From positions 62,001-126,000 of the forward strand of contig NZ_JADIJC010000006.1 of NCBI RefSeq assembly GCF_015278255.1: a stretch of DNA of 64,000 bases, written 5' to 3'. Positions within the stretch are counted from its first letter, which is position 1, and each line of letters begins with the position of its first letter. This document shows positions 1 to 64,000 of this stretch, one piece after another. A model generated the notes under the pieces. That model saw only the letters and a program-made list of their open reading frames with translations, had not been told where the DNA came from and searched no databases. This stretch comes from Microbacterium hibisci (GTDB taxonomy: Bacteria > Actinomycetota > Actinomycetes > Actinomycetales > Microbacteriaceae). The translations under genes were made by a program, and so were the position numbers.

Positions 1-1
1 G

Positions 2-685
2 GCCGTGCTGGCGGCGCTGGAGCAGATCGCCGAGTGGATCTCGGCTCCCTCCACCCTCGCCACCCTCGGCGGCGGCGTGCTCGCTGTCGGCGTCGGCTTC
101 ATCGCTGCGATCTCGGCGAGCTTCATCGTGATCGCTCTGACGCTCTACTTCCTCGCCGCGCTCACTGCGGCCAAGCGCGCGCTCTACGCCCTCGCTCCCG
201 CCCGCAACCGCCCGCGGCTGGAGGATCTGACCGAGCGGATCACCGACTCGGTCGGCAGTGCGCTCATCGGCTCGGTCATCCTGTCATCGATCAACGCTGC
301 CGTGGTCTTCGTCCTTCACGTGGTGATCCAGTTGCCGTTCCCGGCCCTCATGGCGGTGATCGCGTTCGTGGTGACGCTCATCCCGCTGTTCGGCTCGGTG
401 ATCTTCTGGATCTTCGCGTCGATCATCGCGCTGTTCACGAGTCCCACCCAGGCGCTCATCTTCTTCATCGCGTATCTGGTCTACATCCAGATCGAGTCGT
501 ACGTCGTCAGCCCGCGCGTCATGAACAAGGCGATCGAGATCCCCGCGGCCCTCGTGCTCATCGGCGCGCTCGCCGGCGGCGCGCTCGCCGGGATCGTCGG
601 CGTCCTGGTCGCCCTGCCCGTGATGGCCTCGATCCTGCTGATCATCCGCGAGGTCGTTGTCCCCCGCCAGGACCTCAAGGTCTGA
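2..685 (+). CDS. AI-2E family transporter, C-terminal part (cut by window start)
   Basis: The reading frame is open from the first bases, so the gene begins upstream of the window; about 228 codons are visible against roughly 350 in the family. At least four hydrophobic segments are visible, including a long glycine/alanine-rich one near the end that is typical of the AI-2E/PerM (PF01594) fold. Family members are inner-membrane exporters; only some have been tied to autoinducer-2 and others to ions, so the substrate is unknown. The gene ends in TGA at 683-685 and is followed by a terminator-like palindrome. The family call is by recognition of the C-terminal half only. Confidence 0.8.
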   Translation, partial: AVLAALEQIAEWISAPSTLATLGGGVLAVGVGFIAAISASFIVIALTLYFLAALTAAKRALYALAPARNRPRLEDLTERITDSVGSALIGSVILSSINAAVVFVLHVVIQLPFPALMAVIAFVVTLIPLFGSVIFWIFASIIALFTSPTQALIFFIAYLVYIQIESYVVSPRVMNKAIEIPAALVLIGALAGGALAGIVGVLVALPVMASILLIIREVVVPRQDLKV

Positions 686-695
686 CCCCCGGCCG

Positions 696-760
696 CACGT
701 GCTGCCCTTTCCTGCACCTGCCGCGTCGGCCGACGCAGCGGGCGCAGGAAACTGCAGCAG
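696..760 (+). terminator. Terminator-like palindrome, copy 1 of a repeated type
   Basis: An imperfect hairpin lies just after the AI-2E stop codon. The left arm runs about 701-724 and the right arm about 736-760, with the core TTTCCTGC / GCAGGAAA perfectly paired. The segment 696-716 recurs with one mismatch at 51740-51760, also downstream of a plus-strand gene. It probably ends transcription, but it could be a small dispersed palindromic repeat. Confidence 0.5.
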
Positions 761-786
761 TCGTCCGGGATCGAGAACGAGAAGGG

Positions 787-815
787 GACGGATGCCGGGG
801 CCCGCGGCATCCGTC
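787..815. terminator. GGATGCC-type palindrome between convergent genes
   Basis: Perfect 10-bp arms GACGGATGCC / GGCATCCGTC enclose a GC-rich loop. It sits between the convergent AI-2E transporter and cardiolipin synthase genes, so it probably serves as a bidirectional terminator. Confidence 0.6.
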
Positions 816-825
816 GCCGAAGGCC

Positions 826-2301
826 TCAGTTGAGGGCGGAGGTGAGCCGCATCAGGCCGTCGAGGAAGGTGGCCTTGCCGGGCTCGCGCCGCCACTCCTC
901 GAGCGTGAGCTCGCGGCCGGCGTCGCGGTAGGCCTGCTCGACCTCGCGCATGCCGGCGACGAACGACTCGCCGCGGACCATGAGCGAGACCTCGCTGTTG
1001 AGGCTGAACGAGCGGATGTCCATGTTGCTCGAGCCGATGACGGCGATGTCGTCGTCGATCGAGAAGTGCTTCGAGTGCAGGATGAACGGCGCGGGGTAGA
1101 GGAAGATGCGTACGCCCGCCTCGAGCAGCGCGGAGTAGTACGAGCGCTGCGCGTGCCACACCATGAACTGGTCGCCGATCTCGGAGACGAACAGCTGCAC
1201 CTCGAGGCCGCGCTGGCAGGCGCTCGTGATGGCGTAGACCATCGCCTCGTCGGGCACGAAGTACGGGCTCGTCAGGATGACCTTCTCGGTCGCGCCGTAG
1301 ATGAGCGACAGGAACAGCCGCAGGTTGTTCTCGGTGTCGTACCCCGGTCCCGACGGCACCACCTGGCACAGCAGCGCGTCAGGCGAACTCGACACCGGCA
1401 GCTGCGCGGGGGGCACCTGAGCGATCTGCGACAGGTCCTCGCCCGTCTCGATGAGCCAGTCCGACAGGAAGACCGAGTTGACGGATGCCACGACCGGCCC
1501 GGTCAGCCGCGTCATGAGCTCCTGCCACTTGAGGCCGCGCTTGATGTTCTTGGGCGATTCGTAGTCGCGGGCGATGAGATTCTGCGAGCCCATGAAGCCC
1601 ACGCGCCCGTCGACCACGACGATCTTGCGGTGGTTGCGCAGGTCGGGGCGCTGGTACTTGCCCCTGAACGGCTCGACGGGCAGCATCCACGCCCAGGTCA
1701 CCCCGATGCGGTCGAGCTCGGCCAGCATCGCCTTGCACCCCGGGACCTTCTTGGTTGCGACGTAGTCGGCGAGCAGGCGCACCGTGACGCCGCGCGCGAC
1801 CGCGCGCTCCATCGCGGCGAAGAACCCGCGCGTGGTGTCATCCCACCCGACGATGAAGAACTCGATGTGCACGAAGTCCTTCGCGGTGTCGAGCTCGGCG
1901 GCCATCGCGTCGATCGACTCCTGATAATGCGGCAGGAGCGTGGCCTCGTTGCCGGAAGACGCGGGCAGGGCGGTGAGCGTTTGGTTCTGCTGCACGACGC
2001 GCTGGAACCACCGCGGCCACGCGGCATCCGTCTCGGAGAGCCCTCTCTCGGAGACTCTGCTGCGGATGATCCCGTCGATCCGAGCCTGCTCCGCTCGTCG
2101 CCGCTGCGGCAGCCGGACGTTGCCGATGACGAGGTACAGCACGACGCCGACGCCCGGCAGCACGACGATGAGCAGGATCCACGCCATCGCGGCCGTGGGC
2201 TTTCGTCCGCGGGGGATCACGATGAGCGCGGTGATCACGATCGCGGCGTGCACGAGCGCCGCGAGCGACCAGGTCAGGTTGGCGAGAAAACCGGAGTCCA
2301 C
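826..2301 (-). CDS. cls: Cardiolipin synthase (phospholipase D superfamily)
   Basis: Predicted 491-aa membrane enzyme that joins phosphatidyl groups to make cardiolipin. Two N-terminal transmembrane segments (about residues 10-30 and 40-60) precede two PLD domains. The first HKD motif reads HRKIVVVDG (His224, Lys226, Asp231); the second, HSKHFSIDDD, is near residue 405. The GTG at 2301 is chosen because it starts the protein directly before the first membrane segment. The frame stays open upstream through the tandem repeats at 2329-2560, but that extension is repeat-encoded and not family-like. Length matches bacterial ClsA-type enzymes. Confidence 0.93.
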   Translation of the reverse strand: MDSGFLANLTWSLAALVHAAIVITALIVIPRGRKPTAAMAWILLIVVLPGVGVVLYLVIGNVRLPQRRRAEQARIDGIIRSRVSERGLSETDAAWPRWFQRVVQQNQTLTALPASSGNEATLLPHYQESIDAMAAELDTAKDFVHIEFFIVGWDDTTRGFFAAMERAVARGVTVRLLADYVATKKVPGCKAMLAELDRIGVTWAWMLPVEPFRGKYQRPDLRNHRKIVVVDGRVGFMGSQNLIARDYESPKNIKRGLKWQELMTRLTGPVVASVNSVFLSDWLIETGEDLSQIAQVPPAQLPVSSSPDALLCQVVPSGPGYDTENNLRLFLSLIYGATEKVILTSPYFVPDEAMVYAITSACQRGLEVQLFVSEIGDQFMVWHAQRSYYSALLEAGVRIFLYPAPFILHSKHFSIDDDIAVIGSSNMDIRSFSLNSEVSLMVRGESFVAGMREVEQAYRDAGRELTLEEWRREPGKATFLDGLMRLTSALN

Positions 2302-2328
2302 GGGGCAAGTGTGGCACCGTTGCGCCGT

Positions 2329-2560
2329 CGACACGGTGATCGCCGCCGACACGGCGATCCGCCGACACTGCGACGTATCGGCACGGCCCTGCGCCGACAC
2401 GGCGACGTATCGACACGGCGATCCGCCGACACTGCGACGTATCGGCACGGCCCTGCGCCGACACGGCGACGTATCGACGCGGCGAGCCGGCGCCGACGCG
2501 GCGATCCGGTGTCGACACGGCGAGTCACCGACACGGCGATCCGCCGTCGGCCGGCCGTCG
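2329..2560. repeat. Tandem repeat block with a 64-bp perfect duplication
   Basis: Two identical 64-bp units lie head to tail at 2348-2411 and 2412-2475. The block also contains about eight copies of the short word CGACACGGCGA or a one-base variant, some followed by CGTATCG, spaced irregularly from 2329 to about 2540. It fills the intergenic space between cls and the FGE gene, upstream of both the cls start and the FGE stop. No gene is visible inside it; open frames there are simply repeat translations. Confidence 0.9.
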
Positions 2561-2595
2561 CCGGGGTGAGCCCCCGGCGACTCGAGACGAAGCGG

Positions 2596-3510
2596 TCAGG
2601 CGTCGGCGGCGCAGCGGAAGCCGATGTGCGACATGCCGGTGTCCTCGGCCTGGGGGGAGCGGGCGGCGGGCCGGAAGCGCAGGCAGTAGTCCGGCGAGCA
2701 GAGGTGCGACCCGCCCTTCAGCACCCGGCGCGGGATCGCGGGGAAGCCCTCCTGCGCGCTCGCCGCTGCGAGCAGGTTGGCGCGCTTGCCGGCGTCGACG
2801 GGCTTGTCCGACAGGCGCAGATGGCGGGGCGTGTAGTAGTCGGTCGTCCACTCCCACACGTTGCCGGTCATGTCGTAGAGGCCGTACCCGTTGGGGGCGT
2901 ACGAGCCGACGGGTGCGGCATCCCCCACCCCCTGGTTGTCGTACGGAAAGCGCCCGAGCCACGAGTTCGCCTGCGCCGTCCCGCCCGGGTAGGGCTCGTC
3001 GCCCCACGCGAAACGCCGGCCCTCGAGGCCGCCGCGGGCCGCGTACTCGTGCTCGGTCTCGGTCGGCAGGCGCAGCCCTGCCCACTCGGCATACGCGGTC
3101 GCGTCTTCGAAGGCGATGTGGACGACCGGATGCCGCAGCCGCTCGTCGATCGACGACTCCGGTCCGAACGGCCGACGCCACGACGCCCCGGGCTGCCAGC
3201 GCCACCAGTTGCGCCAGTCGCGGAGGTCGACGGGGCCCGCCGTCGGAGTGAACACCATCGCGCCCGGCACGAGGTCGGCGGGGTCGGCGCCGGGGAAGTT
3301 CGCCGGATCGAGCTCCCGCTCGGCGACGGTCACGTACCCGGTGTCGTCGACGAACGCGGCGTACTGCTCGTTCGTCACGGCGTACCGGTCGATGCGGAAC
3401 GGCGCGACCTCCCGTTCGTGCACCGGCTGCTCGTCGGGGTAGAACTCGTCCGACCCCATGCGGAACACGCCGCCCTCGAGGAGCACCAGGTCGTGGGTCG
3501 CGGCAGTCAC
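2596..3510 (-). CDS. Formylglycine-generating enzyme (SUMF1/FGE family)
   Basis: A 304-aa protein of the FGE-sulfatase family, which oxidises a cysteine in CxPxR motifs of sulfatases to formylglycine. The C-terminal stretch GGSHLCSPDYCLRFR carries the two cysteines (Cys271 and Cys276) that bind copper and act in aerobic FGEs, which separates it from family members lacking catalysis. Other hallmarks are GGVFRMGSD near residue 13, RLPTETEHEYAARGG in the middle, and GNVWEW. The GTG at 3510 follows TACGGT by six bases (3517-3522), suggesting a leaderless transcript. No sulfatase gene lies in the window, so the client is elsewhere. Confidence 0.85.
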   Translation of the reverse strand: MTAATHDLVLLEGGVFRMGSDEFYPDEQPVHEREVAPFRIDRYAVTNEQYAAFVDDTGYVTVAERELDPANFPGADPADLVPGAMVFTPTAGPVDLRDWRNWWRWQPGASWRRPFGPESSIDERLRHPVVHIAFEDATAYAEWAGLRLPTETEHEYAARGGLEGRRFAWGDEPYPGGTAQANSWLGRFPYDNQGVGDAAPVGSYAPNGYGLYDMTGNVWEWTTDYYTPRHLRLSDKPVDAGKRANLLAAASAQEGFPAIPRRVLKGGSHLCSPDYCLRFRPAARSPQAEDTGMSHIGFRCAADA

Positions 3511-3547
3511 CGATCCACCGTAGCCCGGCCTCGCCGGGGGCGCTTGG

Positions 3548-3640
3548 GTGAGGTCTGCGACCGGGGGTGAGCTCGGCGGCGGGGGGTGAGCTCGGCGGCC
3601 GGGAGTGGGCTCGGCGACCGGGGGGTGAGCTCAGCGGCCG
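3548..3640. repeat. Short degenerate tandem repeat (about 20-24 bp unit)
   Basis: Four to five imperfect copies of GGTGAGCTCGGCGGCCGGG lie between the FGE gene and the GAP-family gene. There is no coding signal. The last copy overlaps the region just before the stop codon of the GAP-family gene. Confidence 0.7.
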
Positions 3641-3644
3641 GTGA

Positions 3645-4316
3645 TCAGAACGAGCCGATGCCCTTGCCGATGAGCGAGACGCCGATCACGAGCAGCAGCA
3701 CGGCCATGATGACCGCGTTCTCCTTCGCGAGCCACACGCGCAACGCCTCGAGCGGGCCGCGGAGCTTCTCGGCGGCGATGAGGTACCCGACGACCGGAAC
3801 GAGGACGGTGGATGCCGCGATCAGCGTGAAGATCGCGATCACCAGCACGATCGAGCCCACGTCGAGACCTGCCGACCCGATGTCGACGCCCGCGCCGGCG
3901 GCCATGAGCAGGTTCTTCGGGTTGATGGCGGAGAGGAGGAAGCCGAGGCCGAACGCCACCGGGAAGGTGACCTTGTCGATCGCCTGCATCCACTTCGGCA
4001 TCGAGGGCTCCTCGCCCGCCTTCGGGCGACCGCGCCACTGGCGGACGGCGAGGAGCAGCAGCAGCGCGCCGAGGACCAGCTGGATCACGCCCTGGACCGG
4101 CTTCGATGCGTCGGGGTCGCTCGCGGGCAGCACCGACGACAGGAGCGTGAACACCGCCACGGCGACGACGATCCCGACGACCCAGCCCAGGAGGAACCCG
4201 ACGCTCGTCACCCGTGCCTTCGGCGAGAGCAGCATGAGGATCGCCGCGATGATCGGGATCGGGCTGATCGCCACGCCCAGGGCGAGGGGAAGGATCTCTC
4301 CGATGACGGCGCCCAT
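3645..4316 (-). CDS. GAP family membrane protein (Sap/SfLAP-like)
   Basis: A 223-aa protein with about six hydrophobic segments and the opening typical of GAP/Sap proteins (LALGVAISPIPIIA), plus AINPKNLLMAAGAG in the middle, a feature shared with LysE-like exporters. Mycobacterial relatives assist glycolipid export, but the substrate here cannot be told. The ATG at 4316 has a good ribosome-binding site (AGGAGG about 8 bases upstream). Confidence 0.8.
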   Translation of the reverse strand: MGAVIGEILPLALGVAISPIPIIAAILMLLSPKARVTSVGFLLGWVVGIVVAVAVFTLLSSVLPASDPDASKPVQGVIQLVLGALLLLLAVRQWRGRPKAGEEPSMPKWMQAIDKVTFPVAFGLGFLLSAINPKNLLMAAGAGVDIGSAGLDVGSIVLVIAIFTLIAASTVLVPVVGYLIAAEKLRGPLEALRVWLAKENAVIMAVLLLVIGVSLIGKGIGSF

Positions 4317-4478
4317 GGGCGTGCCTCCTGGGGTTCGAGCGATACCGGCCCGGCTACCGTACCGGTCGTCGGCGGGCCGGCGGGCTCGACGCGCTCGTCG
4401 CAGACGTTGAGCTCCACAGTCGCTTTCGGTGCCCGTGCGGCGGCTCGACCCGCCGCCTCGGATGGGCGAGCGCGCGGG

Positions 4479-5330
4479 TCAGCCGGCGTTGATCCGGTCG
4501 CGCCACTCGAGCAGCGGCTTCAGCGGCGACAGGTCGTAGTCGGGGCCGTCGATCGCCGGGATGATGAGACGGAATCCGAGGTCGTACAGGCGGGAGGCGG
4601 CATCCGTCCCCTCCAGCAGCGGGCCGAAGCCGCGCACGGTGTAGCCCGTCGACAGCTCGATGCTCGACGGTTCGCGGCCCTCGCGCGCGCACCACTCGTG
4701 CAGCACGCCGATCTTGCGGCCGACATCGGCGAGCGGCGTGAAGGTGTGCCAGATGTCGGCATGCTGGGCGACGAGGCGGAGCGTCTTGCGCTCGCCCTGG
4801 CCCCCGATGAGGATCGGGATCCGCCGGGTCGGCGCGGGGTTGAGACGGTCCCAGCGCGCACGCACGCGGGGGAGATCCTCGGCAAGGGCGTCGAGCCGCG
4901 AGCCGACCGTGCCGAACTCGTAGCCGTAACCGTCGTAGTCGCGCTCGGCCCACCCCGAGCCGGTGCCGAAGATGAACCGGCCCGTCCCCGTCGCGCGGGC
5001 GCTGATGTGGTCGACGGTCCGGGCCATGTCGGCCTGCAGGTCGGGGTTGCGGTACGAGCTGCAGTTGACGAGCGGACCGAACTCGACCCGCTCGGTCTGC
5101 TCGGCCATCGCCGCGAGCACGGTCCACGCCTCGAAGTGCTCGGCCTCGAACGGCTCGGTGAGCGGGAAGAAGTGGTCCCAGTTGAAGATCACGTCGACGC
5201 CGAGGTCCTCGGCGCGCAGCACCGCGTCGCGGTACCGCGCGTACGACCCGTGCTGCGGCGCGAGCTGCACGCCGATTCGCAAGCGGCGATGGGCGGCGGG
5301 ATGGGCGGACGGATGCCTCGAATCGGTCAC
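4479..5330 (-). CDS. LLM-class F420-dependent oxidoreductase
   Basis: A 283-aa luciferase-like monooxygenase fold protein. RIGVQLAPQHGSY starts the first beta strand, FGTGSGWAERDYDGYG matches the F420-type subfamily, and IPILIGGQGERKTL is the conserved late strand. It is expected to use reduced or oxidised deazaflavin F420; the substrate is unknown. GTG start at 5330, only 12 bp after the stop of the upstream hypothetical gene, so the two are probably co-transcribed. Confidence 0.85.
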   Translation of the reverse strand: MTDSRHPSAHPAAHRRLRIGVQLAPQHGSYARYRDAVLRAEDLGVDVIFNWDHFFPLTEPFEAEHFEAWTVLAAMAEQTERVEFGPLVNCSSYRNPDLQADMARTVDHISARATGTGRFIFGTGSGWAERDYDGYGYEFGTVGSRLDALAEDLPRVRARWDRLNPAPTRRIPILIGGQGERKTLRLVAQHADIWHTFTPLADVGRKIGVLHEWCAREGREPSSIELSTGYTVRGFGPLLEGTDAASRLYDLGFRLIIPAIDGPDYDLSPLKPLLEWRDRINAG

Positions 5331-5342
5331 GTCCGGAGTCTT

Positions 5343-5993
5343 TCAGTTCCGCGGCTCGATGCGGAGGACCTCGGGCGACTCGCCGACGCTGAGGTCGTCC
5401 ACGACCCGGAGCGTGCGGGCGAGGTCGTCGACGCTGCCGATGACGGTGCCGAAGCGGCCGCGGTCGGAGCACACGGCGGTCACGGTGACGAAGTGCGTGC
5501 CCGTGTCCCACGTGTAGGTCGCGAACGGCGGCGTGCGCGGGTCGGCGGGGAGCGACATCTCGAGTTTCTCGCCGACGCCCAGGTAGGGGTTCCGGAACGA
5601 CTCGGTGTCGTCGTACTCCATCGGCATCATGGCCCGCGCGGCGCGGAGGTCGTTCGTCGCCTGCTGGATCTGCGCCATCACGACGACGAGCTCGGCGTCG
5701 GCCTTCCACACCCACACCAGCACGCGGCCGGCGGCCTTGCGCATCAGGAGCGGTGCGGCCTGGCTCATCGCCCACGCGGCGAACGCGCTGCCACGGCGCG
5801 GCTCGGCGCCGGCGGCGCCGGTGGCGCCGGTCACGGCCGGCGTCGTCGATCCGGCCAGACCGCCCATGGCGGATCCGGCCTGGCCGAGCAGCATCCGGAT
5901 CGCCGCCTTGCGGTGGCGGCGGCCGCGGAAGCCGAGCGACTCGGTCACGGGCACCCAGAGGTTGGGGTCGGCGTCGGCCTGCAGTCGGGGCAT
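5343..5993 (-). CDS. Conserved-type hypothetical protein
   Basis: A 216-aa protein that I do not recognise. It opens with a basic region (residues about 20-40, GRRHRKAAIRMLLGQ), followed by an alanine/glycine-rich stretch and a soluble C-terminal half. ATG at 5993 follows TACGCT by six bases, so the transcript is probably leaderless, and the gene leads a two-gene operon with the F420-type oxidoreductase. The frame extends far upstream opposite the glycosyltransferases, but that part is a shadow. Confidence 0.7.
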   Translation of the reverse strand: MPRLQADADPNLWVPVTESLGFRGRRHRKAAIRMLLGQAGSAMGGLAGSTTPAVTGATGAAGAEPRRGSAFAAWAMSQAAPLLMRKAAGRVLVWVWKADAELVVVMAQIQQATNDLRAARAMMPMEYDDTESFRNPYLGVGEKLEMSLPADPRTPPFATYTWDTGTHFVTVTAVCSDRGRFGTVIGSVDDLARTLRVVDDLSVGESPEVLRIEPRN

Positions 5994-6119
5994 GCGACCA
6001 GCGTACGTGCCGCGTCCCGCGCGTTCCTGAGGAGGGCCCGGAAACCGCTCCGGTACAGTGGATGCCGCGCGGCGACCAGCCGCTGCCGCGCGCCCGCCGC
6101 ACAGACAGGCCCCAACCCC

Positions 6120-7337
6120 GTGACCGATCCTGCGACGCCCGACGACACCCACGCCGACGCCGCGAGTCCTGCTCCGCTGAAGATCCTGATCGGCGCAGAC
6201 ACGTTCCTCCCCCATGTGAACGGCGCCGCCCGCTTCGCCGAGCGCCTCGCCGCGGGACTGGTCTCGCGCGGCCACGACGTCCATGTGATGGCTCCGAGCA
6301 AGACGCACCGCGAGCACGGCACCTTCACCGAGGTGATCGAGGGGCAGCCGATGACCATGCACCGGCTCCCGTCGTGGCGCTGGTACCCGCACGACTGGCT
6401 CACCTTCGTGATGCCGTTCCGCTCGAAGCACTACGCCCGCCGCGTGCTCGACGAGGTGAAGCCCGACGTCGTGCACATCCAGTCCCACATCGTGATCGGA
6501 CGCGGACTGTCGCGCGAGGCCGCGAAGCGCGGCATCCCGATCGTCGCCACCAATCACGTCATGGCCGAGAACATCCTCGACTTCACGACGCTGCCCGAGG
6601 TTTTGAACAAGCGGTTCGTGAAGATCGCGTGGGCCGACGCCAAGCGCACGTTCGACCTCACTCGCGCCGTCACCACGCCGACGCGCAAGGCCGCGGACTT
6701 CCTCGAGGCGACCATCGACATCGAGAACGTGATCCCGGTCAGCTGCGGCATCGACGCGGCGAACTACGCGGCCGATCTCACGCCGCGCGACGCGCACCGC
6801 ATCGTGTTCGTCGGTCGCCTGACGACCGAGAAGCAGATCGACGTCATCCTGCGGGCGATCGCGAAGCTCGACCCGGCGCTCGACGTGCGCTTCGACATCG
6901 TGGGCAGCGGCGATCAGCGCCGCAACCTTGAGCAGGTGACGTCCGAGCTGGGCCTGAAGGATCGCGTGCACTTCCACGGGCACACCACCGACGACGAGCT
7001 GCGGTCGTTCCTCACGAACGCGAGCGTGTTCGCGATCGCGTCGATCGCCGAGCTGCAGTCGATCGCGACGATGGAGGCGATGGCCTCGGGACTCCCGATC
7101 GTCGCCGCCGACGCCGTCGCCCTGCCGCACCTCGTGCACGACGGCGAGAACGGCTATCTGTTCCGTCCGGGCGACGTCGACGATCTGGTCGACAAGCTCA
7201 CGACCGTGCTGACGCAGTCGCCCGAGGAGCGCGCCCGCATGCAGCGGGCATCGCTGGAGGGCGTCAAGGTGCACGACATGCGCCGCACGCTCGACACCTT
7301 CGAGGCGCTGTACCGCGACGAGCCGCTGCCGGTGTAG
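6120..7337 (+). CDS. Glycosyltransferase family 4
   Basis: A 405-aa GT-B glycosyltransferase. The N-terminal Rossmann domain opens with ILIGADTFLPHVNGAARFAERL; the C-terminal nucleotide-sugar domain contains FVGRLTTEKQIDV and SIAELQSIATMEAMASGLPIVA, where the second Glu of the EX7E signature is visible. The pattern resembles actinobacterial mannosyl/glucosyltransferases acting on lipid acceptors (MgtA/PimB-like), but the acceptor is not determinable. GTG start at 6120, after which the first 15 residues are a disordered acidic leader. It is followed after 3 bp by a second GT4 gene, so they form an operon. Confidence 0.85.
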   Translation: MTDPATPDDTHADAASPAPLKILIGADTFLPHVNGAARFAERLAAGLVSRGHDVHVMAPSKTHREHGTFTEVIEGQPMTMHRLPSWRWYPHDWLTFVMPFRSKHYARRVLDEVKPDVVHIQSHIVIGRGLSREAAKRGIPIVATNHVMAENILDFTTLPEVLNKRFVKIAWADAKRTFDLTRAVTTPTRKAADFLEATIDIENVIPVSCGIDAANYAADLTPRDAHRIVFVGRLTTEKQIDVILRAIAKLDPALDVRFDIVGSGDQRRNLEQVTSELGLKDRVHFHGHTTDDELRSFLTNASVFAIASIAELQSIATMEAMASGLPIVAADAVALPHLVHDGENGYLFRPGDVDDLVDKLTTVLTQSPEERARMQRASLEGVKVHDMRRTLDTFEALYRDEPLPV

Positions 7338-7340
7338 CCC

Positions 7341-8612
7341 GTGCACGTCGTGATGTTCGGCGACCAGCACGCCGAGTCGCTCGGCGGGGCCCAGGTCTCG
7401 ATGCGGCTGCAGCGTCGGTTCCTCGAGAAGGCCGGGCACACCGTCACGATGGTCGCGCCGGCGCTGCACGGCCGTCGCGCGCGGGCCGTCGCGCCCGACG
7501 CGGCGTACGTCGACCTTCCGTCCGTGCCGGTCACGGCCGATCGCGAATACTCCATGACCTGGCCGGGACGCCGGACCGATCGACGGCTGGATGCCGCGAT
7601 GGCGGCGCGCGGCCGCGTGGACGTGGTCCACATCCAGGCGGACTTCTGGGGCGCCTTCATCGGCTACCGGTTCGCTCGTCGCCACGGCATCCCGGTCGTC
7701 CACACCATGCACAACCGGCTCGATGTCGGAATCGAGGCGACCACTCCGTTCCCCAAGCTCGTGCTGCGCGCGCTGAACGCGTGGCAGCGCCGCGCGCTCG
7801 GCCGTTCGCCGCACGCGCCGGAGGAGCGGGGCCATGACGGCTGGGCGTATCAGCGCCGGTTCGCCGCGCGCGCGGCGGCCGTCACCGCCCCTTCGACCCA
7901 CTTCGCCCGCCGGCTTGAGGAGCACGGGGTTCGCCCCGGCGCGGCGGCCCTCGGCGCGGCGGCTCCGGGCCGTGAGACCGGGGTCGACGTGATCTGGAAC
8001 GGCATCGACGACGATGTCCTCGCCGAGGTGCTGTCGACTCTCCCCGCGGACCCCGCCGACGCCACGGCACCGAGGCGGCCCCGGTTCGTCTGGCTCGGGC
8101 GTATGAGCCCCGAGAAGCGCCTGCTGCCCTTCCTCGAGGCGCTCGCGGCGTCGGGCGTCGACGCCCACGTCGAGGTGATCGGCGGCGGGGGACAGCTCCG
8201 CGCGGCCCGACGCCTCGTCGAGAAGCTGCGGCCGCGCGCCGACGTGCACTTCGTGGGACGGATGCCGTACGCAGAGACGCTGAGGAGGATCGCGGCGTCC
8301 GACGCCGTGGTGCAGACGTCGATCGGCTTCGAGACGCAGGGCATGACCATCTTCGAGGCGGCGTCGCTCGGCACCCCCTCGATCGTCAGCGACCCCGACC
8401 TCGCCGCCGAGCTGGGCTCGGGATACTGGGCGGTCGGCGACGGCTCGACCGCTGATCCGTCGACCGCGGCGCTCGCCGCAGCGCTGCGGGCCGCGGCATC
8501 CGATATCGCCACCGGCACGCCCCGCGTGCCCGACCCGACCATCCGCGAGCGCTTCCGCCAGTCGTCACGAACCGCGGCGATGATCGAGGTCTACGGGCGC
8601 GTCACCGCCTGA
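7341..8612 (+). CDS. Glycosyltransferase family 4
   Basis: A 423-aa GT-B enzyme with GTG start three bases after the preceding stop codon. It begins HVVMFGDQHAESLGGAQVSMRLQ and has RFVWLGRMSPEKR and SIGFETQGMTIFEAASLGTPSIV in the nucleotide-binding half. Residues about 155-175 (SPHAPEERGHDGWAYQ) form a loop between the two domains. It probably adds a sugar to the same acceptor family as its neighbour; this is inferred only from co-location. Confidence 0.85.
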   Translation: MHVVMFGDQHAESLGGAQVSMRLQRRFLEKAGHTVTMVAPALHGRRARAVAPDAAYVDLPSVPVTADREYSMTWPGRRTDRRLDAAMAARGRVDVVHIQADFWGAFIGYRFARRHGIPVVHTMHNRLDVGIEATTPFPKLVLRALNAWQRRALGRSPHAPEERGHDGWAYQRRFAARAAAVTAPSTHFARRLEEHGVRPGAAALGAAAPGRETGVDVIWNGIDDDVLAEVLSTLPADPADATAPRRPRFVWLGRMSPEKRLLPFLEALAASGVDAHVEVIGGGGQLRAARRLVEKLRPRADVHFVGRMPYAETLRRIAASDAVVQTSIGFETQGMTIFEAASLGTPSIVSDPDLAAELGSGYWAVGDGSTADPSTAALAAALRAAASDIATGTPRVPDPTIRERFRQSSRTAAMIEVYGRVTA

Positions 8613-8630
8613 CGCGCTCGCGCTTTCCGT

Positions 8631-8689
8631 TTCGAATCGCGCACTTCGCAGTATTCGAGGGTGCCCGGCTGCAAAGTGCGCGATTCGAA
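8631..8689. terminator. Long palindrome after the GT4 pair
   Basis: Perfect 16-bp arms at 8631-8646 (TTCGAATCGCGCACTT) and 8674-8689 flank a 27-bp loop; weaker pairing extends beyond. It lies 18 bp past the second GT4 stop codon and before the minus-strand small gene, so it is probably a bidirectional terminator. The AT-containing arms differ from the GGATGCC palindromes nearby. Confidence 0.6.
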
Positions 8690-8764
8690 AAGCGGTAGGG
8701 AAGTGGGAAGTCTCACCGGGGTCGCGACCGGCGGTGGGGTCAGGAGACCGAGGCGGTTCCCGGG

Positions 8765-8881
8765 TCAGAGGAGGCGGCTGCGGTCGAAGGGGATCCGACG
8801 GTAACCGTCGGAGCGGAGAGCGGCGATCGTCGAGGCGAGCGCCACGCTGGACAGTGCTGCGAGAAGAATCACCATGAACAT
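8765..8881 (-). CDS. Small membrane peptide, 38 aa
   Basis: ATG at 8881 to TGA gives 38 residues: a single hydrophobic segment (about residues 2-21) followed by a basic tail containing SDGYRRIPF. The DGYRR(V/I)P signature after one membrane helix is common in small actinobacterial proteins of unknown role. TAGCTT (minus strand, 8889-8894) lies seven bases before the ATG, suggesting a leaderless transcript. A second ATG is at 8875. The gene is divergent from the AdpA-like regulator and shares its control region. Confidence 0.65.
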   Translation of the reverse strand: MFMVILLAALSSVALASTIAALRSDGYRRIPFDRSRLL

Positions 8882-8953
8882 GGCAGAAAAGCTACGCTTG
8901 CGTCAGCACTGCCACGAGTGGCAGAATAGCCACACGTCGCAGGAAAACTGCCA
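8881..8953. promoter_or_regulatory. Array of TGGCAG boxes (putative AdpA/GlxA-type operator)
   Basis: Four sites read TGGCAG on one strand or the other: 8881-8886 plus, 8919-8924 plus, 8909-8914 minus and 8948-8953 minus. The middle two form the palindrome CTGCCACGAGTGGCAG (8909-8924). Three are followed by A/T-rich tetramers (AAAA, AATA, TTTT). Streptomyces AdpA, which has the same domain layout as the adjacent regulator, binds TGGCSNGWWY, so autoregulation and control of the divergent peptide gene are likely. The sites are seen; the function is inferred. Confidence 0.55.
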
Positions 8954-8974
8954 CAACGTGCCGGTGGAGGAGAA

Positions 8975-10000
8975 ATGATGAAGACGGTTGCGTGCATCGT
9001 GACGGACGGCTTCGCGCCGTTCGAGTTCGGCGTCGCCTGCGAGGCCTTCGGTCTCGACCGCTCGAACGACGGCATCCCGAACTTCGACTTCCGCGTGGTC
9101 ACGCCCGACCCCGGCGTCGTGGAGTCCAAGATGGGCTTCTCCATCAACGTCGACGCCGACCTCTCCTTCGCGTACGAGGCAGACCTCGTGGTCGTGTCGC
9201 CGGTTCCGCACCAGTACTGGGGCCGCGTCGACGAGCGCGTGCTGGCCGTCATCCGCGACGCCGTCGCGCGCGGCGCGTGGGTGCTGAGCGTGTGCAGCGG
9301 CTCGTTCGTCGTCGCCGCGTCGGGCGTGCTCGACGGCCGCCGCGCGACGACCCATTGGATGTACGCGCAGAAGATGAAGGAGATGTACCCGTCGATCGAC
9401 GTCGACCCCGACGTGCTGTACGTGCAGGACGGGCGCATCATCACGAGCGCGGGCACGGCCGCCGGCCTCGACGCCTGCCTGCACCTGCTCCGCCAGGAGC
9501 TCGGTGCCGAGCTCACCAACATCATCGCCCGCCGCATGGTCGTGCCCCCGCAGCGCGACGGCGGGCAGGCACAGTTCATCGCGAACCCGCTGCCGGCGAC
9601 GACGTCGCTGTCGCTGGCGCCGGTCACCGACTGGATGCTCGACAACCTGCGCCTCGACCTCACCGTCGACCAGCTCGCGTCCAAGGCGCACATGTCGCCG
9701 CGCACCTTCGCCCGTCGATTCAAGGCCGACTACGGCGCGACGCCTGCGGCCTGGCTCGCGCGGCAGCGGATCATCCACGCCCAGCGGCTGCTCGAGAAGA
9801 CCGACCTGGGCCTCGACCGCGTCGCCTACGAGAGCGGCTTCGGCTCGGCGGCGGTGCTGCGGCAGAACTTCGCGCGCGTGCTCGGCACCACGCCGACGGC
9901 GTATCGCGCGCGGTTCGCGTGCAACGTCGATGAGATGACGGATGCCTCGGCCGCCGCCGAAGCGAGGGCCGAGGCATCCGTCCTCGAATCCGTGGCGTGA
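8975..10000 (+). CDS. AdpA/GlxA-type AraC-family transcriptional regulator
   Basis: A 341-aa protein with an N-terminal DJ-1/PfpI-like amidotransferase fold (about residues 1-190, nucleophile-elbow-like VCSGSFVVAASG near 109 and RRATTHWM) and a C-terminal AraC helix-turn-helix pair (about 215-315, TVDQLASKAHMSPRTFARRF and VAYESGFGSAAVLRQNF). ATG at 8975 has GGAGGAG five bases upstream. The last 20 or so codons are made from a perfect GGATGCC palindrome (9937-9982), so the terminator has been absorbed into the coding sequence. It is likely autoregulated through the TGGCAG boxes upstream. Confidence 0.88.
   Translation: MMKTVACIVTDGFAPFEFGVACEAFGLDRSNDGIPNFDFRVVTPDPGVVESKMGFSINVDADLSFAYEADLVVVSPVPHQYWGRVDERVLAVIRDAVARGAWVLSVCSGSFVVAASGVLDGRRATTHWMYAQKMKEMYPSIDVDPDVLYVQDGRIITSAGTAAGLDACLHLLRQELGAELTNIIARRMVVPPQRDGGQAQFIANPLPATTSLSLAPVTDWMLDNLRLDLTVDQLASKAHMSPRTFARRFKADYGATPAAWLARQRIIHAQRLLEKTDLGLDRVAYESGFGSAAVLRQNFARVLGTTPTAYRARFACNVDEMTDASAAAEARAEASVLESVA
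9937..9982. terminator. GGATGCC palindrome inside the 3' end of the regulator gene
   Basis: Perfect 16-bp arms GACGGATGCCTCGGCC (9937-9952) and its complement (9967-9982) with a 14-nt loop. The regulator stop codon comes 16 bp later, so the hairpin is translated as an Ala/Glu-rich tail. Confidence 0.7.
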
Positions 10001-10031
10001 GGGCCGCGACGATCGCGACCCTCTGACGGGA

Positions 10032-10442
10032 TCAGGCGCGCTTGGCGTCGATCTCGCGGCCGTGGACGGTGAGGGCGTAGATCACGACGACGTCGATCGC
10101 GAGCAGCGCGAGCGACAGCCACGGCTGCACGGAGATCAGCGTGAGCTGACCGATCGCGTTGATCGCGACGAGGACGATCGCGGTGACGCGCGCCCAGGTC
10201 GCACCCAGCAGCAGGAAGATGCCGACCAGGATCAGCAGGGCGCCGATGATCAGGTGCCACCAGCCCCAGCCCTGCACGTCGATCGAGAAGAGCGCCTCCT
10301 GTCCGAGGAAGTAGGCGGTGTCGGGGCCGATGATGGCCTGGAGACCGTGGAAGGCGTCGATGGTGCCGCCCACGATGAGGACGACGGCGGCGAAGACGCC
10401 CCAGCCGGCCCAGCCGGAGGTGTTGACGTCGGAGTTGGTCAT
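10032..10442 (-). CDS. DUF7144 family membrane protein
   Basis: A 136-aa protein with four hydrophobic segments and the tryptophan-rich opening SGWAGWGVFAAVVLIVGGTID, then GWGWWHLIIGALLILVG, characteristic of DUF7144 proteins common in Actinomycetota. Function is unknown. The ATG at 10442 is preferred over an upstream start because GGAAGGGGATCC precedes it and homologous architecture starts at the tryptophan motif. Confidence 0.8.
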   Translation of the reverse strand: MTNSDVNTSGWAGWGVFAAVVLIVGGTIDAFHGLQAIIGPDTAYFLGQEALFSIDVQGWGWWHLIIGALLILVGIFLLLGATWARVTAIVLVAINAIGQLTLISVQPWLSLALLAIDVVVIYALTVHGREIDAKRA

Positions 10443-10732
10443 GGGATGGATCCCCTTCCATTCGGCGAGGTGTCGGTGCGGCCCAGACGGGTCTGCTCCG
10501 CTCCTTTCGGTGATGCTCTGCGCATCTGCGGCACACACTAGCGAACCTGGGAGAATCCTGAATAGAGGAAGTCATGCAGAGTTTCGCGACGTCACACGCG
10601 GCCTTCGCCCGGGCGTCGCCTCGCAGGCAGAGCGGCACGGCCCGCAGTGCGCTCCGTGGCCGCGGCATCCGTCCCCTTCATCGCGTCGGGTCGGCAGTGC
10701 GCCGAGGCACCCGCCTTCGTTAGCGTGTGAGC

Positions 10733-12397
10733 GTGGGGTGGAATCCGCGGACCTGGTTCTCGCGCAAGACGCTGCGCAAGGACGCCGTCGCGGGCCTGAT
10801 CCTCGGCGTCGAGGCGGTGCCCGACGGGCTCGCGGCCGGCCTGCTCGCCGGGGTCAACCCGCTCGCGGGGCTGTACGGCTACCTGTTCGGCATGGTCGGC
10901 GCAGCGGTGCTGACCAGCAGCGCTTTCATGGCGGTGCAGGCGACGAGCGCGATGGCGCTCGTGGTGTCGGATGCCGGGCTCGACACGCTTCCCGACCCCG
11001 ACCGCGGGCTCTTCACGCTCGCGATCCTCACGGGCATCATCATGGTGATCGCCGGACTGCTGCGCGGCGGGCGGTTGATCAGCTTCGTGCCGACACCCGT
11101 GATGACGGGGTTCGTCACCGCGATCGGCGTCAACATCATCCTCGGCCAGCTGTCGAACTTCACGGGCTACCAGGCCCAGGGCGCGAACCGCCTGCTCAAG
11201 ACGATCGACGTGCTGGTCCACATCGGCGAGTGGAACGTCCCGTCACTGGTCGTCGGCGCCATCGCGGTGCTCATCATCGTGGTGCTCCTGCCTACCCGGG
11301 TCGCGAGCATGGGGCTGGTGATCGCCGTCGCCGTCGGCTCGGTATGCGCCGTGGCTCTCAACCTGTGGGTGCGCGATCCGGTGGTCCTCCTGCGCGACAT
11401 CGTCGACGTGCCGCGAGGGCTTCCGGCGCCGGTGCTGCCGAGCATCGCCGATGCGCCGACGCTGCTCATCCCGGCGCTGTCGCTGGCCTTCATCGGCCTC
11501 GTCCAGGGCGCGGCGGTGTCGGCGGGCATCCCCACCGCCGACGGCCGGCGGGCCGATGCCAACCGCGACTTCATGGGCCAGGGGCTCGGCAACGTCGTGT
11601 CGGGGCTGTTCCAGGGCATGCCCGTGGGCGGCTCGATGTCGGGCTCGTCCCTCATCGTCCAGGCGGGCGCGAAGTCGCGACTCTCGCTGTTCATCGCCGG
11701 CGCGGTGATGGCGGTCGTCGTCTTCGTCGCTGCCGACCTCGTCGCGTTCGTCGCGATGCCGGCGCTCGCGGGCCTGCTCATCGTGGTGGGCTGGCGCGCG
11801 ATCAAGCCAAGCCGCGTGTACTCCGTCGTGAAGTCTGGCCTGCTGCCGACGACCATCATGGCCGTCACCTTCGGGCTCACCCTGATCATCCCCCTGCAGT
11901 TCGCCGTGCTCGTCGGCGTGGGCCTTGGGGTCATCCTGTATGTCGCCGAGCAGTCGAACCGCGTGCGCGTGCGCGCGGTGGAGTTGGCCGACGACGGCCG
12001 CATGCGCGAGGCGGATCCTCCGGCCGTCGTGCCGCCCGGTGAGGTGCTCGTGCTGCAGCCCTACGGCAGCCTCTTCTTCGCGAGCGCACCGGTCTTCGAG
12101 CGGCAGCTGCCCGACGTCAGTCGCGAGTCCAGCGGTTCGGTCGTCATCGTGCGCCTGCGCGGCACCGACGAGATCGGTCTGTCGCACGTGGAGGTGCTGC
12201 GCCGCTTCGCGCACCAGCTGCGCGACGCGGATTCCACACTGAAGGTCGTCGCCACCGAGGATCGCGTCATCTCGCAGCTCGAAGCCGGCGGTCTCACGGC
12301 CGACATCGGCGCGGAAAACGTCTATCGCGGTTCGGAGTGGGTCGGCGAGGGCCTGCGCCGCGCGTACGCCGATGCCCGGGATGAGATCGATCGATAG
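10733..12397 (+). CDS. SulP family anion transporter with STAS domain
   Basis: A 554-aa permease. About eleven to twelve hydrophobic segments fill residues 15-400, with the SulP-type opening [23 protein letters not shown], and a C-terminal STAS domain covers roughly 440-550. SulP proteins carry sulfate, bicarbonate or dicarboxylates; the substrate is not determinable. TAGCGT at 10721-10726 ends six bases before the GTG at 10733, arguing for a leaderless transcript and for this GTG over the one at 10727. The 290 bp upstream hold no gene, only one GGCATCC word and the promoter. Confidence 0.88.
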
Positions 12398-12403
12398 GCG
12401 GCG

Positions 12404-12470
12404 TTGATCAGAAGCCAGGTGCGCTGGTAAACTTGAGCCAGAACGACTCAACTTTGCGAGAAGGTTGAGT
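12404..12470 (+). promoter_or_regulatory. clpB promoter with HAIR (HspR) operator
   Basis: TTGATC (12404-12409), an 18-bp spacer and TAAACT (12428-12433) form a plausible promoter. Overlapping the -10 and start region is CTTGAGC-N7-ACTCAAC (12432-12452), matching the HspR-associated inverted repeat CTTGAGT-N7-ACTCAAG in 12 of 14 positions. A third half-site, GTTGAGT (12464-12470), pairs perfectly with ACTCAAC across 11 bp. HspR repression of clpB released by heat is established in actinobacteria. Confidence 0.8.
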
Positions 12471-12491
12471 TCCACAGATTTCAGGAGACAC

Positions 12492-14699
<2,208 letters not shown>

Positions 14700-14722
14700 C
14701 CCGGCGCCGGGCCACGCGGCGC

Positions 14723-14854
14723 GAGACCGCACGAATGCGTCGACTTCCGGCCCGCGGCGGTGCAATCGTGCGGTCTCGGCACGTAGGCGGGGTGAAACCC
14801 GAACGACGGAATGACGGATGCCTCGGCCCGCGGCGGCGGGTCGAGGCATCCGTC
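14723..14854. terminator. Two consecutive palindromes after clpB
   Basis: The first has 12-bp arms GAGACCGCACGA (14723-14734) and its complement (14766-14777). The second is the GGATGCC type, GACGGATGCCTCGGCCCG and partner, spanning 14813-14854. They separate convergent clpB and the nitroreductase gene. Confidence 0.6.
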
Positions 14855-14873
14855 TCTTGCGATCGAGGCTGGA

Positions 14874-15455
14874 TCAGTCGTTCACGAGCACCGAGTCGAG
14901 GGCGGGGCGGCGCACGCGCGGGGCGTTCTCGCGCGCCTGAAGCTCGTCGGACGCGGCGCGGATGTCGCCGAGCTCGCCGATCGCCATGACGGTGACCGGG
15001 GTGAGATCGGCGCCGAGGCCGAAGGCGGCGGTGAGGACGTCGCGGTCGAAGCCGCCCATCTGGTGAGTGGACAGGCCGTCGGCGTGGGCCTGCACGGTGA
15101 AGTGCGCGGCGACCTGACCGGTGTCGTACTCAGCCCAGCGCATGGGCTGGCCGTCGCGCGTCGTCTCGGCGACGAACACGACGAGCGCGGCGGCGTCGCC
15201 GGCCCAGGCGCTGTTGAAGCCGGCAAGTGACGAGAGCACCTTCTCGTGCGTCGCGGAGCCACGGCGTGCGACGATGACGCGCCACGCCTGCGTGTTCGCG
15301 GCGGTGGGCGTCCAGCGGGCGGCCTCGAGCGCGCTCGCGAGAGCGGCCTCGTCGAGCCTGGCGTCACGGTCGAAGATGCGCGTGCTCCAGCGCTCCGCGA
15401 GCACGTCGATGATCGGCGCGTCGGTCTCGGCGGTGCGGTCGATGAGGGTGGACAT
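14874..15455 (-). CDS. Nitroreductase family protein
   Basis: A 193-aa FMN-dependent NAD(P)H oxidoreductase of the nitroreductase fold. The N-terminal FMN-binding RWSTRIFD and ARWTPTAANTQAWRVIV are visible, with a C-terminal GADLTPVTVMAIGELG strand. The substrate cannot be told. ATG at 15455 has AAGGAG upstream, and the protein then starts at a family-like position; the frame extends further upstream without support. Confidence 0.88.
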   Translation of the reverse strand: MSTLIDRTAETDAPIIDVLAERWSTRIFDRDARLDEAALASALEAARWTPTAANTQAWRVIVARRGSATHEKVLSSLAGFNSAWAGDAAALVVFVAETTRDGQPMRWAEYDTGQVAAHFTVQAHADGLSTHQMGGFDRDVLTAAFGLGADLTPVTVMAIGELGDIRAASDELQARENAPRVRRPALDSVLVND

Positions 15456-15571
15456 GGGGCGTCTCCTTGCGGGTCGTTCGATGAGCCGGGACGCCGTCGG
15501 CCCAGGTCCATGCAACGACATGCATCTGGGAGGCATTCCCGCGTCAACCCCCGATCGCCGGTGAGACGCCT

Positions 15572-16429
15572 ATGAGAGCATCGAGCGTGCGCACCGTCCG
15601 TGCCCTGTGGGGTTCCTCGCATCCCGGGCCGACGCTCGTCGTGACCGCCCTCGCGTTCGCCCTGGGGATCGCGACCGGGCTCGAGCCGTGGCGCCTCGCG
15701 CTGCTGACGGCCTCGGTGTTCGTGGGGCAGCTGTCGATCGGCATCTCGAACGACGCGCTCGACGCAGAGCGCGACCGCGCGGTCGGACGCACCGACAAGC
15801 CGATCGCGCGGGGCGACGTCTCGGTTCGCGTCGCGTGGGCGGCGGCGCTGGGCCTGCTGGCCGGTGCTCTCGTGCTCTCGGCGCCGCTCGGATGGCGGAT
15901 GCTGGGGGCCCACGCGCTCATGCTCGGCTCGGCGTGGTCGTACAACGCGGGGCTCAAGTCGACGCCGTGGTCGATCGTGCCGTTCCTCGTCAGCTTCGGC
16001 ATCTTCCCCTCGCTCGCCACGCTGTCGGCGCCCGAGCCGGCCTTCACCGCGTGGTGGGGATGGGTCGCCGGTGCGGCGCTGGGCGCCGCGGTGCACCTGA
16101 CGAACGTGCTGCCCGACCTCGACGACGACGCGCGCACCGGCGTGCGCGGGCTGCCCCACCGGCTCGGTGCACGCGTCTCCGCGATCATCGCGGCGGCCGG
16201 CGTGCTGGGCGGCGCGGTCGCGGTGCTGGTCGGAGCGGCGGGCGGCGACCTGGCGGCCGTGTCGATGGTGTCGTGGATCTTCTTCGTCGCGGTGGCGGCG
16301 GTGGCCGTGGCCACCGCGTGGCTGGCCATCGCACGCCCGCCCACTCGCACGCTCTTCCGTCTCGTGATGCTCGCCGCGCTGCTGCTGGCGGCGCAGATGG
16401 TGGTCTCGGGCAGCGCCATCGCCGCCTGA
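15572..16429 (+). CDS. UbiA family prenyltransferase
   Basis: A 285-aa integral membrane protein with about eight to nine hydrophobic segments. Both aspartate-rich Mg-diphosphate motifs are visible: NDALDAERD near residue 60 and DLDDD near 182. UbiA enzymes attach isoprenoid chains to aromatic or quinone acceptors. It converges with the type III PKS-methyltransferase-monooxygenase genes, and a prenyltransferase beside such a set suggests that the polyketide aromatic is prenylated. ATG start at 15572; a GTG lies 21 bases further in frame. Confidence 0.87.
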   Translation: MRASSVRTVRALWGSSHPGPTLVVTALAFALGIATGLEPWRLALLTASVFVGQLSIGISNDALDAERDRAVGRTDKPIARGDVSVRVAWAAALGLLAGALVLSAPLGWRMLGAHALMLGSAWSYNAGLKSTPWSIVPFLVSFGIFPSLATLSAPEPAFTAWWGWVAGAALGAAVHLTNVLPDLDDDARTGVRGLPHRLGARVSAIIAAAGVLGGAVAVLVGAAGGDLAAVSMVSWIFFVAVAAVAVATAWLAIARPPTRTLFRLVMLAALLLAAQMVVSGSAIAA

Positions 16430-16466
16430 CCGCGGGTCTGGCGTCGCCTGACCGCGGGTCAGGCGT
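16423..16466. repeat. 22-bp tandem duplication holding both convergent stop codons
   Basis: Unit 16423-16444 is repeated at 16445-16466 with a single mismatch. The second copy contains the perfect palindrome CGCCTGACC-GCG-GGTCAGGCG, so it can act as a terminator. The UbiA TGA lies in copy 1, and the complement of the monooxygenase TGA (16459-16461) lies in copy 2. Confidence 0.8.
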
Positions 16467-17679
16467 CGGCGTCGAAGCCCATCGAGTACGCCCGGGCGAG
16501 CGTGCGCACGGCGGTGGTCGACAGTGCTGCCCGCACAGCCGTCCGCCGCAGCGCGTCCGAGCGGCCGAGCGGACGGCCGAGGCCGGTGTTGAGCGACGCG
16601 AGCGCCGCGGCCCGCCGTGCCGACCTGAGACGGCGCTCCTCCCACGAGCGCAGCTCTCGCTCTGGCGGCGCACCGGTCCGCACCCAGTCGGCCAGCAGCG
16701 GTGCGAGGGTCACCGCGTCGAGCAGACCCAGGTTCATCCCCTGCCCGCCGATCGGGCTCACCTCGTGCGCGGTGTCGCCGATCGCGAAGACGCGGCCGTT
16801 GCGCAGACGGGGGGCGATCACGCGGCGCACCCCGAACGACGTCGCCTCCGTCACGGCGGCCGCCGCGTGTTCCTCGCCGCGCCGGGCGAGCGCCTCGCGC
16901 AGGCGCCCGGCGCGCGCGTCGGCGGCGTCGGTCGCGCGGCCTCCGTCGTCGACGGCGTCGGCCGCGTTCGTCGTGTCGGCCGGCCTGTCCGCCCCGACGG
17001 CTCCGCCGTGGACGGTGCCCGCCGGGTCCCAGGCGACGAAGCGGCGCCGTCCGCCGGGCAGCGGGAACGACTCCAGCACGCCGTCGGGATCGAGATGGAT
17101 CACCGCGACCTCGTCGTCGGCGCGGGCGGGGGTGGCGGCATCCGTCATCAGGTAGCGGTCGGGGTACCCGCGCACCTTCAAGGCGCCGTCGCGGTAGACG
17201 AGCTCGCGCCCGGCCGCGCCCCCGGCGACGACGACGATCCGGCTCTCGAACTCGATCGGGCGACCCAGGTGACCGGCACGGACGACGACGCCGCTCGGCC
17301 GGGGGATCACCGCGAGCACGCGGGCGCCGCGGAGCGGCTCGGGGGCGTCGGAGCCGAGGACCGCTTCCGTCATCGCCTGCGGCAGCGTCGCGACGAACGG
17401 GAAGCGCCGCGCGAGCACGTCGAAGTGCAGCGTGCCCAGCAGCCGCCCGCGCGAGCGCGCTTCGCCGCTGCGCACCCGGACCGCCTCGGCGAGCAGGCGA
17501 TCCGTGACCCCCGGCTTCTCGAGGGCGGTGAGGACGGGGGAGTGGATGCCGATGGCCCGGGTGCCGCCGCCGGCAGCGGGCCGGCGCTCCAGCAGCTCGA
17601 CGTCGACGCCGCGGCGCCCGAGCTCGCCGGCGAGCAGCAGCCCCACCGGACCGGCGCCCACGATCGTGACGTCACGCAC
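16459..17679 (-). CDS. FAD-dependent monooxygenase (aromatic hydroxylase type)
   Basis: A 406-aa flavoprotein. The N-terminal dinucleotide fold VTIVGAGPVGLLLAGELGRRG and the later VFAIGDTAHEVSPIGGQGMNLG (FAD-ribityl and substrate motif) match the PHBH-type group A monooxygenases. A low-complexity Asp/Ala stretch (about residues 225-270) interrupts the domain. GTG at 17679 overlaps the methyltransferase stop by 8 bp, implying translational coupling. By analogy with SrsC of Streptomyces griseus it may hydroxylate an alkylresorcinol to a quinone; this is inference. Confidence 0.85.
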   Translation of the reverse strand: MRDVTIVGAGPVGLLLAGELGRRGVDVELLERRPAAGGGTRAIGIHSPVLTALEKPGVTDRLLAEAVRVRSGEARSRGRLLGTLHFDVLARRFPFVATLPQAMTEAVLGSDAPEPLRGARVLAVIPRPSGVVVRAGHLGRPIEFESRIVVVAGGAAGRELVYRDGALKVRGYPDRYLMTDAATPARADDEVAVIHLDPDGVLESFPLPGGRRRFVAWDPAGTVHGGAVGADRPADTTNAADAVDDGGRATDAADARAGRLREALARRGEEHAAAAVTEATSFGVRRVIAPRLRNGRVFAIGDTAHEVSPIGGQGMNLGLLDAVTLAPLLADWVRTGAPPERELRSWEERRLRSARRAAALASLNTGLGRPLGRSDALRRTAVRAALSTTAVRTLARAYSMGFDADA

Positions 17680-18376
17680 GGCCGCGCGCCGCCGCGACGA
17701 TCCGGAAGGGCACGGGCATCCGCACCGCCCAGGTTCCGGGGGCCGCGGCGTCGAGCGCGGCGGCCAGTTCCGCGCGGGTGTAGCTGCGCCGGATGGAGCG
17801 GAGGCCGTCGGTGCGCAGGAACGTGCCGGCGGCGAACGGCGTGATGGCCACCGCGTAGAGCCCGTAGGCCAGGCGCGAGCGGGCGATGTCGCTGTGCAGG
17901 ACGATCCCGCGCGAGAGCGCCAGCGACTCGTCGGCGAAGGCCGCGAGGTCGTCGCCGAGGTGATGGAGGACGTGGTTCGACAGCACCGCGTCGTACGTGC
18001 GCCCCTCGTCGGCGAGGGTGGCGGCATCCGCTCTCCGGAACGTCGTCCGCGGGATGGGCGGTCGGCTCAGTGCCACCTCGTGGGCGCGCGGGTCGGGGTC
18101 GACGCCGGTCCACGTGACCTCCAGCCCGTCGCGGCGGGCGGCCGCGGCCAGCCGTGCGACCAGGTCGCCGCCGCCCGAGCCGAGGTCGAGCACGTCGGCG
18201 GGACGGCCGAGGGCGGCCAGATGCGGGCGCAGCCGCGTGCGGTACACGGCGCCCCAGCCTGAGACCACGCGGTTGACGGTGCCGAAGCGGCGCAGCGTCG
18301 CCGCCAGGCGATCGGGGTCGCACGCCGGATCGTCCATGAGCTCGGCGAGGCGGTCGTCGCGGACGGCGAGACTCAC
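17672..18376 (-). CDS. Class I SAM-dependent methyltransferase
   Basis: A 234-aa protein with the SAM-binding motif VLDLGSGGGDLVARL near residue 62 and the later DAVLSNHVLHHL. It sits between the type III PKS and the flavin monooxygenase, overlaps the latter by 8 bp and follows the former by 49 bp, so the three form one operon. The order PKS-methyltransferase-hydroxylase matches the srsABC alkylresorcinol arrangement, in which the methyltransferase acts on the resorcinol ring oxygen. GTG start at 18376. Confidence 0.85.
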   Translation of the reverse strand: MSLAVRDDRLAELMDDPACDPDRLAATLRRFGTVNRVVSGWGAVYRTRLRPHLAALGRPADVLDLGSGGGDLVARLAAAARRDGLEVTWTGVDPDPRAHEVALSRPPIPRTTFRRADAATLADEGRTYDAVLSNHVLHHLGDDLAAFADESLALSRGIVLHSDIARSRLAYGLYAVAITPFAAGTFLRTDGLRSIRRSYTRAELAAALDAAAPGTWAVRMPVPFRIVAAARGRA

Positions 18377-18425
18377 GGCGCCGCCTGCGCGGGCTGACGG
18401 CTTTGCGAGGCCTCGGGCACCGCGC

Positions 18426-19583
18426 TCACGCGGTGGCCGCCAGGGCGAGCGCGAGGTCGTCGTCGGTGCGCGCGGCCGGACGCCGGCGGGTCATGAGCGC
18501 GGACTCGACCGTCAGTCCCGGCCCGAAGGCGAGGCCGGCGACGCGGGCGCCGTCGGCGATTCCCTCGTCGCGCAGCATGGCCGCGAGGATGAACAGGATC
18601 GTCGCACTCGACATGTTTCCGAAGTCGCGCAGGACGCCGCGCGACGCCGCCAGCGCGTCGGGCGGGAGCTCGAGGCCGCCCTCGACGCGGTCGAGCACGC
18701 TGCGTCCGCCCGGGTGGACGGCCCACACCTCCGGCGCGCCGTCGTCGCCCAGGAACCGGCCGACCGCGCCGCGGATCTCTCGGCCGATGATGCGCGGCAC
18801 CTCGGCCGAGAGGATCATCTCGAAGCCGTTGTCGCCGATGGTCCACACCATGTCGGTCTCGCCCTCCGAGGTGAGGGCCGTGCCGAACCGGTCGAGCTCC
18901 AGGCCGCCCGGCCGCCCGGCGGCGGGGTCGGCGGTCACGATCGCCGCGGCCGCGCCGTCGGCGAAGACCGACGACGCCACGATCTGCTGCGGATCGCTCG
19001 ACGGCCGCAGGTGCAGCGTGCAGAGTTCGGTGCAGACCACCAGCACGACGGCGTCGGGGCGCGTGGCGGCGAGGGCCGTCGCGACGCGCAGGCCCGGCAG
19101 CGCCGCGGCGCACCCCATGAAGCCCACGTTGTACCGCTCGACCGTGGGGCTGAGGCCGAGATCGCGGACGAGCCGATAATCCGGCCCCGGTGCGAACAGG
19201 CCCGTGCACGAGACCGTCACGACATGGGTGACGGTGCTCGGGTCGATCTCGCCGTCCAGCAGCGCCCGGCGCGCGGCGGCGGCCGTCAGCTCCGGTGCGG
19301 CCGCGATGTACCGCTCGTTGCGGGCGCCGGTCGTGGGCGAGAGCAGCCGCCCGTCCGCGTCGGCGAACGCGGCGGGGTCGGCGGGATCCGCCACGGCCGC
19401 GGGTGCGAACTCCCCCAGCACGGTGTGCCGGTGTTCGATGGCCGACGCGTCGAACACCGCGTGGATGAGACGCCGCGCGAGCCGGTCGACCCCCTCCTGC
19501 GCCGCGAAGATGTCGCGCGCCACCCCCTGCCCGATCCGGGTGGGGGGAACAGCAGTGCCGATCGAGACGATGCGGGCCGTCAT
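18426..19583 (-). CDS. Type III polyketide synthase (chalcone/stilbene synthase-like)
   Basis: A 385-aa homodimeric ketosynthase-fold enzyme that condenses malonyl-CoA onto an acyl starter. The catalytic triad is intact: Cys158 in NVGFMGCAAAL, His290 in WAVHPGG and Asn323 in FGNMSSA. Neighbours suggest a resorcinol or pyrone product that is methylated, hydroxylated and perhaps prenylated. ATG at 19583 is preferred over a start eight codons upstream because TAGGTT (19589-19594, minus strand) lies five bases before it, fitting a leaderless mRNA. Confidence 0.9.
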   Translation of the reverse strand: MTARIVSIGTAVPPTRIGQGVARDIFAAQEGVDRLARRLIHAVFDASAIEHRHTVLGEFAPAAVADPADPAAFADADGRLLSPTTGARNERYIAAAPELTAAAARRALLDGEIDPSTVTHVVTVSCTGLFAPGPDYRLVRDLGLSPTVERYNVGFMGCAAALPGLRVATALAATRPDAVVLVVCTELCTLHLRPSSDPQQIVASSVFADGAAAAIVTADPAAGRPGGLELDRFGTALTSEGETDMVWTIGDNGFEMILSAEVPRIIGREIRGAVGRFLGDDGAPEVWAVHPGGRSVLDRVEGGLELPPDALAASRGVLRDFGNMSSATILFILAAMLRDEGIADGARVAGLAFGPGLTVESALMTRRRPAARTDDDLALALAATA

Positions 19584-19607
19584 GGAGCAACCTAAGCACG
19601 CCGACAC

Positions 19608-19970
19608 TCCCGATGTGCACGGGCTTGCCGGAATCCGAGCCGTGGGGTAGTTCGGGGCCCGTGCGCCGCGTGCTCACGCCTGGGCGGATGCCGCAGCCCG
19701 GCCTGGGCCGCCGAGCCAAGGTGTTTCGGCTCAAACCGGTGGCGACGTCATGGGTTTCGGCGCGAATCCCCTGTCTCGTCGGAGTCGCGGGCGGGCGCGA
19801 GGGCGGGGGCGCCGCGGCGGCCGCCGGGTGGGATCGGGCGCGAGGCGCGGGCGGGCGACCCGGCGCGCGGCGGAGGTGGCGGATGCCGCGGCCCGACCCC
19901 GCGCGGCGGAGGTGGCGGATGCCGCGAGCCCGACCCTGCACGGCGGGCCGCGGCATCCGTCGTCCTTTCG
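19608..19970. repeat. Non-coding stretch with a 36-bp tandem repeat and GGATGCC palindrome
   Basis: No gene is visible. A 36-bp unit at 19865-19900 is repeated at 19901-19937 with one inserted base and small changes; each copy carries GCGGATGCCGCG. The word GGCCGCGGCATCC near 19942-19956 can pair with either copy, making alternative hairpins at the end of the MFS gene. The upstream half (19608-19750) holds the divergent-side promoter area of the type III PKS and nothing else recognisable. Confidence 0.7.
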
Positions 19971-21557
19971 TCAGCGTTCGCGGTCGGCGGGGTCCGCGTC
20001 GGCCGGGGTCGTGTGGTCGGCTGGTTCCGCGCCGGCTGCCGCGGCGGGCGCGTCGGAGGTCGGCGGCGCGTCGTGGTCGTCGTCGTGCTCGACATGGGCG
20101 TCGGGCAGCTCGCGCATGCCCCAGAACGGCCCGATGACCACGAAGAGGCACGCGAACAGCTCGAGGCTCGCGGCGATCCAGAGCGTAGGGACGGTGCCGA
20201 TCCACGTGCCGAGGGCGCCCGCGAGGAGCGCGGCGATCGGCATCACGCCCCACACCACGAAGCGCACCGAGGCGTTCATGCGGCCCAGCAGCCGGGGCGG
20301 GGTGATGCGCTGGCGGAAGGTCACCTGCGTGATGTTGTACAGCAGCACGGTGAAGCTCGAGAGGAAGAACTGGGCGACCAGCAGCGGGAACGCCAGCGCC
20401 GGCACCAGCGAGATCGCGGGCAGGAAGAACGGCGTCACCGAGAAGGCGATCGCGCTGATCGGGATCGCCCGGGCCTCGCCGATGCGGGCGACGATGCGGG
20501 GAGTCGCGATGGCGCCGAGCAGTCCGCCCACCGCCGAGAGCGAGAACACCACGCCGAGCATCTGGGGTGTGAGGCCGAGCTCGCGCAGCGCGAAGATCGG
20601 CAGCAGCGTCATCGAGAGCGTGCCGAAGAAGTTCGCGGTGCCCGTCGTCAGCACGATGCGGCGCAGCAGCGGGTTGCCGAACACCCAGCGCAGGCCCTCG
20701 CCGATCTCGTGGAGCAGCGGCTGGTGATCCTCGGGGTCGCGCAGCTTCTCGTGGTCGCGGGTGAACAGCAGCGCCACGAACGAGGCGAGGTAGGTGCCCA
20801 CGGTGATGAGGATCGCGAAGGGTGCGGCGAGCACCCCGACGAGCCATCCGCCGACGGCGGGACCGGCGAGTCCCGCGAGCTGCTCGGTCGACTGCAGCTT
20901 GCCGTTGGCTTCGGCGATCTGGCTGCTGCGCACCAGCGAGGGGACGATGCTCTGGTTCGAGACGTCGAAGAACACGGTGGCGACGCCCATGATGAGGGCC
21001 ACTGCGATCATGTGCCAGATCTGCAGCGCGCCCACGAGCGCCAGCACCGGCAGCATGCCGAGGGCGACGGCCCGCACGGCGTCGGCGACGATCATGACGT
21101 GCCGCTTGCGCATGCGGTCGATCCAGGCGCCGGCGGGAAGTCCGACGATGAGGAACGCCGCGACCTGCGCCGCGCCGAGCACCCCGACCTCCCACTCGGT
21201 CGCGTTGAGGGCGAGCACCGCGAGCACGGGGATCGCGAGCTCGGTGATCTGCGCGCCGAACTGGCTCAGCGCCTGACCGCTCCACAGCGTGAGGAAGTTG
21301 CGGTCGCGCCACAGCGAGCCCTTCGGCGCGGAGGCGGCCAGAGCATCCGCGCCGGTGCTGTCGGCGTCATCGGCCCTCGCGGTGCCGGCGTCGTGCGCCG
21401 CGGCCCGGTCCGCGGCATCCTGATCCGCCTCGATCGCCTCGTCCGCGCCGGCGCGGGAGGTGAGTGTCATCGACTCGGCGCGGGCTTCGGCGAGAGTCTC
21501 GGGAGTGAGCTCGTCTGGCGCGGCGGGCGATGACGGACGGCCATCTGATTGGGACAT
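19971..21557 (-). CDS. MFS transporter (drug-efflux type)
   Basis: A 528-aa permease with about twelve hydrophobic segments between residues 85 and 485, opening with LWRDRNFLTLWSGQALSQFG, the usual start of MFS_3/enterobactin-exporter-like proteins. The N-terminal roughly 80 residues and the C-terminal roughly 45 are acidic, Ala/Asp-rich and probably disordered. It is divergent from an ArsR-type regulator across a 57-bp operator region; TTGACA (minus strand, 21588-21593) with a 17-bp spacer and a start right at the ATG suggest a leaderless transcript under that regulator's control. Confidence 0.87.
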   Translation of the reverse strand: MSQSDGRPSSPAAPDELTPETLAEARAESMTLTSRAGADEAIEADQDAADRAAAHDAGTARADDADSTGADALAASAPKGSLWRDRNFLTLWSGQALSQFGAQITELAIPVLAVLALNATEWEVGVLGAAQVAAFLIVGLPAGAWIDRMRKRHVMIVADAVRAVALGMLPVLALVGALQIWHMIAVALIMGVATVFFDVSNQSIVPSLVRSSQIAEANGKLQSTEQLAGLAGPAVGGWLVGVLAAPFAILITVGTYLASFVALLFTRDHEKLRDPEDHQPLLHEIGEGLRWVFGNPLLRRIVLTTGTANFFGTLSMTLLPIFALRELGLTPQMLGVVFSLSAVGGLLGAIATPRIVARIGEARAIPISAIAFSVTPFFLPAISLVPALAFPLLVAQFFLSSFTVLLYNITQVTFRQRITPPRLLGRMNASVRFVVWGVMPIAALLAGALGTWIGTVPTLWIAASLELFACLFVVIGPFWGMRELPDAHVEHDDDHDAPPTSDAPAAAAGAEPADHTTPADADPADRER

Positions 21558-21608
21558 GTCAATCAGTGTCCTCGACTGATTGAGAACTGTCAATCACTCT
21601 TGTAGGGT
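21557..21608. promoter_or_regulatory. Divergent promoter and operator of the MFS/ArsR pair
   Basis: TGTCAATCA occurs at 21557-21565 and 21588-21596. CAATCAGT (21560-21567) and ACTGATTG (21575-21582) form an 8-bp inverted repeat with a 7-bp spacer. The plus-strand promoter reads TTGAGA (21580-21585), 17 bp, TAGGGT (21603-21608), then six bases to the regulator GTG. The minus-strand -35 TTGACA is within the second direct repeat. A bound regulator would therefore cover both promoters. Confidence 0.7.
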
Positions 21609-21614
21609 GGACCC

Positions 21615-22148
21615 GTGGGGGAGAGCATGGAAGACCGGATCGAGCTCCGACGCGGCGATCCCGAGGCGGAGGCGCGGATGCGCGCGCTCAGCTCTCCGCT
21701 GCGGCTGAGGGTGCTGCGACTGTGCGCCTTCGAGGCGCGCACGAACAAGGAGCTCGCGGAGCTGCTCGGGCTGAACCCGGGCACCATGCTGCACCACGTG
21801 CGCACGCTGGTGCAGACCGGCTATCTCGCCGCCGAGCCCGAGCGCTCCGGCGCCCAGGGCGCCCGCGAGGTGCCGTACCGCGCGACCGGCCTCTCGTGGC
21901 GCACCTCGATGCCCGGCGGGTCGCCGGTGCTCATCGAGACCTTCCTGCAGCAGATCGAGGGCGTCGACCCCGAAGACCTCGACGCGACGTGGCTCGGACT
22001 CAAGCTCAACGCCGAGCACAAGACCGAGTTCCAGCAGCGCCTCTACGAGCTCGTCAACGAGTTCAAGGAGCGGGGTCCCGACGCCGACGGCGACACCTAC
22101 TCGTTCTTCAGCACGCTGCACCCCGACCACAACCCGTCAACGCGATGA
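21615..22148 (+). CDS. ArsR-type winged-helix transcriptional regulator
   Basis: A 177-aa protein. Residues about 18-80 form a winged helix (ALSSPLRLRVLRLCAFE, KELAELLGLNPGTMLHHVRTLVQTGYL), followed by a helical C-terminal half with no cysteine-based metal site visible, so the inducer is probably organic. GTG at 21615 lies six bases after TAGGGT, fitting a leaderless mRNA; an internal ATG is at 21627. Divergence from the MFS gene with an intervening operator indicates that it controls the exporter and itself. Confidence 0.85.
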   Translation: MGESMEDRIELRRGDPEAEARMRALSSPLRLRVLRLCAFEARTNKELAELLGLNPGTMLHHVRTLVQTGYLAAEPERSGAQGAREVPYRATGLSWRTSMPGGSPVLIETFLQQIEGVDPEDLDATWLGLKLNAEHKTEFQQRLYELVNEFKERGPDADGDTYSFFSTLHPDHNPSTR

Positions 22149-22238
22149 ACCCCGGGTTCTTGCGCGCGGCAGAAGCGCCCGGGAACTTCTGTGGATGACG
22201 GATGCCGCGACCCCCGGCATCCGCCATAGCCTGACCGC

Positions 22239-22706
22239 ATGACCATCGCGACGGCCGATCTGTACGACGAACGCGGCGACGAGCTGGACTCACTCGCGCT
22301 GCCGTTCCACGACTTCGGCGGACGCGCCGCGTTCGACGGACCCGTCCGCACGGTGCGCTGCCACCGCGACAACGCCCTCGTCAAGGCGCTGCTGGCGACA
22401 CCGGGTGACGGTGCCGTGCTCGTGATCGACGGCGGCGGCTCGCTCGAGTCGGCACTGGTCGGCGACCTGATCGCCGCCGCGGCAGTCGAGAACGGGTGGG
22501 CGGGCCTGATCGTGCACGGCGCCATCCGCGACCGCGTCGCGATCGGCGGTCTCGACCTCGGTGTCAAAGCACTCGGCTCGAACCCGCGCAAGAGCGCCAA
22601 GGCCGGCATCGGCGAGATCGACGTGCCCGTGACGATCGCCGGCGTCGTCTTCGCGCCCGGGCGCCACGTCTGGGCCGACGAGGACGGCGTGCTCGTCGAA
22701 CGGTGA
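22239..22706 (+). CDS. rraA: RraA family protein
   Basis: A 155-aa protein of the RraA fold. ALLATPGDGAVLVIDGGGSLESALVGDLIAAAAVENGWAG and IVHGAIRD follow the family pattern. In E. coli RraA inhibits RNase E, but the same fold includes HMG/CHA aldolases with the G-X20-R-D motif, which appears conserved here; activity cannot be decided. TAGCCT at 22227-22232 ends six bases before the ATG, suggesting a leaderless transcript. Confidence 0.85.
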   Translation: MTIATADLYDERGDELDSLALPFHDFGGRAAFDGPVRTVRCHRDNALVKALLATPGDGAVLVIDGGGSLESALVGDLIAAAAVENGWAGLIVHGAIRDRVAIGGLDLGVKALGSNPRKSAKAGIGEIDVPVTIAGVVFAPGRHVWADEDGVLVER

Positions 22707-22842
22707 CGGATGCCGCGCCCGCGGCCCGCGACCGCGGGGGTGCCGCGGTCGGCGGGGGCGAGGCTGCGGACGGCCGATGACGGACGGATGCCGCGCCGGG
22801 GGTGGTGCGCGCGGTGCGGTGCGCTCGTATGGTGGAGGCCTG

Positions 22843-23334
22843 ATGTCCTCCACCGACGGGACGCCCGCCCGCTTTCTGGCTCGGGCCGTCGAGATCGCCA
22901 CCGAGAACGTCCGCAACGCGGGCGGACCGTTCGGTGCGGTCGTGGTGTCGGCCGACGGGCAGGTGTTCGAGGGCGTCAACCGCGTCACGGCCGATCTCGA
23001 CCCGTCGGCGCACGCCGAGGTCACGGCCATCCGCCGTGCCTGCCAGGGTCTCGGCACATTCGACCTCAGCGGTGCCGCGCTTTACTCGAGCTGCGAGCCC
23101 TGCCCGATGTGTCTCGGCGCCGCCCTGTGGGCACGGGTCCAGCGCGTGTACTTCGCCGCCGACCGTGAGGACGCGGCGGCGGCCGGCTTCGACGACGCTC
23201 GCTTCTACCGCTACTTCGACGGCATCCCCGGCCACCGCGACATCATGCCGGTGGAGACGATCGCCCTGCCCGGCGACGCCCGCATCGCCCCGTTCTCCGA
23301 GTGGGCCCGCACCGCCACGCGCATCGAGTACTGA
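22843..23334 (+). CDS. Nucleoside/guanine deaminase (CDA superfamily)
   Basis: A 163-aa zinc deaminase. The zinc ligands and catalytic Glu appear in HAEVTAI (near residue 63) and SCEPCPMCLGA (near 88). It resembles guanine deaminase GuaD-type enzymes (B. subtilis GuaD is about 156 aa). The convergent neighbours encode xanthine dehydrogenase, whose substrate xanthine is the product of guanine deamination, which supports the guanine call. ATG at 22843 has GTGGAGG upstream. Confidence 0.85.
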   Translation: MSSTDGTPARFLARAVEIATENVRNAGGPFGAVVVSADGQVFEGVNRVTADLDPSAHAEVTAIRRACQGLGTFDLSGAALYSSCEPCPMCLGAALWARVQRVYFAADREDAAAAGFDDARFYRYFDGIPGHRDIMPVETIALPGDARIAPFSEWARTATRIEY

Positions 23335-23373
23335 CACCCGTACGCCCCCGGTGTCAAGTGTTGTTTCCTGAGT

Positions 23374-23437
23374 TCAGGGATCTGGCGAAGGCAGGAGGAT
23401 CTGCGGCGAAGCGTCCTGTGCCGGCCAGATTCCCTGA
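23374..23437. terminator. Palindrome between deaminase and xdhC
   Basis: Left arm 23374-23386 (TCAGGGATCTGGC) pairs with 23424-23437 apart from one bulged base. Convergent genes lie on each side, so it is likely a bidirectional terminator. Confidence 0.55.
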
Positions 23438-23451
23438 TCTGGGAGAGCGGC

Positions 23452-24282
23452 TCAGCCGCGGACGGGCGCGGACTCCTCGATCAGCTGCAGCAGCTGCGCC
23501 GCCACGCTGACTGCGATCGTGGCCGGCTGCTTGCCGGCCACGTCGGGCAGGCCGATCGGCGTCGTGACCCGGGCGAGGGCGGTGGCGTCGTGTCCGGCAT
23601 CCGTCAGCCGTGCGCGGAAGCGCGTCCACTTCGAACGCGAGCCGATGAGGCCGATCGAGGCGACACCGTCGGTGCGCAGCGCCTGGTCGACGACCGCGAG
23701 ATCTTCGGCGTGGTCGTGGGTCATCACGAGCACGTGGGTGCCCGCCGGGACCTCGCGCAGCACCGCCTCGGGCACCGGCGCGTGGTGCACCTCGAGGCGC
23801 GCCACCGCGTCGGCGAGCGGGCCCGGTGCGCCGTCCACGCCGAGCCGCGCCGGATCGAGCATCGCGGCTCGCGAGTCGACGAGATGCAGGTCGAGGTGCT
23901 GGCGGGCGAGGATCCGCGCGAGCTCGAGCCCCACGTGCCCGATGCCGAACACCGCGACCGACGGCACCACCCGCACCGGCTCCAGCAGGAGCGTGACCTC
24001 ACCTCCGCAGCACTGCACGCCGTACTCGGTGGACTCCTTGTCGCTGAGGGTGAGCGTGAGCAGCTCGGGCTCGGCGGTGCCCGAGGCCAGCATTCCCCGC
24101 GCGTGGGCGACGGCGGTGGCCTCGAGGTTGCCGCCGCCGATCGTCTCAAAGACCTCGTCGGGTGCGACGACCATCTTCGCCCCGCCGTTGCGCGGCGCGT
24201 GCCCGCGCACCATCGCGAGCGTCACGATCACCGCGGGAGTGCGCGCGTCGCGCAGCCGCCTCGCCGCGTCGAGCCAGTCCAT
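23452..24282 (-). CDS. xdhC: Xanthine dehydrogenase accessory protein XdhC
   Basis: A 276-aa XdhC/CoxI family protein that loads the molybdenum cofactor into xanthine dehydrogenase. N-terminal part contains GHAPRNGGAKMVV, IGGGNLE and GVQCCGGEV; the C-terminal Rossmann domain has VFGIGHVGLELARIL and LVMTHDHAEDL, IGLIGSRSKW. The gene follows xdhB with a 4-bp gap, giving the order xdhA-xdhB-xdhC. ATG at 24282. Confidence 0.92.
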   Translation of the reverse strand: MDWLDAARRLRDARTPAVIVTLAMVRGHAPRNGGAKMVVAPDEVFETIGGGNLEATAVAHARGMLASGTAEPELLTLTLSDKESTEYGVQCCGGEVTLLLEPVRVVPSVAVFGIGHVGLELARILARQHLDLHLVDSRAAMLDPARLGVDGAPGPLADAVARLEVHHAPVPEAVLREVPAGTHVLVMTHDHAEDLAVVDQALRTDGVASIGLIGSRSKWTRFRARLTDAGHDATALARVTTPIGLPDVAGKQPATIAVSVAAQLLQLIEESAPVRG

Positions 24283-24286
24283 GGCC

Positions 24287-27123
<2,837 letters not shown>

Positions 27124-27127
<4 letters not shown>

Positions 27128-28548
27128 GCCGTCGCCTCCGCGTCTTCGTCGCCGGCGGCGAAGAGCGCCGGCAGGGCGGTGCCGAGCATGCGCGCGCGAT
27201 ATGCGGCGCTCGCGCGGTGGTCGTCGAGCGGGGTTCCCTCCCGTTCGAGGACGACGGATGCCGCAGCCGCCGTCTCCGCCGTCCACGGCCGGCCCACCAG
27301 CGCTTCTTCGGTCGCGGAGGCGCGGATGGGGGTCGCGGCCACGCCGCCGAGTCCGATCCTCGCGTCGCTGATCACGCCGTCGTCGAGGTCGAGCGCGACC
27401 GCGACCGCGACCGACGAGACGTCGTCGAACCGCCGCTTGGTCGCCTTGTGGAACCCGCAGACGTCGGGCGCGCCGAGCGGGATCCGCACGGCGCGGATGA
27501 GCTCGTCGTGCCGCCGCACCGAGGCGCGATAGCCGGTGAAGTAGTCGGCGAGGTCGACCTCGCGCTCGCCGGCGTCGGCCGAGACGAGCACGACGCGCGC
27601 CCCGAGCGCGAGCAGCACCGGCGCGGCGTCGCCGATCGGCGAGGCGGTGCCGAGGCTCCCGCCGAGGGTCGCGCGGTTGCGGATGAGGCGCGAGGCGAAC
27701 TGCGGCATCAGCTCCGGTAGCAGCGGCACCCGGTGATCCAGCCGCTGCTCGAGCTCGGTGAGCGTCAGACCGGCGCCGATCTCGAGTGAGCCGTCCACTT
27801 CCTCCAGCGTCCGCAGCTCGGCCAGGCGGTCGATCGCGACGACGACGGGCGCGCGGGCGGCGCGCAGGTTCACGTCGACGCCCCAGTCGGTCGAGCCGGC
27901 CACGGCGACGGCCTCGGGCTCGTCGCGCAGCAGCCGCAGCGCCTCGTCGAGCGTCTCGGGCCGCACGAACCGCGCGGTGCCGTCGTGCACGTCCGTGGCG
28001 ACGGCCGGCGGCGCCGGTGCGGCCGACCGGCTCCGCAGGGGGTCGTCGTCCTGCGGCATCCCGAGCGCGTACGCCGCATCGCGGATCGGGCGGTACCCCG
28101 TGCACCGGCATAGGTTGCCGCCGATCGCGTGCAGGTCGAAGCCGTTCGGCCCGCGCTCGGGCGAGGCCTCCTGCGGCGCGCGATCGGGGCGGTAGAACTC
28201 CGCGGCCATCGCGCACGCGAAGCCGGGGGTGCAGTAGCCGCACTGCGAGCCTCCCCCTGCCGCGAGCTCCTCCTGCACGGGATGCAGCGCCTCGGGCGAT
28301 CCGAGGCCCTCGGCCGTGACGACCTCCTGCCCGTCGAGCGCGTGGACCGGGACGAGGCAGGCGTTGACCGCGGTCCACGTCGTGCCGCCGCCGTCCGCCG
28401 CGGTGGACACCAGCACGGCGCACGCGCCGCACTCGCCTTCGGCGCAGCCCTCCTTCGCACCGGTGAGCCCGATGCCCCGCAGCCAGTCGAGCGCGGTGGC
28501 GTGCGCCACCGTGCCGGCGAGCGGGACGACCCGCCCGTTGACTGTCAC
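27124..28548 (-). CDS. xdhA: Xanthine dehydrogenase FeS/FAD subunit XdhA
   Basis: A 474-aa subunit that passes electrons from the molybdenum centre to NAD. The two [2Fe-2S] clusters are marked by GCAEGECGACAVLV (near residue 34) and CGYCTPGF ... NLCRCTGYRPI (near 103-152). The FAD domain contains VAGSTDWGVDVNL and LGGSLGTASPIGD. A GTG at 28548 starts the protein at MTVNGRVV, the usual position of the plant-type ferredoxin domain. Its stop overlaps the xdhB start by four bases. Confidence 0.93.
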
Positions 28549-28683
28549 AGCGGTGTCACGGTTGGTGCGGATGCCCGGAGTCTACGCCGCGCCCCCGCGC
28601 GTGCAAGGTGCGCCGCGACACCCCTGGACAGGCCCCGCGCACAAGAGGATCGTGAGCGTGGGGACACACACTGGGAGGCTGTC

Positions 28684-29097
28684 ATGTTCACACCCAACCG
28701 CGCTTTCTCGAGCTTCGCCGTGCCCGACGTCGAGCAAGCCGCCACCTTCTACCGCGACACGCTGGGGCTCGACGTCACCGTCTACGACGACATGGGCGGC
28801 GGTCTCACGATCGCGTTGCCCGGAGGGGGCACCGTCTTCGTCTACCCGAAGCCGGACCATGAGCCGGCCGTCTTCACGGTCCTGCACTTCGATGTGGACG
28901 ACGTCGACGCGACGGTGGACGACCTCAACGGCCGTGGCGTCGTGACGAAGATCTACACCGACCCCGACTACGGGACCGACGAGAAGGGGATCTCGCGCGG
29001 CTTCGAGGGCGGGCCCGACATCGCGTGGTTCAAGGACCCCGCCGGCAACGTCATCGCCGTGGGCCGCATGGAGCCGCAGATGATGGGCGACAGCTGA
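28684..29097 (+). CDS. VOC (glyoxalase/dioxygenase fold) family protein
   Basis: A 137-aa single VOC domain with two beta-alpha-beta-beta-beta modules: FSSFAVPDVEQAATFYRDTLGLDV at the start and PDIAWFKDPAGNVIAVG at the end. Members include glyoxalases, antibiotic-binding proteins and extradiol dioxygenases; the metal ligand set is not clear enough to choose. ATG at 28684 with GGGAGG upstream. Confidence 0.85.
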   Translation: MFTPNRAFSSFAVPDVEQAATFYRDTLGLDVTVYDDMGGGLTIALPGGGTVFVYPKPDHEPAVFTVLHFDVDDVDATVDDLNGRGVVTKIYTDPDYGTDEKGISRGFEGGPDIAWFKDPAGNVIAVGRMEPQMMGDS

Positions 29098-29107
29098 CGA
29101 TGAAGGA

Positions 29108-29136
29108 GACGGATGCCGCGGGCTGCGGCATCCGTC
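29108..29136. terminator. GGATGCC palindrome between convergent genes
   Basis: GACGGATGCCGC (29108-29119) pairs with GCGGCATCCGTC (29125-29136) around a 5-nt loop. It lies between the VOC gene and zwf stop codons. Confidence 0.7.
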
Positions 29137-29161
29137 ATCGCTGAAGTCGTCGGGTCCGCAG

Positions 29162-30529
29162 TCAGGGGAGCGCGGGCCAGCCGTCGGGACCGAGCGAGCC
29201 CGCCGCGTACTCCTCGAGCGGTACCTCGCCCGCACGCCACGCGGCGAGCACGGGGTCGACGATGCGCCACGACTCCTCGGCGGCGTCGCCGCGCACCGAG
29301 AGGATGGCGTCGGCGTCGAGGATGCCGGAGAGCACCTCGCCATAGGCCTTCAGAGCACCCTCGCCGAGGTCGGCCCCGATGGTGGCGCGCTCGAGCTCGA
29401 ACGGGTCGTCGCCGCCGTTGACGTTCAGCTCGAGGTCCATGTGGTCGGGGCCGAGCGAGAAGCGCAGCACCGATCCCGGCGCCGGTCCGGTCAGGCCGTC
29501 GGGCACGTGGTTGACGCGGCGGAAGGTCACGACGACCTCGCCCTTCTTCTCGGGGAGGGCCTTGCCCGAGCGCAGCCGGAATGGCACGCCCGCCCAGCGG
29601 TCGGTGACGACCTCGCACACGAGCTCGGCGAGCGTCTCGGTGTCGCGCGTCGGGTCGACGCCCTCCTCGTCGGCGTAGGCGGGGAGCGCCCGCTCGCCCA
29701 CCGTGCCCGCCGTGTAGCGGGCACGCCTCGACGCTCGCGCCGGGTCGTCGCCCCACACCCGCGTGGCCCGCAGCACGGCCGAGGTCGCATCGCGGAAATC
29801 GCGCTCGTGCAGGGTGGCGGGCGGTTCCATCGCGACGATCGCCATCACCTGCAGCAGGTGGCTCTGGATCATGTCGGCAAGGGCGCCCGCCTTGTCGTAG
29901 TAGCCGGCACGACCCTCGAGGCCGAGGCTCTCGTCGTACCGGATGACCACCGACTCGATGTCCTGTGCGCGCCACACCGGTGCGAAGACGCGATTCGCGA
30001 ACCGCACGCCCAGCAGGTTGAGGGTCGTCGAGCGCCCGAGGAAGTGGTCGATGCGGAAGACCTGCTCCTCGGGCACCAGACGCGCCACCGTCGCGTTGAG
30101 CTCGCGCGCGGTGGCCTGGTCGATGCCGAACGGCTTCTCGAGGGCGAGCACGGTGCCCGCCGGGATCTCGAGGGTGACGAGCGCCTCGCACGCGGCCTTC
30201 GCGACGGCGGGCGGCACGGCGAAGTACAGCGCGAGGCGACCGTCGTGGTCGGCGAGAAGGCGGCGAAGATCGGCGGGGTCGGTGATGTCGGCGCGCTCGT
30301 AGGTCGTGTCGGCGACCGCCTCGAAGGCCGTGCCGTTGCCGCCGGCTTCGAAGGAGCGCCGCACCGTCTCGCGCCACCGCGCGTCGTCCCAGTCCTCCCT
30401 CCCCGCCCCGCGCAGCCGCACGCGGCGGTGCGGCTCGAGCGTGAGCAGCTGGGCCAGAGCGGGCAGCAGCAGTCTCGACGTCAGGTCGCCCGTGGCGCCG
30501 AGGATCAGAAGCGTGGTCTCCGCCGACAT
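29162..30529 (-). CDS. zwf: Glucose-6-phosphate dehydrogenase
   Basis: A 455-aa NAD(P)-dependent enzyme of the oxidative pentose phosphate pathway. LILGATGDLTSRLLLPAL is the coenzyme-binding fingerprint, LEKPFG holds the conserved Lys, and FRIDHFLGR is the substrate motif (RIDHYLGK in most), where Tyr is replaced by Phe and Lys by Arg. Such variants occur in actinobacterial paralogues, so this may be a second G6PD rather than the tkt-tal operon copy; none of its usual partners (tal, opcA, pgl) is adjacent. TACCGT lies six bases before the ATG (leaderless). Confidence 0.87.
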   Translation of the reverse strand: MSAETTLLILGATGDLTSRLLLPALAQLLTLEPHRRVRLRGAGREDWDDARWRETVRRSFEAGGNGTAFEAVADTTYERADITDPADLRRLLADHDGRLALYFAVPPAVAKAACEALVTLEIPAGTVLALEKPFGIDQATARELNATVARLVPEEQVFRIDHFLGRSTTLNLLGVRFANRVFAPVWRAQDIESVVIRYDESLGLEGRAGYYDKAGALADMIQSHLLQVMAIVAMEPPATLHERDFRDATSAVLRATRVWGDDPARASRRARYTAGTVGERALPAYADEEGVDPTRDTETLAELVCEVVTDRWAGVPFRLRSGKALPEKKGEVVVTFRRVNHVPDGLTGPAPGSVLRFSLGPDHMDLELNVNGGDDPFELERATIGADLGEGALKAYGEVLSGILDADAILSVRGDAAEESWRIVDPVLAAWRAGEVPLEEYAAGSLGPDGWPALP

Positions 30530-30704
30530 GGCCCCACGGTATCGGCGCGGGTCCGCCCGGGGGAGGGCCTGGCGGCGGGGCTCATCGTGTGCAAACGGGC
30601 ACCCCGCCCGGGTCGGCTCCCGGCCGGGACGGGTGACTCCTGTGCCGGGCGCGACCGCTTGTCAAGGCCGGAGGCTCTCCGGGCGGCGCCACGTACGCTC
30701 GCGA

Positions 30705-30791
30705 GTGGTGGGGGATGACACCGAGGAGGATCGCACGATCGTGGAGGCAACTCAGCAGCGTCTCGTCGGCCGGATTCCGGAGGGCTGCTGA
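30705..30791 (+). CDS. Short leader ORF, 28 aa
   Basis: GTG at 30705 (or 30708) opens an acidic 28-residue frame ending in TGA that overlaps the ATG of the next gene (TGATG). TACGCT (30694-30699) lies five bases before it, matching the leaderless pattern elsewhere in the window. It may be a translated leader peptide that couples translation to the operon. There is no homology evidence, and it may only be leader sequence. Confidence 0.4.
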   Translation: MVGDDTEEDRTIVEATQQRLVGRIPEGC

Positions 30792-31879
30792 TGCGCGGCG
30801 GTGAAGAGCACCACGACAGGTCGCTGATCACGCCGGGGGCCGCTTTCGACGAGGTCTCGGCACGGGCGCTGAAGGACGCCGCCGCGCTCGAGGGGTTCGG
30901 CATCGACATCCCGTCCACCATCGACTGGTGCGTGCGAGTCGGTCGCGGTGCGCCGCTGGCAGGTGCCGGCGACACCGCGGCGCTGTGGGATCTGCTGGCC
31001 GCGACCGCGTGCCGCGACGTCGCGGCAGCCCGCGTGCTCGAGCCTCACCTCGATGCGCTGGGCATCCTCCGGCAGGCGGGCACCGACCTCGGGGCGGGCA
31101 GCGATCCCTGGCGGGCGGCCGACATCGGCGCCGACGCGGACTCGTCGTGGGGCGTCTTCGCTGCAGAGGGTCCGGGCGTACGCGTCGACGCGCACGAGAC
31201 CCCGGCCGGCTGGACGCTGAGCGGCACGAAGCCGTGGTGCTCGCTCGCCACCCACCTGTCTCACGCCCTCGTGACGGCGTTCGTGGGTGACCAGCGGCGG
31301 CTGTTCGCCGTCGCACTGCGCGGACCGGGTGTGCGCCCACACGACGGGCCCTGGGTGGCGCGCGGCCTGCCCGACATCGTCAGCGCTCCCGTCGACTTCG
31401 ATGGCGCCCCAGCGGTCCCCATCGGCGACATCGGCTGGTATCTCACCCGCCCGGGCTTCGCATGGGGGGCGATGTCGGTCGCCGCGTGCTGGTGGGGCGG
31501 CGCCCGCGGGATCCGCGAAGCCCTGCGCGGCGCGGCCTCGTCGGAGCGCGCCGATCAGGTCGCGCTGGTGCATCTCGGACGGACGGATGCTGCGCTCTGG
31601 GCTGCGCGTGCGGCGCTGCGCGAGGCAGCCGAGCTCGTGGACGACGGGGCTCGCATAGATCAGAAGCTGCTGGCCGAGCGCGTGCGCGGCGCGGTGGTGC
31701 ATGCGGCCGGCACGGCGCTCGCCGAGGCCGACGCGGCGCTCGGCCCCGGCCCGCTCGTGTCGGACCCGGCCTACGCGCGCCGGGTCGCCGACCTGCACCT
31801 GTACCTCCGGCAGCATCACGGCCTGCGCGACGCCGCCCGACTCGGGCGGCTCGTCGTCGAGAGCGGGGCGGACTGCTGA
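30791..31879 (+). CDS. Acyl-CoA dehydrogenase-like flavoprotein
   Basis: A 362-aa protein with the acyl-CoA dehydrogenase layout: helical N-terminus, a beta domain near residues 115-215 (WGVFAAEGPGVRVDAHETPAGWTLSGTKPWCS, the loop that packs on FAD) and a helical C-terminus. The Trp-Thr-Leu-Ser-Gly-Thr-Lys-Pro-Trp stretch matches the conserved GxKxxxS region. I cannot place the catalytic Glu. It opens a three-gene operon with the deacetylase/methyltransferase and GT2 genes, so it may act on a carrier- or CoA-linked substrate of that pathway, or on a non-CoA amine or sugar. Confidence 0.75.
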   Translation: MRGGEEHHDRSLITPGAAFDEVSARALKDAAALEGFGIDIPSTIDWCVRVGRGAPLAGAGDTAALWDLLAATACRDVAAARVLEPHLDALGILRQAGTDLGAGSDPWRAADIGADADSSWGVFAAEGPGVRVDAHETPAGWTLSGTKPWCSLATHLSHALVTAFVGDQRRLFAVALRGPGVRPHDGPWVARGLPDIVSAPVDFDGAPAVPIGDIGWYLTRPGFAWGAMSVAACWWGGARGIREALRGAASSERADQVALVHLGRTDAALWAARAALREAAELVDDGARIDQKLLAERVRGAVVHAAGTALAEADAALGPGPLVSDPAYARRVADLHLYLRQHHGLRDAARLGRLVVESGADC

Positions 31880-33258
31880 TGGCCGGGTTCAGCCACCTCG
31901 ACGCCGGAACGCCCGAGACGCTCTGGCGCGATGAACTCGCACGGCGCGAGCTCGACCCCCTCGACCCGCAGTTCGACCTTCTCGTCGTGGTGGCGGCCCA
32001 CCCCGACGACGAGACCCTCGGCGCCGCCGGGCTGATGCGCCGGGCGTCGGAGACGGGTGCGCGCGTCGTCGTGATCATCGCGACCGACGGCGAGGCATCC
32101 CACCCCCGCTCGGTGACCCACGATCGGGCGACGCTCGCGCGACGGCGGCGGGACGAGGTGCGCGACGCCGTCGAAGTGCTCGCGCCCGACGCCGAGCTCC
32201 GATTCCTCGGCCTTCCTGACGGCGGTCTCGACCGCAACCGCGGCGAGCTGCGCGAGCGCCTTGGCGCGACCTTCGACCAGCACCGCTGGGTCGAGTCGTC
32301 CCGGGTGCTGGTCGCCGTTCCGTGGTCGGGCGATCGGCACCGCGATCACCGCGTCGCCGCGGAGGTGGCGAGCACGATCGCCGGTCAACGCCGGCTCGCT
32401 CTGCTGGAGTACCCGGTGTGGGGGTGGCACTGGGGCACGCCCGACGACCTGCCCTGGGAGCGGATGGTCGCGCTCGAGCTCACCGCCGAGGAGCGTCGCG
32501 CGAAGCGCGACGCCGTCGCCCGCCACCTCACCCAGATCGCCCCCCTCTCCGACCGGCCGGGCGACGAGGCGCTGCTGCATGCGGGCATGCAGGAGCACTT
32601 CGACCGCGAGGTCGAGGTCTTCGTCGCTCCTGCGCCGGACGACGACCCGGAGCAGACTCTCGACGCACGGTGGTTCGACGAGTTCTACCGTCGCAACGGC
32701 GACGACCCGTGGGGCTTCGAGACGCGCTGGTACGAGGAGCGCAAGCGGGCGCTGCTGATGGCGGCGCTGCCGTCGCGTGAGCTGGGGAGCGTGTTCGAGA
32801 TCGGCTGCGCGACGGGACTGCTCACGGCGCAGCTCGCGGATCGGGCGCAGAACGTGATGGCGATGGATGCCGCGACCCCGGCGGCGACGGCGGCCCGCTC
32901 CCGTCTCGAGGGACGGCGCGACGTGGCTGTACGGCAGGGCAGCGTTCCGGGGGACTGGCCGGACGGGCGATTCGACACCATCGTCCTGTCGGAAGTCGGA
33001 TACTACCTGTCGCCGGACGATCTGCAGCGCACCTGCGCCCTGATCGAGGCCTCCCTCTCCGATGACGGATGCCTCGTCGCCTGCCACTGGCGGCACCCCG
33101 TGGCTGAGCACCCGCAGACGGGCGATGCGGTGCACGAGGCCCTCCGCGGCGTCGCCGCGTGGGAGACGATCAGCCTGCACACCGAGAAGGACTTCGTGCT
33201 CGAGGTCTTCGCCCGCCGCGGTGTGCAGTCGGTGGCGGAGCGAGAGGGGCTGGTGTGA
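31879..33258 (+). CDS. Bifunctional PIG-L deacetylase / NodS-like SAM methyltransferase
   Basis: A 459-aa fusion. Residues about 30-250 are a PIG-L/LmbE zinc deacetylase: AAHPDDETLGAAG (His41, Asp43, Asp44) and HRDH at 154-157 supply the metal site. Residues about 262-459 resemble NodS-type methyltransferases: FYRRNGDDPWGFETRWYEERKR, SAM motif FEIGCATGLL (306-315), IVLSEVGYYLSPDDL. PIG-L proteins remove acetyl from GlcNAc-type sugars and NodS methylates the freed amine of Nod-factor glucosamine, so the fusion suggests sequential N-deacetylation and N-methylation. The start ATG overlaps the previous stop by one base; the end overlaps the GT2 start by four. Confidence 0.87.
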   Translation: MAGFSHLDAGTPETLWRDELARRELDPLDPQFDLLVVVAAHPDDETLGAAGLMRRASETGARVVVIIATDGEASHPRSVTHDRATLARRRRDEVRDAVEVLAPDAELRFLGLPDGGLDRNRGELRERLGATFDQHRWVESSRVLVAVPWSGDRHRDHRVAAEVASTIAGQRRLALLEYPVWGWHWGTPDDLPWERMVALELTAEERRAKRDAVARHLTQIAPLSDRPGDEALLHAGMQEHFDREVEVFVAPAPDDDPEQTLDARWFDEFYRRNGDDPWGFETRWYEERKRALLMAALPSRELGSVFEIGCATGLLTAQLADRAQNVMAMDAATPAATAARSRLEGRRDVAVRQGSVPGDWPDGRFDTIVLSEVGYYLSPDDLQRTCALIEASLSDDGCLVACHWRHPVAEHPQTGDAVHEALRGVAAWETISLHTEKDFVLEVFARRGVQSVAEREGLV

Positions 33259-34028
33259 GCCCCGCGGAGGCTGAGGCCATCGTCGTCGTCGTGCCGGTCC
33301 GCGACGAGCAGCTCCTGCTCGAGAAGTGCCTGTCGGCGCTCGCGGCAGCGGTGACGGCCGCCTCGAACGCCGGCATCCGCACCGAGGTGCGCGTCGTGCT
33401 CGACAGGTGCACCGACGCGTCCGGGCAGATCGCCGCGGCCTTCCCCTTCCCCACACTCACCTCCGACGCGGGGCGGGTCGGCGTCGCGCGGGCGATCGGC
33501 GTCTCGGATGCGCTGCAGGCGCTGGCCGGGATCCCGATCGACCGCGTCTGGATCGCGAACACGGATGCCGATTCCCGCGTGCCGACCGGATGGCTCACGC
33601 ACTTCCGCACGATCTCGCGGATCGCGGACGTCTGCGTGGGCACCGTGCGCCCCGACTTCGACGACCTCTCCCCGGCGCAGAGAGCGCTCTGGCTGCGCAC
33701 CCACCCCTTCGGCGAGCCCAATGGGCACGTGCACGGCGCCAACCTCGGGGTGAGCGCTCGCGCGTATCTCGCCGCCGGCGGCTTCGCGGCGCTCGGTGAA
33801 CACGAAGACGTCGATCTCGTCGCCCGCTGCCGCAACCACGGCGCCGTGGTGGTGGCGAGCGACGTGGCCGAGGTGCTCACGTCCGGCCGCCGTACCGGAC
33901 GCACTCCCGGCGGCTATGCGCGCTACCTGCGTGAGCAGGCGGCGGATCTCGCGCTCCACGCCTCGCCCGGCGGGGTACTGACCGCGCTCGACGACAGCCG
34001 ACCGTGCGGTGCCCCCGCCGCGTCGTGA
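33255..34028 (+). CDS. Glycosyltransferase family 2
   Basis: A 257-aa GT-A fold protein. [21 protein letters not shown] opens the nucleotide-sugar domain, NTDADSRVP carries the DxD metal motif, and [12 protein letters not shown] the late ED motif. It has no membrane segment. GTG at 33255 overlaps the previous stop (GTGA). It probably builds the glycoconjugate that the deacetylase/methyltransferase modifies; this is inference from the tight operon. Confidence 0.82.
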
Positions 34029-34061
34029 CCGGGGGTGCCGGAAGCCAGGCGAGCGGCGTGC

Positions 34062-34067
34062 TATGGT
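34062..34067 (+). promoter_or_regulatory. Possible -10 element of the cold-shock transcript
   Basis: TATGGT stands about 35 bp past the GT2 stop, in an otherwise non-coding 180-bp stretch. If it is used, the mRNA would have a 5' leader of roughly 135 nt before the first ORF and more than 430 nt before cspA. No convincing -35 is visible. Confidence 0.3.
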
Positions 34068-34210
34068 GGTATGTCCCCTCTGGGAGCGCGCGTCCGTCTC
34101 TCTGCCTCATCGTGGAGACGCAGACCTGGACGCCTGACACATCAACCGCGGCTTCTGCACGCCGCCCGTCGCGAACGCTCTCATCGCTTCGCGCACCTCG
34201 AACGAAACAC

Positions 34211-34507
34211 ATGATCATGCATCTCCCCACGCCGGCACTCGCCTGGCGCCAGGCCGACGACGACGTCTACGTCGCGACGCGTGGCGACGAGTACGCCGGC
34301 TTCATCGACGTGACGCCGCAGGGCTTCCGCGCCCACGGCGCCCGCGGCGAGGACCTCGGCCGCCACGCGACGCCGGACCTCGCCCGCGCGGCGGTCGCGG
34401 CATCCGTCATCTCATCGACGCCCGCGTCGACCCTCCACCGTCCGCACCGCACACGCAGGCGCGGCACCCCTGGTCGCTCGAGCGGCCCGAAGAATAGGAA
34501 AGACACG
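34211..34507 (+). CDS. ORF upstream of and in frame with cspA, no own stop codon
   Basis: ATG at 34211 opens a frame whose first 65 or so residues look like a real protein ([30 protein letters not shown], then [17 protein letters not shown]). It then passes through a GCGGCATCCGTC word and an Arg/Pro-rich stretch directly into the ATG of cspA in the same frame, with no stop. Either a 166-aa fusion is made, or the small gene has lost its stop and cspA starts independently. I do not recognise the N-terminal family. Confidence 0.5.
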
Positions 34508-34711
34508 ATGGCCACTGGCACCGTGAAATGGTTCAACTCTGAGAAGGGCTACGGCTTCATCGCACCCGATGACGGCTCGGCCGATCTCTTCGCACACTTC
34601 AGTGCGATCACCGGCGAGGGCTTCAAGGAGCTCCGCGAAGACCAGAAGGTCGAATTCGACGCCGAGCGTGGCCCCAAGGGCATGCAGGCGGCGAACATCC
34701 GCCCGCTCTGA
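34508..34711 (+). CDS. cspA: Cold-shock protein CspA family
   Basis: A 67-aa cold-shock domain that binds single-stranded RNA/DNA. RNP1 appears as [10 protein letters not shown] and RNP2 as DLFAHFSAI, after the standard [11 protein letters not shown] opening. ATG at 34508 is preceded by AGGAAAG, so independent initiation is plausible despite the open frame upstream. A strong terminator follows. Confidence 0.95.
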
Positions 34712-34722
34712 TCGCACGCACC

Positions 34723-34757
34723 AGCGCCCGCACCGGCTTCGGCCGGGGCGGGCGCTT
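34723..34757 (+). terminator. Rho-independent-type terminator after cspA
   Basis: AGCGCCCGC and GCGGGCGCT form the outer stem, CCGGC/GCCGG the inner part, around a TTCG-like loop, starting 11 bp after the cspA stop. A short T pair follows. Confidence 0.8.
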
Positions 34758-34968
34758 CTGCTTCCTGAGCATCGCCGGAGAGTCCCGACGTATGCCGTCC
34801 GCGGGATGCGCCGACACGTAGCCTGGGGGCAGCGATGGGCAACCGCCTCTGGCTTTTCGACGGCCGAACGGTCCCCACCGGAACTGGTGCATCATCTCCT
34901 CCACCGCCCTCGAGCCGCGGCTCGGTCCCGTCCGTCAGACGTACGCCGGCACCGCGGAGTTCCCGCCC

Positions 34969-36000
34969 ATGGCGCGCGCGTACACCGAGGTCTCGCAGGT
35001 CGTCCGCGAGAGCGGTCTGCTCCGGCGCACTCCCTGGTTCTACGGAATCGTGGGTGTCGTCCTCGCGCTGGGCTTCGGCGGCGCGATCACCGGCTTCGTG
35101 CTGCTCGGCCACAGCTGGTTCCAGCTGCTGATCGCCGGCGCGCTCGGCATCCTCTTCACGCAGGTCGCCTTCCTGGGGCATGAAGCCGCCCATCGGCAGA
35201 TCCTCGCCTCGGGACCGGGGAACGACCGCCTCGCCCGCATCCTCGCCAGCGGCATCGTGGGCATCAGCTACTCGTGGTGGACGTCCAAGCACACGCGCCA
35301 TCACGCCAACCCCAACCGGGTCGGCAAGGATCCCGACATCGAGGTCGACACCATCTCCTTCCTGGATGCCGACGCCGCCCAGGCCCGCGGCATCCGTCGC
35401 CTCATCACCCGGCGTCAAGGCTGGCTGTTCTTCCCGCTGCTCACGCTCGAAGGCCTGAACCTCCACTTCCTCGGCGTGCGGCATCTCGTCGGACGCGAGC
35501 CCGTCAAGGGGCGCTGGGCCGAGCTCGGGCTCATCGCCGCACGGTTCGCGGTGATCTGGGCGCCGGTCTTCGTCTTCCTCCCCCTGGGCATGGCCTTCGC
35601 GTTCCTCGGCGTGCAGCTGGCCGTCTTCGGCCTGTACATGGGGGCGTCGTTCGCGCCGAACCACAAGGGCATGCCCGTCATCGCGAAGGACGCGAAGCTC
35701 GACTTCTTCAGCAAGCAGGTGCGCACCTCCCGCAACATCAGCGGGGGCTGGTGGGCGACGTGGCTGATGGGCGGCCTCAACTACCAGGTCGAGCACCACC
35801 TCTTCCCCAACATGCCGCGACCGCACCTGGCACGCGCACGCGAGATCGTGATGGATCAGTGCCGCGCGCTCGGTGTTCCCTACACCGAGACGACGCTGTG
35901 GCGCTCGTACGGCATCGTCATCGACTACCTCAACCGCGTCGGCCTGGCCGCGCGCGACCCATTCGACTGCCCCGTCGTGGGGGCATACCGCCGGGCGTGA
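34969..36000 (+). CDS. Membrane fatty acid desaturase
   Basis: A 343-aa di-iron acyl-lipid desaturase. The three histidine boxes are intact: HEAAH (near residue 71), HTRHH (near 107) and QVEHHLFP (near 275, the Q variant typical of front-end-like enzymes). About four to six hydrophobic segments are visible. ATG at 34969 is the first standard start in this frame, yet about 25 codons upstream (34890-34968) read as plausible protein ending GTAEFPP, so the true start may be upstream with an unusual codon or the gene may carry a 5' change. The 34758-34890 stretch holds only the promoter area. Confidence 0.88.
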   Translation: MARAYTEVSQVVRESGLLRRTPWFYGIVGVVLALGFGGAITGFVLLGHSWFQLLIAGALGILFTQVAFLGHEAAHRQILASGPGNDRLARILASGIVGISYSWWTSKHTRHHANPNRVGKDPDIEVDTISFLDADAAQARGIRRLITRRQGWLFFPLLTLEGLNLHFLGVRHLVGREPVKGRWAELGLIAARFAVIWAPVFVFLPLGMAFAFLGVQLAVFGLYMGASFAPNHKGMPVIAKDAKLDFFSKQVRTSRNISGGWWATWLMGGLNYQVEHHLFPNMPRPHLARAREIVMDQCRALGVPYTETTLWRSYGIVIDYLNRVGLAARDPFDCPVVGAYRRA

Positions 36001-36063
36001 GCCGGTTGCCGCTCGCCGCGCCCGACGTGCTGATGCTGCGCCGGCTGTCGAGGAGCCCAGTGG

Positions 36064-36996
36064 TCAGGGGAGCTCCCGGCGACGCTTCCGCTCCTCCACG
36101 AGGGCATCCCGGAGCGCCCAGACATCGGCGACGGGTCCGATGTGCTCCAGCTTTTCGGGGTTCACGATGGTGCGGACGGTCTGGATCCGCCCGTCGAGGA
36201 CGTCGAGGCCGATGATCGCGGCGATCTTCCCGTCAGGTGTGCGGTAGATCGCCCCCGGCTGTCCGTTCACGTCGTGCAGCTCCGCCACCACTCCGGAGTC
36301 CAGCAGCAGCGGAGAGAAGCCGCTGATCATCCGGGCGACGTTGTCGGCCCCCAGGATCGGCCGAGCGAAGGCCGGTCCCTTGCCGCCGCCATCGGCTACG
36401 GCCTGCACGTCGGCGGCGAGGAGCTCCTTGAGCCCGTGGACGTCGCCGCTCCGGAACGCGTCGAAGAAGCGGGCCGCCAGTTCCTCGCGCTCGCGGCGAT
36501 CCGTGTCGAACCTCGGGCGCCCCGCCTCCATGTGCCGACGCGATCGCGCCGCGAGCTGTCGGCACGCCGCCTCCGAGCGGTTCACCGCGGCCGCGATCTC
36601 GTCGTAGTCGAATCCGAACACCTCGCGCAGCACGAACACCGCGCGCTCCAGCGGACTCAGGCGCTCCAGGAGCAGCAGGGCTGCCATCGACACGGAGTCG
36701 GCGAGCTCCGCCGCGCGCTCCGGATCCTCATAGGGGTCGGTCACGAGGGGCTCGGGGAACCACGGCCCGACGTACGACTCGCGTCGCACCCGGGCCGACC
36801 GGAGCACATCGATCGAGATCCGTGTGACCACCGCCGACAGGTACGACTTCACCGACGCCGGTTCGACGTCGGACGCCTCGTATCGCAGCCAGGTGTCCTG
36901 GACCGCATCCTCGGCCTCGCTCACGCTGCCGAGGATCCGGTAGGCGATGGCGAACAGCAGCGGCCGCAACTCCACGAAATCATCAGCGCGCGTCAT
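36064..36996 (-). CDS. ECF41-type sigma factor (SigJ-like)
   Basis: A 310-aa extracytoplasmic-function sigma factor. Sigma2 (about 10-70, RILGSVSEAEDAVQDTWLRY) and sigma4 (about 105-155, RLSPLERAVFVLREVFGFDYDEIA) precede a SnoaL-like C-terminal extension. The ECF41 hallmarks are all present: WFPEP at 79-83, DGGGK near 205 and NPEKL near 283. This group is known to be controlled by its own C-terminal domain rather than an anti-sigma, and usually sits beside a carboxymuconolactone decarboxylase or oxidoreductase. Here the upstream oxidoreductase is a remnant. ATG at 36996 with GGAGG upstream. Confidence 0.92.
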   Translation of the reverse strand: MTRADDFVELRPLLFAIAYRILGSVSEAEDAVQDTWLRYEASDVEPASVKSYLSAVVTRISIDVLRSARVRRESYVGPWFPEPLVTDPYEDPERAAELADSVSMAALLLLERLSPLERAVFVLREVFGFDYDEIAAAVNRSEAACRQLAARSRRHMEAGRPRFDTDRREREELAARFFDAFRSGDVHGLKELLAADVQAVADGGGKGPAFARPILGADNVARMISGFSPLLLDSGVVAELHDVNGQPGAIYRTPDGKIAAIIGLDVLDGRIQTVRTIVNPEKLEHIGPVADVWALRDALVEERKRRRELP

Positions 36997-37022
36997 CCGA
37001 GCCTCCGTCGGTGCTCACGAGC

Positions 37023-37370
37023 TCAGCCTGCCATCGCCGCCGCTGCGTCCGCTGTCGCGCGGTCGCTGTGCGACCACCGCACCAGCCCGGGCATGCGCCG
37101 CTCCGAGGCGATCGCCGGAAGCATCGCACCGAGCTGTACCCGCTTCATCATCACCGCCGTCCGGCCGGTGAGCGCACGGTCGCTCGCGACATCGTCCCGG
37201 TCCGTGAACTGCAGCACCGCCGCGCGGCTGCCCAGGCTCAAGCAACGTGCGACGAAGCCGAGATCGAAGGGCGCGTCGCCGCTGCCGCCCAGGATCTCGT
37301 CGCGAAGCAGGTCAGCAGCGTGCGCACCGGAAGGCAGGGCGTACTGGCACGACATGCTGTAGCGCTCGCC
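37023..37370 (-). pseudogene. Remnant of a FAD-dependent oxidoreductase (C-terminal quarter)
   Basis: The stretch MSCQYALPSGAHAADLL ... FDLGFVARCLSLGSRAAVLQFTDRDD ... ALTGRTAVMMK matches the C-terminal part of NADH-dehydrogenase-like FAD oxidoreductases (about 380-400 aa), in which MSCQ lies near residue 280. The upstream part is missing: the frame soon stops making sense and runs into a fragment of another gene on the opposite strand. It lies 26 bp upstream of the ECF41 gene on the same strand, the usual partner position. About 110 codons remain. Confidence 0.65.
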
Positions 37371-37379
37371 CCGCGGTCC

Positions 37380-37492
37380 CGCCGGGCGTCCGGCTGTTCG
37401 ACCAGCTGCCGCAGCTCCCGCTGCGGCTCGACCCGACGCGCGTTCTGACGTCGAAGCGGATCACGCACATCCGCTACGACGTGCTGCGGTGA
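37380..37492 (+). pseudogene. Remnant of a RibD-C/dihydrofolate-reductase-family gene (C-terminus only)
   Basis: The frame ending GVRLFDQLPQLPLRLDPTRVLTSKRITHIRYDVLR (stop at 37490-37492; positions only beyond this core) matches the last 35 residues of DHFR-family (RibD C-terminal) proteins such as the intact one at 48826-49437. Nothing upstream in frame resembles the remaining 150 residues. It abuts the oppositely oriented FAD oxidoreductase remnant at about 37370-37385. Confidence 0.6.
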
Positions 37493-37540
37493 CCACCCGT
37501 GCGCGGGAGCCTGCGGAAAGCGGCCCGATACGGTGGGGTC

Positions 37541-37933
37541 ATGCCGGATTCGCTCGCGATGTCCGCCGCCATCCTCGTCACGGCCGTGGTGCTCGTCGGC
37601 GCCGGGGCGTTGATGCTCTGGCTCGCGCGGCGCGGCGCCGACGGAACGCTGGCGCGGAATCAGCTCGTCGGCGTGCGCACGGCGCTGACGCTGTCGTCGG
37701 ATGCCGCCTGGCACGCCGGGCAGCGCGCTGCGGCGCCGAGGATCACGGTCGCGGGGTGGGGCGCGATCGGCGGCGGTGTCGCGCTGGTCGTGCTCGCGCT
37801 CGTCGCGCTGCCGTTCCAGGTCGCCATGACCGCGTACTGCCTCCTCGCCTTCGGCAGCGCCGCGTGGCTGCTGGCGTGGGTGGTGGCGGCGGCCGCACCC
37901 GCCCAGCGGGCGGCTCGGGCCGCGGTTGCGTGA
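37541..37933 (+). CDS. SdpI family membrane protein
   Basis: A 130-aa protein with three hydrophobic segments and the SdpI signature RNQLVGVRTALTLSSDAAWHAGQRAA. In Bacillus, SdpI gives immunity to the SdpC toxin; in actinobacteria these short forms are of unknown role. TACGGT (37529-37534) lies six bases before the ATG at 37541, indicating a leaderless transcript and deciding the start over the one 14 codons upstream. Confidence 0.82.
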   Translation: MPDSLAMSAAILVTAVVLVGAGALMLWLARRGADGTLARNQLVGVRTALTLSSDAAWHAGQRAAAPRITVAGWGAIGGGVALVVLALVALPFQVAMTAYCLLAFGSAAWLLAWVVAAAAPAQRAARAAVA

Positions 37934-37953
37934 GCGCGGCCGCGATGATCGGC

Positions 37954-38442
37954 TCAGACCGCCCTGACGAGGGGGAACCAGTGTCGATCCCGCAGGAGTG
38001 AATCCCCCCGGCCGACGTCGACCCACGTGCCGTCGACGACGGGTGGCTCGTCGGTCGACCAGACCCCGAAGTGGGCGCATGGTGCGGGCCACGGGTACGT
38101 CGCGGGCGGATCGGGAACGATGTTGCGCACCGCCCCGACGAAGACGGGCCGCACGCGAGAGCCCGTGACGGCCTCGCTCAGGGCCGCGATGGCGGCCGAC
38201 CCATCGGCGGGCCCCTCCGCCGTCGCACGGGTGGGGAGGTCGAGCTTCCCGCTGTCCGCGCGCGGGACGCAGAACACGTCATCGCCGAGACGGAGCAGCA
38301 GGCGCACGAGGCTCATCGGCTGCGGCGGCTCTCGGCGCTGAACGATCTCGACGCGACTCCCGCTCGGCAGCCACGCAGGGTGCGCCGATTCCGCGAGGAT
38401 CCGCTCGACATCGACCACCTGGTCGGCCGCGGGATCCGGCAT
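37954..38442 (-). CDS. Hypothetical protein, possibly Nudix-like
   Basis: A 162-aa soluble protein. The stretch MSLVRLLLRLGDDVFCVPRADSGKLDLPTRAT followed by helical SAAIAALSEAVTG and a Pro/Trp-rich end recalls Nudix-fold proteins, but no Nudix box (GX5EX7REUXEEXGU) can be seen, so catalysis is doubtful. ATG at 38442 lies 8 bp after the stop of the upstream membrane protein gene, so the two are probably one operon. Confidence 0.65.
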   Translation of the reverse strand: MPDPAADQVVDVERILAESAHPAWLPSGSRVEIVQRREPPQPMSLVRLLLRLGDDVFCVPRADSGKLDLPTRATAEGPADGSAAIAALSEAVTGSRVRPVFVGAVRNIVPDPPATYPWPAPCAHFGVWSTDEPPVVDGTWVDVGRGDSLLRDRHWFPLVRAV

Positions 38443-38450
38443 CGGCCGGC

Positions 38451-38720
38451 CTACCAGATGGTGCCGCCTCCGACCGAGATGCCGGCCCACGTCAGCGCGA
38501 TGAAGATGCCGGCGAAGACGACCGGCGCGATGCCCTTGCCGCTGCGGGCGAGGCCCTTCAGCAGGGCGATCACCGCGAGCACCGCGGCGACGATCGAGAG
38601 CCCACCGCCGAGGATGAGCCCGATGAACAGCGGGATCGGCATGAGGAGGAGGCCGGCCAGCGCGCACCAGAAGGCGGCCCAGGCGGTCGGGTTGGAGCGT
38701 CGTTCGACAGGAGCAGACAT
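38451..38720 (-). CDS. DUF4190-like small membrane protein
   Basis: An 89-aa protein with a short charged N-terminus (RRSNPTAWAAFWCALAGLL) and two to three hydrophobic segments, resembling DUF4190 proteins. No function is known. GATAAT (minus strand, 38727-38732) lies six bases before the ATG, suggesting a leaderless start of the two-gene operon. Confidence 0.7.
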   Translation of the reverse strand: MSAPVERRSNPTAWAAFWCALAGLLLMPIPLFIGLILGGGLSIVAAVLAVIALLKGLARSGKGIAPVVFAGIFIALTWAGISVGGGTIW

Positions 38721-38810
38721 GGGCCCATTATCCCGTGTCGGTGGCGCGCGCCCCTGAGACGCCGCGCAGAGGCCGGCGGGCGGCTCCTCGGGCCCGGGCG
38801 CTGACGGACG

Positions 38811-38993
38811 TCAGGCGCCGGTGCGGGCCTTGCGTCGCTCGATCAGACCACGGGTGATCCATGCCGCCGCGGCACCGAACACGACCACAACGGTCGCGAC
38901 CGACGACCAGACCGGCTGCAGGTTGGAGAGCACCAGGAGTCCCGCCAGGAGGAACAGCAGACCGCCCAGCAGGTACCCGTGCCACGTCGTCAT
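38811..38993 (-). CDS. Small membrane protein, 60 aa
   Basis: Two hydrophobic segments (about residues 5-25 and 30-48) and a basic end GLIERRKARTGA. TAGGGT (minus strand, 39000-39005) lies six bases before the ATG at 38993, so that start is preferred over the GTG at 38999. I do not recognise a family. Confidence 0.65.
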   Translation of the reverse strand: MTTWHGYLLGGLLFLLAGLLVLSNLQPVWSSVATVVVVFGAAAAWITRGLIERRKARTGA

Positions 38994-39105
38994 GCCCACA
39001 CCCTAACCCGACCCGTGCGTCGCCCGGATGCGTGTGGCATGGTTATCGCGGGGAAGGTCGCACCGGTGCAAGGTGCGCTGGTCTGCGGCCATCTGGGGAG
39101 AAAAA

Positions 39106-40416
39106 ATGAAGAAGAGAATGGGTATTCGTGGTGCCATCGCGGCCGCAGCGGCGTTGCTGCTGCTGAGCGCCGGCACCGTCGCCCACGCGAGCGATGTCAC
39201 CGTTACGGCGGTGGTGGACGCCACAGCTCCGAACGGAGCTGTCATCCTCGAGCCTGGGGAGTCCACAGAAGTCACCGTCAACCTCGCCGTCACCGGCAAC
39301 CAAGTCGGAACAGCGACGTTCAAGGTGTACACGAAGTGGACGCTGACGGCTGGCGGATTCGTGGGATCGGAGCCGACGCAGCGCACCGTCAGCCCGCAGA
39401 GCGGTGGAACGACCAGTTCTTACACCGTTTCCGCAGTGGTTGAGGTCGCGGAGGGCGTGGCGCCCCAGGCGTACATCCTCACGGTGGGGGTGTTCGACAT
39501 CGTGAATTCCAATCAGACCGGCGCGAAGCTCGCCGCCGGTGACAAGGCGACGTACACGGTGACCGTGCCCGAGGTCGCGCCACCCACAGACAGCACGCCG
39601 CCGTCGATCGAGCCGGTGCTCGACCCGTCGGCTCCTGACGGATCGAACGACTGGTACAAGAGCGACGTCAGCCTGAGCTGGACGGTCAGCGATCCCGACA
39701 GCAGCGTCACCACCACCGGGTGCGAGCCCACCATCATCACGGTCGACCAGTTCGCCACCGACTACACCTGCACCGCCACCAGCGCAGGCGGCACCGCCTC
39801 GCAGACCGTCACGATCAAGCGCGATGGAACCGCGCCCCAGATCGAGTGGGTCGGCGGACCGAGCGAGGGCGCCGAGTACTACTTCGGCTCCGTGCCGGCT
39901 GAGCCGACGTGTGAGGCGACGGACGCCACCTCGGGCATCGACGGTGACGGCTGCGTCGTCTCGGGGTACAGCGCCGCGGTCGGACCCCATGAGCTCGCCG
40001 CGACTGCCACAGATCTCGCTGGGAACAAGGCCGGGCAGACCGTCGACTACGAGGTGCTGGCGTGGACGCTCAAGGGCTTCTACCAGCCGGTCGACCTGGG
40101 CACGCTCAATGTCGTGAAGAGCGGATCGACGGTTCCCCTCAAGTTCGAGGTCTTCGCCGGCGAGACCGAATTCACCGACGTCTCGGCGATCGACACCTTC
40201 AAGGTCGGCGTCATCGACTGCGGCAGCCTCACCGGGGTGCCCACCGACGACATCGAGCAGTACTCGACCGGTGCGACCGTCCTGCGGTACGACACCACCG
40301 GCGGACAGTTCATCCAGAACTGGCAGACGCCCAAGGGCAAGGCGGGCAGCTGCTACCAGGTGAAGCTCGTCACAGACGACGGCTCGGCGCTGACGGCCAA
40401 CTTCCGACTGAAGTAG
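39106..40416 (+). CDS. Secreted PxKF/Ig-like domain protein
   Basis: A 436-aa exported protein. The signal peptide covers about residues 1-28 (KKRMGIRGAIAAAAALLLLSAG, cleavage near AHA-SD). Ig-like domains follow (about 30-165 and 170-315, the second with ATDLAGNKAGQTVDYEV), and the end is a PxKF domain with LNVVKSGSTVPLKFEVF. No sortase motif or C-terminal membrane anchor is visible, so it is probably secreted or bound non-covalently. Five to six cysteines in the second half may form disulfides. ATG at 39106 with GGGGAG upstream. Confidence 0.85.
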   Translation: MKKRMGIRGAIAAAAALLLLSAGTVAHASDVTVTAVVDATAPNGAVILEPGESTEVTVNLAVTGNQVGTATFKVYTKWTLTAGGFVGSEPTQRTVSPQSGGTTSSYTVSAVVEVAEGVAPQAYILTVGVFDIVNSNQTGAKLAAGDKATYTVTVPEVAPPTDSTPPSIEPVLDPSAPDGSNDWYKSDVSLSWTVSDPDSSVTTTGCEPTIITVDQFATDYTCTATSAGGTASQTVTIKRDGTAPQIEWVGGPSEGAEYYFGSVPAEPTCEATDATSGIDGDGCVVSGYSAAVGPHELAATATDLAGNKAGQTVDYEVLAWTLKGFYQPVDLGTLNVVKSGSTVPLKFEVFAGETEFTDVSAIDTFKVGVIDCGSLTGVPTDDIEQYSTGATVLRYDTTGGQFIQNWQTPKGKAGSCYQVKLVTDDGSALTANFRLK

Positions 40417-40497
40417 CCGCCGGTCGCGCGCGCGGCGGGTCGGGGTGGTGCCCCGCTCACCGCGTGCGTTCGCCCCGAGTCACACACCACGCAGGAA

Positions 40498-40543
40498 GGC
40501 GGATGCCTCGACCCGGCGCAGCGCGCGGGTCGAGGCATCCGCC
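40498..40543. terminator. GGATGCC palindrome between convergent genes
   Basis: GGCGGATGCCTCGACCCG and its complement flank a short GC loop between the PxKF gene and the ABC permease gene. Confidence 0.7.
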
Positions 40544-40550
40544 ATCTGCG

Positions 40551-41660
40551 TCAGCCGGCGAGCGCCTCGGAGAGCTTCACGCGAGCGCCCATGCGCAGCA
40601 GCGAGTTCTCGTAGATGCGCGCGCCGATGAGGATGGCCGCGACGCACGTCGCCACCAGGATCGCGAGCGACACGAGCGGCTCCCACCACTGCGCCTCGCC
40701 GAGGAAGATGCGCATCGGCATGCCGACCGGGGCCGAGAACGGCACGTACGACATGATCCCGAGGACCAGCGGATTGTCGTTGAAGAAGATCACCAGGAAG
40801 TACGGCGCCATGATGAGCATCGTGAGCGGCGTCGTGGTGGATCCGACGTCCTCCATGCGCGAGACCATCGACGCGGCTGCCGCGAACAGCGCGGCCAGCA
40901 GGATGAACCCGAAGAGGAAGAACACCGCGAACCAGGCGATCGGGCCCCCGAGCCCCTTCAGCAGCTCCGTCTGATCGGTGACGGTCAGTCCGACGATCGC
41001 GACGGCGGCGAGGATCAGGATCTGACCCATCGCCAGGACCGTGTTGCCGATCACCTTGCCGGCCAGGAGCGACCGAACCGGGATCGCCGAGATCAGCAGC
41101 TCGACGACGCGCGTCTGCTTCTCTTCGACGACGCTCTGCGCGATCGTGCCGCCGAACATGGAGGCGGCGAACAGGAAGACGATGCCGAAGCCCAAGGCGG
41201 CGATGTAGCCGAGCGCCGCGTTGACGTCGTCGGGCTCGAGCAGTTCCACCGGGGGCAGCTGCGACAGCTGCAGCAGGAGCTGCGTGGGCGCGGAGGACTC
41301 CGCGACCACGGCGAAGCCGAGCGGCGAGGAGCTGTCGCCGACGATCGCGGCATCGACGTCGCCGCTGGTGACCAGGTCTTCGGCCGCGGCGCGGTCGGGC
41401 ACATCGGTGATCTCGAGACCCTCGACGCCCTCGACGTACTGCGAGGCGTCGGTCGTGACCGCGACCGGCGTGCCGCTCGTGCTGGACGCCTGGAAGCCGG
41501 CCCAGATCACCAGCGCGAGGGCGCCGAGGAAGAGGATGGCGGTCGAGATGACGAAGGCCTTGCTTCGCAGCTTCGAGCCGATCTCGCGCTCGGCGACGAG
41601 CCAGATCGCCTGCCCGCCGCTGAGGGCGGAGCCGCCCCGGCGGTTGTCGACGGTGCTCAC
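40551..41660 (-). CDS. ABC-2 type transporter permease (NatB-like)
   Basis: A 369-aa permease. One N-terminal membrane segment (about 38-58), a large external domain (about 60-165) and five or six membrane segments in the C-terminal half form the NatB/YhaP layout; SVVEEKQTRVVELLIS and SRMEDVGSTTTPLTML are typical of the family. GTG at 41660 overlaps the ATPase stop by four bases. It works with the preceding ATPase as an exporter; Na+ efflux is the best-known role, but drug or peptide export is possible. Confidence 0.85.
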   Translation of the reverse strand: MSTVDNRRGGSALSGGQAIWLVAEREIGSKLRSKAFVISTAILFLGALALVIWAGFQASSTSGTPVAVTTDASQYVEGVEGLEITDVPDRAAAEDLVTSGDVDAAIVGDSSSPLGFAVVAESSAPTQLLLQLSQLPPVELLEPDDVNAALGYIAALGFGIVFLFAASMFGGTIAQSVVEEKQTRVVELLISAIPVRSLLAGKVIGNTVLAMGQILILAAVAIVGLTVTDQTELLKGLGGPIAWFAVFFLFGFILLAALFAAAASMVSRMEDVGSTTTPLTMLIMAPYFLVIFFNDNPLVLGIMSYVPFSAPVGMPMRIFLGEAQWWEPLVSLAILVATCVAAILIGARIYENSLLRMGARVKLSEALAG

Positions 41661-42541
41661 TGGATGACCTCCTTGAAGATCTGGGCGAGGGACGGATGCT
41701 GCGGCGCGAAGCTCGCGACATCCCCTTGTGCGACGGCCCGGCGCAGCACGCGCTGGGCCGTCTCGTCGCTGTCGGCGTCGAAGACGGCGTAGCCGCCGTC
41801 GAAGTCGAGCACCTCGACGCCCTCCTCGGAGCGGAGCCATCCGGCGTCACCCGCCGACACGAGCTCGAAGCGACGTGACGAATGCTGCGCGCGCAGCGCC
41901 TCGCGGGCGCCGGCGGCGCGGATCGTGCCGCCCGCGATGATCACGAGGTCGTCGCAGAGGCGCTCGACCACGTCGAGCTGGTGCGACGAGAACAGCACGG
42001 CGGTGCCGTCGGCGGCGCGCTGCTGCAGCACGCCCGCCACGACGTCGACCGCGAGCGGGTCGAGGCCCGAGAACGGCTCGTCGAGGATGAGCACCTGCGG
42101 GTCGTGCACGAGCGCGGCGGCGATCTGGGCGCGCTGCTGGTTGCCGAGTGAGAGCGTCTCGACGTTGTCGTTCAGGCGCTCCCCGAGTCCGAGCTGCTCG
42201 AGGAGCGCGCGGGCGCGGGTCGCGGCATCCGTCTTCGAGAACCCATGCAGGCGCGCGAGGTACACGATGTGCTCGAGCACCTTCATCTTCGGGTACAGGC
42301 CGCGCTCCTCGGGCATGTAGCCGAAGCGGCGGCGATCGGCTGCCGTCACCTCGGCGCCGTCGAGCGACACCGTGCCGCCGTCCGCGGCGAGCACGCCGAG
42401 CACGATCCGCATCGTGGTGGTCTTGCCCGCGCCGTTGCCGCCCACGAACCCGGTGAGCCGGCCGGGCCGCACGTCGAACGACACGTCGTCGAGCACACGG
42501 CGCCCCCCGTAGCTCGTCTCGATACCGCGAAGCTGCAGCAT
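41657..42541 (-). CDS. ABC transporter ATP-binding protein (NatA-like)
   Basis: A 294-aa ATPase with Walker A GGNGAGKTTT, signature LSLGNQQRAQIA (LSGGQ variant with N for the second G), Walker B VLILDEP and the H-loop SSHQLD. The C-terminal roughly 80 residues are the extension seen in NatA/YhaQ-type subunits. ATG at 42541 with GGAGACAGGG upstream; the stop overlaps the permease GTG. Confidence 0.9.
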   Translation of the reverse strand: MLQLRGIETSYGGRRVLDDVSFDVRPGRLTGFVGGNGAGKTTTMRIVLGVLAADGGTVSLDGAEVTAADRRRFGYMPEERGLYPKMKVLEHIVYLARLHGFSKTDAATRARALLEQLGLGERLNDNVETLSLGNQQRAQIAAALVHDPQVLILDEPFSGLDPLAVDVVAGVLQQRAADGTAVLFSSHQLDVVERLCDDLVIIAGGTIRAAGAREALRAQHSSRRFELVSAGDAGWLRSEEGVEVLDFDGGYAVFDADSDETAQRVLRRAVAQGDVASFAPQHPSLAQIFKEVIQ

Positions 42542-42772
42542 CCCTGTCTCCTCTCGGCCCGGTGATCGAGCCCGTCCCCTTCGACGGTACGGACGCGGGG
42601 GCCGTGTGTCCTCCCCCTCGAGACGGACCGCGAGCGCTCCGTCGCGGAGGGGATCGCAGATGAGAGATTTTTCATGCGCCGGAATAGATCTCGGCTCGCT
42701 GTGCTTGCATGGGGTGGAACGTCCACGGTGGTCCCCACCGGGGACGCCTTTGTGTGTAGAAGGAGAATCTCA

Positions 42773-43342
42773 ATGTCCGATCGGACCATCGGCTACATCG
42801 TCGGCAGCATCTCGTCGACCTCGATCAACCGCAAGCTCGCGAAGGCGCTCGAGCGCCTCGCGCCCGAGGGCACCACGCTCGTCGAGATCCCGATCGCCGA
42901 CCTCCCCTTCTACTCGCCCGACCACGACGCCGACTTCCCGCAGGTCGCGCGTGACTTCAAGCAGGCCATCGACGACGTCGACGGCGTGATCATCGTGACG
43001 CCCGAGTACAGCCGCTCGATCCCGGGCGTGCTCAAGAACGCCCTCGACTGGTCGGCCCGCCCGTGGGGTCAGGGCTCGTTCAACGGCAAGCCGACGGCCG
43101 TCATCGGCACGTCGCAGGGCGGCATCGCCACCGCCGCCGCTCAGCAGCACCTCAAGGCGATCCTCAGCCACTACAACGCCCCGACCCTCGGCCAGCCCGA
43201 GGGCTACGTGCAGACGACCCCCGGCCTCTTCTCCGACTCGGGCGAGGTCACCAACGACCAGACCGCCGAGTTCCTCATCGGCTACCTCGAGGCGTTCGGC
43301 GCCCTGGTAGACCGCTACGCCGCCGTTCCCGTCGCGGCGTAA
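42773..43342 (+). CDS. NADPH-dependent FMN reductase family protein
   Basis: A 189-aa flavodoxin-fold reductase. IGYIVGSISSTSINRKLAKALERLAP carries the FMN phosphate loop and TPEYSRSIPGVLKNALDWSARP the second flavin contact region; both are typical of the chromate/azo-reductase (ChrR/YieF) group. Possible roles are quinone reduction or FMN supply. ATG at 42773 with AAGGAG upstream. Confidence 0.88.
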   Translation: MSDRTIGYIVGSISSTSINRKLAKALERLAPEGTTLVEIPIADLPFYSPDHDADFPQVARDFKQAIDDVDGVIIVTPEYSRSIPGVLKNALDWSARPWGQGSFNGKPTAVIGTSQGGIATAAAQQHLKAILSHYNAPTLGQPEGYVQTTPGLFSDSGEVTNDQTAEFLIGYLEAFGALVDRYAAVPVAA

Positions 43343-43655
43343 TCCCCCCGGCCCGCCCCTCCCCGGGCGGCCCCTCGTCCGGCCCGTCGCGGGCCGGTCT
43401 GTTCCAGCCGATCGGATGCCTCGGCCCGGCGCCCCTCGCGGGCGCGGGGCCGAGGCATCCGTGGTTCTCCCCGCCCCTTCCGCAGTCGCATTCGGCGCGG
43501 GATCCCGGGTGGCAGCCGCGACGTGCGACTGCGGAGGCCAGGCACTTCGACGGCGGAGGGCCTCCGCCTTGAGGCGGAGGCGTGGGCCGGGGAGGTGCGG
43601 GAGAGTGGGCGCACGGACGTGGGAGCCGGCGACGGCCGGCGGAAGGAGCATGGTG
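43343..43655. terminator. Non-coding stretch with two hairpins
   Basis: CCGGCCCG-TCG-CGGGCCGG (43379-43397) is a perfect short hairpin, followed by a GGATGCC palindrome spanning 43413-43461 with arms of at least 14 bp. Beyond these (43462-43655) I see only the ribosome-binding site of the next small gene and an A/T-poor leader. Confidence 0.6.
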
Positions 43656-43898
43656 ATGGCAGACCTCGACAAGCTGCTGTGGGGAGACCGCAGCGATCCC
43701 CGGATCGAGCTGGAGAAGCTGTTCCCGTCCGGCGCCGACGGACGTCTCGCAGGCGCCCGCAGCTGGGCCGCCGGCGTGCTCGCGGCTGCGGATGTGCCGG
43801 CCGACGATGAGCTGCGGGTGATCAAGACGCTGCGCGACGCCGAGCCCCGGCTGTCGCTCAAGCCGGCGAGGTACCTCGCCGCACAGCTCGCGCGCTGA
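43656..43898 (+). CDS. Small conserved-type hypothetical protein, 80 aa
   Basis: An acidic-to-neutral helical protein starting ADLDKLLWGDRSDPRIELEKLF and ending LSLKPARYLAAQLAR. GGAAGGAG at 43641-43648 is correctly spaced for the ATG at 43656 rather than the one at 43650. No family recognised; function unknown. Confidence 0.65.
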   Translation: MADLDKLLWGDRSDPRIELEKLFPSGADGRLAGARSWAAGVLAAADVPADDELRVIKTLRDAEPRLSLKPARYLAAQLAR

Positions 43899-43930
43899 GG
43901 TGTCGCGACCAGGGTTGCTCGGATCGCGAC

Positions 43931-44340
43931 GCGTTTCGTCTCGCTCGTTCCTCGCTCGCTCAACGGCCGGGTCCCTCGGCTCCCGGCCGTTGAGCGGAGG
44001 GCGCTCTGGCGCCCGTAGACGAAACGCCTCGGGTTTCCGGGAACGCCGGGGCGTTTCGTCTCGCTCGTTCCTCGCTCGCTCAACGGCCGGGTACCTCGGC
44101 TCCCGGCCGTTGAGCGGAGGGCGCTCTGGCGCCCGTAGACGAAACGCCTCGGGTTTCCGGGAACGCCGGGGCGTTTCGTCTCGCTCGTTCCTCGCTCGCT
44201 CAACGGCCGGGAGCCGGGAGTCGGTGGACGCGCGGGATGCGACGCGTTTCGTCTCGCTCGTTCCTCGCTCGCTCAACGGCCGGGTACCTCGGCTCCCGGC
44301 CGTTGAGCGGAGGGCGCTCTGGCGCCCGTAGACGAAACGC
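43931..44340. repeat. Four tandem copies of a palindromic (REP-like) element
   Basis: Each full unit of about 87-97 bp begins GCGTTTCGTCTCGCTCG and ends GTAGACGAAACGC, with an inner pair CTCAACGGCCGGG / CCCGGCCGTTGAG, so it folds on itself. Full copies at 43931-44017 and 44051-44137 are 120 bp apart and nearly identical; a third copy at 44171 is truncated after about 43 bp; a full fourth starts at 44244. No transposase is nearby. The block separates the convergent 80-aa gene and the response regulator gene. Confidence 0.92.
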
Positions 44341-44363
44341 CTCGGGGCTCCGTGATCGCCGGG

Positions 44364-45119
44364 TCAGACCAGACCGTGGCGGTGGGCGTAGACCACGGCG
44401 GCGACGCGGTCGCGGGCGCCGAGCTTCTGCAGCACGTTCGACACGTGCGTCTTGACGGTCGCCTCGCCGATGTACAGGCGCTGCGCGATCTCGGCGTTGC
44501 TCATCGCCTGCGCCACGAGCTGCAGCACCTCGGCCTCGCGCTCGGTGAGGTCCACCACCGGCGCCGTCGCGAGCTCGCCATTCGTCGAGAATCCATCTGC
44601 ACGACGAGACCCTGGGTGAGCCCCGAGGTCTCGTCCCGCAGATGGATTCTCGGGGGCGGCGGGGGCGGCGGACGGGGCGGGGGCGGGGGAGGCGGCGAAG
44701 CGGGCGATGACGCGGCGCGTCACCTCGGGGGCGAGCAGGGCGTCGCCGGCCGCAGCGACGCGCACGGCCGAGATGAGCTCCTCGGGGCCGGCGTTCTTGA
44801 GCAGGAAGCCGCTCGCTCCGGCGGCCAGGGCGTCGAAGAGGTAGTCATCGCGATCGAACGTCGTCACAACCACGACCGCCGCATCGATCGACGGGTCGGC
44901 GGCGATGCGCCGGGTGGCCTCGACCCCGTCCATGTCGGGCATCTGCACGTCCATGCAGATCACGTCGGGACGGAGAACGGATGCCGCGGCCACCGCCTCG
45001 ACGCCGGTCGAGGCCTCGCCGACCACGGTGATGTCGCCGGCCGACTCGAGGATCATGCGGAAGCCCGCCCGCATCACGGCGTGGTCGTCGACGAGCATCA
45101 CCCGGACGGAGCCGCTCAT
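44364..45119 (-). CDS. NarL/LuxR-family response regulator
   Basis: A 251-aa regulator. The receiver domain (about 5-120) has VDDHAV, the phosphoacceptor Asp in VICMDVQMPDMDG, Thr in VVTTFD and Lys in FLLKNAG. The C-terminal LuxR helix-turn-helix (about 190-250) reads LTEREAEVLQLVAQAMSNAEIAQRL. The linker (about 140-185) is unusually long, and some 22 residues of it are encoded by a 67-bp palindrome at 44586-44652, kept in frame. ATG overlaps the kinase stop by four bases. Confidence 0.92.
   Translation of the reverse strand: MSGSVRVMLVDDHAVMRAGFRMILESAGDITVVGEASTGVEAVAAASVLRPDVICMDVQMPDMDGVEATRRIAADPSIDAAVVVVTTFDRDDYLFDALAAGASGFLLKNAGPEELISAVRVAAAGDALLAPEVTRRVIARFAASPAPAPSAAPAAPENPSAGRDLGAHPGSRRADGFSTNGELATAPVVDLTEREAEVLQLVAQAMSNAEIAQRLYIGEATVKTHVSNVLQKLGARDRVAAVVYAHRHGLV
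44586..44652. repeat. 67-bp inverted repeat inside the response regulator gene
   Basis: Arms 44586-44611 and 44627-44652 are 26 bp each with two mismatches, starting CGAGAATCCATCTGC, around a 15-bp loop. It looks like the terminator-type palindromes found between genes here, but it lies inside coding sequence and encodes part of the interdomain linker. Confidence 0.85.
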
Positions 45120-46408
45120 GCGCCGACCTCGGCGGCGACCGGCGAGCCGACGGCGGCGGGCAGCGGCACCCGCAGGCGCACGAGGAATCCGCCCCGGCCC
45201 CGCGGCCCGGCCTCGAGCGTTCCGCCCGAGGCTCCGGCGCGTTCGCGCATGCCGACGATGCCGAGCCCCGGTCGCATCGGAGCGGCGACCGCCCGCCCGG
45301 TGTTCGCGACCTCCAGTTCGATCGCGTCCGCGGCGTACCGCAGGCGCACGTCGGCTGCGGCATCCGCTCCGCCATGGCGGCGCGCGTTCGTGAGCGCCTC
45401 CTGAGCCACGCGGTAGACGTTCACCTGCACGAGCTCGGGGAGGTCCACCGGGTCGCCGACGATCGTCAGCGTCGTCGGCAGGCCGTTCTCGTTCGCGTGG
45501 GCGACGAGGTCGGCGAGCCCCGAGAGGTGCACGGTCGAGCCGCCGTCGCTGTCGCCCGAGGTGCGCAGCGTCTCGAGCAGCTGGCGCAGTTCGACCAGCG
45601 CCGAGCGGGCGGACGCCTCGACTCCGAGAAGAGCCGTGCGCGCGGCATCCGGATCTCGCTCCAGCACCGCTCGCGCAGCGCCCGCTTGCACGCCCATCGC
45701 CGACACGTGGTGCGCGACGACGTCGTGCAGCTCGCGCGCGATGCGCACCCGGTCCAGTGCGACCGCCTGAGCGGCGGTGACCTCGCGCTCGCGCTCGAGC
45801 TCGTGCGTGCGCTCCTCGAGCACAGCCCGCGACATCGCGGCGGCGTAGGCGCGGTCTCCCATGTAGTAGGCGCCGCCGAAGAACGCGGCGTTCACCAGGA
45901 ACTGGATGAGCATGAACGCGGCGAACGGCGAGAACAGCCCGGCGCGCGAGAGCGCCTCGTCGCTCGGGTCGATCGCCGCCTGGAACGTCGTGATGATCAG
46001 CCACACGAACATCGCGACGATGACTCCGATGCGCACCCACGTGGCCCGGCGGCGGTCGTCGACCCACGCGCCGACGGTGTACATCGCGATGAAGAGGGCG
46101 ATGTTCGCCACGTAGAGCTCGGGGATCCGGGCCGACACGCCGACGAAGAACACCAGCGCGATGACCACGACCACGGCCTCGGGAAAGCGGCGGCGCACGG
46201 CGAGCGGCGCGGTGAGGCCGAAGCTGTACAGCAGCGCCCACTGCAGGCCGGTCGCGCTGTCGGTGCCGTAGACGCCGGCGACGGATCCGAGCGCGGCGCT
46301 CAGCACGGCGGCGAGGAACAGGGCGCCGGCGAGCCACACGTCGGTGCGCAGTTCGCCCGGCGTCGGCCGCGGACGCCGAGGCGGGGTCGCGGCAGGCAGG
46401 TCGGACAT
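45116..46408 (-). CDS. Two-component sensor histidine kinase (NarL-partner type)
   Basis: A 430-aa membrane kinase. About six hydrophobic segments fill residues 25-190, followed by a HisKA_3 domain with the phosphoacceptor His in RIARELHDVVAHHVSAMG (near residue 225) and a HATPase_c domain ending GLGIVGMRERAGASGGTLEAG. No periplasmic sensor domain is visible, so the signal is probably sensed in the membrane. TAGCGT (minus strand, 46415-46420) lies six bases before the ATG (leaderless). Overlaps the regulator gene by four bases. Confidence 0.92.
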   Translation of the reverse strand: MSDLPAATPPRRPRPTPGELRTDVWLAGALFLAAVLSAALGSVAGVYGTDSATGLQWALLYSFGLTAPLAVRRRFPEAVVVVIALVFFVGVSARIPELYVANIALFIAMYTVGAWVDDRRRATWVRIGVIVAMFVWLIITTFQAAIDPSDEALSRAGLFSPFAAFMLIQFLVNAAFFGGAYYMGDRAYAAAMSRAVLEERTHELEREREVTAAQAVALDRVRIARELHDVVAHHVSAMGVQAGAARAVLERDPDAARTALLGVEASARSALVELRQLLETLRTSGDSDGGSTVHLSGLADLVAHANENGLPTTLTIVGDPVDLPELVQVNVYRVAQEALTNARRHGGADAAADVRLRYAADAIELEVANTGRAVAAPMRPGLGIVGMRERAGASGGTLEAGPRGRGGFLVRLRVPLPAAVGSPVAAEVGA

Positions 46409-46657
46409 CCCTCCACGCTACGGGGGAGGGGTGGCGGCCGGCATCCCCCGCGGGGCGGATAACGGATGCCGCATCCCTCGGCGCGTCGGCGCGCCCGCGC
46501 GCGTCCGGTGAGCGCCTGCTGGAGTCCGGCGCCCAGCCCCGGCGTCCGGCGACGCTACCGTGCGCGTGCGCGCCGCGCCCGGTGGCTCTCACCCGTGCGC
46601 ATCCGCCTCTCGCCGGGTAAGTTAGCCAGCATTCACCCGGCGTCGACAGGGGTTGCC

Positions 46658-47536
46658 GTGACCGACCGAAATGCAGGGCTCGACCCCGAATCGGACTTCG
46701 TCGAGATCTACCGCAACCTCGGCACCTACGACTTTCCGTGGGATCTGAACCAGTCGCTGAGCTTCGCGCTGTTCCGCACCTACGCGGTGCCGTCGATCGG
46801 GCGGCTGCTCGACGCGACGGGCGAGTTCGCCCGGGCGACGCAGAAGCGCTATGACGACACCTCGCTGCTGCTGGAGGTGCCGCTGCTCGACGGGTTCGAC
46901 AGTCCGCGCGGCCGTGCCGCCATCCGCCGGATCAACCAGATGCACCGCATGTACGACATCTCGAACGACGACATGCGGTACGTGCTCTCGACGTTCGTGG
47001 TGGTGCCGGCGCGGTGGGTGCACGCGTTCGGCTGGCGGCCGCTGACGCCGGACGAGCTGCTCGCGTCGGTGCGGTACTACCAGGCGCTGGGCCGCCGCAT
47101 GGGCGTCACCGGCATCCCCGAGACGTATGCCGGGTTCGCCGCGCTCATGGACGACTACGAGCGCGCGCACTTCGCCTACGACCCGGCCTCGGCCCGCGTC
47201 GCCGACCAGACGCTCGCGCTGCTGGTGTCGTTCTACCCGCGGTTCCTGGCGCCGCTCATCGAGGTGTTCAGCCGCTCGCTCATGGATCCGCCGCTGCTCC
47301 GCGCGTTCGGCTTCCGCGACCCGGGCCGCGCGGCACGGCGCCTCTCGGCCGGCGCGCTCCGGCTGCGCGCCCGCGCGGTCGCGGTGCTGCCGAAGCGCCG
47401 GACGCCGCTTCACGTCTCCGACCTGCCGCGCATCCGGAGCTACCCGAACGGCTTCGAGATCGAGCGGATGGGAACCTTCGCTCCGGGATGTCCGGTGCCG
47501 CACGGCGTATCCCACGATGCGGCATCCGTCGACTGA
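46658..47536 (+). CDS. Oxygenase MpaB family protein (DUF2236)
   Basis: A 292-aa protein resembling ER-bound oxygenase mpaB/latex-clearing-type haem proteins: opening FVEIYRNLGTYDFPWDLNQSLSFALFRTYAVPSIGRLL, then RINQMHRMYDISNDDMRYVLSTFVVVPARW. Family members bind haem b; the substrate is unknown. GTG at 46658 with ACAGGGG upstream is preferred; the frame extends upstream through low-complexity sequence. Confidence 0.78.
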   Translation: MTDRNAGLDPESDFVEIYRNLGTYDFPWDLNQSLSFALFRTYAVPSIGRLLDATGEFARATQKRYDDTSLLLEVPLLDGFDSPRGRAAIRRINQMHRMYDISNDDMRYVLSTFVVVPARWVHAFGWRPLTPDELLASVRYYQALGRRMGVTGIPETYAGFAALMDDYERAHFAYDPASARVADQTLALLVSFYPRFLAPLIEVFSRSLMDPPLLRAFGFRDPGRAARRLSAGALRLRARAVAVLPKRRTPLHVSDLPRIRSYPNGFEIERMGTFAPGCPVPHGVSHDAASVD

Positions 47537-47539
47537 ATC

Positions 47540-47576
47540 ACTTGCTATTGACAAGTTCGCTTGCTTTTTGCAACCA
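47540..47576 (+). promoter_or_regulatory. CTTG/CAAG inverted repeats upstream of the VOC-HxlR operon
   Basis: ACTTG (47540-47544), CAAGT (47552-47556) and CTTG (47560-47563) form overlapping inverted repeats, with TTGACA (47548-47553) as a possible -35 between them. This A/T-rich island is unusual for the window. It is a likely operator for the HxlR regulator encoded in the same operon. Confidence 0.5.
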
Positions 47577-47646
47577 TGGTGCCACGCACCCGTGGACGTG
47601 GTGCTCGGCGGCAGACCGGCCGCCCCGATCGACCAGGAGCAGAGCA

Positions 47647-48084
47647 ATGACGCACATCTTCATCAACATCCCGGTGAGCGACCTCGAGCGCGCGAAGGCC
47701 TTCTACACCGGACTCGGCGCCGGCCTCAACCCGCAGTTCACCGATGAGAACGCCGCCTGCATCGTGTGGGACGACAACGTCTACTTCATGGTGCTGACCA
47801 AGGAGTACTACTCGACGTTCACCGACAAGGAGATCACCGACCCCCGCACCCAGTCGCAGGTGCTGATCGCCCTCAGCCGCGAGTCGCGCGAACAGGTCGA
47901 CGAGATCATCGCGGCCGGCATCGCCGGCGGCGGGAGCGAGCCGACCGAGGCCAAGGACTACGGCTTCATGTACAGCCGCGACCTCGAAGACCCGGACGGC
48001 AACGGCGTGGAGTTCTTCTTCATGGAGCCGCGCGCTGCCGAGCAGGGCACCGACGCCTACGTGGCGGAGCAGGCGCAGGCGTAA
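47647..48084 (+). CDS. VOC family protein
   Basis: A 145-aa glyoxalase-fold protein (IFINIPVSDLERAKAFYTGLGAGLNPQF; KDYGFMYSRDLEDPDGNGVEFFFMEP). It resembles the group annotated as lactoylglutathione lyase-like proteins or PhnB-type proteins in actinobacteria. Its stop codon is directly followed by the GTG of the HxlR regulator (TAAGTG), so the genes are co-transcribed. Confidence 0.85.
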   Translation: MTHIFINIPVSDLERAKAFYTGLGAGLNPQFTDENAACIVWDDNVYFMVLTKEYYSTFTDKEITDPRTQSQVLIALSRESREQVDEIIAAGIAGGGSEPTEAKDYGFMYSRDLEDPDGNGVEFFFMEPRAAEQGTDAYVAEQAQA

Positions 48085-48798
48085 GTGGCTTCCCGCAGCT
48101 ACGGGCAGTACTGCGGGGTGACGACGGCCGTCGAGCTGATCGGCGAGCGGTGGGCGCTGCTCATCGTCCGCGATCTGCTCGTCGGCCCCCGCCGCTACAC
48201 CGACCTCAAGCAGGGACTGCCCAAGATCCCCACCAACATCCTCTCCACGCGGCTCAAGGAGCTGCAGGAGGGCGGTGTCGTGCGCCGCGTGCCGATGCTG
48301 CACTGCGGGCTCGTGTACGAGCTGACGCCGTACGGCCGCGTGCTCGAGCCGATCGTGCTCGCGCTCGGACGGTGGGGATTCGCGCAGATGGGCGAGCCGG
48401 GCGAGGGCGATGTGGTCACGGCGGACTCGCTCACGATGGCGCTGCGGACGGCGTTCCGAACGGATGCCGCGGCCACGCTGCCGCCGGCCGACTACGAAGT
48501 GCATGTGGCCGACATCGTGCTCCGGGTGCAGGTCGCCGGGAGCGAGCTCCGCATCGCGCAGGTGCAGCCGGCGGGGCGCCCGGTGGACCCGAAGCTCGGC
48601 ACGCAGGCCTCGACCGCCGGTGAGCCCGACCTGACGTTCGCGGCGGGTCCCGGCATCCGTCGCCTCATCTCGGGCGAGGTGACCCCCGCCGAGGCGATCG
48701 ACCAGGAGGTGCTCGCCGTCGTCGCCGGCGACGCGACCCTGCTCGAGCGGTTCGCCTCGTCCTTTCACATCGACCCCGGCGTTACGCTCGTCGCCTGA
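48085..48798 (+). CDS. HxlR family transcriptional regulator with SCP2-like C-terminus
   Basis: A 237-aa protein. Residues about 8-105 are the HxlR winged helix (YCGVTTAVELIGERWALLIVRDLLVGPRRYTDLKQGLPKIPTNILSTRLKEL); residues about 125-237 resemble an SCP2 sterol-carrier-like domain, a known combination. Cys10 is in the conserved N-terminal position used by redox- or aldehyde-sensing HxlR proteins. It probably controls its own operon with the VOC and reductase genes. GTG start abuts the previous stop. Confidence 0.87.
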   Translation: MASRSYGQYCGVTTAVELIGERWALLIVRDLLVGPRRYTDLKQGLPKIPTNILSTRLKELQEGGVVRRVPMLHCGLVYELTPYGRVLEPIVLALGRWGFAQMGEPGEGDVVTADSLTMALRTAFRTDAAATLPPADYEVHVADIVLRVQVAGSELRIAQVQPAGRPVDPKLGTQASTAGEPDLTFAAGPGIRRLISGEVTPAEAIDQEVLAVVAGDATLLERFASSFHIDPGVTLVA

Positions 48799-48825
48799 GC
48801 CTCGCCCCATCGCAGAGGAGTTCGC

Positions 48826-49437
48826 ATGACCGGCCGCATCTACATCGATCTGTTCACGAGCCTGGACGGCGTCGCTCAGGCTCCGGGCGGGCGCGACGAG
48901 GATCCGTCGCACGACTTCCCCTACGGCGGATGGCAGGCGCCGTTCCCCGACGAGACCATCGGCGCCTCGGTCTGGGAGGGCATCTCGGAGCTCGACGCGC
49001 TGCTGCTCGGACGGCGGACGTACGACATCTTCGCCGCGTACTGGCCGCAGCAGCGCACCCGCATCGCCGAGGTGTTCAAGCGCGTGCCCAAGTACGTGGC
49101 CTCACGCGGCCTGCCCACCCTCGAATGGGAGGGCACGTCGCAGCTCGGCATGGACCTCGTTCGCGAGGTCCAGGAGCTGCGAGAGAAGCACGACCGGATC
49201 CACGTGATCGGCAGCGTCGACTTCGTGCAGACGCTGCTGAAGGAGCAGCTGTTCGACGTGCTGACGCTGTGGGTGCACCCGGTCGTGCTCGGGCAGGGCA
49301 AGAAGGTCTTCCCCGAGGGCGCGCAGCCGGCGAACGTCACGCTGCTCGAGCCGGCCGTGACCGGCCCGCTGGGCGTCGTGCAGCTGCGCTACGGGCCGAA
49401 GCCCGGCGACGTCGTGACCGGCGAAGTCGAGGAGTGA
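48826..49437 (+). CDS. Dihydrofolate reductase family protein (RibD C-terminal fold)
   Basis: A 203-aa NADPH-dependent reductase of the RibD-C/YyaP type: IYIDLFTSLDGVAQAPGG opening, LLLGRRTYDIFAAYW, HVIGSVDFVQTLL and LWVHPVVLGQGKKVFPEG. The substrate is not folate in most such proteins and is unknown. ATG at 48826 with GAGGAG upstream, 27 bp after the HxlR gene; likely the third gene of that operon. A C-terminal remnant of another family member is at 37380-37492. Confidence 0.87.
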   Translation: MTGRIYIDLFTSLDGVAQAPGGRDEDPSHDFPYGGWQAPFPDETIGASVWEGISELDALLLGRRTYDIFAAYWPQQRTRIAEVFKRVPKYVASRGLPTLEWEGTSQLGMDLVREVQELREKHDRIHVIGSVDFVQTLLKEQLFDVLTLWVHPVVLGQGKKVFPEGAQPANVTLLEPAVTGPLGVVQLRYGPKPGDVVTGEVEE

Positions 49438-49447
49438 CGACGGTCAC

Positions 49448-49556
49448 CGGTCGGTCGGCCGCTATGGGTCGCTCGGCCGCTGCCGGTCGCTGAGCCGCTG
49501 CGGCGCCGCGCCTCCACCGGTCGGTGAGCTTGTCGAAGCGCCCTTCGGCGAGCTCA
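49448..49556. repeat. Short repeats and a GAGCTTGTCGAAG palindrome
   Basis: Three degenerate copies of GGTCGCTCGGCCGCTG (about 17-bp period) lie at 49448-49501. They are followed by the palindrome TGAGCTTGTCGAAG-CGCC-CTTCGGCGAGCTCA at 49525-49556 (two mismatches). No coding signal is present. This type of palindrome is common downstream of genes in Microbacteriaceae. Confidence 0.65.
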
Positions 49557-49638
49557 GAGCCGTGTCGGCGACGAGCCCTGACGCCGCGGGGCGGCGTGGG
49601 AGAGCGGATGCCGCGGCTCCGCCCGCTAGCGTGCGGCT

Positions 49639-50190
49639 GTGGCCGAGGCATCCGCTGTCCCGCAACGCCGGCGCGATGTGCCGGCCGGCGTCATCATGGT
49701 CGGGATGTCGGCGATCGCCTGGTGGCCGGCGTTCAGCCTCGGTGCGTGGGGTGAGATCTTCTTCGATGACCTCCTGGCGCTCTGGGCTGCCTCGACGGCG
49801 GCGTTCGTCTTCGTGCTGGTCGAGCGCAAGCCGGTCGGCGGCCGGCTCGTCCGCGCGTTCCTCCTGCTGCTGCCGTCGCTGTGGCTCGTGCTGAACTTCG
49901 TCGTCGACGACGACACCCAGGATCTGGGGATCGCGATCCTCGACCTCATCGGCATCGCAGCGGTGCTGGTCGGCATCCCGTTCACGCTGTGGGTGCTCGT
50001 GCGGATCGTGTGGCCCGACTTCGCCGCGGAGACGCGGCGGGGGACGAAGTGGCTCATCGTGCTCGTCGTGCTCGGCGTGGCGATCGTCTCATTCGTCCTC
50101 GGCCTCAACCAGGAGCACTTCCTCACGTGCGGCGACTTCGCGATCAGCGGCAACTCCGCGCCGCCCGGCTGCACTCCCGGCGAGGGGTGA
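49639..50190 (+). CDS. Hypothetical membrane protein, 183 aa
   Basis: Four to five hydrophobic segments (about 18-40, 45-62, 70-88, 96-120 and 130-152) and a short C-terminal tail with two cysteines (HFLTCGDFAISGNSAPPGCTP) probably outside the membrane. TAGCGT at 49627-49632 ends six bases before the GTG at 49639, indicating a leaderless start. No family recognised. Confidence 0.7.
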   Translation: MAEASAVPQRRRDVPAGVIMVGMSAIAWWPAFSLGAWGEIFFDDLLALWAASTAAFVFVLVERKPVGGRLVRAFLLLLPSLWLVLNFVVDDDTQDLGIAILDLIGIAAVLVGIPFTLWVLVRIVWPDFAAETRRGTKWLIVLVVLGVAIVSFVLGLNQEHFLTCGDFAISGNSAPPGCTPGEG

Positions 50191-50203
50191 CCGCGGGCGC
50201 GGG

Positions 50204-51043
50204 TCAGAAGATCATCGGGCGGTCGTCGTCGTCGGGGCCCTCGAGGTCGAGGTCGACGACGACCGGCACGTGGTCGCTCGGGAGCTCGCCCTTGCGCTCG
50301 TCGCGGTGGATCGTCGCGCCGGTCACCGCCTCGGCCAGCGCGTGCGAGCCGAGGATGAAGTCGATGCGCATGCCCTCGTTGCGGGGGAACTTCAGGCGCT
50401 TGTAGTCCCAGTAGGTGTACCCGGTCGGGATCAGCGGGCGCACGACATCCTGCAGTCCGGCGGCCTGGAGGGCGGCGAACGCCTCGCGCTCGGGCGGTGA
50501 CACGTGGGTCGAGAAGCCCGGGACGACGGCGGGGTCGCCGTTGTCGGCATCGGTCGGCGCGATGTTGAAGTCGCCCACCAGCGCGAGGGCCAGGTCGGGG
50601 TTCGCGGTCAGCGACTCGGAGGTGTACTGCTGCAGCGCCGCCAGCCAGTCGAGCTTGTAGAAGTAGTGCGGGTCGCCGAGCGAGCGGCCGTTGGGGACGT
50701 AGAGGCTCCACACCTCGACTCCGCTGACCGTCGCGCCGATCGCGCGGGCCTCCTGCGGGGCATCCGGTCCGTTGTGCCCCTTCTCGAAGCCGGGCATTCC
50801 GGGGAATGCCGTGCGCACGTCGGTGACGGGCTCGCGGCTGGCGATGGCCACGCCGTTCCACTGCGAGAAGCCGTGCGCCTCGACGTGGAAACCGGCCTCT
50901 TCGAACCGCTCGAACGGGAACTGCTCCGCCTTGCACTTGATCTCCTGCATCGCGAGCACGTCGATGTGCTCGCGCACCGCGAAGTCGACGATGCGGTCGA
51001 CCCGCGCGCGGATCGAGTTGACGTTCCAGGTGGCCAGGCGCAT
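50204..51043 (-). CDS. xth: Exodeoxyribonuclease III (AP endonuclease)
   Basis: A 279-aa ExoIII/APE1-fold nuclease for base-excision repair. Active-site elements are visible: NVNSIRAR, MQEIKCK (catalytic Glu), SLYVPNGRS, LVGDFNIAP (Asp-Asn) and SDHVPVVVDL (catalytic Asp-His). ATG at 51043 starts at MRLATWNVNSIR, the standard N-terminus. It is divergent from pyrE. Confidence 0.93.
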   Translation of the reverse strand: MRLATWNVNSIRARVDRIVDFAVREHIDVLAMQEIKCKAEQFPFERFEEAGFHVEAHGFSQWNGVAIASREPVTDVRTAFPGMPGFEKGHNGPDAPQEARAIGATVSGVEVWSLYVPNGRSLGDPHYFYKLDWLAALQQYTSESLTANPDLALALVGDFNIAPTDADNGDPAVVPGFSTHVSPPEREAFAALQAAGLQDVVRPLIPTGYTYWDYKRLKFPRNEGMRIDFILGSHALAEAVTGATIHRDERKGELPSDHVPVVVDLDLEGPDDDDRPMIF

Positions 51044-51116
51044 GGGATCCAGCCTATTCGCGCGCACCGACGTGCCAGGGCCGCTCGTGACGATGGGCGC
51101 CGGGGCGCGGCATCCG

Positions 51117-51122
51117 TAAAAT
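51117..51122 (+). promoter_or_regulatory. -10 element of pyrE, leaderless arrangement
   Basis: TAAAAT ends seven bases before the pyrE ATG, and no ribosome-binding site fits between, so transcription probably starts at or next to the A of ATG. Confidence 0.65.
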
Positions 51123-51129
51123 CGATCGC

Positions 51130-51708
51130 ATGACCGTCGCCTCCACGCCCGAGCTCGAAGCAGACCGCCAGTACCTGATCGCGATGATCCAGGACGAGGC
51201 GGTCTTCCACGGGGACTTCACGCTCTCGAGCGGCAAGAAGGCGACGTACTACGTCGACATGCGCAAGCTCACGCTCGACCACCGGGCCGCGCCGTCGATC
51301 GGGCGGATCATGCTCGACCTCATCCGCGACGTCGACGGGGTCGTCGCCGTCGGCGGGCTGACGCTCGGCGCCGACCCCATCGCGAACGCCGTGATGCACG
51401 AGTCGGCGCGCACCCACAAGCCGCTCGACGCGTTCGTCGTGCGCAAGGAGCCCAAGGACCACGGCCGCGGGCGTCAGGTGGAGGGCGCGGATGTCGCGGG
51501 CAAGCGCGTCGTCGTCGTCGAAGACACCTCGACCACCGGCCAGTCGGCCCTGAAGGCCGTCGAGGCGCTGCGCCGCGAGGGCGCCGAGCCCGTCGCCGTC
51601 GCCGTCATCGTGGATCGCAAGACCGGAGCCCAGGCGGCGGTCGAAGCCGAGGGGTTGCAGTGGCTCGCCGCGATCGACCTCGACGACCTGGGCCTCGACC
51701 CGCAGTAG
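51130..51708 (+). CDS. pyrE: Orotate phosphoribosyltransferase
   Basis: A 192-aa enzyme converting orotate and PRPP to OMP in pyrimidine synthesis. The PRPP-binding motif is VVVVEDTSTTGQSAL, and DFTLSSGKKATYYVDMRK is the conserved N-terminal substrate region. The gene stands alone, as in many actinobacteria, beside xth on the opposite strand. Confidence 0.95.
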   Translation: MTVASTPELEADRQYLIAMIQDEAVFHGDFTLSSGKKATYYVDMRKLTLDHRAAPSIGRIMLDLIRDVDGVVAVGGLTLGADPIANAVMHESARTHKPLDAFVVRKEPKDHGRGRQVEGADVAGKRVVVVEDTSTTGQSALKAVEALRREGAEPVAVAVIVDRKTGAQAAVEAEGLQWLAAIDLDDLGLDPQ

Positions 51709-51739
51709 GCGGGCCCGCGCCGCCGGCATCGCGACGGCG

Positions 51740-51805
51740 CACGTGCTGCACTTTCCTGCAACCGCTGCACAGATCGACGCAGCACATGCAGAGAGCTGCA
51801 GCACT
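51740..51805 (+). terminator. Terminator-like palindrome, copy 2 of the 696-760 type
   Basis: The segment 51740-51760 matches 696-716 with one mismatch. GTGCTGCA and TGCAGCAC form the base of an imperfect hairpin reaching about 51804. As with the first copy, it follows a plus-strand gene (pyrE) closely. Confidence 0.5.
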
Positions 51806-51847
51806 TGCCGCACCATCGCGCCCGATGTCGCCGGCGCGGCGGCGCGG

Positions 51848-51964
51848 TCAGTCGTCGCGCTTGCCGCGGCGCCGCCACCACTGCCACAGGATCACGGTGA
51901 GGGAGCCGAGCGCGATCACCGCGCTCGTCAGCAGCAGGATCGTCTGCTCGGTCTCAGAGATCAC
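51848..51964 (-). CDS. Small membrane protein, 38 aa
   Basis: GTG at 51964 overlaps the YdeI stop (GTGA), implying translational coupling. The product has one hydrophobic segment (about residues 9-28) and a strongly basic end WWRRRGKRDD. Length, overlap and composition favour a real gene; no function is known. Confidence 0.6.
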   Translation of the reverse strand: MISETEQTILLLTSAVIALGSLTVILWQWWRRRGKRDD

Positions 51965-52536
51965 GTCGGGCGCTTCCCTTCCGCGGCGTCGGCCACGAGC
52001 TTCTCGACGCGCGCGGTGCGCGTCTCGGGCCGGCGGGCCATGTCGACGGTCGCGATGCCGAGCTTGCGAGTCGACGGCGGGAAGGCGTCCCACGCGGCGC
52101 GCGCGGCCGGCACCGCGTCGAGCGCGGCGGCGAGGTCGTCGGGCTCGCGCATCGCCTCGGCGTTGTCGAGCACCGTCCACGCGCCGTTCGCCTTGGCCAC
52201 CTCGACCGCGCGATAGCCGGCCTCGGTGATCAGTCCGGCCGCTTCGAGCTCGATCAGCCGCGCCTTGTTGGTCGCCGCCCAGCCGCTCGAGGGACGGCGG
52301 GGCGCGAACCAGAGGCCGCCGCGCTCCTCGTCGAACGACCGCACCGGGCCATCGATCCAGCCGAAGCACAGCGCGTGTCGGATCGCGTCCTCGTAACCGA
52401 CGAACTCGAGCCCCGAGCCGGGGCGGGCGCGGACCAGCCACGCCCCCTTCGAGGTGCGATGGTTCGCCTCCAGCCACGAACGCCAGGTCGCGGCATCCGT
52501 CGCCTCCACCTTCTCACCGTCGTCGAGCGCGCCCAT
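51961..52536 (-). CDS. YdeI/OmpD-associated family protein
   Basis: A 191-aa protein of the YdeI family. WLEANHRTSKGAWLVRARPGSGLEFVGYEDAIRHALCFGWIDG and RPSSGWAATNKARLIELEAAGLITEAG are characteristic. In some bacteria YdeI supports resistance to polymyxin, but most members are uncharacterised cytosolic proteins. ACCCTA (plus strand, 52543-52548) is the complement of a TAGGGT six bases before the ATG, so a leaderless transcript is likely. Confidence 0.85.
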   Translation of the reverse strand: MGALDDGEKVEATDAATWRSWLEANHRTSKGAWLVRARPGSGLEFVGYEDAIRHALCFGWIDGPVRSFDEERGGLWFAPRRPSSGWAATNKARLIELEAAGLITEAGYRAVEVAKANGAWTVLDNAEAMREPDDLAAALDAVPAARAAWDAFPPSTRKLGIATVDMARRPETRTARVEKLVADAAEGKRPT

Positions 52537-52623
52537 GACGCGACCCTACCGGGCGGCTCCGACGTCGTGCACGGCGCGGGCGGGGCGTCGCAGGGCGCGG
52601 TCGTGCGGCCGGAACTGCGTGGG

Positions 52624-54183
52624 TCAGGTCCGCGCGGCCTCGCGCACGCAGGCCGCGAGGAGGTGCACGGCCTCGTCCACAAGCGGGTCGGCGAGGTCGC
52701 CGTAACCGAGCACGAGGCGCTCCGCACCGGGGGAGTCGGGCGAGACGCGGTAGCGGCGGATGTCGGTGAGGCCGAGGTCGTGAGCCTCGGCGATCCGCAC
52801 GACGTCGGCGGCGCGTACCCCCGACGGAAGGTCGAGCACGACGTGCAGCCCTGCGGCGATCCCGGAGACGCGGCACTCCGGCAGCGCGCGCGCGAGCGCC
52901 GCGAGCAGCGCCTCGCGTCGCCGCCGGTATCGCGTGCGCGCGCCGCGCAGGTGCCGATCCAGACCACCCGAGCCGAGGAAGCGCGCGAGCACGAGCTGGT
53001 CGAGTGTCGACGGCGCCGCGGTGCCCGCGTCGCGCACGGTCGCGCGCAGCCACGACGGCACCACGAGCCAGCCGATCCCCAGCGCAGGCGACGCGGTCTT
53101 GCTGAGGCTGCCGGCGAGCACGACACGGTCGGGCGCGAGCCCCTGCAGGGCTCCGATCGGCCGTCGGTCGTAGCGGAACTCGGCGTCGTAGTCGTCCTCG
53201 ACGACCACGCCCTCGCAGCCCCGCGCCCACGCGATCAGCCCCTCGCGGCGCTCGGCCGACAGGGGCACGCCGAGGGGGAACTGGTGCGCGGGCGTCACGA
53301 GCGCGGCCCGGGCGCCGGTGCGGACGGATGCCTCCACCAATGCCGAGACGTCGACGCCCTGCTCGTCGACCCTGACCGGCACGGCCGCGAGGCCCTCCGC
53401 AGCCGCGACGTGTCGCATGCGCTGCCACGAGGGATCCTCGACGAGGAGCGCGGTGTGCCCGAGCGTGCGCAGCGCGCGGGCGACGCGCCGCATGCCGTCG
53501 GCGGCGCCGTGCGTGATCACGACGGCGTCGGGATCGGCGCGCGCGAAGCGCGATCGCGACAGGTACGCGGCCACCGCCACCCGCGCGGCGGGCACGTCGC
53601 CGTCGAGGCGGAAGAACTCCGCGTCGGGCGTCTCGGCGAGGGTCTCGGTCATCGCCCGCAGCCAGAGCGCACGCGGCGCGTGGCGCAGGTCGGGCACGCC
53701 GGGGGAGAGGTCGTACCGGGGCCGCCGCAGCGGGACGACCGTCTCCGGCGGGGGGCGGAGGGGCGCCGGTGAGGAAAAGGCGGCGGACACGGCGTACGCG
53801 GAGGGAGCTGCGACGGGCACGGAAGTCGCGGCCGCGGACGCGACGGGCGTGGCGGCCGCGGACACTGCGAATGCGGTGTGCTGAGCGCTGGACGTCAGTG
53901 CGGTGGGGCGGACGGATGCCGCGACCCGCGTCGCAGATCCCGTCCGGGCTTCGAGGATGCCCTCGGCGGTGAGGCGTCCGTACACCTCGGTGACGACCCA
54001 CCGCGAGACGCCGAGCGAGGTCGCGAGCTGCCGGCTCGGAAGGAGCGCCGCGCCGGCGGGCAGACGGCCGGTGGCAACGGCATCCCGCACCGCCAGCTCC
54101 AGCCGCACGTGAAGCGGGCCGTCATGCGCGGCGAGATCCAGCAGCGTCTCCCACGCCACTCGATTGGTCTGGGTTTGTGCCAT
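52624..54183 (-). CDS. MocR/PdxR-type GntR regulator with aminotransferase domain
   Basis: A 519-aa regulator. The GntR winged helix occupies about 25-90 (GPLHVRLELAVRDAVATGRLPAGAALLPSRQLATSLGVSRWVVTEVYGRL); a class-I aminotransferase fold covers about 165-519 with the PLP lysine in SLSKTASPALG. Between them is a 65-residue Ala/Ser/Pro-rich linker, longer than usual. PdxR proteins activate PLP synthesis genes, and other MocR proteins control aminotransferases or GABA use; no pdxST is nearby. It is divergent from the aldo/keto reductase gene and may control it. Confidence 0.87.
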   Translation of the reverse strand: MAQTQTNRVAWETLLDLAAHDGPLHVRLELAVRDAVATGRLPAGAALLPSRQLATSLGVSRWVVTEVYGRLTAEGILEARTGSATRVAASVRPTALTSSAQHTAFAVSAAATPVASAAATSVPVAAPSAYAVSAAFSSPAPLRPPPETVVPLRRPRYDLSPGVPDLRHAPRALWLRAMTETLAETPDAEFFRLDGDVPAARVAVAAYLSRSRFARADPDAVVITHGAADGMRRVARALRTLGHTALLVEDPSWQRMRHVAAAEGLAAVPVRVDEQGVDVSALVEASVRTGARAALVTPAHQFPLGVPLSAERREGLIAWARGCEGVVVEDDYDAEFRYDRRPIGALQGLAPDRVVLAGSLSKTASPALGIGWLVVPSWLRATVRDAGTAAPSTLDQLVLARFLGSGGLDRHLRGARTRYRRRREALLAALARALPECRVSGIAAGLHVVLDLPSGVRAADVVRIAEAHDLGLTDIRRYRVSPDSPGAERLVLGYGDLADPLVDEAVHLLAACVREAART

Positions 54184-54252
54184 CGAATCGGATCGTACTC
54201 CCGAACCGCCCTCGTTCCACCATGGGTTCACGAACTCAGGAAAGGGCACGTC

Positions 54253-55266
54253 ATGCAGTACCGCACCATCTCCAACGGGTCGACCTCGTTCGAGGTCTCG
54301 ACCCTCTGCCTCGGCACCATGTTCTTCGGCACGCGCACCGACACCGCGACCGCGCACGCGATCCTCGACAGGTTCGCCGACGCCGGTGGCACGTTCCTCG
54401 ACACCGCGAACAACTACAACGCGTGGGTCGGAGGGCACGGGCGCGACAGCGAGGACGTGCTCGGCGCGTGGATCCGCCGTCGCGGCGGCCTCGGCGGCGT
54501 GCGCCTGGCGACCGAGCTCGGCGCTGCGAAGAAGGATCCCGCGCTGCCGCTGCAGAACGTCGAGCCGACCAACTTCCAGGGCCTGACGGCCGAGGTCGTC
54601 GCGCGCGAGGCGCGCCTGAGCCTGCAGCACCTCGGCGTCGACCGGATCGACGTGCTGTACGGCCACGTCGACGACCGCGAGACGCCGATCGCCGAGACCG
54701 TCGCCGCGTTCGGCCGACTCCAGCGTGAGGGGCTCGTCGGCATCTCGGGCATCTCGAACGTCGCGCTGTGGCGCCTCATCGAGGCGCGGGAGGAGGCGCT
54801 GCGTCAGGGCGTCGACCCCTACGGCGTCGTGCAGCAGGGCTACAGCTACGTGTACCCGAGCCCCGGGGCCGGGCGCACCAACGATGTGTCGGTCGAACTG
54901 CTGGACTACGCCGCTGCGGCGGGTGCGGACGGACGCCCGCCCCTCACCATCACGGCCTACTCGCCGCTGCACCAGGGCGCCTTCGCCCGCCACGACAAGC
55001 CGGCGTGGCCGGCGATGCGCCACGCGTCGAACCGCGAGCGGGTGCGCACGCTTCACGAGGTGGCCGAAGAGATCGGCGCGACGCCCAACCAGGTGGCGCT
55101 GGCATGGCTGCTGGGCGCTGAGGTGCCGGTCATCCCGGTGGTCGGCATCTCGAGCGTCGCGCAGCTCGAAGAGGCGCTCGCTGCGTCGGAGCTCGTCCTC
55201 GATGCCGACGTCCGCGCCCGGCTCGACACCGCCGACCTCGACGTCCGCGCCGCCGTCGGCGCCTGA
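54253..55266 (+). CDS. Aldo/keto reductase family protein
   Basis: A 337-aa TIM-barrel NADPH oxidoreductase. TLCLGTMFFGT opens the barrel, GGTFLDTANNYN holds the catalytic Asp and Tyr, and IDVLYGHVDDRETP the His. At the position where most members have LATKxG, this protein reads LATELG, replacing the catalytic Lys by Glu. The Asp-Tyr-His residues are kept, so catalysis may be altered. The last codons and stop are duplicated by a 32-bp tandem repeat. ATG at 54253; it is divergent from the MocR regulator across 69 bp. Confidence 0.85.
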   Translation: MQYRTISNGSTSFEVSTLCLGTMFFGTRTDTATAHAILDRFADAGGTFLDTANNYNAWVGGHGRDSEDVLGAWIRRRGGLGGVRLATELGAAKKDPALPLQNVEPTNFQGLTAEVVAREARLSLQHLGVDRIDVLYGHVDDRETPIAETVAAFGRLQREGLVGISGISNVALWRLIEAREEALRQGVDPYGVVQQGYSYVYPSPGAGRTNDVSVELLDYAAAAGADGRPPLTITAYSPLHQGAFARHDKPAWPAMRHASNRERVRTLHEVAEEIGATPNQVALAWLLGAEVPVIPVVGISSVAQLEEALAASELVLDADVRARLDTADLDVRAAVGA

Positions 55267-55317
55267 GCCGTCCGGCGCGGGGCGCGGTCGGCGCCTGAGC
55301 CGTCCGGCGCGGGGCGC
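55255..55317. repeat. 32-bp tandem duplication across the aldo/keto reductase stop codon
   Basis: 55255-55286 is repeated at 55287-55317 almost exactly. The unit contains the last codons (VGA) and the TGA, so the duplicate lies in the 3' untranslated part. Confidence 0.85.
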
Positions 55318-55341
55318 TGCGGAGCCCCCGCGCCGGGGAGG

Positions 55342-55372
55342 GGACGGATGCCGGCGGCCGCGGCATCCGTCC
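55342..55372. terminator. GGATGCC palindrome between convergent genes
   Basis: GGACGGATGCCG and CGGCATCCGTCC form a hairpin between the aldo/keto reductase and HAD genes. Confidence 0.65.
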
Positions 55373-55405
55373 CTCCGTCCCGTCGCAGCCTCGACGGGAC
55401 CGGCG

Positions 55406-56215
55406 CTAGAGCAGCTCGGGGTCCTCGGATTCGACAGGCTCGAGGTCGAGGAGGTCGGCCACCGAATCGAGCACCTCGTCAGGGCGGAACGGGTAGCGCG
55501 CGATCTCGGCGGGGTCCGAGATGCCGGTCATCACGAGCACGGTGTGAAGGCCCGCCTCGATGCCGGCGACGACGTCGGTGTCCATGCGGTCGCCGATCAT
55601 GCCGGTGTTCTCGGAGTGGGCGCCGAGGCGGTTCATCGCCGAGCGGAACATCATCGGGTTGGGCTTGCCGACGACGTACGGCTCCATGCCGGTCGCCTTG
55701 GTGATCAGCGCCGAGATGGCACCGGTTGCCGGGAGCACGCCGTCTGTCGAGGGGCCGGTGGCGTCGGGGTTCGTCGCGATGAACCGCGCGCCGGCGCCGA
55801 TGAACCGGATCGCCTTGGTGATCGCCTCGAACGAGTAGTTGCGGGTCTCGCCGACGACGACGTAGTCGGGGTCGGTCTCGGTCATGATGAAGCCGGCCTC
55901 ATGCAGGGCCGTCGTGAGGCCCGCCTCGCCGATGACGAAGGCCGAGCCGCCGGGCATCTGCGACTTGAGGAAGTCGGCGGTCGCGAGGGCCGAGGTCCAG
56001 ATCGACCCCTCCGGCACGATGAGGCCGGAGGCCCGCAGCCGCGCCGACAGATCGCGCGGCGTGAAGATCGAGTTGTTGGTCAGCACCAGGAACGGCACCC
56101 CCTGGTCCCGCCACTGCTGCAGCAGCGCGGAAGAGCCCGGAATCGGCGTGTTCTCGTGCACCAGCACGCCGTCCATGTCGGTGAGCCAGCATTCGATGTC
56201 GGACCGCGTGCGCAT
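55406..56215 (-). CDS. HAD-IIA family hydrolase (NagD-like)
   Basis: A 269-aa phosphatase. Motif I is LTDMDGVLV, motif II VLTNNS, the cap domain has NPDATGPSTDGVLPATGAI, motif III lies in VVGKPNPMMF and motif IV is MIGDRMDTDVVAG. The substrate may be a sugar phosphate, nucleotide or 4-nitrophenyl-type phosphate; not determinable. AGGCTA (plus, 56222-56227) is the complement of TAGCCT six bases before the ATG (leaderless). Confidence 0.9.
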   Translation of the reverse strand: MRTRSDIECWLTDMDGVLVHENTPIPGSSALLQQWRDQGVPFLVLTNNSIFTPRDLSARLRASGLIVPEGSIWTSALATADFLKSQMPGGSAFVIGEAGLTTALHEAGFIMTETDPDYVVVGETRNYSFEAITKAIRFIGAGARFIATNPDATGPSTDGVLPATGAISALITKATGMEPYVVGKPNPMMFRSAMNRLGAHSENTGMIGDRMDTDVVAGIEAGLHTVLVMTGISDPAEIARYPFRPDEVLDSVADLLDLEPVESEDPELL

Positions 56216-56276
56216 GCGTCAAGGCTATGCGGTCGCGTGGCGTGCGCAGGGCCCGCGCGGGCGTAGGGTCGATCCC

Positions 56277-57248
56277 GTGACGTGGGATCCCCGCAGCCTC
56301 CCCGACCTCGCGGGTCGTGTGTACCTCGTGACCGGATCCAACGCCGGCCTCGGCTATTTCGCGTGCGAGCAGCTGGTGCGCGCCGGTGCCCGGGTGCTGA
56401 TGTCGGCGCGCCACCCGAATCGTCTGTCCGCGGCGCGTGCGGCGATCCGACGGCGGGTTCCGGATGCCGCAGCCGACGCCACGGAACCACTGATCCTCGA
56501 CACCAGCAACCTCGCCTCGGTGCGCTCGGCGGCCGCGAGCGTGCGGGGCCGGGGCGGGCTGGACGGCGTGCTGCTCAACGCGGGCGTCGTCCATGCGCCG
56601 AAGGAGCGCGAGACGACGATCGACGGGCACGAGGTCGTGTTCGCGACGAACGCCCTGGGGCACTACGCGCTCGGCGGCGAGCTGCTGACGGCGCTCGCAG
56701 AGGCGTCGGGCCGCATGGTGTGGGTGGGCAGCATGTCGACCTCGCTCACGCCCTACGACCCGGTCGACCCTCAGCTCGCCGACGGGTACTCGGCGTGGCG
56801 CGCCTACGTGCAGTCGAAGGTGGCCACGATGGCACTCGGCTTCGAGGCCGACCGGCGCCTTCGCGCCGCAGACGTGCCCGTGACGAGCGTCGTCGCGCAC
56901 CCCGGATACTCGACGGGCGGACGGACGCCGGGGATCGTGGGTGTCAACGAGCCGTCGCGGGCCAAGCGGTTCCGCGACAACCTGCAGGCGCTCGCGGCGC
57001 AGTCCAAGGAGCACGGCGCGTGGCCGCTCGTGCGCGCCCTCACCGATCCCGACGTCGAGGGCGGGGAGTTCTGGGGGCCGCGGACCGGCTCGCGCGGCGA
57101 GCCGCGTCGGGCGACCGCCGCCAAGATCACTCGCGACCTCGAAGTGGCCTCGCGGCTGTGGGAGGTCGCCCAGGCGGCGACCGGCGTGCGGTGGCCGCTG
57201 GCCGCGGCCGCGGCTGCCGGTGCGGCCAAGGGTCGTCCGGCCGCCTGA
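56277..57248 (+). CDS. Short-chain dehydrogenase/reductase
   Basis: A 323-aa SDR with coenzyme motif VTGSNAGLGYF, NAG motif LLNAGVVHA, catalytic Ser in VGSMSTS and YVQSK. Length and the C-terminal extension resemble retinol-dehydrogenase-like/protochlorophyllide-reductase-like SDRs of actinobacteria. GTG at 56277 lies seven bases after TAGGGT (56264-56269), suggesting a leaderless transcript; the long frame upstream is antisense to the HAD gene and not used. Confidence 0.87.
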   Translation: MTWDPRSLPDLAGRVYLVTGSNAGLGYFACEQLVRAGARVLMSARHPNRLSAARAAIRRRVPDAAADATEPLILDTSNLASVRSAAASVRGRGGLDGVLLNAGVVHAPKERETTIDGHEVVFATNALGHYALGGELLTALAEASGRMVWVGSMSTSLTPYDPVDPQLADGYSAWRAYVQSKVATMALGFEADRRLRAADVPVTSVVAHPGYSTGGRTPGIVGVNEPSRAKRFRDNLQALAAQSKEHGAWPLVRALTDPDVEGGEFWGPRTGSRGEPRRATAAKITRDLEVASRLWEVAQAATGVRWPLAAAAAAGAAKGRPAA

Positions 57249-57298
57249 CCCTGCATCCGTCGCCACCCGGTCTGGATCCGCCGGGGCCCGGGCACGAC

Positions 57299-57326
57299 TG
57301 CGGGGAGCCGTCTCCGACTCCCCGCA
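57299..57326. terminator. Hairpin between SDR and secreted protein genes
   Basis: TGCGGGGAG (57299-57307) pairs perfectly with CTCCCCGCA (57318-57326) between convergent genes. Confidence 0.7.
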
Positions 57327-57347
57327 GGCGCTCACTCAGTCATCGGG

Positions 57348-58916
57348 TCACGGGCCGAACATCGGGTCCGGGACCCACTGCCCGACATCGAGGTGGATGC
57401 CGTAGTAGGGCCGCTTCGCGATGGGTGCGGTCGTGCAGGTGTCCGCTGTGGTGACGCACGTGGTGTGCGACGCGAACTGACCCGGCGACGGGTTGCCCGA
57501 CGGCGCGCTGCTGTACCCCTGCACGTGGAGGTTGGTTCCGCCTCCCGCGAAGTCCCAGTCGTCATCGAGTGCGATGGTCACCCTCACCGTCCCGTTGCCG
57601 AGGTCGGTGATCGTCGCGGTGCCGACCGGCGTGGACTGCCCCGCATACACGGTGTACACGTTGTCGTCCTGCGGGTACTTCACGTAGGTGGCCCAGTTGC
57701 CGCCCTTCTTGGTGTTGTACGGCAGCGTGCCCGCCGTCGTGTTGGCCGCCCACGCCGTCTCGCCCTGGAACACCAGGCACTGCACGTGGATGTTCACGAT
57801 CTTCTCGACCGGTGGAACGCCCGCCGCCGAGAGGGTCGCCGTGTTCTTCACCTGGTAGTCACCGCAGACGTCGTAGTCGTCGTACGAGAACGTGTCGGAG
57901 TAGGTGAGAGAGCCGCCGTACGGCGCGGTGAACGTCTCGGTCCGCACGGTCGGCGGGTCGGTCGCGTCGTTCACGTCGGTGACCGTCGCGCTGGCGTCGG
58001 TCTCGGTCTTGGGGGCGCCCCAGGCCGGGATCGCGACGGGCGCGGCCGTTGAGTACGTGCCGCCGCTCAGCGTGGTGGCCACAGCGGAGTTGGTGCCCTC
58101 GACCTTGCCGGAGACAGACTGCGAGAAGGTGCACGTCAGCGACTGCCCGACGTCGAGCACGACGACGTCCTGTTCGAAGTCGATCGCCGGGTCGCCGCAC
58201 GTGATGTCGACGACGTCGGCCATGCCCCCGATCGTCATCGTGTCGACGACGTCAGAGACCACGGTCGCGGCTTCGCCGTCGTTCGTGACCGTGATGGTCC
58301 CCTTCACCAGGAAGGCGCTGTCGGTGTAGCCGCCGTACATGACGTCGACCGTCCAGTCCACCTGGCCTGTTCCCGACCCCGCGCCACCGGGCGCGTACAG
58401 CCAGACGTCGGACTTGCTGACGTTCTTGTCGAGCGTCCACTCATGCGTGCGGTGATACTCGGTGGTCATCTCCTTCGTGACGGTGAGGTGCTCGTAGGGG
58501 TCCTCCTGCGGCACGTACTCGTAGCAGAAGGTGATGTGGCTGATGCCGAACTTCACGGTCGGCTCGAGCGGCTGCTCGTACGGCGGCGTGAAGATGTCGT
58601 AGTGCGTGCCGGCTTTCACCAGCACCGCAGCCGGCATCGGCGTGGCGGTGAACGTGAACGAGTCGCCCAGCAGCGTCACGCTGATCGCGTAGCCCGCGAC
58701 CGTATCCTCCCACTGCGGGTCGACACCGTAGACGTACGTGCCGTCGTCGCCGGTGTCGAGCTTGATGCCGAAGTCGTAGCCCGCGGCCTTGCATTCGGCG
58801 GTTCCGCTGCCGGTCCTGATCACAGGCGCGTCCGTCGCCGAAGCGGTCTGGGCGACGAGCGCCCCCGCCAGGACGAGAACAGCCGCAGCCGCGACCGACA
58901 TCGCTTTTCTCAACAT
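57348..58916 (-). CDS. Secreted Ig-like/DUF11-type surface protein
   Basis: A 522-aa exported protein. The signal peptide covers about 1-28 (LRKAMSVAAAAVLVLAGALVAQTASA). The body is threonine/aspartate-rich beta structure: KEMTTEYHRTHEWTLDKNVSKS followed by WTVDVMYGGYTDSAFLVKGTITVTNDGEA resembles repeats of conserved-repeat (DUF11-like) cell-surface proteins. No sortase signal or C-terminal anchor is visible. ATG at 58916 with GGGAGGG upstream. The role is probably envelope or adhesion; uncertain. Confidence 0.8.
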   Translation of the reverse strand: MLRKAMSVAAAAVLVLAGALVAQTASATDAPVIRTGSGTAECKAAGYDFGIKLDTGDDGTYVYGVDPQWEDTVAGYAISVTLLGDSFTFTATPMPAAVLVKAGTHYDIFTPPYEQPLEPTVKFGISHITFCYEYVPQEDPYEHLTVTKEMTTEYHRTHEWTLDKNVSKSDVWLYAPGGAGSGTGQVDWTVDVMYGGYTDSAFLVKGTITVTNDGEAATVVSDVVDTMTIGGMADVVDITCGDPAIDFEQDVVVLDVGQSLTCTFSQSVSGKVEGTNSAVATTLSGGTYSTAAPVAIPAWGAPKTETDASATVTDVNDATDPPTVRTETFTAPYGGSLTYSDTFSYDDYDVCGDYQVKNTATLSAAGVPPVEKIVNIHVQCLVFQGETAWAANTTAGTLPYNTKKGGNWATYVKYPQDDNVYTVYAGQSTPVGTATITDLGNGTVRVTIALDDDWDFAGGGTNLHVQGYSSAPSGNPSPGQFASHTTCVTTADTCTTAPIAKRPYYGIHLDVGQWVPDPMFGP

Positions 58917-59255
58917 GATTACCCTCCCGATCGCGCGGTCTCCCGCGCGGAGGAGCGCTCGACGATGAGCGGGCCGCACGCACCCCTGGCGCGCGCCCGC
59001 CTTCGCGGTTTCCCTGACATCCCCCCGGTGAACGCCCCGGTCACCCCCGACTTTCCCCCAGTCGGCGTCCGAAGGCCATCCTCCACCGGGGATTGTCTCT
59101 CCGCACCGCGGCGGGGTCAAGACCACCACGTGCACGGTCCCCCGCCGTCCCCCGCCGTCCCCGTCGCACGAGGGCCGCGCGCCGGCGACGCCGCCGACGT
59201 TGTGTCGTCGGCGGGTGCCGCGACCCCGGGTGCCAGACTGACCGCAGGAGGTCGC
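58917..59255. other. Non-coding divergent region
   Basis: This is the 5' region of the secreted protein gene (minus) and the VIT1-type gene (plus). It contains pyrimidine-rich sequence, two copies of CCCCCGCCGT near 59140-59160 and short inverted repeats (GGTGA ... TCACC near 59028-59046). No ORF with coding character is visible and no clear promoter can be assigned. Confidence 0.5.
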
Positions 59256-59948
59256 ATGGCCCAGCTCGCCCCGTCGTTGTGGATGCGCTTCGTGGCGCGC
59301 GTGCGCGAGACGTCGTGGGCGATCGACGCGAACGACGGGATCATCGCGACCGCAGGTCTGCTTCAGGGCTTCGCGGGAGCGGGCGCGGGGGATCGGCTGC
59401 TGCTCTTCACCGCGGTGGCCGCCATGATCGCGGGCGGCCTGAGCGCCGGCGGCACCAAGTGGGCCGAGGTCGCCGCCGAGCGCGAGAGCGAGCTGGAGCT
59501 CGCCGCCGAGGAGCAGGCCGAGCTCGAGCGCGACCCCGCCGGTGAGCTGGCGACGCTCGCCGCTCACTGGGAATCGCGCGGGCTCTCGCCCGCACTGGCG
59601 CTCGAGGTGGCGCAGCAGCTGACGGCTCGGAATCCGATCGCGGCACAGCTGGATGCCGAGCACGGCCTCGAGGAGATCACCCACCGATCGGCGCCCTGGT
59701 GGGCGGGGCTCGAGACGGCGATCGCCTTCATGATCGGCGCCGCGATCCCCGTGCTCATCACGTTCCTCGCGCCCGTGGCGATCGAGACGTGGGCCATCAT
59801 CGTCGCGGTCGTCGTGTCGCTGGCGCTGACCTCGCTCGTCGCGGCCGGCGTGGGGCGCCTGTCGGCGCTGCGCATGCTCATCCGGAGCCTCGCCGTCGGC
59901 CTGGGCACCATGGGCGTCAGCTACCTCGCCGGCGTCATCTTCTTCTGA
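59256..59948 (+). CDS. VIT1/CCC1 family iron/manganese transporter
   Basis: A 230-aa membrane protein. AIDANDGIIATAGLLQGFAGAG is the family's first helix, a charged cytosolic helical region with many Glu (about 75-135) follows, and three hydrophobic segments lie in the C-terminal half. Relatives move Fe2+ or Mn2+ out of the cytosol. It is close to mntR-mntH, which fits metal homeostasis. ATG at 59256 with CAGGAGG upstream. Confidence 0.87.
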   Translation: MAQLAPSLWMRFVARVRETSWAIDANDGIIATAGLLQGFAGAGAGDRLLLFTAVAAMIAGGLSAGGTKWAEVAAERESELELAAEEQAELERDPAGELATLAAHWESRGLSPALALEVAQQLTARNPIAAQLDAEHGLEEITHRSAPWWAGLETAIAFMIGAAIPVLITFLAPVAIETWAIIVAVVVSLALTSLVAAGVGRLSALRMLIRSLAVGLGTMGVSYLAGVIFF

Positions 59949-60037
59949 CCGTGCCTTCTCCGCGACCCGTCGCGCGCGTCCGACATCGCCCGGCGCCGCC
60001 GGACGGTGTCAGGCTCTGAGCCCGCCGCAAGACGGGA

Positions 60038-60673
60038 TCAGGCGCTGAGCCACACCGCGCCGGCCGCGGCTGCGGGCAGGGCGACGTCGGCCTCACCGAC
60101 ACGCAGGGATGCGGCATCCGTCACCGTCACGACCGCGCCCACCGAGACGCCGGCCGTCTCGACCGCCCGGAGCAGCTCGGGGTCGCGGTCGCTCACCCGG
60201 AGCACGCGACCGGTGTGTCCCGCCGGCGCGGCGCCGAGCAGCACGAACGGCTCGCGGTGGACGTGCCCGTCGGCGTCGGGGATCGCGTCGCCGTGCGGGT
60301 CGAACCGCGGCCGGCCGAGGCGTTCGTCGATGCCCTCGAGCAGGCGGTCGCTGACGGCGTGCTCGAGCACCTCGGCCTCGTCGTGCACCTCGTCCCACGC
60401 GTACCCGAACTCGCGCACGAGCCAGGTCTCGATGAGCCGGTGGCGGCGGATGATGGCGGCGGCGCGCCGGGCGCCTTCGTCGGAGAGCGCGATCGGCCCG
60501 TACGGGCGGTGGGTGACGAGGCCCTGCGCGGCGAGCTTCTGCACCATCTCGGTGACGCTCGACGGTGCGAGTCCCAGCTCGGCGGCCAGCTGCGACGGCG
60601 TGATGCGATCGTCCTGCCACTCGGTGTGGTGGTAGATCGTCTTCAGGTAGTCGTCGACGGCGGGAGAGGGCAC
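60038..60673 (-). CDS. mntR: DtxR/MntR family metal-dependent regulator
   Basis: A 211-aa regulator. The winged helix (about 5-65) reads DDYLKTIYHHTEW, ITPSQLAAELGLAPSSVTEMVQKLAAQGLV; the dimer/metal domain holds WDEVHDEAEVLEHAVSD with the His/Glu ligands; a C-terminal SH3-like domain spans about 145-211. It lies 23 bp after mntH on the same strand, and two palindromic operators precede mntH, so Mn2+-dependent repression of this operon is likely. GTG at 60673 is preceded at five bases by TACCCT, so an internal promoter may also exist. Confidence 0.87.
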   Translation of the reverse strand: MPSPAVDDYLKTIYHHTEWQDDRITPSQLAAELGLAPSSVTEMVQKLAAQGLVTHRPYGPIALSDEGARRAAAIIRRHRLIETWLVREFGYAWDEVHDEAEVLEHAVSDRLLEGIDERLGRPRFDPHGDAIPDADGHVHREPFVLLGAAPAGHTGRVLRVSDRDPELLRAVETAGVSVGAVVTVTDAASLRVGEADVALPAAAAGAVWLSA

Positions 60674-60696
60674 GCTCCAGGGTACCGGGGCGCCTC

Positions 60697-62100
60697 TCAC
60701 GCGCCGGTGAGCACGAGGAACAGCAGCACGCCGTTGAGGACGATGAGGAAGACGGATGCCGCGACCCCCGCGATCGTCGTCCACACGCGGTTGCGGAACC
60801 CGCCGAGCACGTCGGCCTTCGCCGTGAGGGCGACCAGCGGCACCAGCGCGAACGGGATGCCGAACGACAGCACCACCTGGCTCAGCACCAGCGCCACGGT
60901 CGGGTCGAAGCCGATCGCGAGGATGATCAGCGCGGGGATGAGCGTGACGAGCCGGCGGGCCAGGAGCGGCACGCGGACGTGCAGCAGGCCGTGCATGATC
61001 TCGGCGCCCGCGTACGCGCCCACCGAGGTGCTCGCCAGGCCGCTGGCGAGAAGACCCACCGCGAACAGCGTTGCGACCAGCGGGCCGAGCCCGGCGTAGA
61101 GCGCGGCGTAGGCGCCCTCGAGCGAGTCGGTGCCCGGGACGCCGGCGAGGTTGGCGGCGGCGAGCAGCAGGATGCACAGGTTGACCGTGCCCGCGATCAG
61201 CATCGCGATCGTGACGTCCCACTTCGTCGCGCGCAGGAGGCGCTGCGTGGGGATGCCGCGCAGCTCGGCCAGCGCCGGGTCGGGCGCGTCGCGCTCACTG
61301 AGCGGGCGGGTGCCGGTGCCGGGACCGGTACCGGATCGGGGGGCGGTCGGCGCGAAGCGGTCCCGCGCGAGCGCCCGCGGGGGCGCGAAGCGGTCCCTTG
61401 CCAATGCACTGTGCGCGTAGATCGCGTGCGGCATGATCGTGGCGCCGAGGATCGACGCCGCCAGCAGCACCGAGTCGGTGCCCTCGAAGCGCGGCACCAG
61501 TCCTGCCACGACACCGGCTGGGTCGGGCGGAGCGACGAACACCCCGAACGAGAAGCCGATCGCGATGACGGCGAGCAGGCCGATCACGACGAACTCGAAG
61601 GGGCGCGGCCCGCGCCGGGACTGCACGAGGAGCAGCGTGATCGAGACGGCGCCCGTGATCGCGCCGCCCCACACGAGGGGGATGCCGAACAGCAGGTTCA
61701 GCGCGACCGCGCCGCCGATCACCTCGGCGATGTCGGTCGCCATCGCGACCAGCTCGGCCTGCAGCCAGTAGGCGCGGCGGGCCCACGGGTTGCGGATGCG
61801 CGTCCCGAGCGTCTCGGGCAGGCTCCGGCCGGTGACGATGCCGAGCTTCGCGGAGAGGTACTGGATGAGCCATGCCATCACGTTGCCGAGCACGACGACC
61901 CACACCAGCAGGTATCCGTAGCGCGCACCGGCGGTCATGTTGCTGGCGACGTTGCCCGGGTCGAGGTAGGCGACCCCGGCCACCAGAGCGGGCCCGATCA
62001 GCCAGGCGAGGCGCGGCATGGTCGCCCGGCGGCGGACGGGCAGAAGGTCCTCGCCCGCTCCGGGTGTCGTCCGCGGTGACGACTCGGCAGTTTTCGGCAT
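60697..62100 (-). CDS. mntH: Nramp family Mn2+/Fe2+ transporter
   Basis: A 467-aa proton-coupled divalent metal importer with about eleven membrane segments. The metal-site motifs are intact: YLDPGNVASN in helix 1 and ATIMPHAIYAHS in helix 6. The cytosolic loop after helix 6 is expanded and carries an 11-residue in-frame duplication (ALARDRFAP twice, DNA repeats at 61349-61364 and 61382-61397). The ATG at 62100 sits inside a palindromic operator, and TATGGT lies six bases before it, so the mRNA is probably leaderless. Confidence 0.93.
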   Translation of the reverse strand: MPKTAESSPRTTPGAGEDLLPVRRRATMPRLAWLIGPALVAGVAYLDPGNVASNMTAGARYGYLLVWVVVLGNVMAWLIQYLSAKLGIVTGRSLPETLGTRIRNPWARRAYWLQAELVAMATDIAEVIGGAVALNLLFGIPLVWGGAITGAVSITLLLVQSRRGPRPFEFVVIGLLAVIAIGFSFGVFVAPPDPAGVVAGLVPRFEGTDSVLLAASILGATIMPHAIYAHSALARDRFAPPRALARDRFAPTAPRSGTGPGTGTRPLSERDAPDPALAELRGIPTQRLLRATKWDVTIAMLIAGTVNLCILLLAAANLAGVPGTDSLEGAYAALYAGLGPLVATLFAVGLLASGLASTSVGAYAGAEIMHGLLHVRVPLLARRLVTLIPALIILAIGFDPTVALVLSQVVLSFGIPFALVPLVALTAKADVLGGFRNRVWTTIAGVAASVFLIVLNGVLLFLVLTGA

Positions 62101-62135
62101 GCCGAAACCATAGCTCGTTTTCGGCGTACCGAAAA
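62092..62135 (-). promoter_or_regulatory. mntH promoter with two MntR-type palindromes
   Basis: Operator 1 is the perfect 16-bp palindrome TTTCGGCATGCCGAAA (62092-62107), whose centre is the start codon itself. Operator 2 is TTTTCGG-CGTA-CCGAAAA (62118-62135). Their centres are 27 bp apart and flank the -10 element (complement of ACCATA, 62107-62112). The shared TTTTCGG half-site argues for one regulator, presumably the MntR encoded downstream. Confidence 0.75.
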
Positions 62136-62210
62136 GTACGGGAGGCGCCGGTGAAGGTCTCTGCCGGTCGGGAGCGGAGCGTGGGGCGGCGCCCACCCGG
62201 TGGGTTCTCG

Positions 62211-62624
62211 TCAGCGGGCGCGGCGCGCGCGGCGCAGACGCCACACGTTCCCGGCATCCGTCTCGTGCTGGAGCTCGTCGAGCGCCGCCAGCGCGATGGC
62301 GAGACCGCGGCCCGACTCGGCGTCGGCCCCGGGCATCGACACGGTGTGGAGGTCGATCAGCGCCGGGTCGGCCGTGTCGGTGAACACCGCTGACAGCGAG
62401 TCGTCGTCTGCGCCGAGCTCGACGGTGACGTGCACGGGCTCGCGGGCGAGCGCGTGTGCCACGACGTTCGTCGCCACCTCGCTCACGGCGAGGCGGAACA
62501 GCGTGGCGTCCTCGTCGTCCATGCCGGCGGTGTGCGCGAGCAGCTCGTCGAGCGCCTCGTGCACACGGTCGATGAGCGTCGCGTCCGCGAGGCCCTCGAG
62601 TCGCACGTCCGGCTCAGCCGCCAT
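62211..62624 (-). CDS. RsbW-like serine kinase / ATP-binding protein
   Basis: A 137-aa HATPase_c_2 protein. LFRLAVSEVATNVVAHAL is the N-box region (conserved Asn present) and GADAESGRGLAIALAALDEL the G-box. Such proteins are anti-sigma factors/kinases that phosphorylate a STAS partner. Its start overlaps the STAS gene by 11 bp, giving a linked partner-switching pair. No sigma factor is adjacent in the window. Confidence 0.83.
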   Translation of the reverse strand: MAAEPDVRLEGLADATLIDRVHEALDELLAHTAGMDDEDATLFRLAVSEVATNVVAHALAREPVHVTVELGADDDSLSAVFTDTADPALIDLHTVSMPGADAESGRGLAIALAALDELQHETDAGNVWRLRRARRAR

Positions 62625-62946
62625 CGAACGCCGACTCGGGTGTGGGGTGGTCGCGCAGCACCCGGTCGAGGTTGGTGAGCTTCAGCACCTTGCGGACAGG
62701 CTCCGAGGCTGCGGCGATCCGCAGGTCGCCCCCGGCCAGCCGCGCCGCCTTGAGTCCGCCGATCAGCGCGCCGAGGCCCGACGAGTCCACGAACTCGGTG
62801 GCCGAGAGGTCGACGACGATGCGGGCGGAGCCGCCGCCGACGAGGTCGTCGACGGCCTTGCGCAACCGCGGCACAGAGGTCGCCGTCAGGCGGCCTTCGG
62901 GGCGGACCACGGAGAAGGTGTCGCCGGGTATCACGATCAGATTCAC
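62614..62946 (-). CDS. STAS-domain protein (anti-sigma factor antagonist-like)
   Basis: A 110-aa single STAS domain. The phosphorylation site appears as FVDSSGLGAL, with preceding ARIVVDLSAT. It is the expected substrate of the neighbouring RsbW-like kinase. GTG at 62946 overlaps the glycosyltransferase stop by four bases, so all three genes are translationally linked. Confidence 0.85.
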   Translation of the reverse strand: MNLIVIPGDTFSVVRPEGRLTATSVPRLRKAVDDLVGGGSARIVVDLSATEFVDSSGLGALIGGLKAARLAGGDLRIAAASEPVRKVLKLTNLDRVLRDHPTPESAFDGG

Positions 62947-64000
62947 GAAGCCTCCTCGGGCTCGGGGACGGCGGGCCGCCGCGGCCCGCGGTACAGCGCG
63001 GCTTGGATGATGACGCTGAGGACGACCAGGTCGTAGATCACCCACACGGTGATCACGAGCGTGCCGGTGCCGTCGGCCGTGCCCACCGCCAGACGGGCGA
63101 GCCCGATGACGAGGGCGACGACGAGGATGGCGATGGCGGTCAGCTGCGGCCAGATCTCACGCCAGGGCGGTCCTGATTCGTCGCGGCCGTCCTTCCTGGT
63201 CACGGCGAACCCCAGCGGGCGCTTCAGGACGACGTTCGAGAACGCCGACGTGCAGGCCCTGATCCACACGGGGAAGAGCGCGAGCGAGTACTGCTGGCCC
63301 CGCCACGTCTTGAGGCCCCGTGCGACGACGAGGAACAGCAGCTGGTTGACGATGAAGTACGGCAGGAAGCGCGCGAAGAAGTCGAGGCTCCAGGCGGTGA
63401 CCGGCATCACCCCGAAGACCAGGTAGATGACCGGCGCGGCCAGGTAGACGATCGCGGTGAAACCCGACAGGTAGCTCCACATCGTCGCGAAGTACATCAG
63501 GCGCTGACCGGCGGACAGGCCCTTCTTCACGAGGGGGTTGTCGCGCAGCATGACCTGGAGCGTCCCCTGCGCCCAGCGCAGGCGCTGAGTCAGCATCGTG
63601 CGGAGATCCTCGGGCGCGAGGCCGTGCGCCAGGATCTCGTGGTGGTAGACGCTGCGCCACCCCAGGGCATGGAGCTGCATCGCCGTCGCCATGTCTTCGG
63701 TGACCGAGATCGTGGCCATCGGCTGCACGGGCTGCGCCTCGTCGGGTCGGTCCACTCGCAGCGCCTCGAGCAGCCCCGACACCGACTCCACTGCCCCGAG
63801 GGGCGAGAGCTCGCGGGCGGCGAGCGCGTCGAGTCCCGCGTCGTCGATCACGATCGCGTCGAGCTCGGCGTCGCGCTGCACGGGCAGCTCTCCGATCGAA
63901 GCGAGGTCCGCACGAAGCTGCGCGAGGTCGCCGCGCACGAGCTCGCGCGACGCCGTGTCGACGGCCGACTGCACGCGATACGTGACGTCGGCGATGGGCT
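62943..64000 (-). CDS. Cellulose-synthase-like glycosyltransferase family 2, C-terminal part (cut by window end)
   Basis: About 352 codons are visible; the N-terminal part with the first DxD lies beyond the window. The TED motif (ISVTEDMATAMQLHALGWRSVY) and QRLRWAQGTLQ (QxxRW) mark a processive BcsA/NdvC-type polysaccharide synthase, followed by five or six membrane segments. It is probably a beta-glycan synthase at the plasma membrane. Its coupling to a STAS/kinase pair suggests regulation of polysaccharide output or a stress response. Confidence 0.85.
   Translation of the reverse strand, partial: PIADVTYRVQSAVDTASRELVRGDLAQLRADLASIGELPVQRDAELDAIVIDDAGLDALAARELSPLGAVESVSGLLEALRVDRPDEAQPVQPMATISVTEDMATAMQLHALGWRSVYHHEILAHGLAPEDLRTMLTQRLRWAQGTLQVMLRDNPLVKKGLSAGQRLMYFATMWSYLSGFTAIVYLAAPVIYLVFGVMPVTAWSLDFFARFLPYFIVNQLLFLVVARGLKTWRGQQYSLALFPVWIRACTSAFSNVVLKRPLGFAVTRKDGRDESGPPWREIWPQLTAIAILVVALVIGLARLAVGTADGTGTLVITVWVIYDLVVLSVIIQAALYRGPRRPAVPEPEEAS

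Follow-up and report, generated by a model that had tools for sequence, protein, structure and literature searches.

A conserved four-enzyme module in Microbacterium hibisci and other bacteria, probably for an N-methylated amino-sugar glycoside

Organization of the operon

The window analyzed here is a stretch of 64,000 nucleotides of Microbacterium hibisci DNA. It contains a three-gene operon, with all reading frames open and on the + strand, that encodes an acyl-CoA dehydrogenase (ACAD)-like flavoprotein, then a fusion of a PIG-L and a NodS-type domain, and then a family 2 glycosyltransferase (GT2). The features are as follows:

30791..31879, + strand: ACAD-fold flavoprotein, 362 aa (open reading frame, AF2 model, profile matches)
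31879..33258, + strand: PIG-L/NodS-type fusion, whole gene, 459 aa
31879..32646, + strand: PIG-L type de-N-acetylase domain, fusion residues 1-256 (PF02585, 8.3e-26)
32647..33258, + strand: NodS-family SAM methyltransferase domain, fusion residues 257-459 (PF05401, 3e-14)
33255..34028, + strand: family 2 glycosyltransferase, 257 aa (PF00535)

The reading frames bear out the tight overlaps reported in the initial annotation, namely 1 base between flavoprotein and fusion (TGATG) and 4 bases between fusion and GT2 (GTGTGA). The start given there, 30705, was wrong: this position is the GTG of a 28-residue open reading frame in another frame, which stops at the ACAD start codon. In a relative (L081), the similar stretch before the ACAD start is one base shorter when compared by eye; thus the 28-residue frame is not conserved.

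The GT2 matches PF00535 with 24.2 bits (cut-off 23.3), and its DxD/ED motifs (T103, D104, D106, E184 and D185) are retained in at least 95% of 130 aligned GT2 rows. Hydropathy predicted no membrane segment in it, the highest 19-residue value being 1.3, and no hydrophobic membrane-like segment was found in any of the three operon proteins.

PIG-L domain of the fusion

Both deacetylase motifs named earlier are present in the fusion, AAHPDDE at residues 39-45 and HRDH at 154-157, and the PF02585 profile likewise places the deacetylase half in PIG-L (91.4 bits, cut-off 28.2). The zinc and catalytic motif residues H41, D43, D44, D152, H154, D156 and H157 are retained in at least 95% of 121 PIG-L rows, and solved relatives include TT1542 and diacetylchitobiose deacetylases. 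In the model of the whole fusion (pTM 0.67), residues 254-257 form a linker of low confidence, and the orientation of the two domains is not given.

The combination of a glycosyltransferase with a PIG-L deacetylase is also the logic of mycothiol and bacillithiol biosynthesis, where the PIG-L enzymes include MshB, BshB and Mca. The domain matches these enzymes weakly, and a carboxylate-amine ligase of the YbdK family lies about 6.7 kb from the module in Legionella lytica, as would suit a low-molecular-weight thiol akin to mycothiol or bacillithiol. Such a product is nevertheless highly improbable. All four equivalog models remain far under their cut-offs (MshB, 26 against 224.35 bits; Mca, 32.8 against 277.15; BshB1, 39.9 against 182.5; BshB2, 33.8 against 195.25). 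Besides Legionella, no such ligase was found in the annotated plasmid stretches, whose gene tables are incomplete. Moreover, unlike the thiol pathways, the conserved set has no cysteine ligase and adds a methyltransferase and a flavoprotein.

NodS-type methyltransferase domain

The claimed likeness to NodS held against other methyltransferase families: PF05401 (NodS family) gives 53.8 bits against a cut-off of 24, the highest of the Pfam methyltransferase matches, and all others reach at most 41.4 bits. The NodS equivalog NF041650 (NCBIfam), however, scores 52.4 bits against a cut-off of 300. Judged by these profiles, the methyltransferase half is a member of the NodS family, yet not NodS sensu stricto. 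A partial PADLOC match to mad2 (51.5 bits) was attributed to the common methyltransferase fold, and this identity was rejected.

In a tree with long outgroup branches and unsettled bootstrap values, 33 module rows and 3 NodS rows form a 36-row clade (support 98/98) against nine other methyltransferases; placements of NodS inside or beside the module enzymes are not separated (p-AU 0.287). Matches in the PDB, obtained with a query that began one codon upstream of the domain start, were 4isc, NodS (3ofj) and a gentamicin N-methyltransferase. Among solved proteins with a named function, NodS comes first and the gentamicin N-methyltransferases follow.

Class I methyltransferase folds leave the acceptor atom unfixed, and the domain might transfer its methyl group to oxygen or to some other molecule, so that the module would make an ordinary O-methylated surface glycan. 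The three further glycosyltransferase genes in the Sphingobium and Novosphingobium clusters would suit a glycan, but the nearest named solved relatives are amino-sugar N-methyltransferases, and this alternative is considered unlikely.

Flavoprotein with an ACAD fold

The AF2 model of the flavoprotein (pLDDT 87.6) has the overall ACAD fold, matching 4iv6 at VIA Z 32.8 over 332 residues with an rmsd of 2.6. The protein is nonetheless below both Pfam ACAD gathering scores (PF02770, 20.8 against 33.3 bits; PF00441, 19.5 against 22.4), and some relatives barely pass one of them (L168, 33.7 against 33.3 bits for PF02770; also L162). The EGT loop, site of the catalytic glutamate of acyl-CoA dehydrogenases, occurs in 0 of 131 alignment rows and a Glu at D+8 in 3 of 131, whereas a genuine ACAD aligned beside them does carry the loop. 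The earlier description as an ACAD-like enzyme stands for the fold, but the protein is probably not a dehydrogenase.

KijD3 and DnmZ are amino-sugar N-oxygenases and, with DszC, belong to the ACAD-fold monooxygenases. The flavoprotein resembles them in fold and in profile matches: the top match of its family profile is DszC (7.9e-16), with DnmZ at 1.6e-8 and the nitrososynthase 3mxl at 2e-7, and KijD3 appears in the Foldseek list for the model. It differs in its low identity of 16-19%; several ACADs outscore DnmZ with the same profile, and by fold plain ACADs tie with DszC-like oxygenases, which leaves dehydrogenase and oxygenase unseparated in that comparison. The protein is probably a DszC-like oxygenase or oxidase rather than a dehydrogenase.

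If it were a true acyl-CoA dehydrogenase, the module would modify a lipid, and its product would be a fatty-acyl glycoside that carries a methylated amine. The fold match to 4iv6 agrees with this, as do a fatty acid desaturase gene downstream in the window and another adjoining the module in L262. Such a lipid is improbable, given the absent EGT loop, the scores under the Pfam cut-offs, and three operon proteins that are all free of hydrophobic membrane-like segments.

Conservation and distribution of the gene set

The four domains were found together in all of the 80 named-genome loci chosen by flavoprotein similarity (the best 80 of at least 507), and among these same best-matching loci the PIG-L and methyltransferase domains are fused in 76. 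A class survey found the full set on one stretch in 40 of 53 genomes. Four genomes carry the ACAD, methyltransferase and glycosyltransferase, with no deacetylase in the scanned flanking reading frames and no close module-type PIG-L elsewhere; two have the flavoprotein and PIG-L only, and three the flavoprotein alone, once at a contig end. Eight surveyed genomes have no linked PIG-L, and in half of these (4/8) a PIG-L of the module type lies elsewhere and shares 54-55% identity with the L251 enzyme. The grouping of the four domains exceeds chance, and the trio is conserved as a unit; the initial annotation had named a lack of such conservation as grounds for refutation.

Its emphasis on a free-living actinobacterium proved too narrow, since Proteobacteria, Deinococcus and Nostoc also carry the set, on plasmids and with shuffled gene order. 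Two distinct pairwise fusions can be observed, PIG-L with NodS and, in Methylobacterium, GT2 with ACAD. Among the plasmid matches, that of Leisingera (L183) is a PIG-L with no module around it, and the weak PIG-L match of Cupriavidus (L171; 94 bits) may not be the module's own. A single scan of viral_contigs found no relative.

In Acinetobacter baumannii, ACICU_02432-02435 (operon 'e') are described as a glycosyltransferase, a SAM methyltransferase, LmbE (PIG-L) and an ACAD-related protein, and the accessible part of that report gives expression only, assigning no function (PMC5660220). The four domains lie in the same order in the A. baumannii record L167. Unlike in the Microbacterium operon, PIG-L and methyltransferase are separate genes there.

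Database records name the gene set only as separate enzymes. A literature search, with subscription papers mostly outside its coverage, found no paper on the function of the set and no measured activity for any of its enzymes; PIG-L is not mentioned in the accessible parts of PMC12647597 and PMC12029717.

Replacement of PIG-L by a CE4 deacetylase

A CE4 deacetylase of the NodB type takes the place of PIG-L in the Rubrobacter family and in one other genome. In the phylum survey, all 7 of the PIG-L-less clusters have a CE4 enzyme 90-267 bases from the flavoprotein match; Pfam confirms CE4 in 3 of the 7, and one of the cluster enzymes is 33% identical to NodB. The comparison with NodB is thus stronger than first claimed. 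Such replacement beside the flavoprotein supports de-N-acetylation of a HexNAc, followed by N-methylation. Together with the frequent fusion to the methyltransferase in the best-matching loci, it predicts a free amine, which also argues against an O-methylated glycan. The swap makes the chemistry of the module directly testable.

Like the rhizobial Nod-factor system (NodC-NodB-NodS), the module clusters a GT2 with a de-N-acetylase and a methyltransferase of the NodS family, and the Rubrobacter-family deacetylase shares the CE4 type of NodB. It differs in that PIG-L is the usual deacetylase, the GT2 is a short protein that has no membrane segment, a flavoprotein is added, and the plasmid neighbours are often stress genes. 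The acyltransferase NodA is not annotated in the module stretches, where gene tables are incomplete; it is annotated in 2 of 3 nod loci compared and absent from the stretch of the third.

Stress genes near the module

Among 18 plasmid records, hand-picked for variety from the match lists (101 records matched), catalase or otsA/otsB lies within 10 kb of the set in 8, with 1.3 expected, and neither does in 10. The P value of 2e-6 is optimistic because the Acinetobacter and Pandoraea records include near relatives. The searches excluded W19 and W20 for catalase, W17 for PF02358 and W18-W20 for PF00982; an annotated catalase about 3 kb from the set in W19 was left out of the count. In Comamonas, otsA, ACAD, PIG-L, methyltransferase, GT2 and otsB stand in a row. 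In an A. baumannii transcriptome, the accessible part of the report shows the module operon dropping 31-62-fold alongside otsA/otsB (PMC5660220). Outside Actinobacteria, the module is linked to stress genes by its position on plasmids; the link to trehalose could be one of co-regulation only.

Surveys of 116 loci in Actinomycetota by tblastn, with chosen annotated neighbours, found no common stress neighbour (catalase 4, Ku 2, TreZ 1, OtsB 1); in L065, OtsB occurs with GH65 and GlgE. Upstream of 113 actinobacterial operons, sigma-factor patterns (0 to 9 sites) were at most about 2-fold over mono-nucleotide shuffles, with no stress promoter clearly enriched. In Actinobacteria, to which Microbacterium belongs, the link to stress genes was thus not seen. 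Sites of the EcfG type precede 2 of 8 alphaproteobacterial modules, with 0.23 expected and only 131-151 upstream bases available for two modules; this excess is suggestive only.

Proposed pathway

The four-enzyme module, on balance, probably makes an N-methylated amino-sugar glycoside in a pathway that is often stress-associated. The order of steps, substrate, acceptor, flavoprotein role, product and product function that we infer are as follows. The GT2 would transfer an N-acetylhexosamine, probably GlcNAc, onto an acceptor; the PIG-L domain would strip the acetyl group, and the fused NodS-type domain would methylate the freed amine. The flavoprotein would catalyse an oxidation, and an oxygenation of the DszC or KijD3 kind is the most likely reaction, rather than dehydrogenation of an acyl-CoA. 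Together with trehalose synthesis and catalase, the module is probably part of the stress repertoire of many bacteria; its product would then probably be a stress-associated metabolite or glycoconjugate.

A more far-reaching proposal, and an unlikely one, is that the module is a non-symbiotic NodB/NodC/NodS-like pathway leading to an N-methylated amino sugar that the flavoprotein N-oxidises, with KijD3 and DnmZ as precedents. The resulting N-methylhydroxylamine or nitrone sugar might be a radical-scavenging stress protectant made with trehalose and catalase, and rhizobial NodS might have been recruited from, or be sister to, an older stress pathway.

If the proposed pathway is true, an amino-sugar metabolite not known so far is made by bacteria ranging from Microbacterium to Acinetobacter, and in several groups its genes lie next to stress genes or go along with them. 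It is rare for an uncharacterised pathway to be widespread and to have a product class that can be predicted. The pathway would assign a function to genes so far named one enzyme at a time, and would tie NodS, the methyltransferase of Nod-factor synthesis, to a much broader family.

Operon structure and enzyme families

The tight three-gene operon proposed in the initial annotation is present as open reading frames on the + strand of the window, with overlaps of 1 base and then 4 bases. Its left boundary had been set at 30705, where a GTG instead opens a short ORF in a different frame.

Features of the operon and its surroundings
Upstream of the operon, opposite strand: glucose-6-phosphate dehydrogenase
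30791-31879, + strand: ACAD-like flavoprotein gene
31879-33258, + strand: PIG-L/methyltransferase fusion gene
33255-34028, + strand: GT2 gene
Downstream of the operon: cold-shock protein, fatty acid desaturase, sigma factor

The GTG-start ORF (30705-30791) has 28 residues and terminates in TGATG at the flavoprotein start. The equivalent stretch in locus L081 is one base shorter, so that, by sequence comparison, a conserved leader is unlikely here. A sigma-70-family factor gene (36064-36996) and a DrrA-like ABC exporter pair (40551-42541) lie downstream. The 3.97 Mb genome contains one copy of the operon, whose closest named flavoprotein relative among the matches listed is from Microbacterium ureisolvens (84%). 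Hydropathy revealed no membrane-like segment in any of the three operon proteins.

In Pfam, the PIG-L half of the fusion matched PF02585 (91.4 bits), the methyltransferase half PF05401 NodS (53.8 bits, the top of eight methyltransferase-type matches) and the GT2 PF00535 (24.2 bits against a cut-off of 23.3). Among NCBIfam matches listed for the three proteins, none attained its own cut-off. Compared with solved structures, the methyltransferase half was closest to 4isc, an unnamed methyltransferase (1.3e-37), followed by NodS (8.3e-8), a second unnamed methyltransferase and gentamicin N-methyltransferases (2.7e-5). The PIG-L half matched TT1542 and diacetylchitobiose deacetylases; for GT2, sequence searching (E up to 0.2) found no relative of solved structure. 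Catalytic motifs were conserved in at least 95% of rows for PIG-L (n=121), methyltransferase (n=131) and GT2 (n=130). Module methyltransferases and NodS formed a single clade against nine other methyltransferases, with a support of 98/98 that must be read in light of an unsettled bootstrap and long outgroup branches.

Conservation and rearrangement of the module

All four domains occurred together in each of the 80 best named loci out of 507 confirmed relatives, a sample biased towards near kin, and 76 of these 80 carried the PIG-L-methyltransferase fusion. A class survey of 296 genomes provided a fairer sample. The flavoprotein was present in 53 of them (29 of 114 genera), with loci fetched for 46 and taken from the earlier set for 7; in 40 of the 53, all four parts lay within the fetched stretch. 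The incomplete loci comprised eight without PIG-L, two with flavoprotein and PIG-L only, and three with the flavoprotein alone. Of the eight PIG-L-less genomes, four have a module-type PIG-L at another site, and in the remaining four none was found. A Microbacterium-like module, its flavoprotein 59% identical to that of the window, also occurs on a contig labelled Stenotrophomonas maltophilia P13 (L094), possibly a contaminated assembly.

Plasmids were searched with the fusion as query, so matches are biased to PIG-L plus methyltransferase. Sixteen of the first 17 loci held all four parts inside the fetched stretch, from Acinetobacter, Legionella, Comamonas, Pandoraea, Cupriavidus (PIG-L a weak match, about 3 kb away on the other strand), Bradyrhizobium, Sulfitobacter, Paracoccus, Sphingomonas, Komagataeibacter, Deinococcus, Kitasatospora and Nostoc; the seventeenth, from Rubrobacter, was without PIG-L. 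Further four-part modules were found in Novosphingobium, Sphingobium and Methylobacterium, and Leisingera (L183) had PIG-L and no other module part. Gene order varied widely between loci, and on a Methylobacterium aquaticum plasmid (L184, 3560-5968) GT2 and an ACAD-like domain are joined in a single ORF, the second type of pairwise fusion seen in this module. Because the set stays together despite changing order and fusions, the four enzymes probably form a functional unit.

The Novosphingobium and Sphingobium plasmids (L181, L182) add GT4-type and additional glycosyltransferase genes, a hint that the glycan of sphingomonads may be larger. Two genes that match as two pieces and are missing from the gene tables, the flavoprotein of an Acinetobacter soli plasmid (L161, 6076-6920) and the GT of a Pandoraea plasmid (L164, 7214-7853), are apparently broken.

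Replacement of the deacetylase

Seven clusters in the phylum survey were without PIG-L, six in the Rubrobacter family (including Rubrobacter indicoceani) and one in genome G116. Each of them has, immediately upstream of the flavoprotein, an ORF that carries the CE4 motif FDDG. When the R. indicoceani protein was used as query, the best match per genome, which for that species is the protein itself, sat at the cluster in 7/7, 90-267 bases from the flavoprotein match; the other six proteins were 47-56% identical to it. Three of the seven were confirmed as CE4 (PF01522) by Pfam, L177 and L068 being the same locus. The Rubrobacter CE4 and Sinorhizobium fredii NodB share 33% identity. PIG-L and CE4 enzymes have unrelated folds, and both remove the acetyl group from the nitrogen of GlcNAc-type sugars; thus, two unrelated folds fill the same slot in the module. 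Of the individual arguments for the proposed chemistry, this displacement is the strongest.

Locus L073 holds the second such CE4 gene of genome G188 with a module-type methyltransferase, flavoprotein and GT matches being absent; by sequence, the pair may be a reduced version consisting of deacetylase and NodS-type enzyme.

Function of the flavoprotein

The AF2 model of the flavoprotein has the ACAD fold (pLDDT 87.6), and fold comparison does not separate a dehydrogenase from an oxygenase. The protein scores beneath both Pfam ACAD cut-offs, and its family profile matched DszC first (7.9e-16), ACADs second, and DnmZ and nitrososynthase lower. A genuine ACAD in the same alignment has EGT following the conserved Asp, whereas 0/131 family rows have this motif and 3/131 have Glu at the matching offset. 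By profile, S151 of the family (129/131 rows) aligns with DszC S163, a serine of probable functional importance in DszC, on which a literature search found nothing. We infer that the flavoprotein is an oxygenase or oxidase.

The Rubrobacter cluster has an extra gene for a pyridine-nucleotide FAD oxidoreductase, found by Pfam (Pyr_redox_2) between methyltransferase and GT2 in L177 (8582-9784). L068 and L071 have similar ORFs between these genes, and other loci of the family a like-sized gap; the product is possibly a flavin reductase serving the flavoprotein. The ACAD-like protein of a Deinococcus radiophilus plasmid (L162, 3803-6049) has 749 aa, with about 400 residues preceding the ACAD part that gave no Pfam match at the chosen threshold.

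Association with stress genes

Comamonas antarctica carries otsA-ACAD-PIGL-MT-GT-otsB consecutively. The module lies with catalase, otsA and otsB in Acinetobacter haemolyticus, with otsB and a GH65 enzyme in Legionella lytica, with a GlgE-type maltosyltransferase, catalase and PA2169 in Cupriavidus, and with treZ and catalase in Paracoccus. Of 18 hand-picked plasmid records, 8 had catalase or otsA/otsB no more than 10 kb from the module, against 1.3 expected (P=2e-6); the corresponding counts were 5 for catalase alone (0.75 expected) and 4 for ots alone (0.68 expected). One study describes A. baumannii ACICU_02432-02435 (GT, methyltransferase, LmbE, ACAD-related) as a single operon; in two colistin-dependent mutants its expression drops 31-62-fold and that of otsA/otsB 12-50-fold (PMC5660220). 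Another lists LmbE as a STRING gene-neighbourhood partner of the BlsA light sensor, together with a glycosyltransferase and a SAM methyltransferase, and reports that light increases katE and otsA (PMC9948694). Actinobacterial module loci showed no consistent stress neighbours and no clear upstream stress promoter; therefore, any stress role of the window's own operon would be by analogy.

The initial interpretation, deacetylation with NodS-like N-methylation, is strengthened by these analyses, and the underlying observation stands. The most fitting reading is that the module provides an uncharacterised route to an N-methylated glycoside of an amino sugar and that, outside Actinobacteria, it is associated with stress.
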